Assembly: GCA_027028245.1 (NCBI GenBank)
Contig: JALVJO010000048.1
Location: forward strand, 1 to 40,611
Reading direction: 5' to 3'
DNA length: 40,611 bases
Source of the DNA: Deltaproteobacteria bacterium
GTDB lineage: Bacteria; Desulfobacterota; Dissulfuribacteria; Dissulfuribacterales; QOAL01
The notes under the pieces were generated by a model. That model was not told the origin of the DNA, made no database searches, and saw only the letters and a program-made list of their open reading frames with translations. Within the stretch, counting starts at the first letter, position 1. Each line of letters starts with the position of its first letter. Below, in pieces: positions 1 to 40,611 of this stretch. The position numbers and the translations under genes are program-made.

Positions 1-1095
1 CAGCCTGTTCAAGTCAAAAAACTCCACTCTTTTGAGGCCCTACTCGATTTTAAACGAAACAAGATCACCCTGGATGACGTACTTTATTTTACAAGCGAAC
101 TCGCTGATCTCTTGGAAGCCGGGGTGCCGCTTGAGCGCTCACTGACCATACTCAGCGATGCAACAGACAAGCCGGAGGTCAAAAGACTTGTGGTGTCAAT
201 CAGGGATTCCATTCACGGAGGAAAATCACTTTCAGAGGCACTGTCAAAATATCCTGATGTCTTTGATAAGCTCTATGTCAGCATGATCAAGGTTGGAGAG
301 CTGGGCGGTGTGCTTCCCAGCGTCTTGAACAGGCTTGGCGACTTTATAGAGCGTTCCAGGAAGATAAGAAAATTCATCATTTCTTCCTCTATTTATCCAG
401 CCATTCTGGCCTTTGTCGGCCTGATTTCTGTATTTATACTTGTGACCTTCGTGGTACCAAAATTCGGGCAGATATTTCAGGACCTTAACCAGCCCATGCC
501 CCTTATGACCAGGCTCATCCTTGATGCAAGCATGTTCATCCAGAGATGGTGGTGGCTGATGTTCCTGGTCTTATTCCTGGGATTGACGCTCTTCAAGCTG
601 CAGATAAAAAGGCCTGAAGGCAGGATATGGTGGGATACCTTCAAGCTGAGGCTCCCCGTGGCGGGCAGGTTCATTAAACAGGTGGAACTCGGCCGGTTTG
701 CCAGAACACTGGGCACCCTTCTTGAAAGCGGCGTCCCCATATTGAAGGGCATCAGCCTGGCCGCCGAGGTAGTCAGCAACATATTGATAAAAAAGGCCGT
801 ACAGGAATTGTACAAGGGCGTCAGGCAGGGGAAAAGCCTCAGCCTTCTCATGAGAAAATCAGATATCTTCCCTCCTCTCATGATCCACCTGGTATCAGTA
901 GGAGAGGAAACCGGCGGACTCGCAAGGATGCTCCTTAAGATTGCCGATGACTTTGATGACCAGGTCCAGTCAGAGACCAAGATATTTCTTAATATGCTTG
1001 AACCCATAACTATAGTTGTCATGGGCGTTCTAATCGGCGGGATAATCATGTCCATGCTTATGGCCATCTTCGGCATCAACGATGTATCATTCTGA
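1..1095 (+). CDS. gspF: Type II secretion system inner-membrane platform protein GspF (5' end outside window)
   Basis: The reading frame is open from base 1, so the gene begins upstream; 364 residues are visible. GspF is the polytopic inner-membrane protein of the type II secretion (T2SS) assembly platform that contacts the GspE ATPase and GspL. Two T2SSF domains are visible, each with the LLExGVPL signature (about residues 36-43 and again near 242-249) and a GELGG/GEETGG motif. Membrane segments are seen around FIISSSIYPAILAFVGL, the WWWLMFLVLF stretch and the C-terminal IVVMGVLIGGIIMSMLM stretch. The stop overlaps the start of the pseudopilin gene by 14 nt, so the two are translationally coupled. 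Family assignment is secure; only the N-terminus is missing. Confidence 0.95.
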   Translation, partial: QPVQVKKLHSFEALLDFKRNKITLDDVLYFTSELADLLEAGVPLERSLTILSDATDKPEVKRLVVSIRDSIHGGKSLSEALSKYPDVFDKLYVSMIKVGELGGVLPSVLNRLGDFIERSRKIRKFIISSSIYPAILAFVGLISVFILVTFVVPKFGQIFQDLNQPMPLMTRLILDASMFIQRWWWLMFLVLFLGLTLFKLQIKRPEGRIWWDTFKLRLPVAGRFIKQVELGRFARTLGTLLESGVPILKGISLAAEVVSNILIKKAVQELYKGVRQGKSLSLLMRKSDIFPPLMIHLVSVGEETGGLARMLLKIADDFDDQVQSETKIFLNMLEPITIVVMGVLIGGIIMSMLMAIFGINDVSF

Positions 1096-1582
1096 CAGGC
1101 CGCATATTACTCCTCCAAACCGAATCAGATGGCATGCCGCCTCTTCAGGTGAGGGTTTCACCCTCTTTGAACTCATGGTGGTACTGGTTCTTATAGGGCT
1201 TTTGAGTTCCATGGTCTTTGTCTCTGTATCAAGCGGACTGTTCAAATCCAGGGAGACCAAATTCATTGACCAGTTCTCGACCTGTCTCAAACGTGCCAGG
1301 ACCAGGGCCATTGGACAGGGCAGGACAGTAGAATTCATGATAGACGGAGAAAAGAGACGTTACGGGCTCAAGGTCCCGGGCCTCAAGGATATTCCAGCTT
1401 CCATACAGGTGGAAGGTGAAAAAATAGAAGAGCTGGACCAAGGTATTTATGGAATAGTTTTCTATCCGGACGGCAGTTCCAGCGGCGGGATACTGGATCT
1501 TAAATGGGACAACGGCCGCATCGACACCTTCAAAATTGCCAGAATCTGGAGCCATATCAGCCATGAGTCTTCCAGACGGTAA
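1082..1582 (+). CDS. gspH: Type II secretion minor pseudopilin GspH
   Basis: A 166-residue prepilin-like protein. The leader ends in SGEG and is followed by FTLFELMVV, the class III signal cleaved by prepilin peptidase GspO after Gly, with Glu at +5; the hydrophobic helix runs to about residue 52. The C-terminal part carries YPDGSSSGG and TFKIARIWSHI, which resemble the GspH globular domain and not the GspG calcium-binding domain (no DxYxLDNGRYPTTEQG). GspH belongs to the tip complex that primes the pseudopilus. The gene overlaps gspF by 14 nt and gspI by 20 nt. It occupies the position where gspG normally follows gspF. The 34-residue leader is long, so a later start is possible but no better one is evident. 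Confidence 0.88.
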   Translation: MYHSDRPHITPPNRIRWHAASSGEGFTLFELMVVLVLIGLLSSMVFVSVSSGLFKSRETKFIDQFSTCLKRARTRAIGQGRTVEFMIDGEKRRYGLKVPGLKDIPASIQVEGEKIEELDQGIYGIVFYPDGSSSGGILDLKWDNGRIDTFKIARIWSHISHESSRR

Positions 1583-2027
1583 ATCGCTCGGCTCAACAAA
1601 TGGCAAAGGCCTGCGGAATCTCTTTTGTCATGCCCATGGCTTTACGCTCCTGGAGGTCCTGGTCGCCACTGCCATTACAGGTATTGCACTGGGAGTGGTT
1701 ATGAGCCTTCTGGCCCAGGGCCACAGGCAGGCATACAGGGGAGATATTTCAAAAACAGCTGCTGCCGTTGCGGCACAGCTCGTAACCCACTGGCAGTCTA
1801 AGGGCAAATTCCCGGCATCAGAGCAAGGGGAAATGGACGGATTCCAGGGCTGGTCATACACTGTGGAATCAGAACCCCTTTCCACCACCATAACCCTGCC
1901 CACAGGCGAGATAAAAGAAGTGCAACCTGACGAACTGGTTGCCCTGACTATCACAATAAATTCACCAGCTAAGACAGGAAAATTCAGATTGAGTCTCTGG
2001 ATTCCTGCCTCACAGGTCCGGCAGTAA
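1563..2027 (+). CDS. gspI: Type II secretion minor pseudopilin GspI
   Basis: A 154-residue protein with the prepilin signature HAHG/FTLLEVLVATAITGIALGVV: cleavage after Gly, Glu at +5 and a hydrophobic helix. GspI is the minor pseudopilin that nucleates the GspI-J-K tip complex. I chose the ATG at 1563 over a TTG at 1536, because the ATG gives a sensible leader and a 20-nt overlap with gspH. The C-terminal half (LTITINSPAKTGKFRLSLWIP) fits the small GspI globular domain. The next gene starts 1 nt after the stop. Confidence 0.88.
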   Translation: MSLPDGKSLGSTNGKGLRNLFCHAHGFTLLEVLVATAITGIALGVVMSLLAQGHRQAYRGDISKTAAAVAAQLVTHWQSKGKFPASEQGEMDGFQGWSYTVESEPLSTTITLPTGEIKEVQPDELVALTITINSPAKTGKFRLSLWIPASQVRQ

Positions 2028-2028
2028 C

Positions 2029-2679
2029 ATGAACAATCAAAAGGGATTCACTCTACTGGAACTCCTTATATCCATTACCCTGATTGGAGTGCTCGTGGTG
2101 ATACTTTCCATGGCGCTGAGATCAGGCATAAATGCCTATACCAGATCCAAGGCCTATAACCGCTTCTACCTCCCTGCAAGTGCGCTTTACGGCCTGCTGT
2201 GGCGCCAGCTGGAAGCGGTCCCTGATCCGTCGGATCGAAACCTTGCTCCCTTCATCAAGTTTATTGGTCAAAAGAACGGATTGAGCTTTGTTACCACCTA
2301 CGTTCCCCAGGGCACTGCAGAAGGAGGCATATTCCAGGTGGCCTATATTTATGACTCCGGTGGAAACCGCTTAATCTACCTCCAAAAGATAATTACTTCG
2401 CGAAATGACATGGAGAAAAAGCTTCCCACAAGCCTTCGGGGACTGGACATAAATGATCTTTCCGACAAGGGCTGGCTGGCAGACCAGATAGATGATGTGA
2501 GCGATTTTTCTTTCGGTTATGAGCCGTCCAGGGCAGAAATTGACACCAAGCCGGAAGACTGGGACGAAAGATTCCGGGGCGGCAACAACCTGCCCAGACA
2601 GATAGCATTCAGAATAAGATTCAAGGAACAGGACGAACAGCAGAGCCGCTGGCAGGTTATACCGGTAGGGATACAGTGA
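2029..2679 (+). CDS. gspJ: Type II secretion minor pseudopilin GspJ
   Basis: 216 residues starting MNNQKG/FTLLELLISITLIGVLVVIL, a very short leader with prepilin peptidase cleavage after Gly-6 and Glu at +5. The length and the C-terminal region (PRQIAFRIRFK near the end) fit GspJ, which forms the pseudopilus tip with GspI and GspK. The ATG lies 1 nt after the gspI stop, and the stop overlaps the GTG of gspK in a GTGA arrangement. This is typical of a stoichiometrically translated T2SS operon. Confidence 0.88.
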   Translation: MNNQKGFTLLELLISITLIGVLVVILSMALRSGINAYTRSKAYNRFYLPASALYGLLWRQLEAVPDPSDRNLAPFIKFIGQKNGLSFVTTYVPQGTAEGGIFQVAYIYDSGGNRLIYLQKIITSRNDMEKKLPTSLRGLDINDLSDKGWLADQIDDVSDFSFGYEPSRAEIDTKPEDWDERFRGGNNLPRQIAFRIRFKEQDEQQSRWQVIPVGIQ

Positions 2680-3566
2680 AAAGGGCCCTTAAATTTTCAT
2701 CATTGAAAGAGGAACGCGGGACTATACTTATACTGGTTCTATGGGTAATTGCCCTTCTGACAATGGTTGCCGGTTATTTTTCCGTAGAAGCCAGACTCCG
2801 CGGCAACATGGGACACAGCGCATGGAACCTGCTTAAATCCCGACTCGAGGTGGAATCCATTTTGAATCTATCGGCCGTCTATCTGGCCCCGCTTGAACAG
2901 GCAAAAGAATCAGAAGATCCGGAACACTTTATTGCAGCAGATGGAGCTGAATACAAAGTGAAAATCAATGGCAGGGACGTGTCATTCCGCCTGGAGGATG
3001 AAAGGGGAAAGCTTGACATAAACAGGGTTTCCGAGGACACGCTTTCCAAGGTCCTGGACGCCTTGTTGGAAAACCGGAATCCAAACCTTGCATCACGCCT
3101 TACAGATGCCATACTGGACTGGAAGGACAACGATGAAGACCGGCGCACCAACGGCGCTGAAAAGGACTTCTACGAATCCCTCACCCCTCCTTATAAACCC
3201 GCCAATTCCAAGTTTCTGCTCCTTGAGCAGCTCCTTCTTGTAAAGGACATGACTCCAAGGATATTCTGGGGACCCCTGGAATGGAAAAAACCCGGTGAAA
3301 AAGAGGACAGCCCTTCATGGAAAGGTGGAATTCAGGACATTTTTACAGTATACAATCAGAATGGTATTGTAATTAAGGCTGCAGCACCTGCCCCGCTTCT
3401 TGATGTCCTTGATGAAGAGGAACTGTCTGACAAGGGGGGTAAAGGTACATTACGTTTCAGGGCCTGCCTGTATCAGGGATGTTATCAGGTCTTCTGGGAT
3501 GCGCAGAAACAGGGAAATCGGTTTTATAAGTTGCTGCATTGGCAGCGGATTCCTAGATTCGATTGA
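2676..3566 (+). CDS. gspK: Type II secretion minor pseudopilin GspK
   Basis: 296 residues with a GTG start inside the gspJ stop (GTGA). The N-terminus EERG/TILILVLWVIALLTMVAGYF is a prepilin-type signal without Glu at +5, as is characteristic of GspK, the largest minor pseudopilin that caps the tip. The middle of the protein has FRLEDERGKLDINRV and the conserved AILDWKDNDEDRRTNGAEKDFYE acidic region, which in the family binds calcium. FLLLEQLLLVKDM follows as the usual start of the helical inserted domain. The length matches the family (about 300). Next comes gspL after 12 nt with a GAGAGG Shine-Dalgarno overlapping the end of gspK. Confidence 0.9.
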   Translation: MKRALKFSSLKEERGTILILVLWVIALLTMVAGYFSVEARLRGNMGHSAWNLLKSRLEVESILNLSAVYLAPLEQAKESEDPEHFIAADGAEYKVKINGRDVSFRLEDERGKLDINRVSEDTLSKVLDALLENRNPNLASRLTDAILDWKDNDEDRRTNGAEKDFYESLTPPYKPANSKFLLLEQLLLVKDMTPRIFWGPLEWKKPGEKEDSPSWKGGIQDIFTVYNQNGIVIKAAAPAPLLDVLDEEELSDKGGKGTLRFRACLYQGCYQVFWDAQKQGNRFYKLLHWQRIPRFD

Positions 3567-3578
3567 GAGGCTCCTCAA

Positions 3579-4970
3579 GTGTACTGCAAAGAGATCACAG
3601 GTATCCACCTAGGTGAAAACAGCCTCGAATACGCCAATCTCAAAAGAACACTAAAGGGCTGGATACGCCACGAACCAGTTCTTTACACAGAAATCTCGGG
3701 CCGGACCGGCCTGGAACGCCTCCAGAGCCTTCTTGCCAACCTCAAGCCCAAGAAGACCAGACGAATCTGCATAACCCTGCCGCGATCACGTTACTTCCTC
3801 AGGGAACTTTCTTTTCCGGGACTCAACCAGCAAGAAGCAGAAAACAGTGTCAGGATTGCAGTTGGGATGCACTGTCATCTCCCCAAGGATCAGATCTATT
3901 TTGATATATGGCCCCTGGAGAGAAACGGGGTTACGACTATTCTGCTGGCCTATGTGAAACGAAGCATCCTTGATCCTATTCTCGAAATATTGAGGCAGAC
4001 CAAACATGGAAAATCCCTCTACTGTATAAGCCCCTCCGGCCTGGCTGCAGATTTGTTTCTAAGATCATCAAGACAGGTAAAGTTCCCGGCCCTGAGCTTT
4101 CAGCAGGAAGAAAAAACCCTGGTTCTCAACCTGCATGGCCGGAGAGAATGGGAAGGATCCCATCTAATACGTACTGAGGATGAAACACTGCTTCCTGAAA
4201 ATATACTGGCACTTCTGCCTGAAAATTTCCGGGGGATTACCCAGGCGTTTCAGCTTGGCAACATGGAAAACATTCCCCCCGGGGTGGCGCTGCAGGATCC
4301 GTGCACCTCTATGGAAGAATTCAAAGCCATATGCGGCATGGCCGGAATCAATAAGGGGTTGACGGCATGTTTTGCAGGAACTGTCTCCTATCCCCAGATA
4401 TCTTTCCAGGACAGGCCCAGGCAACGGCCCATTCTACTCAGAATAAATACCTTCCAGTGGGCTGCAGCATTGGTGGCTATAGTACTCCTTTTGCTTACAG
4501 GTATCAGGGTTTTCAATCTCTACAACATCTCATCCCTTGTTTCCAGCAACCGGGAGATAGTAGCCAGGCTTGAGAAACAATATCTGCCCTTGAAACAAGT
4601 CAGTGATAAAATAGAAAAGATAAAGAAGCTGGAAAAAGACATAAAGGATTTTGTACAGGAAGGACCCCCTGTTCTGGAAATTCTAAGGGAATTGGCAGAC
4701 AGGACCCCTCTTGATTCGTGGATAAGAAGTTGCACCATAAGGGGCAGCGTTGTAAGAGTTTCTGCAGAAGGCGGCTCTGCAGTAGAAACCATGGAGGCAT
4801 GGCGTAAAAGTCCCCTGTTTTCAAATGTAAAGCTTGTCTCTCCCGTTACCAAGAACCGCAAGCAGCAGGAACGATATACCGTGGAACTAAAACTGGTTCA
4901 TCTGACCTCAAAACAACTACCGCAGGCGAAGAACCAAAATCCCCTAAACGACGGGCCTGACAATGAATAG
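3579..4970 (+). CDS. gspL: Type II secretion GspL / PilM-PilN-like assembly protein
   Basis: 463 residues, GTG start 8 nt after GAGAGG. Residues 1-270 form an actin/PilM-like cytoplasmic domain (ITGIHLGENSLEYANL at the N-terminus, ENSVRIAVGMHCHLPKDQI near 88-106). One transmembrane helix follows at about 292-315 (FQWAAALVAIVLLLLTGIRVF). After it come a predicted coiled coil (330-360) and a periplasmic PilN-like ferredoxin fold. This is the GspL plan: it recruits the GspE ATPase on the cytoplasmic side and pairs with GspM. It overlaps gspM by 8 nt. Primary sequence is divergent, so the assignment rests on architecture and operon position as much as similarity. Confidence 0.82.
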   Translation: MYCKEITGIHLGENSLEYANLKRTLKGWIRHEPVLYTEISGRTGLERLQSLLANLKPKKTRRICITLPRSRYFLRELSFPGLNQQEAENSVRIAVGMHCHLPKDQIYFDIWPLERNGVTTILLAYVKRSILDPILEILRQTKHGKSLYCISPSGLAADLFLRSSRQVKFPALSFQQEEKTLVLNLHGRREWEGSHLIRTEDETLLPENILALLPENFRGITQAFQLGNMENIPPGVALQDPCTSMEEFKAICGMAGINKGLTACFAGTVSYPQISFQDRPRQRPILLRINTFQWAAALVAIVLLLLTGIRVFNLYNISSLVSSNREIVARLEKQYLPLKQVSDKIEKIKKLEKDIKDFVQEGPPVLEILRELADRTPLDSWIRSCTIRGSVVRVSAEGGSAVETMEAWRKSPLFSNVKLVSPVTKNRKQQERYTVELKLVHLTSKQLPQAKNQNPLNDGPDNE

Positions 4971-5538
4971 CAAGACCTTTACATCCCAGAAGAACAGGCC
5001 TGCACTCATACGGTACGGTGTGGTAATAATAGCACTGATCCTGTGGTACAGCTTTATCTGGGATCCAGTGACCGGAAAGCTGGAGGAAAAACAGACTGCC
5101 CTGGAGGCCCAGCAGCTCAGGATAACCCATCTTAAAAAAAGGATAAACAGGCTGAAAAATGTGGACAAGAGGCTGGCTGCCGAGATCAAGAGACTTGATC
5201 ACCTCAAAAACAGGCTCGTACCGGGAGACAGTCCCCAGCAGGTATCCACCAATATCCAGAACTCTTTTCTGAAAAGGGCGTCTGAGTCAGGCGTTGAAGT
5301 TGTTGTTTACAGGAGCGGCTCTAAAAGGAGGTGGCGAGGCTACCAACTGGCAGTTTCTGTATTCAATTTAAGGGGAACCACTGCACAGTTTGTAGACCTT
5401 TTGGAACAGCTTGAAAAAGAAAAGACGATTTCCAGGTTGAACAACATAAATATTGCCAACCATAGGGGCAAACCCTCCCAGTTAAGAATTAATCTGGAGG
5501 TGGAGGCCCTGTTTCTGGGAGCGAAGGCTGAGATATGA
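4963..5538 (+). CDS. gspM: Type II secretion GspM / PilO-like protein
   Basis: 191 residues: a short cytoplasmic N-terminus, one transmembrane helix at about 15-33 (LIRYGVVIIALILWYSFIW), then a coiled coil rich in Lys/Glu (35-85) and an alpha/beta periplasmic domain. This matches GspM/PilO, the bitopic partner of GspL in the inner-membrane platform. ATG overlaps the gspL stop by 8 nt and its own stop overlaps the gspD start (ATGA). Identity is inferred from topology and position between gspL and gspD. Confidence 0.8.
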   Translation: MNSKTFTSQKNRPALIRYGVVIIALILWYSFIWDPVTGKLEEKQTALEAQQLRITHLKKRINRLKNVDKRLAAEIKRLDHLKNRLVPGDSPQQVSTNIQNSFLKRASESGVEVVVYRSGSKRRWRGYQLAVSVFNLRGTTAQFVDLLEQLEKEKTISRLNNINIANHRGKPSQLRINLEVEALFLGAKAEI

Positions 5539-7649
5539 CAAAAACTCCAAAAGAAACCCTTTTTTTTATACTGGCAGTTTTAATTTTCGGTTTTACTGCA
5601 TCTATATACACCGCTGCGGCTCAGGATAGGCCCGACAATGGCAAGGAAGGGCCTGTAGTATCTCCGTTCGTATCCCCATATGAAGGTGCGGGCCCCAATG
5701 AAAAACGGAAAATTGACATATCCCTGGACAACATGGACATTTACCCTGTCCTGGAACAGGTCCTGGGCAATACCCTCGGCCTGAATTTCGTAGTAGAGCC
5801 CAGCATCAAGGGCACAATTTCTGTCCACATAAGGGGCAACTACACGAAATCGGAACTCCTGAACATAGTAAACTCTGTCCTTCAGATGCAGGGCCTGGCA
5901 GTGACCGCCGGGGGACACGGCCTATACAAGGTTGTTCGAAAGGCCAACAGCCCCAAGATGGGAGTGGTAATATCCACCAATCATTCAAAAAGGACCGGGG
6001 ACGTCATCAAGGTAATCCAGCTGGAATATCTCTCTGCTTCCCAGGCGGTTTCCAATCTCAGGAATCTGGTTTCCCCCGGCGCCGTCCTCATTCCGGTTGC
6101 CAGCTCCAACAGCATTATACTGTCAGACACCTCTGAAAATGTAGCAAAGGTGGCAAAAATACTGGGAATACTTGATGAGAGCATATTCAGGGACGTGCAC
6201 TGGAGGCTTTTTACCCTGGAGAACACAGATGTTGAAGAGCTGGCCAAGGACCTTTCAAGTATATTCAAGGCCAATGTCCTGTACAAAAGGCCTGGCATAG
6301 ACCAAAACGGTCTTCAGATAATAACCCTTAAGACCCTGAATGGGATACTGGTGGTAACCCGCTGGGAAAAGGTGCTTAACCAGGTTGCAAAATGGATCCA
6401 TGAACTCGACCAGGGTCAACTGGATAAGGGCAGCCGGGTGTACGTTTATTTTGTACAAAACGGCAAGGCAAAGGACCTTGCGGACATTTTAAATGAACTC
6501 TATGAAGAAAGCGGTTCTGCCAAGACCAAGAAAAAGGTATTGGTCAAGAGGGAAAAACAGCCCAAAAAGGAACTAAGTGTAGCAGCATCCGGGGAACTGA
6601 CCGGAGAAGTAAAAATAATAGCAGATGAAACAAACAACTCCCTCATTTTCAAGGCAAGGCCTAAAGATTATGCAATAATAAAGGAGCTGCTGAACAAGCT
6701 GGACATACTTCCAAGACAGGTTCTTATAGAGGTGCTGGTAGCCGAGGTAACCCTGAATAATGAGGTAAAATACGGGGTAGAATGGTTTATTGAGAACAAG
6801 GGCATCAACATAAACGGCACTCCCTACAATGCAAACATGATGCTTGATGCCGGAAAGGCCGTGGCACAGTCGACCCCGCTTGGGGAAAACCTGCCAGGTT
6901 TCACATATGCACTTTATGATGGCGAAGGGACACTCAAGGCACTTATCAACCTCCTGGATACCAGTACCGACGTGGATATCCTTTCCACCCCTAATATCCT
7001 GGCTGCAGACAATCAGGAGGCCAGAATCGAGATCGGCGAAGACGTCCCTATTCTTTCAGAATCCACCATCTCTTCCGGCGGCGTCAAAACCCAGGGCGTC
7101 CAGTACAGGAAGACAGGTATCATTCTGCAGGTCAAGCCCTCCATAAACGACAACGGGCTTGTAAGGATGGAAATCACCCAGGAAGTAAGCAAGGTGAATG
7201 ACCAGCAGACTGCCGGCATAACATCCCCCAGGATAACCAACAGGAAGGCAACTACTTACGTTATAGCAAAGGACGGTCAGCACATCCTGATGGGAGGGCT
7301 GATGAGCACCATGGTCACAGAGGTGACCCACGGAATCCCTCTGCTGAAGGACATACCCATTCTTGGTTACCTGTTCGGCTCCAAGGGCACCACAACCGAA
7401 AAAAAGGAACTGATCTTTATCCTGACTCCCCATGTCATCAAGTCCAAGGGGGAAGCTGACAAGCTTACCAAGGAATTTGCCCTCAAGGTCCATTCCCTAA
7501 GGACAATGCTTGAGGAATCAAAGATCCTAGAAAAGGAAAAGGAGCTGGATAAGGAAAAGGAACAACAAAATCAGTACAAGAAGCCCGGACCTGAAAAAGG
7601 TGAGCCCATTGCTGACCCGGATCCTTACGAGGACGAGGACGACCTGTGA
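5535..7649 (+). CDS. gspD: Type II secretion outer-membrane secretin GspD
   Basis: 704 residues. A Sec signal peptide (residues 1-29, ending YTAAA) precedes an N0 domain (about 59-135, KIDISLDNMDIYPVLEQVLGNTLGLNFVVEP) and N1-N3 domains (about 155-390), then the secretin barrel domain (395-635). The secretin signature VPLLKDIPILGYLFG is present as IPLLKDIPILGYLFG at 601-615, followed by KKELIFILTPHVI. The tail (660-704) is a highly charged Lys/Glu then Asp/Glu-rich extension that may act as the pilotin-binding S domain. GspD forms the outer-membrane channel for folded exoproteins. It lies at the 3' end of the operon, coupled to gspM and to the GspC-like gene by 4-nt overlaps. Confidence 0.96.
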   Translation: MTKTPKETLFFILAVLIFGFTASIYTAAAQDRPDNGKEGPVVSPFVSPYEGAGPNEKRKIDISLDNMDIYPVLEQVLGNTLGLNFVVEPSIKGTISVHIRGNYTKSELLNIVNSVLQMQGLAVTAGGHGLYKVVRKANSPKMGVVISTNHSKRTGDVIKVIQLEYLSASQAVSNLRNLVSPGAVLIPVASSNSIILSDTSENVAKVAKILGILDESIFRDVHWRLFTLENTDVEELAKDLSSIFKANVLYKRPGIDQNGLQIITLKTLNGILVVTRWEKVLNQVAKWIHELDQGQLDKGSRVYVYFVQNGKAKDLADILNELYEESGSAKTKKKVLVKREKQPKKELSVAASGELTGEVKIIADETNNSLIFKARPKDYAIIKELLNKLDILPRQVLIEVLVAEVTLNNEVKYGVEWFIENKGININGTPYNANMMLDAGKAVAQSTPLGENLPGFTYALYDGEGTLKALINLLDTSTDVDILSTPNILAADNQEARIEIGEDVPILSESTISSGGVKTQGVQYRKTGIILQVKPSINDNGLVRMEITQEVSKVNDQQTAGITSPRITNRKATTYVIAKDGQHILMGGLMSTMVTEVTHGIPLLKDIPILGYLFGSKGTTTEKKELIFILTPHVIKSKGEADKLTKEFALKVHSLRTMLEESKILEKEKELDKEKEQQNQYKKPGPEKGEPIADPDPYEDEDDL

Positions 7650-8356
7650 TAAAACTTTCCAATCGGCCTTTACAGCGGTCCTGGATAAAACAGGCATGCA
7701 TCATTATTTCGGGCTTGCTGACTGTTCCTGTCCTGATTTCAGGAGTTTCTTGTCCGCGTTCTGTCCTTGCCGTTTCTGCAAAATATAAAAACATAATCGA
7801 GAAGGACCCCTTTGATCCCAAAAGGGGACAAGACAAAACAGCCATTGAGGGCGGTGCTGTTTCATCGGAAGGTGGAGAGCTGGAGAAGAGGTACAGTGTC
7901 TACGGCATTATCCTGGCGGGAAACAATAAATCTGCCTTCATAAAGCCCATTAAGACAGACAAGCGGGGAAAGACGCCGGAGCTGAGAAAGATCACTTCAG
8001 GAGACCTGGTGGACGGATGGACAGTCAAGGACATAACAGACCAGGGAGTCTTGCTTGTATCTGGAAAAGATAAGGTCATCTTGAAGGTATTCAGCAGCAA
8101 AAAGGACAGAAAGGCCAGTACCCCGGTTGGTCTTGCAACACCAAGACCAGTACCTTTCAAACCTGCTGTCACACCTTCTGACCAGGAACGGCTGAAGGCT
8201 GCACTGAAAAGATCCAAACATCCAAAGCGCAAGCCTGGTTCAATATTTCCATCAAAGGAAAACGGGCCGAATTCCGTGACTGTAAATCCCTTCCTCAAGG
8301 CACTCCAAAGACAAAAAGAAAGAGAAAAGGCCAGACTTGAGGCGGAAAGGCCCTGA
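7646..8356 (+). CDS. GspC-like type II secretion protein (HR domain, no PDZ)
   Basis: 236 residues, GTG start overlapping the gspD stop (GTGA). A hydrophobic segment at about 16-45 anchors or exports the protein. It is followed by NIIEKDPFDP, a motif common just before the homology region in GspC/PulC-type proteins, and by a small beta-rich region EKRYSVYGIILAGNNKSAFI...VLLVSGKDKVILKVF that resembles the GspC HR domain. That domain contacts secretin N0 and links inner and outer membranes. There is no PDZ domain; instead the C-terminal 80 residues are basic, rich in Lys, Arg and Pro. Its place after gspD, not at the head of the operon, is unusual for gspC. A GspP-like or other secretin partner is an alternative. 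Confidence 0.68.
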   Translation: MIKLSNRPLQRSWIKQACIIISGLLTVPVLISGVSCPRSVLAVSAKYKNIIEKDPFDPKRGQDKTAIEGGAVSSEGGELEKRYSVYGIILAGNNKSAFIKPIKTDKRGKTPELRKITSGDLVDGWTVKDITDQGVLLVSGKDKVILKVFSSKKDRKASTPVGLATPRPVPFKPAVTPSDQERLKAALKRSKHPKRKPGSIFPSKENGPNSVTVNPFLKALQRQKEREKARLEAERP

Positions 8357-8412
8357 ACAGATTTTAGGGTCTGGTTGTTGCCTGTCCCTATCCTGACTGC
8401 TATCATTGCCCC

Positions 8413-9099
8413 ATGAAAAAAGAGGCTCAAACATTTGGATATTTTCCTGTCTTTTGCGATCTAAAGGGCAGATCCGTGGTGGTAATAGGAGGAGGAAGCG
8501 TTGCCCAGAGAAAAATAGAAAACCTCCTTGCAGCAGGGGCTGACATCACAATCATCAGCCCTGAGATCACCTCCTGCCTGTCCGAGCTGAAAGACAAAGA
8601 TCTTGTCAGACATATTGCCAGGAATTTTGAACCAGGAGATCTTGATGACGCCTGGCTTGTAATTGCTGCAACGGATAACAGGACGGTCCAGGACCAAGTT
8701 TACCAGGAGGCTGAAAATAAAAGGATATTCTGCAACGTGGTGGATGAGCCCAGGGTCTGCAGTTTTATAGTGCCTTCCACCGTCAGAAGACAGGAGCTTT
8801 GCATCGCCATATCCACCGGCGGCAAAAGCCCTGCCCTTGCCAAGGCACTTAGAAAAGATCTCGAAAACAGATTTAAAGATGAATGGGGCCTTTTTGTAAG
8901 TCTGCTCGGAGAGCTTAGGACTCTGATAATCAAAAAATATGAAGGGCCGGATGCTGCTGAAAAGTGTTCAAGCCTTGCAGAACTCCGGGTCCCCGGTTGG
9001 ATTTGTGAAAATGCCTGGGATAAAATTCAAGACTGGGCAGTAGGAATCTGCGGAGAAGAGGCCGCTCGTATCGTGAAGGAATTTGCTGGCAATGGATGA
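8413..9099 (+). CDS. Siroheme synthase: precorrin-2 dehydrogenase / sirohydrochlorin ferrochelatase
   Basis: 228 residues, the length of a stand-alone Met8p/SirC-type protein or the N-terminal half of CysG. An NAD-binding Rossmann motif VVVIGGGSVAQRK lies at about 19-31, then DDAWLVIAATDNR and FCNVVDEPRVCSFIVPSTVRRQELCIAISTGGKSPALAKALR, the core siroheme-synthase signature. It oxidises precorrin-2 to sirohydrochlorin and may insert iron; siroheme is the cofactor of sulfite and nitrite reductases. The next gene starts 8 nt before this stop, and the ccsA-hemA genes follow, so the three form a tetrapyrrole operon. Chelatase activity is not certain from sequence alone. Confidence 0.92.
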   Translation: MKKEAQTFGYFPVFCDLKGRSVVVIGGGSVAQRKIENLLAAGADITIISPEITSCLSELKDKDLVRHIARNFEPGDLDDAWLVIAATDNRTVQDQVYQEAENKRIFCNVVDEPRVCSFIVPSTVRRQELCIAISTGGKSPALAKALRKDLENRFKDEWGLFVSLLGELRTLIIKKYEGPDAAEKCSSLAELRVPGWICENAWDKIQDWAVGICGEEAARIVKEFAGNG

Positions 9100-9910
9100 A
9101 CTGCTTTTTCAGCTGGTTTTTTTCATATATATAGCTGCCACTGCCGGATTTATTGTGCATCTTGTCAGCCTGAGAAAAGGCGTAGAAAAGATTGCCTTCT
9201 ACATATTGGCTGCCGGCTTCTGCCTCCATACTGTCGCCATAATCTTCAGGTGGATCATGGAAAAGCATGCGCCGCTGGTGAGCTTTCATGACACCTTTTC
9301 ATTTTTGTCCTGGGCCATTGCCCTGGCCTTTCTTCTCTTTCAGGCTGGACACAATGTAAAGGCCCTTGGTGCATTTGTAAGCCCGGTAATAACCATCATG
9401 CTGGCAGCCGGCCTCATGCACCCCAGGCAGGTCCTACCCCTGCCGCCTGCCCTGAAGAGTCTGTGGCTTCCGGTGCATGCCAGTATCTGCCTGATTTCTT
9501 ATGCCCTCCTGACTCTGGCCTTCTGTATTGCAATAATGTATCTGATTCAGGAAAGACAAATCAAACAGAAAAAACTTGGAGCCATTTTCCGCAGGCTGCC
9601 ATCGCTGGAAACACTGGATGTCATGTCGGAAAGGTGCCTCAAGATAGGATTTCCGCTTCTTACCCTAGGAATCATTACCGGCTCCATGTGGGCTGAATCT
9701 GCATGGGGATCTTACTGGAGCTGGGACCCAAAGGAGACATGGTCTCTTATCACGTGGTTCCTGTACGCTGCCCTGCTGCACCAGAGACTTACAGTGGGCT
9801 GGCGCGGCAGAAAGAGTGCATACATGACTATAATAGGATATGTAACCCTGCTCTTTACCTTCATCGGAGTAACATACCTGCTGCCTGGTGCCCATTCATA
9901 TGCCCTCTGA
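9092..9910 (+). CDS. ccsA: Cytochrome c biogenesis / heme-handling membrane protein CcsA (HemX-like)
   Basis: 272 residues with about eight transmembrane helices. The tryptophan-rich WWD heme-binding motif is present at 205-217 (WGSYWSWDPKETW), along with potential heme-ligand histidines at about 46, 129 and 268. CcsA/ResC proteins present heme for attachment to apocytochromes in system II; related HemX proteins sit beside hemA and influence glutamyl-tRNA reductase. I chose the ATG at 9092 because GAAGGA lies 11 nt upstream; a TTG at 9083 is only 2 nt from it. The gene sits between siroheme synthase and hemA with overlaps on both sides. No CcsB/ResB partner is in the window, so a HemX-type role is equally possible. 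Confidence 0.88.
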   Translation: MDELLFQLVFFIYIAATAGFIVHLVSLRKGVEKIAFYILAAGFCLHTVAIIFRWIMEKHAPLVSFHDTFSFLSWAIALAFLLFQAGHNVKALGAFVSPVITIMLAAGLMHPRQVLPLPPALKSLWLPVHASICLISYALLTLAFCIAIMYLIQERQIKQKKLGAIFRRLPSLETLDVMSERCLKIGFPLLTLGIITGSMWAESAWGSYWSWDPKETWSLITWFLYAALLHQRLTVGWRGRKSAYMTIIGYVTLLFTFIGVTYLLPGAHSYAL

Positions 9911-11267
9911 TATCAATAATAAGCTGAACATACTCCTGCTCGGGGTCAATCACAAAACCGCCCCAGTGGAGATCAGGGAAAAACTTGCCCTCAGGGAAAC
10001 AAACCCTCCGGCACTTAAACTGTTCCATGAATTGCCAGCCTGCATGGAAGTAGTGTTTCTGTCTACCTGCAACAGGGTGGAGGTCATAGTCGGGACAAAT
10101 GATATCGAAAGGGCCAGGGACCAGATACTGGAAGTATGGCAATCAAGGTCGGGCATTACTGACAACGAATTCTCAGAGTGCACATACGAGTACAGAGGCA
10201 TTGAAGCAGTGCGTCATGTCTTCAGGGTAGCTGCAAGCCTTGATTCCATGGTGGTGGGAGAGCCCCAGATCCTGGGCCAGCTGAAGGATGCCTATCGAAA
10301 TGCCTCTGAAGAAGGCTGTTCAGGCCATATTCTCAACAAACTCATGCACAAGGCCTTCTCCACGGCCAAGAGGATTCGAACAGAAACCAGAATAGCAAGC
10401 CAGGCAGTATCAATAAGTTATGCAGCAGTGGAACTTGCCAAGAAAATCTTCGGCGACCTCAGGGGCAAAAGCGCCCTGATGGTAGGTGCAGGGGAGATGG
10501 CTGAACTTGCAGCCCAGCACCTTAAGACCAATGGAATCGAAAGACTGATTGTTGCCAACAGAACACTTGAACGGGCCATGGAACTTGCCAGCTCCCTGGA
10601 TGGAGAGGCCGTTTCACTGGCCGAGCTGGAAGATGTTCTGGTGGATGCAGATATAGTAATAAGTTCCACAGGGGCCCCGGGACTTGTCATCACCAAGGAC
10701 CAGGTAAAACGCATCATGCGTCCCAGGCGGCACAGGCTTCTTTTCTTCATCGACATAGCAGTGCCCCGGGACATAGATCCAAGGGTGAACGACATAGACA
10801 ATGTCTACTTGTTCGATATTGATGAGCTCAAGGAGGTAGTGGAAGAAAACAAGGCAGAACGCCAGAAGGAGGCCCTGAGGGCCGAACGCATAGTGGAATC
10901 AGAGGTTATAAAATTCAAATCCTGGATGCAATCTCTGGACATCATCCCCATCATAAAGAAGCTCCAGGAAAAGGCCGAAAATGTCAGACAGAAAGAACTC
11001 AGGCGAACGCTGAAAAACCTGAAGGGACTCAGCGACAAGGAAAGACAGGCCGTGGAAAAACTCTCCCAGTCCCTGGTCAATAAGATCCTTCACGACCCTA
11101 TAATATTCCTGAAAAAGGGTTCCAGGGACAAGGACAAAGATGATGTCCTTGCAATGGTCTGCAGGATCTTCGCCCTGAACGGTGCCGGAGAGACCATCTC
11201 CTTTGAAAACTACATGAAGGAAAAAAACAAGCTGGAGGGACGCTGCAGCTCCAAACAGGCAAACTGA
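9900..11267 (+). CDS. hemA: Glutamyl-tRNA reductase HemA
   Basis: 455 residues from the ATG at 9900 (a GTG at 9888 is an in-frame alternative; neither has a good Shine-Dalgarno, and the gene overlaps ccsA). It reduces glutamyl-tRNA(Glu) to glutamate-1-semialdehyde, the first committed step of C5 heme and siroheme synthesis. The N-terminal domain has GVNHKTAPVEIREKL and the catalytic-cysteine motif STCNRVEV. The NADPH domain has MVGAGEMAELAAQHL and NRTLERA; the C-terminal dimerisation helix is long and charged. It is the last gene of the siroheme-synthase/ccsA/hemA cluster and converges on mscS with only 12 nt between stops. Confidence 0.97.
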   Translation: MPSDINNKLNILLLGVNHKTAPVEIREKLALRETNPPALKLFHELPACMEVVFLSTCNRVEVIVGTNDIERARDQILEVWQSRSGITDNEFSECTYEYRGIEAVRHVFRVAASLDSMVVGEPQILGQLKDAYRNASEEGCSGHILNKLMHKAFSTAKRIRTETRIASQAVSISYAAVELAKKIFGDLRGKSALMVGAGEMAELAAQHLKTNGIERLIVANRTLERAMELASSLDGEAVSLAELEDVLVDADIVISSTGAPGLVITKDQVKRIMRPRRHRLLFFIDIAVPRDIDPRVNDIDNVYLFDIDELKEVVEENKAERQKEALRAERIVESEVIKFKSWMQSLDIIPIIKKLQEKAENVRQKELRRTLKNLKGLSDKERQAVEKLSQSLVNKILHDPIIFLKKGSRDKDKDDVLAMVCRIFALNGAGETISFENYMKEKNKLEGRCSSKQAN

Positions 11268-11279
11268 TGCCGGCGCCCC

Positions 11280-12347
11280 CTATGATTTTATGTACACCTC
11301 ATGCTGAGGAAAGGGAATGATAATGCCCTTGGCATTGAAGGCTGCATCAATGGCCTTGAGAAGCTGATGTATAACCCTGCCCTTGAACCTTGGGTCCCTG
11401 ACCCAGCAAAGCAGCTCAAAATCTATGGAGGAAGGCCCGAATCTCCGGACCCTTGAACGCGGCTTGGGCAGGGAAGTTACATCATCATTATCAAGGGCAA
11501 TCTGCACCAAAAGCTCCTCCACCTGTTTCAGATCAGAGCCGTAGGCCACCCCCACAGGCACACGTATCCTGAATCTTGGCAAGGGGGCGCTTTCATTTAT
11601 AATCTTGGCATTTGCCATGATTGAATTTGGTATGGTTATGAGCACGTCATCCCTTGTCTTTATGCGCGTGGAGCGAATCCCTATGTCCACCACTTCCCCG
11701 CGCTCGCCGCTGTCCAGTATGATGTAGTCACTGATTTTGTAAGGCCTGTCTATAAAGACACTTATCCCTCCGAAGAAATTGGCCAGTGAATCCTTTGCAG
11801 CAATGGCAACGGCCAGTCCTGCGATGCCGGCCGATGCAAAAAGAGGGGCAAGGTTTACATTCCATATCAGGAGGATTGCCACCATTCCCACGATGAGCAC
11901 GGCAATCCTTATTAGATTCCTGAAAAGAAACAAGAGCTCCCTGGCTACATTGGTCTTTCTGGCAATCAGGGAACCTTCCCTCAGCTCTGCTCCGGCAAGA
12001 AATCTTACCAGAGGAAACCACCAGCTGAAAAAAATCAGGGTCTTTACTGCGTTAGGGGCTATGAAATCCCAGGGGGCCTTTAGGCTTGCCGCCACGGCAA
12101 CATGGAGAAAACCCAGGAATATTATGGTAAGTACAATTGGCCTGTGAATAAAGGCTATGACCGCATCATCACAGCTGATATTGGTAAGTTCTGCAAGCCT
12201 CCTTAAAAGCTTGTCTATAATTATGTCCACCACCTTGGCCAGGACCAGGTAGCCGACAATGGTGATCAGGTAGTCGACATATTCCCTGTCCAGGAAATAG
12301 AGCAGCTGCCGGGCTATTTCGTGCACCTCTTTGTTGACATCAACCAT
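11280..12347 (-). CDS. MscS-family small-conductance mechanosensitive channel
   Basis: 355 residues with five hydrophobic segments (about 24-46, 66-88, 100-120, 142-163 and 165-190). The last is the pore-lining Gly/Ala-rich helix FASAGIAGLAVAIAAKDSLANFFGG, followed by the MscS beta domain motif FIDRPYKISDYIIL...GEVVDIGIRSTRIKTRDDVLITIPNS (199-242) and the C-terminal alpha/beta vestibule. MscS-type channels release solutes on hypo-osmotic shock. Its 5' end overlaps the probable rpsT promoter on the other strand, so transcription of the two may interfere. Confidence 0.92.
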   Translation of the reverse strand: MVDVNKEVHEIARQLLYFLDREYVDYLITIVGYLVLAKVVDIIIDKLLRRLAELTNISCDDAVIAFIHRPIVLTIIFLGFLHVAVAASLKAPWDFIAPNAVKTLIFFSWWFPLVRFLAGAELREGSLIARKTNVARELLFLFRNLIRIAVLIVGMVAILLIWNVNLAPLFASAGIAGLAVAIAAKDSLANFFGGISVFIDRPYKISDYIILDSGERGEVVDIGIRSTRIKTRDDVLITIPNSIMANAKIINESAPLPRFRIRVPVGVAYGSDLKQVEELLVQIALDNDDVTSLPKPRSRVRRFGPSSIDFELLCWVRDPRFKGRVIHQLLKAIDAAFNAKGIIIPFPQHEVYIKS

Positions 12348-12362
12348 GAGAGTTATTATATA
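12334..12362 (+). promoter_or_regulatory. Probable sigma-70 promoter of rpsT
   Basis: A consensus -35 box TTGACA at 12334-12339 is followed after 17 bp by TATATA at 12357-12362 (TATAAA two bases further on). Transcription would begin near 12369, leaving a leader of about 57 nt before the rpsT start. The -35 box lies within the beginning of the divergent mscS gene. Confidence 0.7.
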
Positions 12363-12425
12363 AACTCGCTGCCTGAAGGCAAGAAAAGATCAAATCCGTC
12401 TTATATTATCCGCAGGGAGGAACAA

Positions 12426-12710
12426 TTGGCTAACCACAAATCAGCCCTTAAAAGGGTGCGCCAGAACCAGAAACGCAGACTCAGAAACAAGATGAGAAAG
12501 ACCAGGATCAAAAACCTGGCAAAGGCAGTGGAAGCTGCAGTAGCTGAAAAGGCACCGGAAAAGGCTCAGGCCTGTCTTAAAGAGGCCCAGAAATATATAG
12601 AAAAAATAGGACATAGACGGGGTACGCTTCACAGGCGTACTGCATCCAGAAAGGTGTCGCGCCTGACGAAAAAGGTGAACGCCCTTCTGAAAAAGACAGC
12701 GTCGTCCTGA
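12426..12710 (+). CDS. rpsT: 30S ribosomal protein S20
   Basis: 94 residues starting (TTG)ANHKSALKRVRQNQKRRLRNK, the standard S20 N-terminus; E. coli S20 has 87. The protein is basic and alpha-helical and binds 16S rRNA early in 30S assembly. A TTG start at 12426 follows AGGGAGG with about 6 nt spacing, a near-ideal Shine-Dalgarno. The frame is open upstream to 12321, but the S20 homology begins exactly at the TTG. E. coli rpsT also starts with UUG, where the weak codon supports autogenous translational control; the same could apply here. The lipoprotein gene follows after 26 nt. Confidence 0.95.
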   Translation: MANHKSALKRVRQNQKRRLRNKMRKTRIKNLAKAVEAAVAEKAPEKAQACLKEAQKYIEKIGHRRGTLHRRTASRKVSRLTKKVNALLKKTASS

Positions 12711-12736
12711 TTTACATCATCCCACCAAGGGTTTGG

Positions 12737-13300
12737 ATGCTGTTCAGGCAAAATTTGCCTGGCTACCGCAGCAGTTCAATAATAGGCTGCCTCTGCAATA
12801 ATTCCTTGTATTCCTGGAAGAAACATTTTTTAAATATTTGGTCAATTTCTTTACTGGCCCTTTGCCTCGGCTGGACTGCAGGATGTGCGCCCAGCCGCCG
12901 TTTCATATCTCCCCAGGTCGAACTCCTGGGATTGAACGTCAGGGATGTATCCCTCTCCCACATCAATTACCAGGCCAGGATAAGGGTTTACAACCCAAAC
13001 CTGGAATCCCTTGATGTAACAGATGTCGGATACGCTCTTTACCTTAACGGCGTGAACATGATAAACGGGGAAAGCCAGGTGGAAAAAACAATAAAACCAC
13101 ATGAGGAAGTACAGATCCCGCTCCGCCTTTCAGGTTCCCTGTTCAGCACCTTGCGTTTTCTGGCATCCATGCCCGATGCCAGAAAGATCTCCTTTGTAAT
13201 GAAGGGTACCATAAGGGGGTCATCCCGTAGCGGCCGGACATTTTCCCTGCCCTTTGAAGAAGAGGGCCAACTGGACCTGCAGCAGCTCCAGAGATATTAG
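12737..13300 (+). CDS. LEA type-2 (WHy-domain) family lipoprotein
   Basis: 187 residues. ATG at 12737 is preceded by AAGGG with 6 nt spacing. The N-terminus is long; a hydrophobic stretch at about 33-45 (NIWSISLLALCLGWTAGC) ends in a lipobox-like TAGC, so export and lipid modification are likely. The mature part has the LEA_2/WHy pattern: VELLGLNVRDVSLSHINYQARIRVYNPNLESLDVTDVGYALYLNGV...KPHEEVQIPLRLSG. Bacterial members are thought to be stress-related envelope proteins; the specific role is unknown. The stop codon TAG lies inside the 8-bp target duplication of the mobile element that follows. Confidence 0.82.
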   Translation: MLFRQNLPGYRSSSIIGCLCNNSLYSWKKHFLNIWSISLLALCLGWTAGCAPSRRFISPQVELLGLNVRDVSLSHINYQARIRVYNPNLESLDVTDVGYALYLNGVNMINGESQVEKTIKPHEEVQIPLRLSGSLFSTLRFLASMPDARKISFVMKGTIRGSSRSGRTFSLPFEEEGQLDLQQLQRY

Positions 13301-13302
13301 CC

Positions 13303-13536
13303 GAGAGCATTCCCAGTTTGTCCCCCATTTGTGCTACTGGCAAGGAAGGGGTGTTTCTAGAAAGGTTTCACCACAAGGAAGCCAACTTCAGCCGCAGTCA
13401 AGCCGATGAGATTGGCCATGTCTGTATTCGAAAAGAATTTGAAATCTGCACAGCGGCTTGGTGAACCTTGAAAGAAATGCACCTTCCTTGCCATTCCTCG
13501 TCATTCCTTGTCTGGGGACAAACTGGGAATGCTCCC
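13303..13536 (+). mobile_element. MITE-like element, copy A (234 bp)
   Basis: Non-autonomous element bounded by terminal inverted repeats of about 23 bp: the left end begins GAGAGCATTCCC (one mismatch) and the right end finishes GGGAATGCTCCC. It is flanked by a perfect 8-bp direct repeat TATTAGCC at 13295-13302 and 13537-13544, a target-site duplication. The interior is closely similar to copies B and C in the same orientation, with about 10 extra bases near the right end. It encodes no transposase. It inserted exactly at the stop codon of the upstream lipoprotein gene, and the duplication preserved that stop. Confidence 0.88.
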
Positions 13537-13582
13537 TATTAGCCTGTTTTACGGATGCAGCATATCATGGTAAAATACCTTT

Positions 13583-15217
13583 TTATTCCTTGATCTGTTC
13601 CGGCCGGTATGGCAGTGACTCCTTGATATATTCGGGAATTTCTCCGTTTTCAGCCTCAAAGGCTTCCAGGTAATCGCGTCTGCCCCTTAAAAAATCTTTT
13701 GCCTTTTTAGTAAGCAGTTCCCTGTCGCTGAAAAGCTTTTCCGCCCTCATCACATCCATGTTGGCCCTGTCTGACTTTATGGGGTAGTGATATCCCAGGT
13801 AGTCCGGGTCAAAGCTGAACTTCAGCTGTATCCTTGCGAGGTCGTTATAAATGGCCAGGGACTGCCTCAGGCTTACCTTTTTCTCGTCCTGACCTATGCA
13901 ACCGGTGTTTGCCAGATAACACTTTATCTGGCTCTTCTTGAGGATCTCGTAGAAGGTCATTGCATGATCAAGCTTGTTGCCGCACATGAAGGGATCAAGA
14001 AAAAAGACCCTTTTGAACCTTCCGGCCTCTTCGGGATTACCTCCGGAGCTTTCTATGGATTCACCGTATATAAACTGCATTGTGGCCTGTTCGGGAGTCA
14101 GCTTGTTTATGGAATTTACCAGTGGATTCCTGGTAAGAATTATCACATAATCCAGGCGGTTGGCATGAAGGGACTGACTGGCTATCTCGAGATTTTCCCT
14201 GCTGATGACGGCGCGCCCGTTGGCTGTTTTGGTAGTATCCATAAAATCTGGAATATACGGATACTTGGAGATGGCAACGTTTTCTAAAAATGCCTCCCTT
14301 GATTCTGCAGCCCTCAGTATCTCCGGCTGGCTGGCATCCAGCCCCTCGGTCTTGACATAAAGCCCTCCGTATTCAAAGGCTGAGTAACTTCCATCATAGG
14401 CAAGGCTTCCGCCATCATCTCCTATCATCTCCGACTGTTCCCTGGGAAGCTTTGCAAATTTCCTGCAGAGGGTGGTGGTCTTCCCCGTGGCCGTAAGGCC
14501 CGAAACACCCATTACCACTTCCTTCAATTCCGGACGCTCTGCCTCCAGGTCGTAGATCCAGAGCCAGTCTCTTCTGGCTCCTGCATGGAGAAAAAGACCG
14601 GTCTTGTCAATGGCTTTCACACGCCAATCCTCAAACTGAAAGACCCCCTTTTTCCCCTCTCCAAGGTATATGCTGTTCCTGCATATCTTGACCTGGTCTC
14701 CGCGTCTTTTACCCATCCAGAGCCTGATGGTAATATCCTTGTCAAGGAGCCTTTTCTGCTTGTTCAGGCGAAAGGCATCATCGGTGAAAAATATTATGGT
14801 ATAAGTGGGATCTTCCACTACCCTGGGAGCCGGCTGGTCAAAAAGCAGCTTCAAACCATAGGCAAGCTGGGCATAGATCTCTGGCATGATGAACCTTGCA
14901 GTGATCCCTTCTCTTCCGTCTCCCACTATGGTGTCCACGCAGACGATGTTCTGGGAACCCAAATTTTTTACTGCTTCAATGGCCAGCCTTTCCTCTTCCT
15001 CACCAAAGGGGGTATCAACGTTGTTGCTGGTATGCGGGGCAGAACGGGACATGGGTTCTGAATCTGCTGCCACCGACCCCATGTGGGTCTGGACAACCCC
15101 GTCCTGGGCAAGGGCAAGGGCCTTGTACCCGTCAAGGGTAAGCCCCTCTGTCAAGCGGTCCTGATTCTTTGCCTCCTTGTATATCTCTACTGCTGCCTTC
15201 TTAAAATAATTTTCCAT
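13583..15217 (-). CDS. Divergent ATP-type phosphoenolpyruvate carboxykinase-like protein
   Basis: 544 residues, matching the PckA family (about 530-540). It has a PEPCK-style nucleotide site GVSGLTATGKTTT at 237-249, in place of the usual GLSGTGKTTLS. This is followed by MIGDDGG (264-270) and, further on, RNPLVNSINKLTPEQATMQFIYGES, which corresponds to the adenine-side LTPEQ region. ATP-type PEPCK interconverts oxaloacetate + ATP and PEP + CO2 + ADP. The canonical TGRSPKD motif is not recognisable (SRSAP at 57-61 may be its remnant) and the YPxxxIPN segment is missing. Substrate specificity is therefore uncertain. Start ATG follows AGGTGAG. It lies 18 nt downstream of pta, probably co-transcribed. 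Confidence 0.78.
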   Translation of the reverse strand: MENYFKKAAVEIYKEAKNQDRLTEGLTLDGYKALALAQDGVVQTHMGSVAADSEPMSRSAPHTSNNVDTPFGEEEERLAIEAVKNLGSQNIVCVDTIVGDGREGITARFIMPEIYAQLAYGLKLLFDQPAPRVVEDPTYTIIFFTDDAFRLNKQKRLLDKDITIRLWMGKRRGDQVKICRNSIYLGEGKKGVFQFEDWRVKAIDKTGLFLHAGARRDWLWIYDLEAERPELKEVVMGVSGLTATGKTTTLCRKFAKLPREQSEMIGDDGGSLAYDGSYSAFEYGGLYVKTEGLDASQPEILRAAESREAFLENVAISKYPYIPDFMDTTKTANGRAVISRENLEIASQSLHANRLDYVIILTRNPLVNSINKLTPEQATMQFIYGESIESSGGNPEEAGRFKRVFFLDPFMCGNKLDHAMTFYEILKKSQIKCYLANTGCIGQDEKKVSLRQSLAIYNDLARIQLKFSFDPDYLGYHYPIKSDRANMDVMRAEKLFSDRELLTKKAKDFLRGRRDYLEAFEAENGEIPEYIKESLPYRPEQIKE

Positions 15218-15235
15218 TATCTCACCTTTCCCGAA

Positions 15236-17344
15236 CTATTTCTGACCGGCCTGTACAGCAGTTATGGCCACGGTATTGACTACATCCTCAACCAGGCATC
15301 CCCGGCTGAGATCATTTACCGGCTTTCTGAGCCCCTGTATGACAGGTCCTATTGCAATGGCACCTGAAGAACGCTGGACTGCCTTGTAAGTATTATTACC
15401 GGTATTAAGATCTGGAAATATAAAGACCGTTGCCTTTCCAGCCACCTTGCTGCCCGGCAGCTTCTTCTTGGCCACACCAGGATCTATGGCAGCATCGTAT
15501 TGCAGCGGCCCCTCGATCAGGAGATCCGGCCTGAGCTTTCGGGCAATTTCCACGGCCCTTTTCACCTTTTCCACATCCTTGCCCTTCCCTGAACTTCCGG
15601 TGGAATAGGACAGCATGGCGACCCGGGGTTCTATATCAAAGGTGGCTGCGGTGTCGGCAGAACTTATGGCAATTGCAGCCAGTTCTTCTGCATCAGGATC
15701 CGGGTTTACTGCACAGTCTCCAAAGACCAGCACCCTGGTTGGAAGACACATGAAAAAGACACTGGAGGCGATCTTTACCCCAGGCCTTGTTTTAATTATC
15801 TGGAAGGCCGGTCTCAGTACATCCGCTGTGGTATGCACAGCACCAGATACCATGCCATCCACCAGCCCCTTGTAAACCATCATCACCCCGAAATAATTCT
15901 CATCCAGCATGGCATCCCTGGCAGAATCCATTGTGCCGCCCCTGCACTTTCTGAGTTCATAGAACTCCTCTATGAACTCTTCCAGCAAGGGAGAGTTGAC
16001 ATGATCCACTATCTCCACGCCATCCAGTTCCACACCCAGGATGGCCGCCTTTTCCCTTATCCTTTCCTCTTTTCCTATGAGGGTAAGATTTACGACATTC
16101 CTTGCCCTTAAAACCTCCGAGGCCCTTAAGATTCTCTCCTCGTCTCCCTCTGGAAGCACCAGATGTCTGATCTCTTCCCTGGCCCTCTCAAACAGGCTGT
16201 ACTGAAACATGAGGGGAGTAACTATCTCTGATCTGGACACTGCAAGGCGACGCCGGATTTCATTGATATTCACTGCTGATTCAAAGGTACCCAGGGCCAC
16301 GTCCACCTTCCTGGGATTGTCCTTGCTTATCAGTGCCGGCACCTGGCTTGCCTTCATGGCGGATGTAAACGTATCATCAGCAGCACCGATCAAGGGAATG
16401 GATGCCTGTCTGAGCCCCTGGATAAGACGCGTCACCCTGGGGCCGGGTTTGAGCCCGCCTGTCAGCATGATTCCTGAGATGTTGGGAAAGGTGTGGGAAA
16501 AGAGGGTGGTAAGTGTTCCCACCAGTATATCTTCACGATCTCCAGGTGTGATGATGAGGTCCCCGTCTTCCAGATAAGAAAGGTAGTTGTCAAGGGTCAT
16601 GGCTGCTATCTTGAACTGCCTTATGACCCGGTTAAGGCCCGACGGGTCCCCATGTATGAAGCTGCAGCCGAGCCCCTCCATTATCTCTCCAATGGTGGGA
16701 GATGCCAGTTCAGGGACTTCCGGTATCACGTAGACAGGCACATCACCCTTGACCTCCCGATTTATGCGCTGCCACACCTTTTTGACGAGTTCAGGGGCCA
16801 CCCTGTTCACAATGGCGGCCACATTGAAACATCCCTCTGAATCAATGGCATCCAGTACAATCTTCAGGGATTCGGTAATCTCGTGCTCTTGCTTGTTTCT
16901 GCCTGAAAGGACCCCGAGTATTGGAGAACCAAGATTCTTGGAGATATTGATATTGGCATCCACGTCAAAACCTGCACTGATGCCTGATGATTCAAAGCCC
17001 TCGCACAGAATAAATTCAAATCTGCTCTTTATCTTGTTGTATCGCTCTATTATGGCCTGAACAATATCTTTGAATCTGCCCTGGGCACCAAGGGCCTGTA
17101 CCTCTTCTACGGTAAACACGTGGGCTTCGTCGTAGGAAATATCGAGATTATATCTTTCCAGAATCAGGCTCAGGTCATTGTCGGGTTTTTTGCCACTTCT
17201 GATAACCGGCCTGAAGAAACCAACCCGGCTGACCAGCCTGGTGATAACCTCCATGAGGCCCAAAGTGACCATCAGCTTACCGCTTTTGGGCTCCAGGGCA
17301 GTTACGTAAATACTTCCTGTCTTGTGATTTTCAGGCTGGGCCAT
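15236..17344 (-). CDS. pta: Phosphate acetyltransferase Pta (long BioD-like form)
   Basis: 702 residues with the three-part architecture of long Pta: an N-terminal BioD/AAA_26-like domain (TALEPKSGKLMVTLGL at about 15-30 replaces the dethiobiotin-synthase P-loop), a central DRTGG domain (about 210-320) and a C-terminal PTA_PTB catalytic domain from about 380. The catalytic domain has HLVLPEGDEERILRA, DGMVSGAVHTTADVLRPAFQIIKTRPGV and SYSTGSSGKGKDVEKV. It interconverts acetyl-CoA + phosphate and acetyl phosphate + CoA, with acetate kinase, for acetate formation or activation. No ackA is adjacent. It is followed by the PckA-like gene after 18 nt, suggesting a joint role in central C2/C3-C4 metabolism. 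Confidence 0.95.
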   Translation of the reverse strand: MAQPENHKTGSIYVTALEPKSGKLMVTLGLMEVITRLVSRVGFFRPVIRSGKKPDNDLSLILERYNLDISYDEAHVFTVEEVQALGAQGRFKDIVQAIIERYNKIKSRFEFILCEGFESSGISAGFDVDANINISKNLGSPILGVLSGRNKQEHEITESLKIVLDAIDSEGCFNVAAIVNRVAPELVKKVWQRINREVKGDVPVYVIPEVPELASPTIGEIMEGLGCSFIHGDPSGLNRVIRQFKIAAMTLDNYLSYLEDGDLIITPGDREDILVGTLTTLFSHTFPNISGIMLTGGLKPGPRVTRLIQGLRQASIPLIGAADDTFTSAMKASQVPALISKDNPRKVDVALGTFESAVNINEIRRRLAVSRSEIVTPLMFQYSLFERAREEIRHLVLPEGDEERILRASEVLRARNVVNLTLIGKEERIREKAAILGVELDGVEIVDHVNSPLLEEFIEEFYELRKCRGGTMDSARDAMLDENYFGVMMVYKGLVDGMVSGAVHTTADVLRPAFQIIKTRPGVKIASSVFFMCLPTRVLVFGDCAVNPDPDAEELAAIAISSADTAATFDIEPRVAMLSYSTGSSGKGKDVEKVKRAVEIARKLRPDLLIEGPLQYDAAIDPGVAKKKLPGSKVAGKATVFIFPDLNTGNNTYKAVQRSSGAIAIGPVIQGLRKPVNDLSRGCLVEDVVNTVAITAVQAGQK

Positions 17345-17550
17345 GGGTCTTGCTCTCCATTGATCAATATTATCCTGCAGGGACGCAGCACTAAAAAACA
17401 GGCATCATTGCATCTGGTTGCCAAACAGTGAAGCCTTTTCTTCATCCAGGATCATGCTGCGGAAAATGCATCCATCCCATTTTTTGGCAGACAATTATGA
17501 AAATATTCTCAACAAATCATTTTTCAGTGCTAAGACAGCATAATTCACAC

Positions 17551-18399
17551 TCATATTGTGACTGCAATCTCATCTATGGCCGAGGCATAGGCAGAAGCAA
17601 GCCCATCGAGATTTGCCCTGGCTGTTTCCAGGTCCTCATCGTTATCGATAAAAAACGGCTCTGAAATAACCGCCGGAGCCTTGGTATAACGTAGGAGATA
17701 GCCGCCCCTGTCTTCGGATGTCTTTGGTTTTATGCCCCTGTTCGGCAGGTGGAGGCAGCTTGTCAGTTTTTCCAGCAGTATCTCTGCCATCTGCCTGCCC
17801 CTTTGAGACCTGTGATAGAAGAGCACCTCAGTGCCTGATGCCTTCTTGTTAAAGGCATTGCAGTGAAGGCTTACCACAAAATCCGGCCCGAGGGAATTTA
17901 TATCATCTGGAAGTTCGATATAGGTCCGCCTGTATATCCTTTGGATCTTGGCACTGATAACCCTTTTTTCTATCATTACCGAAAGGGCGTCGTTGAAATC
18001 AAACTCCGTGATATGTGCTCTTTCATTAACTGCCCCTGGAGATGACTTTTTATGCCCTATGACCAGGCCGCAAAGTCTTTCAGAAACTGCCGGCTCCTTT
18101 TTCTGGGGAATATTCTGGAGAAGATCCTTTTGCGAAATGATGCCCTTCTTCAATAGCGCCTTTATAAGGGCACCTGATAAGGGCGAGACTTCTTCCAGGA
18201 TTTCAGCCTGGTACAGAGTTTTTCTGTACTGGTCCCCTGTTACCAGGACCAGTTTATGGGCCTGGTCCATCTCCACTGCCAGAGGTATTCTCCCCAGCTC
18301 CTGCGCCTTTTTCCTGGTCAGGGCCGTAAGAAGGATCCTTTCCGAATCCACAAGGAGATTCCCATCCGGTTCCAGCAGGCCGAGCAGAATCTTTTTCAT
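17551..18399 (-). CDS. N-acetylmuramoyl-L-alanine amidase (Amidase_3), cytosolic form
   Basis: 282 residues from ATG at 18399, preceded by GGAGGT with 7 nt spacing; an in-frame extension to 18471 is rejected because it is mobile-element sequence. Residues about 110-282 are an Amidase_3 zinc hydrolase: the first zinc ligand in LVIGHKKSSPGAVN, Glu in HITEFDFND, the second His in VVSLHCNAF and the catalytic Glu in VISEPFFIDN. Such enzymes cleave the MurNAc-L-Ala bond of peptidoglycan. Residues 1-105 have no domain I recognise. There is no signal peptide, so it resembles phage endolysins that need a holin, or a recycling enzyme. No phage genes are adjacent. A MITE-like copy lies just upstream of its ribosome binding site. 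Confidence 0.83.
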   Translation of the reverse strand: MKKILLGLLEPDGNLLVDSERILLTALTRKKAQELGRIPLAVEMDQAHKLVLVTGDQYRKTLYQAEILEEVSPLSGALIKALLKKGIISQKDLLQNIPQKKEPAVSERLCGLVIGHKKSSPGAVNERAHITEFDFNDALSVMIEKRVISAKIQRIYRRTYIELPDDINSLGPDFVVSLHCNAFNKKASGTEVLFYHRSQRGRQMAEILLEKLTSCLHLPNRGIKPKTSEDRGGYLLRYTKAPAVISEPFFIDNDEDLETARANLDGLASAYASAIDEIAVTI

Positions 18400-18430
18400 T
18401 TCACCACCTCCGGTTTTTATGAGTTCAGGC

Positions 18431-18654
18431 GGGAGCATTCCCAGTTTGTCTCCCATTTGTACTACTGGCAAGGAAGGGGTGTTTCTTGAAAGGTTTCACC
18501 ACAAGGAAGCCAACTTCAGCCGCAGTCAAGCCGATGAGATTGGCTATGTCTGTATTCCAAAAGAATTTGAAATCTGCATAGCGGCTTGGTGAACCTTGAA
18601 AGAAATGCGCCTTCCTTGCCATTCCTCGTCCAGGGACCAACTGGGAATGCTCCC
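18431..18654 (+). mobile_element. MITE-like element, copy B (224 bp)
   Basis: The most intact copy. Ends are GGGAGCATTCCC and GGGAATGCTCCC, part of an inverted repeat of about 22 bp with a few mismatches. It is flanked by a perfect 8-bp target duplication GTTCAGGC at 18423-18430 and 18655-18662. Same orientation as copies A and C. It sits in the 348-bp divergent space between the amidase (minus) and trkH (plus), so it may carry or displace promoters of either gene. No transposase is encoded. Confidence 0.9.
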
Positions 18655-18747
18655 GTTCAGGCTTACCTCCCCGCTTAGGGGAAGTAAAACGCCTGTAAAA
18701 AAGTGACTTCCCTAACCCCTCCTTGGCCGTTATCCTCTTTATATCTT
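18655..18747 (+). other. trkH leader with two mutually exclusive hairpins
   Basis: Between the element and trkH, bases 18664-18672 can pair with 18678-18686 (8 of 9 pairs, loop GCTTA). The AGGGGAAGT strand of that hairpin (18677-18685) can instead pair with ACTTCCCT at 18706-18713. This allows two alternative folds upstream of the trkH start at 18748. No riboswitch class is recognised. Confidence 0.3.
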
Positions 18748-20262
18748 ATGAAACTTCTTATAAATATCAAGGAACGTCTCTATATCCTGAATTACCTTGG
18801 GGCACTGCTTTCCATCATGGGTGTATTGCTGTTTCTGCCCCTTATCCCCTTGTTTATCTACGATGCGGCATCTGGTGCAAAGGTTTCAATGCTTACGTTT
18901 ATCCTTCCGGGCACTCTTTCCATAACAGTAGGCCTTGCCCTGCAGATAAGCTTTCCCTTCAGGGTGCCTTCCATCAGGGGAGCCATGATTATTACGGCAC
19001 TTGGCTGGCTGCTGGCCGGAATCATAGGCGGGATCCCTTACATGATAGGCATTCATAAGCCCTTTATAGATGCATTTTTTGAATCTGTAAGCGGCTTTAC
19101 CACCACGGGAATAACTGTTTTCGAAGGTCTGGATCACATGCCTCGAAGCATCCTCTTCTGGCGGTCCTTCACCCAGTGGCTCGGAGGCCTGGGAATTCTG
19201 TCCTTTTTCATGGCGGTAAGTTTCCGGGGAGGCAGTACTGCTGCTGCACTTTTCAGCGCCGAAGGACACAAAATTGACATTTCCCGACCTGTTCCTGGAA
19301 TATTTCATACCCTGGTCATACTATGGACAATATATTGCGGTTTCACCGTTATTTCATGTCTTCTTTTCTGGCTGTCAGGCATGAGCGGCTTCGATGCCCT
19401 GAACCATTGTTTTACATGCATTTCCACAGGAGGATTTTCTACCCATGATGCAAGCCTTGCATGGTGGAGGAAGCACGGCATGGGCAATTCCTGGTGCATT
19501 GAGCTTAGTACAGTCATTTTCATGCTGGCAGGCGGAACAAACTTTCTCATCCACTACAAGGTATTCACCGGCAACGTAAAGGCCCTTTTTCGTGATTTTG
19601 AGATGAGGTGGTACTGGAAAATAGTGGCAGGAGCGGTCCTGCTGGTGATGGTGGACCACATTCGGGCCTTCAACCTGGAGGAACCCATGGGGCTCAAACA
19701 TCTCCTGGACATCTTCAGAACAGCTTTATTCCAGGTAAGCTCTCTTATCACCAGTACAGGTTATCTTACTGCCGATATCAACAGCCCATTTTTCCCGGAC
19801 ATGAGCAGGCAGATATTGATAATCCTCATGGTGATAGGAGGATGCGTGGGGTCCACGGCCGGAGGCATCAAGATTCTCAGGGCAGGCATCCTGTCCAAGA
19901 TCCTCTCGGATGAAGTCAGGAAATTCCACCGGCCCAGGAGGGCGGTTATGCCCTTGGTTGTATCCGGCAAAATTGTGTCCCAGGCAGAGATTCAAAGAAT
20001 CGCTGCCCTCTTTTGGGCATGGCTTATCATAATAGCATGGGGCGGCTTCATTACGGCATTCTTTTCAGATTTGTCCGGATGGCAGGCCTTTTCAGGCATG
20101 GCCTCTGCAATGGGGAACATGGGTCCCTTCTATTTTTCGGTTCACAAGATGGCCGGCCTCTGCTGGATAATCAAGCTTACCTACATCATGGGAATGCTGG
20201 CTGGAAGACTTGAAATACTTCCCTTGGCAGTCCTTTTTGCAATCTACAAAAGGAGGATCTGA
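18748..20262 (+). CDS. trkH: Trk-type potassium uptake membrane subunit TrkH
   Basis: 504 residues from the ATG at 18748 (an upstream GTG at 18703 would add residues without homology). Four membrane-pore-membrane repeats are visible; filter loops are SGFTTTGIT (115-123), CISTGGFS (224-231), ITSTGYLT (334-341) and SAMGNMGP (453-460), each with the filter glycine that selects K+. RSFTQWLGGLGI and GGCVGSTAGGIK are further family signatures. TrkH is the K+-translocating subunit gated by TrkA. AGGAGG at 20251-20256, at its 3' end, is the ribosome binding site of trkA, whose ATG overlaps the stop by one base. Confidence 0.96.
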   Translation: MKLLINIKERLYILNYLGALLSIMGVLLFLPLIPLFIYDAASGAKVSMLTFILPGTLSITVGLALQISFPFRVPSIRGAMIITALGWLLAGIIGGIPYMIGIHKPFIDAFFESVSGFTTTGITVFEGLDHMPRSILFWRSFTQWLGGLGILSFFMAVSFRGGSTAAALFSAEGHKIDISRPVPGIFHTLVILWTIYCGFTVISCLLFWLSGMSGFDALNHCFTCISTGGFSTHDASLAWWRKHGMGNSWCIELSTVIFMLAGGTNFLIHYKVFTGNVKALFRDFEMRWYWKIVAGAVLLVMVDHIRAFNLEEPMGLKHLLDIFRTALFQVSSLITSTGYLTADINSPFFPDMSRQILIILMVIGGCVGSTAGGIKILRAGILSKILSDEVRKFHRPRRAVMPLVVSGKIVSQAEIQRIAALFWAWLIIIAWGGFITAFFSDLSGWQAFSGMASAMGNMGPFYFSVHKMAGLCWIIKLTYIMGMLAGRLEILPLAVLFAIYKRRI

Positions 20263-20948
20263 TGTACATAATCGTGGCAGGAGGAGGTACTGCAGGATCC
20301 ACCATTTCAAGGCACCTGCTGGACCGGAAACACGACGTAGTAGTAATTGAACTGGAACGTGAAAAATGTGAAGAGCTCTATGCACACAGCGGTATAGTAA
20401 CCATTCATGGAGATGCAAAAAACATCGAGATCCTTGAAGAAGCTGGTGCGGCGCGTGCAGATGCAGCAGTTGCAGCCCTTTACAAGGACGAGGACAATCT
20501 GACATTCGCCCTCCTGGCCCACAGCCTGAAAGTGCCAAGGATAATCGTCAAGATGAGGGATCCAGCCTACAGGCAGGCATATCACCTGGCTGGAGCCAGC
20601 AGCATCTGCGACATGAACTCCATGTTCACCAACAAGGTCCTGACAGAGCTTGAAAGTCCGAAAATCAAGGTCATCACGGAAATCGAGCAGGGCGAGGCAC
20701 AGCTCATCATGTTCGAGCTGCCATCAGCCCTTCCCAGCGAGGGCATAAAGGTCCAAGACATGGTCAAGGACCCGGCCTTTGCCGCTGACTGCGTGTTTGC
20801 CGGGGTCATTGATGAAAAAACAGAACGCATAGTCGTCCCAAGGGGCAGTGACAGGCTCAAGCCAGGAAACAAGGTATTCATGGTGGTGGGAAACCAGGGA
20901 ATAGGCGCCATTGAAAAATACCTGGAACGAATGGAAGGCATGGCCTAA
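20262..20948 (+). CDS. trkA: Potassium uptake regulatory subunit TrkA (single RCK unit)
   Basis: 228 residues with one TrkA_N domain followed by one TrkA_C domain. The nucleotide-binding loop is VAGGGTAGSTISRHL at 4-18, followed by the acidic VVVIELERE strand end, HGDAKN (the GDA motif) and VPRIIVKMRDPAY. This is the KtrA-like half-length form; E. coli TrkA has two such units in 458 residues. The protein forms a ring under TrkH and gates K+ flow in response to nucleotides. AGGAGG lies 5 nt before ATG, and the start overlaps the trkH stop (TGATG). Confidence 0.94.
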   Translation: MYIIVAGGGTAGSTISRHLLDRKHDVVVIELEREKCEELYAHSGIVTIHGDAKNIEILEEAGAARADAAVAALYKDEDNLTFALLAHSLKVPRIIVKMRDPAYRQAYHLAGASSICDMNSMFTNKVLTELESPKIKVITEIEQGEAQLIMFELPSALPSEGIKVQDMVKDPAFAADCVFAGVIDEKTERIVVPRGSDRLKPGNKVFMVVGNQGIGAIEKYLERMEGMA

Positions 20949-21020
20949 AATGTGTACTAAAAAATCAGCAGTTATGATATGAAAAAGTAATATCTGTTAC
21001 GACATATTTTATTGTTCAAG

Positions 21021-21404
21021 ATGAGTATCTTCTTTTTTGAGCGCCTTGCAGAAAAGAGAATAAAAGAGGCCATAAGACAGGGCCAGTTTGAAAACCTGCC
21101 CGGAAAGGGTAAACCTATTGTCTTCGAGGACGATTCCATGGTCCCGGAAGACCTACGGATGGCCTATAAGATGCTTAAAAATGCCGGATTTATCCCTCCA
21201 GAGCTCCAAACGGAAAAGGAGATCAAAAATGCCCTGGATCTCCTGGATGAGATGCAGGATGAACGGGAACGCTACCGGCAGGTCACAAAGCTCAACATAC
21301 TTGTCACCAAGGCAAACATGCTGAGGTCCCGGCCCATAAACCTGGAAGTCAACCAGGTCTATTACCGCAAGGTTGTGGAAAAGATCAAGGTGAGAAAGAG
21401 ATAA
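21021..21404 (+). CDS. DUF1992 (DnaJ subfamily C member 28-like conserved domain) protein
   Basis: 127 residues from ATG at 21021. The sequence FERLAEKRIKEAIRQGQFENLPGKGKPI...VPEDLRMAYKMLKNAGFIPPELQTEKEI is the hallmark of the DUF1992 family, found alone in bacteria and in the DNAJC28 protein of animals. No J domain is present here. The function is unknown; the protein is predicted to be cytosolic and helical. It stands 72 nt after trkA and may be transcribed separately. It converges on the fumarase gene, with 24 nt between stops. Confidence 0.88.
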   Translation: MSIFFFERLAEKRIKEAIRQGQFENLPGKGKPIVFEDDSMVPEDLRMAYKMLKNAGFIPPELQTEKEIKNALDLLDEMQDERERYRQVTKLNILVTKANMLRSRPINLEVNQVYYRKVVEKIKVRKR

Positions 21405-21428
21405 CCCCCGGCCTGACTGCAAAAGCTT

Positions 21429-22889
21429 TCATGCAGACCCTGTAATCTGGTAATAGTCACGTCCCCTGGGATCGTTTATGACTATGGCAGGAAAATCCTC
21501 CACTTCCAGTTCGTAAAGGGCCTCAGGCCCCAGGTCCTCGAATGCCGCCACACTGCATTTTTTTATGCATCCTGAAAGAAAGGCCCCTGCTCCTCCAATG
21601 GTTGCAAGATAAACTGCTCCCCGTTCCTTTATGGCATGGACCACTTCCGGCGACCTTCTGCCCTTTCCCATCATGCCCAGGACACCCTCGGCAAGGATCC
21701 GGGGGGTGTATGCATCCATCCTGTAACTTGTGGTCGGACCTGCAGAACCGATCACGTATCCGGGAGGCGCAGGTGAAGGACCAACATAGTAAATAAGGGC
21801 CCCCTCAAGATTCACCGGCAGTGGACTTCCCCGGTCAAGTAAGGCGCAGATCCTCTTGTGAGTCTGATCCCTTCCGGTAAAGAGCCTGCCGGAAATCTTC
21901 ACCCAGTCTCCTGCCTTAAGGCCTGCCGCCTTCTGTCTGGTAAGGGGAAGCTCCAGGGGTCTTGCTAGACGAAGCAGTGAGGACAAGGCTCCGGACGGCC
22001 CGGATTGCGTGCCTTCAGCCCTGGTCAGCCTTTCCCATCTGCCCTTGAGGTAACGGGCTTCAGCCCTCCTTGCAGCATGGCACTGGATATTTACTGAAAC
22101 GGGAAGGCTTGCGATATGACAGGGGAAGGCCTCCATTGCCACTGCCAAGGCAGTAGTCTCACCGCCAAGGCCCTGCGGGCCTATTCCAAGGCCTTTTATC
22201 CGTTGAAGCAGCAAGCTTTCGAGTTCAGCCAGGTCAGAACGCGGACTCGGCCTGCCAGCGGGCCTTAATAGTGCCTTCTTGGACAGAAGTGCTGCCTGTT
22301 CCATTGTACCCCCTATGCCCACCCCTATAACTCCTGGAGGGCAGGGGTTGGGTCCTGCAGCCAGCACGCATTCAACCACAAAATCCGCCGCTCCCTGAAG
22401 GCCTGCAGAAGGCGGAAGCATCTTGAGCGCACTCATATTCTCGCTTCCGCATCCCTTGGGTAGAACCGATAGCTTTAACCCTGGCTCAGGAGACATGGAT
22501 AAATGAATAACCGCAGGCGTGTTGTTCCCGGTGTTCTTCCTGGTAACGGGATCGCAGACCGAGTTTCTTAGAAAGCCTGCAGCGGTTCCCTGGGCTATAC
22601 CTCGGTTTACTGCAGCTGCAAGATCTCCTTCAATTAAGCAGTCCGGACCTTTTTCTATAAACACCACATCTATCCCCGTATCCTGACAGATGGGGAGACC
22701 GGTCCTTGCCGAAAGCGCAGCGTTTTCCAGCACTATGTCAAGTATGAGGCGCGCCCCGGGATCTGGTTCCTCTTTCCTTGCAGTTTCAAGGCTCAAAAGC
22801 ACGTCATCCGGCAGGAACCTGTTGGCCTGCTGCACCAGAAGGCTGGTCTGCTTTTCTATTTCTGCTGCTGTAACCACGGTTTGTTCCAT
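21429..22889 (-). CDS. Class I fumarate hydratase, alpha and beta subunits fused
   Basis: 486 residues from ATG at 22889 (a TTG at 22910 overlapping parB is the alternative). The first ~280 residues are the alpha part with three cysteine motifs for the catalytic [4Fe-4S] cluster: ICQDTG, PKGCGSEN and PCPPGVIGVGIGG. The beta part follows (GDWVKISGRLFTGRDQTHKRI, YYVGPSPAPPGYVIGSAGPTTSYRMD, GKGRRSPEVV, GGAGAFLSGCIKK). It hydrates fumarate to malate; L(+)-tartrate dehydratase or another class I substrate cannot be excluded. Many anaerobes encode the two parts separately; here they are one chain, shorter than E. coli FumA (548). It starts 10 nt after the parB stop. Confidence 0.93.
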   Translation of the reverse strand: MEQTVVTAAEIEKQTSLLVQQANRFLPDDVLLSLETARKEEPDPGARLILDIVLENAALSARTGLPICQDTGIDVVFIEKGPDCLIEGDLAAAVNRGIAQGTAAGFLRNSVCDPVTRKNTGNNTPAVIHLSMSPEPGLKLSVLPKGCGSENMSALKMLPPSAGLQGAADFVVECVLAAGPNPCPPGVIGVGIGGTMEQAALLSKKALLRPAGRPSPRSDLAELESLLLQRIKGLGIGPQGLGGETTALAVAMEAFPCHIASLPVSVNIQCHAARRAEARYLKGRWERLTRAEGTQSGPSGALSSLLRLARPLELPLTRQKAAGLKAGDWVKISGRLFTGRDQTHKRICALLDRGSPLPVNLEGALIYYVGPSPAPPGYVIGSAGPTTSYRMDAYTPRILAEGVLGMMGKGRRSPEVVHAIKERGAVYLATIGGAGAFLSGCIKKCSVAAFEDLGPEALYELEVEDFPAIVINDPRGRDYYQITGSA

Positions 22890-22899
22890 TTCTCTGGAG

Positions 22900-23757
22900 T
22901 TAATCTTCAAGCCCCTTTAAAAGCTCTATAAGCCTTTCCAGCTCCTGCCTGTTCCTGCATCTGATCTCCAGCTTTCCACCCCTTTTGCCGGCAACAATAT
23001 TGACCCTTGCTCCCACTATCCTGCTGAGTTCCCGGCAAAGATGCTCCATGTCTGGATCCTTGCGTCTTTTGGCCGCCTTTTTGGCACCTGCCTCCTTGAG
23101 CTTTCTGGCCAGCTCTTCGGCCTGGCGCACGGACAGGTCCCTTTTGATGATCTCGTCCCTGAGTCTCATCTTCAGGGACTTTCCTTCAAGCATCAAGATG
23201 GCCTTGGCATGGCCGGCGGTTATCCTTTCTTCTGCAATATCTTCCAGGATTTCCCCGGGAAGATTCAAAAGGCGAAGCATGTTGGCAATGGTAGAACGAT
23301 CCTTTCCCACCCTGGCGGCTATCTGGGACTGGTTGAGCCCGAGATCCTGAAAAAAGTGTTGGTAAGCAAGGGCCTCTTCCACCGGGTTGAGATTCTCACG
23401 CTGGATGTTTTCTATGAGTGCAAGCTCCAGTGCCTCGCCGGCATCTGCGTCCCGGAGCACAACTGGAACCTTCTTGAGCCCGGCCTTCTGGGCTGCCCTC
23501 CAGCGCCGTTCACCAGCTATAATCTGATAAAATCCATCTTCCTCCGTAACTACCAAGGGCTGGAGTATGCCCTTGGCCTTTATGGAAGCGGCAAGCCCGT
23601 CAAGGGCTTCATCCCTGACTTTATGTCTGGGCTGCATGGGATTCGGCCTTATCTTTTCAATGGGACATAGAAAAAATCCAGGTGCCTCAGCATCAAATAT
23701 ATCCTGGCTGGAAAGCAGGGCATCAAGTCCCCTGCCAAGACCGGATTTGCGCGTCAT
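22900..23757 (-). CDS. parB: Chromosome partitioning protein ParB
   Basis: 285 residues starting MTRKSGLGRGLDALL, the typical chromosomal ParB/Spo0J N-terminus that stimulates ParA. The ParB/Srx CTP-binding domain follows with NPMQPR (about 39-44) and GERRWRA (82-88), then the helix-turn-helix region ENIQRENLNPVEEALAYQ...LNQSQIAARVGKDRSTIANMLRLL that reads parS, and a C-terminal dimerisation domain. ATG overlaps the parA stop by 4 nt. I found no obvious parS palindrome in the window, though I could not search exhaustively. Confidence 0.96.
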   Translation of the reverse strand: MTRKSGLGRGLDALLSSQDIFDAEAPGFFLCPIEKIRPNPMQPRHKVRDEALDGLAASIKAKGILQPLVVTEEDGFYQIIAGERRWRAAQKAGLKKVPVVLRDADAGEALELALIENIQRENLNPVEEALAYQHFFQDLGLNQSQIAARVGKDRSTIANMLRLLNLPGEILEDIAEERITAGHAKAILMLEGKSLKMRLRDEIIKRDLSVRQAEELARKLKEAGAKKAAKRRKDPDMEHLCRELSRIVGARVNIVAGKRGGKLEIRCRNRQELERLIELLKGLED

Positions 23758-24545
23758 AACTGCCTCCGGTTTCTGGTAAGAAATTCTCTGGAAAGGGCAA
23801 GATAGCTTTCCGCCCCCTTGGACCTCGGGTCATAAAGGTATATGGGCTTGCCGTGGCTGGGGCTCTCGCTGAGCCGAATGTTCCTGGGTACTGTTGTCCT
23901 GTATACCAGGTCCCTGAAATGGACCCTGACCTCCCTTGCAACCTGGTAGCCCAGCCTTGTCCTGTGATCATACATGGTCAAAAGAAGACCCTCTATATGA
24001 AGCTTGGGGTTGAGCCGGTTTTTGACGATCCTGATGGTCTGTACCAGCTGACTTAGACCTTCAAGGGCATAATATTCACATTGAAGGGGGATGAGTACGG
24101 AGTCCGCAGCAGTGAGTGCGTTTATGGTCATAAGTCCCAGGGAAGGCGGACAGTCCATGATGACATAATCATAATCCGATATGGTCTTGAACAGTGCCTT
24201 GAGGACTATTTCTTTTTCATCCTTTGTGGCAAGTTCTATATCAATGCCCACGAGGTCCTGGTGTGCAGGAACGGCATAAAGACCCTGCTGCACCGTGGGT
24301 GTTATGGCATCTTCAAGGGAAATGGCCCCTGTCAGGACATGGTACAGATGCCTGTGGCCATCCTCCAGGGTGATGCCCAGGCCGCTGGTGGCATTTGCCT
24401 GGGGATCGCAGTCCACCAGAAGGACCTTCTGGCCCAACATGGCAAGGCCTGCAGCCAGATTAACGGCTGTAGTGGTCTTGCCCACGCCGCCCTTCTGATT
24501 GGCAACCGCAATTAAACGAATCCTTCTTTTTTCTCTTTTCCCCAT
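23754..24545 (-). CDS. parA: Chromosome partitioning ATPase ParA (Soj)
   Basis: 263 residues from ATG at 24545, preceded by AAGG with 5 nt spacing (a GTG two codons earlier would lie inside that site). It has the deviant Walker A motif KGGVGKTTT with the signature lysine, VLLVDCDPQANATSGLG and VIMDCPPSLGLMTINAL. ParA forms ATP-dependent dimers on the nucleoid and moves ParB-parS complexes. Gene order parA-parB is the usual chromosomal one; gidB (rsmG), often found upstream, is absent here. Confidence 0.96.
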   Translation of the reverse strand: MGKREKRRIRLIAVANQKGGVGKTTTAVNLAAGLAMLGQKVLLVDCDPQANATSGLGITLEDGHRHLYHVLTGAISLEDAITPTVQQGLYAVPAHQDLVGIDIELATKDEKEIVLKALFKTISDYDYVIMDCPPSLGLMTINALTAADSVLIPLQCEYYALEGLSQLVQTIRIVKNRLNPKLHIEGLLLTMYDHRTRLGYQVAREVRVHFRDLVYRTTVPRNIRLSESPSHGKPIYLYDPRSKGAESYLALSREFLTRNRRQL

Positions 24546-24564
24546 CTGCACCTTGAAAAAATTC

Positions 24565-24594
24565 TTGTCAAAAATGCCTTGCAGTACATATAGT
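24565..24594 (+). promoter_or_regulatory. Probable sigma-70 promoter of hflX
   Basis: TTGTCA at 24565-24570 and TATAGT at 24589-24594 are separated by 18 bp, each one base from consensus. Transcription would begin near 24601, giving a leader of about 70 nt that contains the seven-codon ORF MRKREVR at 24644-24667. Confidence 0.5.
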
Positions 24595-24670
24595 TATGAT
24601 TAAAGCATGGCATATTCATAATGAAAAACTGCCCTGCAATCCAATGAGAAAGCGTGAGGTAAGATAGACT

Positions 24671-26332
24671 ATAGCAAAAATTTACGGAAACACAAAAGGA
24701 CTTTCACCCACTCAGAAAAAGGCCCTGGAAAGACTCTACAGAAGGCGGATTCCCACAACAGAAATCTTCACTCACGATACTGCCAGGGCCATGACCGAAC
24801 TTTCCCAGATGCTGGCCCGCCAGGTCGCTGTCCTTGTAAACAGAAAGGGTATCATTACCCATGTCATAGCTGGAGACCGCCACGGCATATTCATTCCGGA
24901 TCTCCAGTATTACAGAAGGGGCAATTACAGGCTCAAGGGCTTGAGGTGCGTACGCACCAGCCTGGGAAGGAACCACGGCATCACCAGCGAAGACCTGACA
25001 GACCTCGCCCTGCTGCGCCTGGACGCCATGGTGGTTATTGACGTTCAAAAAGGACTGCCGGGCAGGCTTCACCTGGCATATCTCCTGCCTCCAGGTCCTG
25101 ACGGCCGAAAGTGGGAGGTTGAGACCTACAGCCGCGTCTCAGACCTGCCCTTCCAGTTTCACCATTTCATAAGGGAACTTGAACAGGAAATAGAACGTCG
25201 CTGCAGGCTGAAGGCCCTTGAGGGTGCGGAGGAAAGGGCAATTCTGGTCCATGCCGGCCCAAGGGGAGAGGAATACGCGGAAAGAAGCCTGGATGAACTC
25301 CAGAGGCTGGCGGAAACAGCCAACGTACAGGTGGTAGACAAGATCTACCAGAGGATTTCCCGTTACAATCCGGCACATCTTATCGGCAAGGGCAAGCTCA
25401 AGGAAATACTTGTTTCCGGCCTGTATCTCGGCGTTTCCATGGTTGTCTTTGATCAGAACCTGAGCCCCAGGCAGGCCAACAATATTGCCAGGATGATGGA
25501 TCTTAAGATCATAGACCGTACCCAGCTGATACTTGACATCTTTGCAAGACATGCAAATACCAGGGGAGGCAAAATCCAGGTGGAATTGGCCCAGCTGCGC
25601 TATACACTACCCAGACTGGTGGGCAAAGGCACAGCAATGTCGAGGCTCATGGGAGGCATAGGCGGAAAAGGCCCGGGTGAGACTAAACTCGAGGTGGACA
25701 GAAGGAGGATAAAACAAAGGATAGGATACCTGGAACGTGCCCTGAAGGGCCTTGAGAAGCAGCGCTGCCAGATGAGAAAGAGAAGGGGCAGAGAAAGGAT
25801 CCCGGTATTTTCCATAATTGGATATACCAACGCCGGAAAATCAACACTCCTGAACCGCCTGACAAAGAGCAGTGTACTGGTTCAAAACAAACTGTTTGCC
25901 ACCCTTGATCCTTCTACCAAGGCCCTGTTTCTGGAAGGCCAAAAGGTCCTTTTGTCAGATACCGTGGGATTTATTACCAACATGCCGCCTGATATAAAAA
26001 CAGCATTCAAGGCCACCCTGGAAGAACTGGAGGATTCTTCTGCCTTCATACATGTAGTGGATGCATCCAGTCCCTTTATTTACGAGGAGATGGCTGCCAC
26101 AGAAGACCTGCTGGAGGAGATGGGGCTCCTGGAAACGCCGAGGATTACCGTACTCAATAAGACGGACCTGCTGGATGATAAGGCCCTGAAAAGGATTTCC
26201 AGGATCAAGGGCATAAGATTATCTGCAAGGACAGGCAGCGGAGTTCAGGAACTCATGTCGGCCATCCGGGACCACCTGCCAAGAGGTCCCAGGACAGCTG
26301 ACTCTGCTCTTCCTAGGCTGAACTTTGCCTGA
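24671..26332 (+). CDS. hflX: GTPase HflX, apparent non-canonical ATA start
   Basis: About 553 residues. HflX is a ribosome-binding GTPase that splits stalled or hibernating 70S ribosomes under stress. It has the HflX N-terminal domain, the Gly-rich linker GGIGGKGPGETKLEVDRR, and the G domain with G1 GYTNAGKST (about 384-392), DTVGFI and NKTD. The first ATG is at 24791, but family-like sequence AKIYGNTKGLSPTQKKALERLYRRRIP is encoded upstream of it. The frame is closed by TAG at 24665-24667; ATA at 24671, 10 nt after GAGGT, is the best-placed start and gives the usual HflX N-terminus. An ATG at 24644 is in frame but separated by that TAG. A sequencing error (ATG read as ATA) is an alternative. 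Confidence 0.85.
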   Translation: MAKIYGNTKGLSPTQKKALERLYRRRIPTTEIFTHDTARAMTELSQMLARQVAVLVNRKGIITHVIAGDRHGIFIPDLQYYRRGNYRLKGLRCVRTSLGRNHGITSEDLTDLALLRLDAMVVIDVQKGLPGRLHLAYLLPPGPDGRKWEVETYSRVSDLPFQFHHFIRELEQEIERRCRLKALEGAEERAILVHAGPRGEEYAERSLDELQRLAETANVQVVDKIYQRISRYNPAHLIGKGKLKEILVSGLYLGVSMVVFDQNLSPRQANNIARMMDLKIIDRTQLILDIFARHANTRGGKIQVELAQLRYTLPRLVGKGTAMSRLMGGIGGKGPGETKLEVDRRRIKQRIGYLERALKGLEKQRCQMRKRRGRERIPVFSIIGYTNAGKSTLLNRLTKSSVLVQNKLFATLDPSTKALFLEGQKVLLSDTVGFITNMPPDIKTAFKATLEELEDSSAFIHVVDASSPFIYEEMAATEDLLEEMGLLETPRITVLNKTDLLDDKALKRISRIKGIRLSARTGSGVQELMSAIRDHLPRGPRTADSALPRLNFA

Positions 26333-26430
26333 TCCATTGATACTGACAGGTCAACAGGCCCTTTATCAGGAACCTTACTTCAAGCCCTGAGCAACAAAGC
26401 AGATTGGGCAAATTTGCCAATCCCTACGGG

Positions 26431-26510
26431 CGGCAAAAGGAGACAAAAAAACAAAGGAGAACATTCACGTAATACCTGAATTACAAAAAATATTTTGTCG
26501 CCTTTTGCCG
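26431..26510. repeat. Imperfect inverted repeat between convergent hflX and the selenoprotein gene
   Basis: Arms 26431-26448 and 26493-26510 (18 nt, 17 paired, starting CGGCAAAAGG) are separated by 44 nt. Inside, GTAAT (26469-26473) can pair with ATTAC (26480-26484). It lies in the 191-bp space between two convergent genes, so it may serve as a bidirectional terminator; the loop is long for a classical one. A small mobile remnant is an alternative. The rest of the space (26333-26430) holds only an imperfect palindrome around 26403-26421. Confidence 0.55.
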
Positions 26511-26523
26511 TGCAAAATTTGGG

Positions 26524-26727
26524 TTAAATTCTATCCACCCTTGCAAAGGCCAGGGCCTCGGCAAGTTCTTCTGTCATCTCGCCTGAATAATCCCTTATGG
26601 CAAACATGCTTCCGCAGCCCTGACACCTCAGGGCGATATTTCTTCAGCGCCTGCAAAGTTCCAGTTCTTGCCCGCACCGCCTGCACTTCAGGCCTGTACC
26701 CTTTTTCTGTCTGTTGAAAAAATACAT
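26524..26727 (-). CDS. Small dual-CxxC selenoprotein (in-frame TGA read as selenocysteine)
   Basis: 67 residues if the TGA at 26646-26644 (codon 28) is read as Sec. The frame has CRRC at residues 15-18, then CRR-U-RN, then CQGC at 35-38, and ends in an acidic tail and TAA. Both flanks keep coding character with paired CxxC motifs, as in a zinc ribbon or thiol-redox protein. To my recollection this resembles a family annotated as dual CXXC motif small (seleno)protein in deltaproteobacteria, in which the Sec position is held by Cys in other members. A hairpin starts 9 nt after the TGA (see the SECIS entry). ATG lies 12 nt after the fabD stop, so it is the last gene of the murA-moaA-gcvH-fabD unit. 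The biochemical role is unknown. Confidence 0.8.
26617..26634 (-). promoter_or_regulatory. Candidate bacterial SECIS hairpin
   Basis: On the mRNA, GCCCUG pairs perfectly with CAGGGC around the loop AGGUGU, starting 9 nt after the in-frame UGA. The E. coli fdhF SECIS has the loop AGGUCU on a stem beginning about 11 nt after its UGA, so both spacing and loop (GGU) fit SelB recognition. The element lies within the coding sequence, as bacterial SECIS elements do. Confidence 0.72.
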
Positions 26728-26739
26728 TTTATCAGATGG

Positions 26740-27687
26740 TTAGTCCTTGTTGTTCCCTAAGAGATTTGCAATATCCTGCGGATTTTCCACGCTGAAAAAA
26801 TCCACGTCCTCAGCGTCAAGACATTTCCTTGCCAGGTTGGTCAATACCTTCTTGGGACCAAGTTCTATAAAAGTGCGCACCCCGTCCCTGTACATGTTGT
26901 TGATAATATCAAACCACCTCACAGGAGAACATATCTGCTCAGCCATAAGTTCCCTCATGCGAGTACCTGAAGCTTCCGGTTCAGCGGTTACATTGCTGTA
27001 AACGGGAATACGGCCGTCCTCAAAGGAGATACCAGCCAGCACTTCCTTGAATCTGTCAGCTGCAGGCCTCATCAGGGGGCTGTGATATGCACCTGACACC
27101 TTTAAGGGCACGGCACGCTTCCCAGCGTCTTTTACAGCCCTGCACAGCTTGCTGACCAGCTCTTTCTCTCCTGTTACAACAATCTGCTCCCTGGAGTTGT
27201 GATTGGCAAGGGCCAGTACACCCTGAGCATCTGCCGTGACCTTGTCAACGAGCACTTGCAGGCCGTCCCGGTCAAGGCCGATTACGGCTGCCATGGCTCC
27301 TGGATTCAGGTCTGCGGCTTCCTCCATGAACTCACCCCTTGATCTGACAAGGCGAAAGACATCCTCTGTATTCAGGATTCCGCAAGCCCAGAGGGCTGGA
27401 TATTCACCAAGGCTGTGGCCGGCTGCTGCATGCGCCTCTATCCCGGCTTCACGGACAGCCTTGCAGATCAAAAGGTCCACTGCAGTAAGACAAGGCTGGA
27501 GGTTTCTGGTCTTTGTAAGTTCCGAAATCGGTCCTTCCAGGCAAAGAGAAGCCACCGGGACCCCGGAGATCTTTTCTGCAGTTTCAAACAGCCTTCCGGC
27601 TTCTGGAAGCTCTCTGAGAAAATCCTTGCCCATACCTACGTACTGGGAGCCCTGGCCCGGGAAGAGAAAGGCAGTTTTTCCCGTCAT
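26740..27687 (-). CDS. fabD: Malonyl-CoA:ACP transacylase FabD
   Basis: 315 residues. It starts TAFLFPGQGSQYVGMG, the acyltransferase signature, and has the nucleophile elbow GHSLGEY (Ser-92 by my count), followed later by GAYHSPLM with the catalytic His and by PVYSNVTAEP. It loads malonyl groups onto acyl carrier protein for fatty-acid elongation. ATG overlaps the stop of the GcvH-like gene by 4 nt. No other fab gene is adjacent, which is unusual since fabD commonly sits with fabH, fabG and acpP. Confidence 0.95.
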   Translation of the reverse strand: MTGKTAFLFPGQGSQYVGMGKDFLRELPEAGRLFETAEKISGVPVASLCLEGPISELTKTRNLQPCLTAVDLLICKAVREAGIEAHAAAGHSLGEYPALWACGILNTEDVFRLVRSRGEFMEEAADLNPGAMAAVIGLDRDGLQVLVDKVTADAQGVLALANHNSREQIVVTGEKELVSKLCRAVKDAGKRAVPLKVSGAYHSPLMRPAADRFKEVLAGISFEDGRIPVYSNVTAEPEASGTRMRELMAEQICSPVRWFDIINNMYRDGVRTFIELGPKKVLTNLARKCLDAEDVDFFSVENPQDIANLLGNNKD

Positions 27688-28136
27688 TCTTCCATTACCT
27701 CCAAGGCATCATCTTCGTCCTCGAGCTGCTCGCTTTCTTTTATTTTCAGTTCTTCAACGAATTTTTCATATTCGTCCGGCCCCATGAGATCATCAAGCTC
27801 CTGGGGCTGGGCAAGCGCAAGTACCATGAGCCAGCCGTCATCATAGGGATCATCATTGATCATTTCCGGAGAATCGATCAACTGATCATTGGCAGAAAGC
27901 ACCCTGCCTGAAAGCGGACAAAAAAGCTCTGTGACCTCTCCCATGGAATTTTCCACTGTAGCAAAGCAGTCGGTTTCAACAAATTCATCCCCGGCCTCGG
28001 GCACATCTACGGACACTATTGAGCCAATCCTTTCCTGCCCGAAATCCGTTATGCCTACCACTGCCTTTTCCTGCCTGTCATCTGGTTTTACCCATATATG
28101 CTCCTCGGTATATAGGAGATCTTCAAGGATAATCAT
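27684..28136 (-). CDS. GcvH-like lipoyl-domain protein lacking the lipoylation lysine
   Basis: 150 residues with the whole GcvH framework: LYTEEHIWVKPDD, VVGITDFGQERIGSIVSVDVPEAGD, LFCPLSGRVLSANDQL, and ENP/VNEDPYGEGWL-like MINDDPYDDGWLMVLAL. GcvH carries lipoate on the Lys of an ESVKAAS motif. Here the region reads VENSMGEVTE (61-70), with Met at or beside that position, and no Lys occurs in the loop, so it cannot be lipoylated in the standard way. An acidic C-terminal tail (134-150) is added. No gcvT or gcvP is in the window. It may be a non-catalytic homologue with a structural or regulatory role. It overlaps fabD by 4 nt and follows moaA by 22 nt. Confidence 0.85.
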   Translation of the reverse strand: MIILEDLLYTEEHIWVKPDDRQEKAVVGITDFGQERIGSIVSVDVPEAGDEFVETDCFATVENSMGEVTELFCPLSGRVLSANDQLIDSPEMINDDPYDDGWLMVLALAQPQELDDLMGPDEYEKFVEELKIKESEQLEDEDDALEVMEE

Positions 28137-28158
28137 AATTCCTCCTGTTTATTTTTAT

Positions 28159-29163
28159 TCAACCGCCAATCGATGACATCTGCCTGCGGCATGACGGCAA
28201 GTTCTGCTCTTGCACAAGGTATCTGGCGGGCTTTCGGGCTACTGCTTCCAGCAGAAACCCTGCTAACTCCTGGTCAGTTATTTGCCCTCGGAGCATGTCC
28301 CTGAGAAGCACCTCCCTGTCAGAGAAGAGGCACAGGCGGAGTCTTCCGTCAGCAGTAATTCTAAGCCGGTTGCATTCACTGCAGAAGCTGTGACTGAGAG
28401 GGCTTATGAAGCCGATGCCTCCCTTTCCTCCCTTTAGGGTGTAAAGTTCGGCAGGGCCTGAATTTTTTTTCCTTCTTTTGGGCTCAAGTTTGCCGTTTTT
28501 TTCCTCAATAATCTCTTTTGCCTCGTCGGAAGACAGAAAATATCCCTCACCCCAGTTGGACCCCTTGCCCACAGGCATAAATTCTATAAAGCGCACTTCA
28601 ATGGGATATTCCGCAGATAAACGGGCGAAATCCGGGATTTCATCGTCATTTTTCCCTTTCATCATGACGAAATTGATCTTTACTGGTGAAAACCCCAGCT
28701 CCATGCACCTGTTTATACCGGCCCAGACGTTTTCAAAAAGATCCCTTCCGGTAATCCCATGGAAACGATCCCTTTTCAGGGTATCAAGGCTTATATTGAT
28801 ATGCCTTACTCCCAGGGCAAAGATGTTTTCTGCCAGGGCTGGAAGCTCGACCCCGTTGGTTGTCAGGCAAAGCTCCTCCACCCCTTCCAGCAGGGAAATG
28901 CCTTCCATGAGCCTGATGACGTCCTTTCGCACCAGGGGTTCCCCCCCGGTAAGACGTATCTTCCTGACCCCCTGCCTGGCAAGCACCCTTACCAGGCGAA
29001 TGATCTCCTCGAATCGAAGTATGTTCTCATGGGGCATCCAGTTGAAATCGGCCTGGGGCATACAGTAGAAGCAGCGCAGGTTGCACCTGTCCGTGACGGA
29101 AAGGCGAAGGTATGTCATCTTTCTGCCAAAACTGTCAATAAGTTCAGGATACGCCGATTTCAT
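28159..29163 (-). CDS. moaA: GTP 3',8-cyclase MoaA
   Basis: 334 residues from ATG at 29163, one base after the murA stop (a TTG at 29181 is an in-frame alternative). The radical SAM motif CNLRCFYC gives Cys-27, -31 and -34. The second cluster lies in the C-terminal part (FCSECNRLRITADGRLRLCLF), and the protein ends in the double glycine that is essential in MoaA. It converts GTP to 3',8-cyclo-7,8-dihydro-GTP, the first step of molybdopterin synthesis. Molybdenum or tungsten enzymes such as formate dehydrogenases are often selenoproteins, which fits the selenoprotein gene downstream. Confidence 0.96.
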   Translation of the reverse strand: MKSAYPELIDSFGRKMTYLRLSVTDRCNLRCFYCMPQADFNWMPHENILRFEEIIRLVRVLARQGVRKIRLTGGEPLVRKDVIRLMEGISLLEGVEELCLTTNGVELPALAENIFALGVRHINISLDTLKRDRFHGITGRDLFENVWAGINRCMELGFSPVKINFVMMKGKNDDEIPDFARLSAEYPIEVRFIEFMPVGKGSNWGEGYFLSSDEAKEIIEEKNGKLEPKRRKKNSGPAELYTLKGGKGGIGFISPLSHSFCSECNRLRITADGRLRLCLFSDREVLLRDMLRGQITDQELAGFLLEAVARKPARYLVQEQNLPSCRRQMSSIGG

Positions 29164-29164
29164 G

Positions 29165-30436
29165 TCAGACAGTCTCTTCAATCTTTACACGCTTCATCAC
29201 TGCCCCGGCAGAGCAAAGCTTTTCATCCATGTTTTCGTATCCCCTGTTCAGGTGATTGAGGCCCCCCACAACGGTCTTGCCCTTTGCAGCAAGACCTGCA
29301 AGGACCAGACAGGCACTTGCCCTCAGATCAGTGGCCATAACAGGGGCCCCGGCAAGGGAGGAGACGCCTCTGACAATGGCGCTCCTGCCCTCAATTCTTA
29401 TATCAGCGCCCAAGCGCCTCAATTCAGCCACATGCATGAAACGGTTTTCAAATATGGTCTCGGTTATCACGCTCAAACCCCCGGCCAAGGCCATCAACAC
29501 CATTATCTGGGCCTGGAGATCTGTCGGGAAACCGGGATAAGGAAGGGTCTTGACGTCAACGCTCTTGAGTCTGCCTCTTCGTTTCACCCTGATGGTGGTC
29601 TCGTCCAGGATATCGATCACCAGGCCTGCATTCTTCAGCTTTTCCAAAACGGCATCGAGATGGGACGGCACTGTATTTTCAAGTACCAGCTTCCCGCCGG
29701 CGGCACCTACTGCCATGAGATAGGTTCCGGTCTCTATCCTGTCTGGTATTATCTTCCAGTCCACAGGGCTGAGCTGCCTTACGCCTTCGATTTTCACTGT
29801 TTCACTGCCAAGGCCTTTTATATGAGCACCCATCTGCTGCAGCATCTGTCCCAGTGCCACCACCTCTGGTTCCCTGGCTGCATTTTCAAGGGTTGTCACA
29901 CCGCTTGCCAGACAGGCCGCCATCATGAGGTTTTCCGTAGCAGTAACAGAAGGGATGTCAAAATAGATCCTTGCGCCTGAAAGACGTCTTGCCCGGACCT
30001 CTACATAGCCTTCCCTGAGCTTGAGCTTTGCTCCCATGAGCTCAAGGCCCTTGAGGTGAAAATCTATGGGACGGGCTCCGATGGCACAGCCTCCCGGCAG
30101 TGCAACCTTGGCTCTGCCGAGCCCGGCGGTCAGAGGCCCCAGTACCAGCACGGATGCCCTCATCATTCGGACAAGCTCGTAAGGCGCCTCGTGACTGGAA
30201 AGACCGCTTGAATCAACAAGGAGGGCACCAGTTTCTTCCTTTTTACATTTAAAACCCAGTTCCTCAAGGAGTCTTATGAAGATATTTACATCCTCCAGGC
30301 AGGGCACATCTCTTAGACGAAACGCCCCCTGGGCAAGAAGGGTGGCAGCAAGCATGGGAAGAGCCGCATTTTTCGCCCCGCTGATCCTTATGCTGCCCTT
30401 GAGGGAATGACCTCCCTGAATTTCGAGCTGTTCCAT
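29165..30436 (-). CDS. murA: UDP-N-acetylglucosamine 1-carboxyvinyltransferase MurA
   Basis: 423 residues from ATG at 30436 (MEQLEIQGG..., the usual MurA start; the open frame extends to 30490 without homology). It transfers enolpyruvate from PEP to UDP-GlcNAc, the first committed step of peptidoglycan synthesis. Key features: SGAKNAALP (Lys-22, Asn-23) and [12 protein letters not shown] with the catalytic Cys at 117, the residue that fosfomycin alkylates. It heads a compact unit murA-moaA-gcvH-like-fabD-selenoprotein. The 222 bp upstream, to the secDF stop, show no gene. Confidence 0.97.
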
Positions 30437-30658
30437 CACTGGACTTTTCAAAATAACAGGCGGCTTCTGGAAATTGTGCTGAATCTGCAACTGCTGATAA
30501 TCACCGTATATTTTTTACTCCTTGTGCTACGGCCGGTTTATCATTTTCGCCCCCCAATTCTGGAAGCAGGAGGCACCGGCTGCTTAAGCGTCGATCAGGA
30601 TGAATCACATACTCTATCTTCCTTCATCCCGCCGTGCCAAAGGCAAGGGTATCTGCTG

Positions 30659-33232
30659 CTATTTCGGGGCCTTGCCCTTGTGCCAGATATAGACTATCGG
30701 GCTTGCAACAAATACCGACGAATACGTACCCACTATGATCCCCAGCATGAGGGCCAGGGCAAAATCATGTATGACCACACCTCCGAAGAAATACAGAGAC
30801 AAAACAACGATAAGGGTGGTCACTGAGGTGATTATGGTACGGCTGAGCATCTCGTTGACGCTCCTGTTTATTATTTCTGCAAAGGAAAGCTTCCTGTGCT
30901 TCTTAAGGTTTTCCCTTATCCTGTCGAACACCACCACTGTATCTGTGAGCGAATAGCCGGCCAGGGTGAGAAGGGCCGTTACTATGAGAAGGGTGATCTC
31001 CTTGTCCAGGATATAAAACACCCCCAGCACTGCCAGGACATCGTGAAATGTGGCAATTGCCGCTGCCACACCAAAGCTGAAATTAAACCTGAAGGCCAAG
31101 TATCCTATGATGCCTGCAAGGGAGATAAGGATGGCGGTTATGGCCTTTTTCCTGAGCTCCCTGCTCACCGTTGAGCCGATCTCGGTCTTGCTCTCGATGC
31201 TAAAATTATAGCCGGGCATGCCCTTTTGAAGGGCGCTTGTAATGCTTGCCTCTATATCTCCCACAGTGGCCACAGATTTCTTCACCCTGACTATCAGGCT
31301 GTTTTCCTTGGGAACTTCCTGAAGGGCATACCCGGAAAGTCCGGCCTGATGGAGGGCAGCCCTCACCTTTTCAAGGCCAAAGGGTTTGTCAGCCCTGTAC
31401 TGAACCATGGTACCGCCGGCGAAGTCCACACCGAGGTTTGCCGCCCCCCTGTTGATCTGTACAAAGGCAAAGATGCCCGTGGCTACAAGGACTGCCGAAA
31501 TGGCCAGGGAAATATTCCTCTTCCCTATGAAATCTATACTTGTCTTCTTGACTATCTGCATAAAAGACAAGTCCTTGAGGGCCTTCTTGTAAAGCAGGAG
31601 GTCGTAAACCCACCTTGTTGCATAAATAGCCGTAAAGAGGTTGATGATGATACCTGCAGAAAGAGTCACTGCAAAACCCTTGATGGGGCCGGTCCCAAAA
31701 AGGAACAATGCAAGGGCTGTTATGAGGGTGGTGACGTGGGCATCCACAATGGTCCAGAAGGCCTTGTCGTACCCTCCGTCTATAAATGCCTTGAGAGGCT
31801 TGCCCAGGGCCTTTTCCTCGCGCATTCGTTCAAAAATGAGCACATTGGAATCAACGCCCATTCCAATGGTCAATATGATACCGGCAATACCCGGCAGCGT
31901 CAGGGTGGCCTGGAACAGAGCCAGCACTGCCATGAGAAATACCAGGTTCAACAGCATTGCTATATCGGCGATGAAACCGGAGAGCCTGTAATAGACCACC
32001 ATGAAAAGGATGACGAAACATGCACCTGCTATGCCGGACAGAAGCCCCTTCTGGATGGAATCACGCCCCAGGGAAGGGCCGACCGTGACGTTTTGAATGA
32101 TCTTTACCGGGGCCGGCAGGGCACCAGCTCTTAGCACAATGGCCAGATCTGCCGCCTCCTCGTGGGTAAATGATCCCGAGATCTGGGCATGACCGCCTCC
32201 GATCTTTTCACGGATCACCGGGGCGGAACGTACTATCCCGTCCAGGACAATTGCCAGACGCTTGCCCACGTTTTCCTCAGTGATCTTTTCGAAGATCCTG
32301 GCGCCTCTGTCTGTAAGATCCAGGGCGACATAAGGTTCATTGTAGTTTCCGCCTATACGGACATGGGCAGTTTTTACCGCATCTCCTGTCATGAGGGTCT
32401 TGTCCTTGAGGAGAATGGGAACGTTGCTGACCCTGCCTGTCTGCGGATCAACGTCCTTCAGAAAATAGATCTTGTCCCCCCTGGGGATCTGACCTTTCAA
32501 AACTGCATTGAGCTGGTTTACATCATAGTGGGCAGGAAGCCTTCCGCTCTCCACAGCCTTTCTTATCAGGCTTCTGAGGTCAACGGCTGCATCGTCATCA
32601 ACCAGTTTGAATTCCAGCTGAGCCGTCTGGCCAATGAGCTTCAGTGCCCTGTCCGGATCCTTTACGCCAGGAAGCTGGACTACTATTTCCTCTTCGCCCT
32701 GGCGTACGATTACCGGCTCAGTGACACCGAACTGGTCTATCCGGTTCCTGATGATTTCCAGGGATTGTTCAACTGCATGTTCCCTTATAAATTTTTCTTC
32801 CTTTTCGGAAAGGGTCAAGGTGATTGTGGGAAATCTTGCCTCTTCATTGATATCCTTTATCTTAAGATCCGGAAAGTCTTCCTTGATAACCTCTTTTATC
32901 CTTTCAAGGGCACTCTTGTTGGGAATGGCCAGGAGTATCTCGTCAGGATTTGCGCTCTTCCTCTTGACCACAGTTATGTTCTGCCGCTTCAAGGCGTCTT
33001 TCAGATCCTGGCTGTAGAGCTCTGCTGCATTTCTGACTGCCTGATCTACATCCACCTTGAGGATGAGATGCATGCCACCTTGAAGGTCGAGGCCGAGTTT
33101 AAGGCCTTCCTGATATACGTATTTCTTAAACCATTGCGGCGTGTTTGGATAAAAGGACGGTATGACCAGAACTACTGAAGCCGCAACGAGAAACGCTAAT
33201 AGGGCAAATTTCCATCTCAAGGCCTTAGGCAT
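30659..33232 (-). CDS. secDF: Protein translocase subunit SecDF (SecD-SecF fusion)
   Basis: 857 residues. The SecD part (1 to about 545) has the first helix, GLDLQGGMHLILKV at 47-60, the large P1 periplasmic domain and five further helices (GIAGIILTIGMGVDSNVLIFERMREE in TM4). The SecF part (about 565-857) starts at ISLAISAVLVATGIFAF, with GVDFAGGTMVQYR and YSLTDTVVVFDRIRENLKKHRK. SecDF uses proton-motive force to complete Sec-dependent protein translocation. In many proteobacteria secD and secF are separate; here they are continuous with no stop. yajC, often just upstream, is not in the 467 bp before the start. Confidence 0.97.
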   Translation of the reverse strand: MPKALRWKFALLAFLVAASVVLVIPSFYPNTPQWFKKYVYQEGLKLGLDLQGGMHLILKVDVDQAVRNAAELYSQDLKDALKRQNITVVKRKSANPDEILLAIPNKSALERIKEVIKEDFPDLKIKDINEEARFPTITLTLSEKEEKFIREHAVEQSLEIIRNRIDQFGVTEPVIVRQGEEEIVVQLPGVKDPDRALKLIGQTAQLEFKLVDDDAAVDLRSLIRKAVESGRLPAHYDVNQLNAVLKGQIPRGDKIYFLKDVDPQTGRVSNVPILLKDKTLMTGDAVKTAHVRIGGNYNEPYVALDLTDRGARIFEKITEENVGKRLAIVLDGIVRSAPVIREKIGGGHAQISGSFTHEEAADLAIVLRAGALPAPVKIIQNVTVGPSLGRDSIQKGLLSGIAGACFVILFMVVYYRLSGFIADIAMLLNLVFLMAVLALFQATLTLPGIAGIILTIGMGVDSNVLIFERMREEKALGKPLKAFIDGGYDKAFWTIVDAHVTTLITALALFLFGTGPIKGFAVTLSAGIIINLFTAIYATRWVYDLLLYKKALKDLSFMQIVKKTSIDFIGKRNISLAISAVLVATGIFAFVQINRGAANLGVDFAGGTMVQYRADKPFGLEKVRAALHQAGLSGYALQEVPKENSLIVRVKKSVATVGDIEASITSALQKGMPGYNFSIESKTEIGSTVSRELRKKAITAILISLAGIIGYLAFRFNFSFGVAAAIATFHDVLAVLGVFYILDKEITLLIVTALLTLAGYSLTDTVVVFDRIRENLKKHRKLSFAEIINRSVNEMLSRTIITSVTTLIVVLSLYFFGGVVIHDFALALMLGIIVGTYSSVFVASPIVYIWHKGKAPK

Positions 33233-33699
33233 GGCAGAAAGACTCCTGTCTAGTTAGTGGGTTTCGGCTTTCCGGAAATGATTGTTAAAGCCAGCCATTC
33301 CGGTCTGACAGCCTTCGATATCATCCCTGCCCTTGCTGGAACAGGGAACTGATCTCCGGACTGATTTTTTAGTCAAAGCACGTGGGTTTTGCAAGAAAAT
33401 TGTCTTGAAATCTCACATAGACGACCAAAGTAATGAAAAAAGCAAGAATACATCCGGGATGAACCCTGAAACCTGAATCCTGCAATCAGCAAGTATGCCA
33501 CAGATGGCAGACAAAAGGCACCAGGTACTTTATGTACTTCGAGTGGCTGACAAGGCTGTATATCCGCTGAAACCGGCAATCCAGGCGGGTGCCGGACATT
33601 GGCAAGAATATGAAGCAGCCGCATTATTAGGAAAGATAATGAACAGTATGAATTTGCAGCCTGTATAGGAACAGGCGAAAAGACAGAATATTGACGGAA
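33233..33699. other. 467-bp intergenic region without a recognised gene
   Basis: Between secDF and nrdR. Short open frames (for example 33373-33624 minus) have no recognisable features. It contains a palindromic GTAC-TTTAT-GTAC at about 33537-33549 and a short CCTGAA-type tandem near 33466-33480. It may be remnant repeat DNA. I see no convincing promoter, RNA gene or terminator. Confidence 0.4.
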
Positions 33700-34164
33700 T
33701 CAGGAAGAAGAATCCTTTGCCAGCAGCTCCTGAAGCTGTTCCATGAATTCCTTGAGGTCCTTGAATTGCTTGTAGACAGAGGCAAAACGGACATAGGCCA
33801 CATCATCCCAATCCCGGAGCTGCGACATGACCCTTTCGCCAATGATTCGGCTGTCGATCTCCGCAGTACCCCTTTCCTGGATAAATCTTTCGAGTTCATC
33901 CACAAAGGTTTCCACCTGATGGACGCTTATGGGCCTTTTCTCACAGGCCTTGAGTATGCCCTCTATCACCTTTCTTCTTTCGAATGCTTCGCGGCGCCCG
34001 TCCTTTTTCACCACCATGGGCTGGAACTCTTCCAACTGTTCATAGGTGGTGAAACGTTCCGAGCAGTTAAGGCATTCACGGCGTCTTCTTATGGCCCTGC
34101 CATTCCTGGCCGGCCTGGAATCCACTACCTTGGAATTTTCATGGTCGCAAAAGGGACATCTCAT
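33700..34164 (-). CDS. nrdR: Transcriptional repressor NrdR
   Basis: 154 residues, the usual length. Zinc ribbon with Cys-3, Cys-6 (MRCPFC) and Cys-31, Cys-34 (CLNC), the conserved [19 protein letters not shown] between them, then an ATP-cone domain ([30 protein letters not shown]). NrdR senses ATP/dATP and represses ribonucleotide reductase genes at NrdR boxes. No nrd gene is in the window. The third MITE-like copy lies 117 nt upstream of the start. Confidence 0.97.
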
Positions 34165-34281
34165 GCCGGATTATTAACACTAAAAGTCAACCCCTGACAA
34201 TGTAAAAACCCCTGAACGCAGGATACAAAAACCAAAAGGCACCTGGATCAGACACAAAATCTTGTAGAACCACCCTGAAAT

Positions 34282-34506
34282 AGGAGCATTTCCAGTTTGT
34301 CCCCCATTTATGCCACTGGCAAGGAAGGTGTGTTTCTTGACAGGTTTCACCACAAGGAAGCCAACTTCAGCCGCACTCAAGCCAGCGAAATTGGCGATGC
34401 CTGAATTCGAGAAGAATTTGAAACTTGCACAGCGGCTTGGTGAACCTTGAAAGAAATGCACCGATCCCTGCCCTTTTTCGTCCAGGGACAAACTGGGAAT
34501 GCTCCC
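34282..34506 (+). mobile_element. MITE-like element, copy C (225 bp)
   Basis: The most diverged copy. The left end is AGGAGCATTTCC (two changes from the intact end) and the right end GGGAATGCTCCC. Flanks are CCCTGAAAT at 34273-34281 and CCCTGAAT at 34507-34514, an 8-bp target duplication with one base inserted or lost. It fills most of the 381-bp space between nrdR and fliW. It has the same orientation as copies A and B, and no transposase. Confidence 0.87.
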
Positions 34507-34545
34507 CCCTGAATTTCATAAAACTGTCAATCAAGAGAAAGGATA

Positions 34546-34977
34546 CTATGAAAATTCAAAACGAACCGGATATTTCTTGGGATCGAGAACTGCCTGGCAC
34601 GCACGCCTGTTCTTCACGTTTATGATAAGGGGTCCAAGGAGATTGGCGGAAAGTTTCACGGGCTTTTCGCCATTACCAGACCTGAAGGTGACAAGGACCA
34701 GGACTTCGGCCTCTGAAGACTCCTCCAGTTCCAGTTCCTGCTCCATTTCATCCGGGATCTCGAAATTATAATCATCCACAATGATTGCAGGATTAATGAC
34801 AACAAAGGCCAGCTCCGGGCTTTCCAGGCTCTGAAGCCAGAAAAACGGGGAATTTTCATCATGGGGCAAAAGGGCATAATGCCTGTCTTCCGGGAAACCG
34901 AGTATGCCTCTTTCGAATGTTATTATCTTGTCCTTGTCTATTTCTATTGAACCGAATCTTGTGGTTTCTACCTTCAT
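34546..34977 (-). CDS. fliW: Flagellar assembly factor FliW
   Basis: 143 residues with the FliW pattern: VETTRFGSIEIDKDKIITFERGILGFPEDRHYALL, FFWLQSLESPELAFVVINP and LSANLLGPLIINVKNRRACQAVL. FliW binds both CsrA and flagellin; when flagellin is exported, freed FliW inhibits CsrA. It is the last gene of the flgN-flgK-flgL-csrA-fliW unit, 65 nt after csrA, which is the usual arrangement for this partner-switch pair. Confidence 0.95.
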   Translation of the reverse strand: MKVETTRFGSIEIDKDKIITFERGILGFPEDRHYALLPHDENSPFFWLQSLESPELAFVVINPAIIVDDYNFEIPDEMEQELELEESSEAEVLVLVTFRSGNGEKPVKLSANLLGPLIINVKNRRACQAVLDPKKYPVRFEFS

Positions 34978-35042
34978 TTATGTCTTCGCTTTCTTACTGT
35001 TACGGGAGGTGGAGACGTGATTATTTCAGGAGCCGAATCAGG

Positions 35043-35270
35043 TTACTGACCAGTAAAATCCTTCAGTTCCATTCCTTGACCTGCGGCACTTGCTGCAGCA
35101 AGCCTGTTTTCCTCAAGTATCTTCTGGTAGACTTCTTCCCGGTGAATAGCAAGCTTCTTCGGGGCGTTTATGCCCAGCCTTACCTTGCCCTTTTTCATCT
35201 CCAGCACCACGATTTCTATATCATCTCCCACCCTTATCTTTTCACCCGTCTTCCTGGAAAATATTAACAA
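35043..35270 (-). CDS. csrA: Carbon storage regulator CsrA
   Basis: 75 residues from a TTG at 35270, preceded by GGGAGGG with 4 nt spacing; the frame extends to 35300, but CsrA homology begins at the TTG (MLIFSRKTGEKI). It binds GGA-containing hairpins in mRNA leaders, in this context probably that of the flagellin mRNA. RNA-binding residues are largely kept: Arg-6 and Arg-44 (AIHREEVY); position 4 is Phe instead of Leu. A C-terminal extension follows residue 55, as in FliW-controlled CsrA proteins. The site GGGAGGG itself contains GGA, so autoregulation is possible. Confidence 0.95.
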   Translation of the reverse strand: MLIFSRKTGEKIRVGDDIEIVVLEMKKGKVRLGINAPKKLAIHREEVYQKILEENRLAAASAAGQGMELKDFTGQ

Positions 35271-35317
35271 GTTGCCCTCCCTGGCATAACAAAGAAACAC
35301 CCAACAAAAATCAACTA

Positions 35318-36214
35318 TTAAAGATAATCCGCCAGCGTCACGTGCATTACCTTTGATGCTGCCCCCAGAGCCGCCTGATAGGCAGTCTGCGTTGCGCTGA
35401 GAGAATTAATGGCTTCTATCATATCAGTGTCTTCCACATCTGAAAGAACCTGCCTGTTTATTATTCCCATGGAATCTGCCATTTCATCTTTTACTTCCAG
35501 GGAATTGGCCATGGCCCCGAGTTCGGCTGTCTTATCACTTACGTAATCTATGGACAGATCTATCTTACCCAGGGCATTTTCTATGTTCGGCTGACTATCT
35601 GCCATAAGGCTGTCATAAAGATCCTTAAGGGCCTGGAAAGAACCGCTTTCCATCAAGCTGGTTTGTCCATCAAGGTTGATCTTCTGTTTTTTGCCAGACG
35701 AGACATCCAGGGTGATTTCTTCACGGTTTCCCGTGTATTCAACATTCATGTCCCTGTCCATAACGAAGGGGGCTTCGCCCGCAGGATATCCGGTGGTCCT
35801 GGTTCCGGCCAAGATGTATCTGTTTCCCAGCCTTGTGTTTCCCAGGCTTACGACTTCTTCAAGTATGGCCTTTATCTCCTGGGCAATGGCCTTTCTTGTC
35901 CCTGCGTTTTGTGTATCATTTGCTGCTTCAACTGCCAGTTCCTTTGCCCGGGTCAGCCTGTCGGTGACATGGGTCATCACGTTCTCCGTGGCCATGACCC
36001 ATCCACTGCCGTAAGATATGCCCCTTTTGTACTGTTCGGTTTCTGCAAGGGAATCCCTTAGTCCCAGGGCATGGGTCAGTTTGACAGGCGCGTCGGAAGG
36101 TACCTGGTATTGCTTGCCCGAGGATATGCTGTCTGTCAAGCCTGCAAGGCGTTCCGTGAGCCTTGAAAGATCCAGATCGATCTGGCTGTACATTGTATTC
36201 ATGGTCACTCTCAT
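35318..36214 (-). CDS. flgL: Flagellar hook-associated protein 3 FlgL
   Basis: 298 residues, typical length. The N-terminus (MRVTMNTMYSQIDLDLSRLTERLAGLTDSISSGKQYQVPSDAP) and C-terminus (AINSLSATQTAYQAALGAASKVMHVTLADYL) carry the flagellin-like coiled-coil D0/D1 helices. The middle has VSLGNTRLGNRYILAGTRT. FlgL forms the junction between FlgK and the flagellin filament. It sits 49 nt after flgK in the same operon. Confidence 0.94.
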   Translation of the reverse strand: MRVTMNTMYSQIDLDLSRLTERLAGLTDSISSGKQYQVPSDAPVKLTHALGLRDSLAETEQYKRGISYGSGWVMATENVMTHVTDRLTRAKELAVEAANDTQNAGTRKAIAQEIKAILEEVVSLGNTRLGNRYILAGTRTTGYPAGEAPFVMDRDMNVEYTGNREEITLDVSSGKKQKINLDGQTSLMESGSFQALKDLYDSLMADSQPNIENALGKIDLSIDYVSDKTAELGAMANSLEVKDEMADSMGIINRQVLSDVEDTDMIEAINSLSATQTAYQAALGAASKVMHVTLADYL

Positions 36215-36263
36215 GTCATTACCCCTCTATCTTCAGCTGGACAATAAATATTTCATTAGAAAA

Positions 36264-39080
36264 TCACTTGGCATTTAAGAGGGAAAGAAACATCTCATCT
36301 GCCGCCTTTATAAGCTTTGCCGCTGCTGTATAGGCATGCTGGAATTTCAAAAGGTTTGACAGTTCCTCATCTATGGATACACCGGAAATATCCTCCCTCT
36401 TGGCCCTCAGCTCACTGACCGCCCCCTTGGTGAAATCGAGATCCAGCTTGAAGGTTCTCGTGTGTATTCCAACTTTCCCCACCAGGCCCTGATACGCCTG
36501 GCTAAGGGTGGCATCGTTCAGGGCTTCCACAGGTTGGCGGTTGAGATCTCTGAGGGCAAGGGCATTCACGTTGTCGGCCGGATTCAGCACCCCTCCGGCA
36601 GGCGTTGAAAGGCTTAGATAATCCAAAAGACCTGAGGTATCCTCGGCAAAGGCAAAAGAGGCAGCCTCTCCTGCAGCGTATAACTGGAGTTTTCCATTCT
36701 CTATAACGGCCTTAAGGTTTGCCTGGCTGTCCATTTCCGCGCGAATATCTTCCAGGCTGTCGCCGCTGCTTATGTTGATGTGCAGAGGATCTATTACCGT
36801 TGGAGTCGAGGGGTCTGCATCCAGGGCTGCCCCGTTTTCATCATAAAGCATGATGTCAAGAACGCCATCCACCACGCCGGTTCTATAACCATCAATTCCA
36901 TCAAATGTCCTTTCCACTTGGAATGTTCCGGAAACCTCGTCGGACGGACTGGTGAGATTCATGCCGAGATAGTCCCACAAATTGGTATTTGCAGGAGATG
37001 CCGAATCAGACAAACCGGTTATTTCATAGCCTGTGTCAGCTTTTATATGAACCAGCCCATCCTCAACCCAGGCGCTCTTTATGCCGTCCAGAGACTGAAT
37101 GCGATCCAGAATATCATCCAGACTGTCTACCGAGCCTGCTGCATTGTTGACAGTCACGGTATAGGTTACAGGCCCGCCAGGCCCTGAAACAGTAATAAAG
37201 GCATCTCCGTTTTCAATGCTTAGACCAACAGCCCTCCCTGTTTCAACCACAGGTTTGGACACAGAGGAAGCAGCTCCCTGGGCCTCTACCTGGCCGGCGG
37301 CCACCAGCCTTGGATCGTTCAGAAGATCTTGATTGATATCAATGGTGCTGGCATCACTTCCTGTAAAAAAGCTGTTGATTCCCAGGGCCATCAAGACATT
37401 GGAGGTATCATTGCTGAAACCAAAGGAGGCCACCTCGTTGGTGCCATCTACTGCGATGACGAGTCTTCCATCCAGCGAAGTCGCCCTTAAACCATCTATG
37501 GCATCGATATCACTGACAAGGGAATCTAAAGTGGTAGAGCTGTCAACGGTGATGCTTACGGGATCATTTATATTGGAAGTCCCGGTATCCTGATCCAGAA
37601 CATGGCCGGAGGCATCATAAAGCCATATTTTGAAGCTGCCCTCTTTAATATCACTTGAAAACTCCAGACCGGAAGACCTCTGACTAAGGGGCTGAGACGA
37701 ATTTTCAACGGCGTTATTGGCCGTTATTTCGTGCAGGGGGACAAGTCCTATCCCCTGACTATGCTGGCCGTTTACATATTTTATCAACTGCTTGCCCACC
37801 TGGTTCAATTCTTCGATATAGCTTAATGGATATGAACCGTCAAATTTGCCAAGATCAAGCCCTGAGACCCCCCCAGAGATACTTTCTATCTGAAAAGATA
37901 TTGATTCATCGCCGGGATTTATATCCTCAATCCTCAGCCTGCCCTCTGGTGTAATGCTTACCTGAACATTTCCTCCATATTGATTCTCTATAAAGGCTGC
38001 AAAATCTCCAATAGTGCCCGAAACACCATCCCCGTCCACATCAACGGTGCTGTCATAGCTTCCGTTAACTGCAGCGCCGTCACGGTCTGTACCTGAAAAA
38101 ACTATGTTAAACCCCCCTGTGACCGTCACGCCGTCCACATCAGACCATAGCGTGCCCAGTTTTACAGCCTTGCCTCCTGTGGTATTCACGGCTGAACCTA
38201 TAAGCTCTGTCGGGTCCCTGGGTTCCAGCCTCTTTTTAATATCCAGCCATCCGCCGAGTTCTCCCGCGTTTATATCCCTTGTAGTGAGTTCGAACCGCTG
38301 GCCGTTGCTGCCCAGCCAGTTCACGTTCCCGTTCCTCATTTCCAGATGCCAGGATTTGTCATCTTCCACAAGAGGGCTGCCCTGGCCTATCAGGATGGTA
38401 TAGGAACCCCTGTCGGTTTCGAAATAGTGTATATTGGCAAGCTGGGATAACCTGTTGACCAGCTGGTCCCTTTGGTCTCTCAGATCATTGGCAGAATGAT
38501 GGCCTGCCTCTGATGCCACGATCTGGACATTAAGCTCTGCGATCTGGTCTGTGAGCTGGTTTATATCAGTGATGGTGGAATCTATATTCAGGTCTATGTC
38601 CTTGGAAAGCTTTGCCAGGGTGTTATACTTGTCCTTCAATGCCTCAGCCAAGACAGAGGCCCTTTGAAGAAGAGTGGTCCGCTCGGCCATGCCCTCGGCA
38701 TTGTTTGCAAGATCATCCCATCCATTCCAGAAATCTTCCAGAAGGCCGTTGATACCGTTTTCCTCCACCTCATTCAGGCTGCCTTCGATAATCTGCATAC
38801 CTGATAGCCTTGTTTCAAGGCCGCTCATATTGGAGGTCTTTCCAAAAAGGGTCTGGGTTATAAACCTGTCGTATGCCCTTACAATATCTGTGGCATCTAC
38901 CCCGTTTCCCATAGGTCCGATAAATGTGGGTGTGGGGTCCTTGGCCGACAACTCTACGTTCTGTCTTGAGTAGCCGGGGGTATTGACATTTGAAATATTG
39001 TGACCAATGGTCTGCAAACTGGTTTGCTGAGCCAAAAGTCCTACTTTGCCGATATTCAACAGATTGGTCAGGCCTGCCAC
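36264..39080 (-). CDS. flgK: Flagellar hook-associated protein 1 FlgK, unusually large
   Basis: 938 residues; most FlgK proteins have about 450-650. GTG start with GGAGG 5 nt upstream. The N-terminal flagellar rod motif LLAQQTSLQTIGHNISNVNTPGYSRQ (15-40) and the C-terminal helix VSIDEELSNLLKFQHAYTAAAKLI (901-924) are intact, so the junction core is normal. The extra length is in the surface-exposed middle. Residues about 482-575 and 741-830 are clear repeats of one beta-rich unit (KIWLYD/DIMLYD..., DPVSI/DPLHI..., ASFGFSNDTS/ASFAFAEDTS). Less similar related stretches lie at about 320-410 and 620-712. The domain expansion probably arose by internal duplication. Confidence 0.95.
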   Translation of the reverse strand: MAGLTNLLNIGKVGLLAQQTSLQTIGHNISNVNTPGYSRQNVELSAKDPTPTFIGPMGNGVDATDIVRAYDRFITQTLFGKTSNMSGLETRLSGMQIIEGSLNEVEENGINGLLEDFWNGWDDLANNAEGMAERTTLLQRASVLAEALKDKYNTLAKLSKDIDLNIDSTITDINQLTDQIAELNVQIVASEAGHHSANDLRDQRDQLVNRLSQLANIHYFETDRGSYTILIGQGSPLVEDDKSWHLEMRNGNVNWLGSNGQRFELTTRDINAGELGGWLDIKKRLEPRDPTELIGSAVNTTGGKAVKLGTLWSDVDGVTVTGGFNIVFSGTDRDGAAVNGSYDSTVDVDGDGVSGTIGDFAAFIENQYGGNVQVSITPEGRLRIEDINPGDESISFQIESISGGVSGLDLGKFDGSYPLSYIEELNQVGKQLIKYVNGQHSQGIGLVPLHEITANNAVENSSQPLSQRSSGLEFSSDIKEGSFKIWLYDASGHVLDQDTGTSNINDPVSITVDSSTTLDSLVSDIDAIDGLRATSLDGRLVIAVDGTNEVASFGFSNDTSNVLMALGINSFFTGSDASTIDINQDLLNDPRLVAAGQVEAQGAASSVSKPVVETGRAVGLSIENGDAFITVSGPGGPVTYTVTVNNAAGSVDSLDDILDRIQSLDGIKSAWVEDGLVHIKADTGYEITGLSDSASPANTNLWDYLGMNLTSPSDEVSGTFQVERTFDGIDGYRTGVVDGVLDIMLYDENGAALDADPSTPTVIDPLHINISSGDSLEDIRAEMDSQANLKAVIENGKLQLYAAGEAASFAFAEDTSGLLDYLSLSTPAGGVLNPADNVNALALRDLNRQPVEALNDATLSQAYQGLVGKVGIHTRTFKLDLDFTKGAVSELRAKREDISGVSIDEELSNLLKFQHAYTAAAKLIKAADEMFLSLLNAK

Positions 39081-39092
39081 CTTGTCCTCCTT

Positions 39093-39731
39093 TTATTTTC
39101 CGGGCTGCACTCCGGGATACCTGCCCGCCTGCCGAGCACTATTTCCAGCGACCCTTGAAGGATGAAGACCCTGGCTTCGGGATTGCCTGGTAAGCATTTC
39201 AATATCCCTTTCCCTGCGGTATGCAATGGATTTTCCAGGAGGAAGATAAGTTGCGGTCTTTCTCAGCCTGTTTCCTGACAAGATTTCCATGAGTTCATTG
39301 GAAAAATCCAACCTTTCTTTCACCCATGTCATGGTCCGTCTATTTGTTATGGCAACCTTTATCTTCAGGTTCGCCCTCTGGATGTGAAAGGCCATGAGGC
39401 GTTTTCCATGTTCGAAAGACAGGCAGCAAAGAAGCCTGGAGATGGTATTGCCTGGAACACTGCTTCCACCAGCGACCATTTCTTCCAGAACAAGTTTCAG
39501 TTCCTTCTCACTCCTGGTTATATGATCACAAAGGATCTCTTTTCCTCTGGAAAACCGATAAAGGCTGGTAAATTCACCCCTTAAAACTGCCTTCCATTCT
39601 GCCTGCACCAGCTGGTCAAGCTGGCTCCAGGACTTCAGAATGTCACTCATTAAATCCAGGGCCTCTTTGGCGAGAAGCCTTTCACTCGGCTGTTCCGGAA
39701 TGTCCCTTCTTTGCTGCATCAGATTATTCAT
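39093..39731 (-). CDS. flgN: FlgN-like flagellar chaperone
   Basis: 212 residues; ATG with GAGG 8 nt upstream. The sequence is helical and charged (LMSDILKSWSQLDQLVQAEWKAVLRGEFTSLYRFSRGKEILCDHI), typical of FlgN family chaperones that escort FlgK and FlgL to the export gate. Direct motifs are weak. The call relies on position, immediately before flgK, and on the overall helical pattern. The C-terminal 50 residues are basic and look disordered. Confidence 0.75.
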   Translation of the reverse strand: MNNLMQQRRDIPEQPSERLLAKEALDLMSDILKSWSQLDQLVQAEWKAVLRGEFTSLYRFSRGKEILCDHITRSEKELKLVLEEMVAGGSSVPGNTISRLLCCLSFEHGKRLMAFHIQRANLKIKVAITNRRTMTWVKERLDFSNELMEILSGNRLRKTATYLPPGKSIAYRRERDIEMLTRQSRSQGLHPSRVAGNSARQAGRYPGVQPGK

Positions 39732-39762
39732 GATTAATTCCTCAAAATGAGCTTTTCGGCCT

Positions 39763-40074
39763 CTATTTCAAACTTGCCGAAAGATTCTCGTAAAGCATCT
39801 CGGCGATCCCCATGCCTTTGCCGCTGGAAATCTCTTTGGCGATCTGCCGGTCAAACATGCTGTTGTAGATGTCTTTCTGAAGACTGTCCGGAAAGAGACC
39901 GCCCTTTGGCACGCCCTTTCTCATCTCCTTCAGCATCATGTTTATGAATATTTCCTCAAAGCCCTGGCAGGCTTCCTTGAGTCTTCCATCATCGGCCTTC
40001 TCCTTCAAAATCCTGCCGTCCAGGGCAGGACAGCCAATCAGGGAATCAGAATTTATGGTTAATGGCATATTCAT
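39763..40074 (-). CDS. flgJ: Short FlgJ-type rod-binding protein
   Basis: 103 residues from ATG at 40074 (AAAGG 5 nt upstream; a TTG at 40089 overlaps flgI). It contains the rod-binding domain ACQGFEEIFINMMLKEMRKGVPKGGLFPDSLQKDIYNSMFDRQIAKEIS...GMGIAEMLYENL. The muramidase domain present in E. coli FlgJ is missing; many other bacteria also have this single-domain form and use a separate peptidoglycan hydrolase. Follows flgI, with flgN 31 nt downstream. Confidence 0.92.
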   Translation of the reverse strand: MNMPLTINSDSLIGCPALDGRILKEKADDGRLKEACQGFEEIFINMMLKEMRKGVPKGGLFPDSLQKDIYNSMFDRQIAKEISSGKGMGIAEMLYENLSASLK

Positions 40075-40085
40075 TTTTACCTTTA

Positions 40086-40611
40086 TCAAATCACCTGGAG
40101 GTCAGCCTGGAGGGCGCCTGATGCCTTGATGGACTGCATTATGGCTATAAGATCCCTGGGAGTCACCCCCACGGCGTTCAGTGCAGCAACCAGCTGGCCT
40201 ATGGTGGCCCCGCGATTCAACAGGACAAGTTTACCTCCGCCTTCATTGACCTTGACCTCTGTATTCGGGGTTACAACAGTCCGGCCTCCCCTGGAAAAGG
40301 GTGCAGGCTGGGAGACCCCGGGACTTTCCTTTATCTGGATACTGAGGTTTCCATGGGCAACAGCCACGGTTGAAATACGCACCTGATTGCCCATAACCAC
40401 CGTGCCGGTTCTTTCATCAAGTATTACCCTGGCTGTGGTGTCCGGTGTAACTTCAACGTTTTCAATGGCAGCCATGAGAGATACCGGGGAGCCGTCATAT
40501 TCTGGAGGCACCTTGAGGTCCACTGTTTCAGCATCCACAGGCCTTGCAAATTCTGCCCCCAGGCTGTCGTTTATGGCATCAGCGACCCTGGAAACTGTGG
40601 TAAAGTCAGGA
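40086..40611 (-). CDS. flgI: Flagellar P-ring protein FlgI (5' end outside window)
   Basis: The reading frame is open to the right edge of the window; 174 codons of the C-terminal part are visible (PDFTTVSRVADAIN...). FlgI-like motifs include RVILDERTGTVVMGNQVRISTVAVAHGNLSIQI and TIGQLVAALNAVGVTPRDLIAIMQSIKASGALQADLQVI at the C-terminus. It forms the P ring around the rod in the periplasm. It is the first gene of the visible flagellar cluster, which runs flgI-flgJ-flgN-flgK-flgL-csrA-fliW. Confidence 0.95.
   Translation of the reverse strand, partial: PDFTTVSRVADAINDSLGAEFARPVDAETVDLKVPPEYDGSPVSLMAAIENVEVTPDTTARVILDERTGTVVMGNQVRISTVAVAHGNLSIQIKESPGVSQPAPFSRGGRTVVTPNTEVKVNEGGGKLVLLNRGATIGQLVAALNAVGVTPRDLIAIMQSIKASGALQADLQVI

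Follow-up and report, generated by a model that had tools for sequence, protein, structure and literature searches.

The window, a stretch of DNA 40,611 nucleotides in length, carries on its minus strand a short reading frame (26524-26727) that runs from an ATG at 26727-26725 to a TAA at 26526-26524 and is interrupted once, by a TGA at 26646-26644. The sequence-only reading had described a frame broken by this codon alone, which was exact, and had placed CxxC motifs on either side of it. Translation of the frame gave a product of 67 residues plus the stop, MYFFNRQKKGTGLKCRRCGQELELCRRURNIALRCQGCGSMFAIRDYSGEMTEELAEALAFARVDRI, in which the TGA (26644-26646), read as selenocysteine (U), is residue 28. 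The two motifs lie in the same frame as C15-R-R-C18 (26674-26685) and C35-Q-G-C38 (26614-26625), and a cysteine three residues ahead of the UGA creates a CxxU motif, C25-R-R-U28 (26644-26655). We conclude below that this frame is very probably a true selenoprotein gene of the NCBIfam family NF041197, of a form that we call A (RRU type). On the minus strand immediately downstream of the UGA lies a hairpin resembling a bacterial SECIS element (bSECIS; 26617-26634).

Upstream on the same strand we found fabD (26740-27687), which ends 12 nt before the start of the selenoprotein gene, then a gene for a GcvH-like protein without the usual lipoyl-lysine (27684-28136), moaA (28159-29181), murA (29165-30490), and secDF (30659-33232). 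The gene had been proposed to be the last of a murA-moaA-gcvH-like-fabD unit; this order was confirmed, with secDF ahead of murA. Outside the unit, hflX (24791-26332, plus strand) is the convergent downstream neighbor. The lipoylation segment of GcvH usually reads ESVKAASD, and that of the GcvH-like protein reads ENSMGEVTE, with no lysine, followed at the C-terminus by an acidic tail. The orthologues that were aligned share the lysine-free segment and the tail, with the exception of one (L054) that reads ENMKAEVTE.

With Cys substituted for Sec, the product scored 54 bits against NF041197, the "dual CXXC motif small (seleno)protein" family, whose curated cut-off is 40, so that the family named in the sequence-only reading proved to be the right one. 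The alignment covered all of the profile (positions 1-53 of 53) and residues 15-67 of the product, and thus crossed the UGA, as was to be looked for in the search proposed there. Even a six-frame reading in which the stop was retained scored 45.8 bits.

A single-protein scan of the genome contigs did not find relatives of the gene; a search with the family HMM did, with matches in 53 of 99 related genomes, nearly all of them with exactly one TGA inside. Those related genomes that are publicly named are metagenome-assembled Deltaproteobacteria or Thermodesulfobacteriota. The genes extracted from these genomes fell into two forms: form A, to which the gene in the window belongs, with RRU, RTU, or similar around the Sec codon and a C-terminus that is mostly DR[IL], and form B, with GRU or GKU. 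A comparison with hhalign showed the forms to be homologous (probability 98%, E 7.5e-14). At the Sec column, form A had UGA in 36 of 38 genes and a Cys codon in 2, and form B had UGA in 41 of 43 and Cys in 2. A sample of 297 genomes from the phylum contained further form A genes with Cys and no stop, spread over several other families, and in one family (f50) one genus carried Cys and two others UGA. Two variants were seen among the relatives. In the match regions of L164 and L165 the first cysteine pair is C-x-C rather than CxxC, with UGA retained at the Sec column, and in L167 and L172, which belong to one family, a GRU-form gene runs into a C-terminal extension of about 110 residues.

Across 30 aligned form A proteins the columns of Cys15, Cys18, Sec28, Cys35, and Cys38 were invariant, with Sec and Cys counted as one. 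Cys25 is not conserved family-wide: a cysteine occupies position -3 in 27 of the 36 UGA-bearing form A relatives and its equivalent is missing from the other 9. The broad family alignment was too divergent for back-translation, and a closer alignment was used in its place. Among 14 close form A relatives, pN/pS was 0.25 before the UGA and 0.33 after it, while the part after it, read in either of the shifted frames, gave 1.1 and 1.6; these values are uncorrected and rough, with synonymous sites near saturation. An antisense frame of 70 amino acids on the plus strand (26505-26717) is open in the window, but most relatives have stops in their antisense frames and the conserved protein is the minus-strand one, which leaves almost no chance that the antisense frame is the real gene.

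Another objection is that UGA also serves as a normal stop in this genome, so that the frame might encode only a peptide of 27 residues or be a decaying pseudogene. Homologues that end at codon 27, or that share no similarity beyond it, would have spoken for a stop of this kind. What we observed was UGA or Cys at the column, with similarity across the family and purifying selection both persisting past it to the C-terminus. The frame contains no further stop and orthologues exist with a Cys codon at that position; we regard termination at the UGA as very improbable.

The genome encodes SelA, SelB, SelD, and a tRNA-Sec with a UCA anticodon, in agreement with the earlier proposal that the cell has the complete SelA/B/C/D set; the presence of SelA was non-discriminating across the genome set. 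The selD gene of this genome (L136; C120:23164-24087) also contains an in-frame UGA, which makes SelD another selenoprotein; the N-terminal segment concerned reads ATASGUAAKIG. Given what is established about SelD, we infer that the cell must decode UGA as Sec in order to make it.

The hairpin after the UGA was present as it had been described, a perfect 6-bp stem beginning 9 nt past the UGA (26634-26629 paired with 26622-26617) with the loop AGGUGU (26628-26623). The minimum-energy fold added one A-U pair, giving a stem of 7 pairs (GCCCUGA/UCAGGGC) closed by the loop GGUG. The apical loop contains a G, as is expected of a bacterial SECIS, and the hairpin would be a putative SelB site. A search of the window at Rfam gathering thresholds gave no match, and hence no curated SECIS family applies. 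Over 41 nt the hairpin had a folding energy of -16.0 kcal/mol (z -3.6), and 2 of 200 dinucleotide shuffles were equally stable. Taken alone, it was borderline against synonymous shuffles weighted by codon usage, which preserve the protein and the local codon usage (z -1.7, with 5% equally stable).

Across relatives the signal was clearly beyond chance. The mean z over 36 form A UGA sites was -1.49 against synonymous shuffles, with 33 of the 36 negative, although these sites are related and a p-value drawn from them is not independent. The stem of 7 pairs formed in 84% of cells of an alignment of 32 UGA-bearing form A sequences, and 5 of its 7 pairs showed compensatory changes. Its covariation score was 0.335, against 0.187 for shuffled alignments, none of which reached the observed value in 500 trials, and registers slid along the alignment scored at most 0.18. 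Form B has a separate hairpin, further 3', with 91% of cells paired; it was more stable than synonymous shuffles at 35 of 41 UGA sites, which are likewise related, so that formal p-values overstate their independence. At the four Cys-codon sites from both forms the excess stability was absent (mean z -0.17, with 2 of 4 more stable than synonymous shuffles).

Any recoding of the UGA would open the frame, and the codon could in principle be read as another amino acid, such as Trp, or by a near-cognate mixture. The residue that orthologues substitute is Cys, however, the genome holds the full Sec machinery including the tRNA, and the covarying hairpin follows the UGA whereas the Cys-codon sites lack excess stability; decoding as some other residue is accordingly very unlikely. 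Together, the family match across the UGA, the Sec machinery, the UGA/Cys column, and the covarying hairpin support the identification of the frame as a selenoprotein gene; all of the computational checks suggested in the sequence-only reading pointed the same way. SelB and Sec-tRNA(UCA) would decode the UGA at 26646-26644 as Sec, with the hairpin 9 nt downstream assisting, to yield the 67-residue protein, which is presumably translated together with fabD.

The family is already known among the small selenoproteins of sulfate-reducing bacteria, and the gene in the window is an additional member of it. A 2026 review enters NF041197 twice, as OS_HP3 (motif RxU) and as hypothetical protein DW (motif GxU) (PMC13188914). 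The first report of OS_HP3 concerned the delta symbiont of Olavius algarvensis, and the protein is listed in PMC13188914 and PMC9312934; DW was named in the deep-Sep paper of 2025, which assigned it no function (PMC12013277). Matching by motif, we read form A as OS_HP3 and form B as DW. The protein in the window resembles OS_HP3/NF041197 in size, in its two CxxC pairs with Sec or Cys between them, and in its RxU motif. Nothing essential differs, although the window member has CxxU, with Cys at -3, follows fabD, and ends in VDRI where many members end in CDRI or CDRL. With DW it shares a small dual-CxxC architecture and Sec at the homologous column; unlike it, form B has GRU or GKU rather than RRU or RTU, lacks the DRI tail, and has a long C-terminal helix.

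We also examined where the two forms reside. FabD was encoded immediately upstream at 19 of 39 form A loci, usually within a secDF-murA-moaA-gcvH-like-fabD order, and in most close relatives the secDF-murA-moaA-gcvH-fabD order precedes the gene. Beyond the taxonomic order to which the window belongs, the form A neighbors, named by eye, were wholly different (pyrE, alaS/recA, truA/argJ, and similar), and because they change so completely the link to fabD looks positional rather than functional. We therefore set the gene neighborhood aside as a clue to what form A does, the neighbors outside that taxonomic order being unrelated housekeeping genes.

The genome from which the window comes carries, outside it, a second, paralogous UGA gene of form B (C109:44645-44773; L085:6001-6129), which scored 36 bits against NF041197, below the cut-off of 40, and so would be missed by that family. 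A dsr gene lay within 6 kb at 32 of 43 form B loci and at no form A locus. We named the dsr genes by eye from their sequences, and TIGR02064 confirmed dsrA next to many form B loci (for example G000:C109:39055-40275). In most genomes of the order the form B gene sits between a TPR gene and the 3' end of dsrMKJOP, near dsrAB/dsrD, and is encoded on the opposite strand (L085 and most of L086-L123). Co-occurrence of form B with DsrA is uninformative, as dsrA is present in nearly all members of the order, and physical linkage alone is informative here. At the form B locus, what was suspected to be a second hidden selenoprotein in the space between two genes turned out to be an ordinary open frame. 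We found no mention of a link between form B and dsr in the literature that we looked at, and it may nonetheless have been reported.

Structure prediction with AlphaFold2 gave form A a strand at residues 21-27, a turn, a strand at 30-35, and two C-terminal helices, with Sec28 at the turn, an arrangement consistent with a zinc ribbon, at low confidence (pLDDT 66); for form B (pLDDT 82) Sec was again placed in a hairpin turn. Searches of solved structures returned weak, generic zinc-ribbon matches, the best to Rpb9 (Z 3.6), and the Pfam family Zn_ribbon_6 scored 19.6 bits, under its cut-off of 25. Structural zinc ribbons of the Rpb9 type have the CxxC-hairpin-CxxC layout in common with the window protein, with weak fold matches (Z ≤3.6), but they carry no Sec, they are parts of far larger assemblies, and a sequence relationship to them is not established. 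Most likely, a single zinc would be held by the two CxxC pairs in a zinc-ribbon fold, with Sec28 probably positioned in the turn between two strands. In this lineage the resolving thiol would probably be Cys25 of the CxxU motif, which could join Sec28 in a selenenylsulfide.

Of the functions that we considered, that of a small selenol/thiol redox or sulfur-handling protein comes out first, and we hold this assignment with about even confidence. A different role, which concerns function only and is compatible with the protein being a selenoprotein, would make Sec28 an extra metal ligand, or a sensor in a zinc ribbon that binds protein or RNA, rather than a catalyst of redox or sulfur-transfer chemistry. 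The weak structural matches, to zinc ribbons of RNA polymerase subunits, ribosomal proteins, ATCase, and topoisomerase, are in keeping with a ligand or sensor, as are the housekeeping neighbors and the absence, among the 30 aligned form A sequences, of a conserved second redox residue outside the CxxC pairs. Against it, Cys is the only residue seen replacing Sec, as is usual for nucleophilic selenols, and the predicted turn, modeled at low to medium confidence, positions Sec28 away from the CxxC knuckles. We consider a ligand or sensor role possible and the less probable of the two. In a more speculative reading, this order of dsr-bearing Deltaproteobacteria would carry two Sec-bearing zinc-ribbon paralogues. 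The selenol of form B might act in sulfite reduction by the Dsr pathway, for instance by relaying sulfur or in repair around DsrC/DsrMKJOP, and form A might perform analogous thiol chemistry for a housekeeping target; we think this rather unlikely as it stands.

Ordinary gene calling would truncate the gene at 26524-26727 at its UGA or overlook it, and the locus represents a clean, evolutionarily tested case of a hidden selenoprotein found from raw sequence. The family to which it belongs is widespread in the dsr-bearing bacteria of the phylum, and for one of its branches, form B, the position of the loci next to dsrMKJOP and dsrABD supplies a concrete pathway to test.
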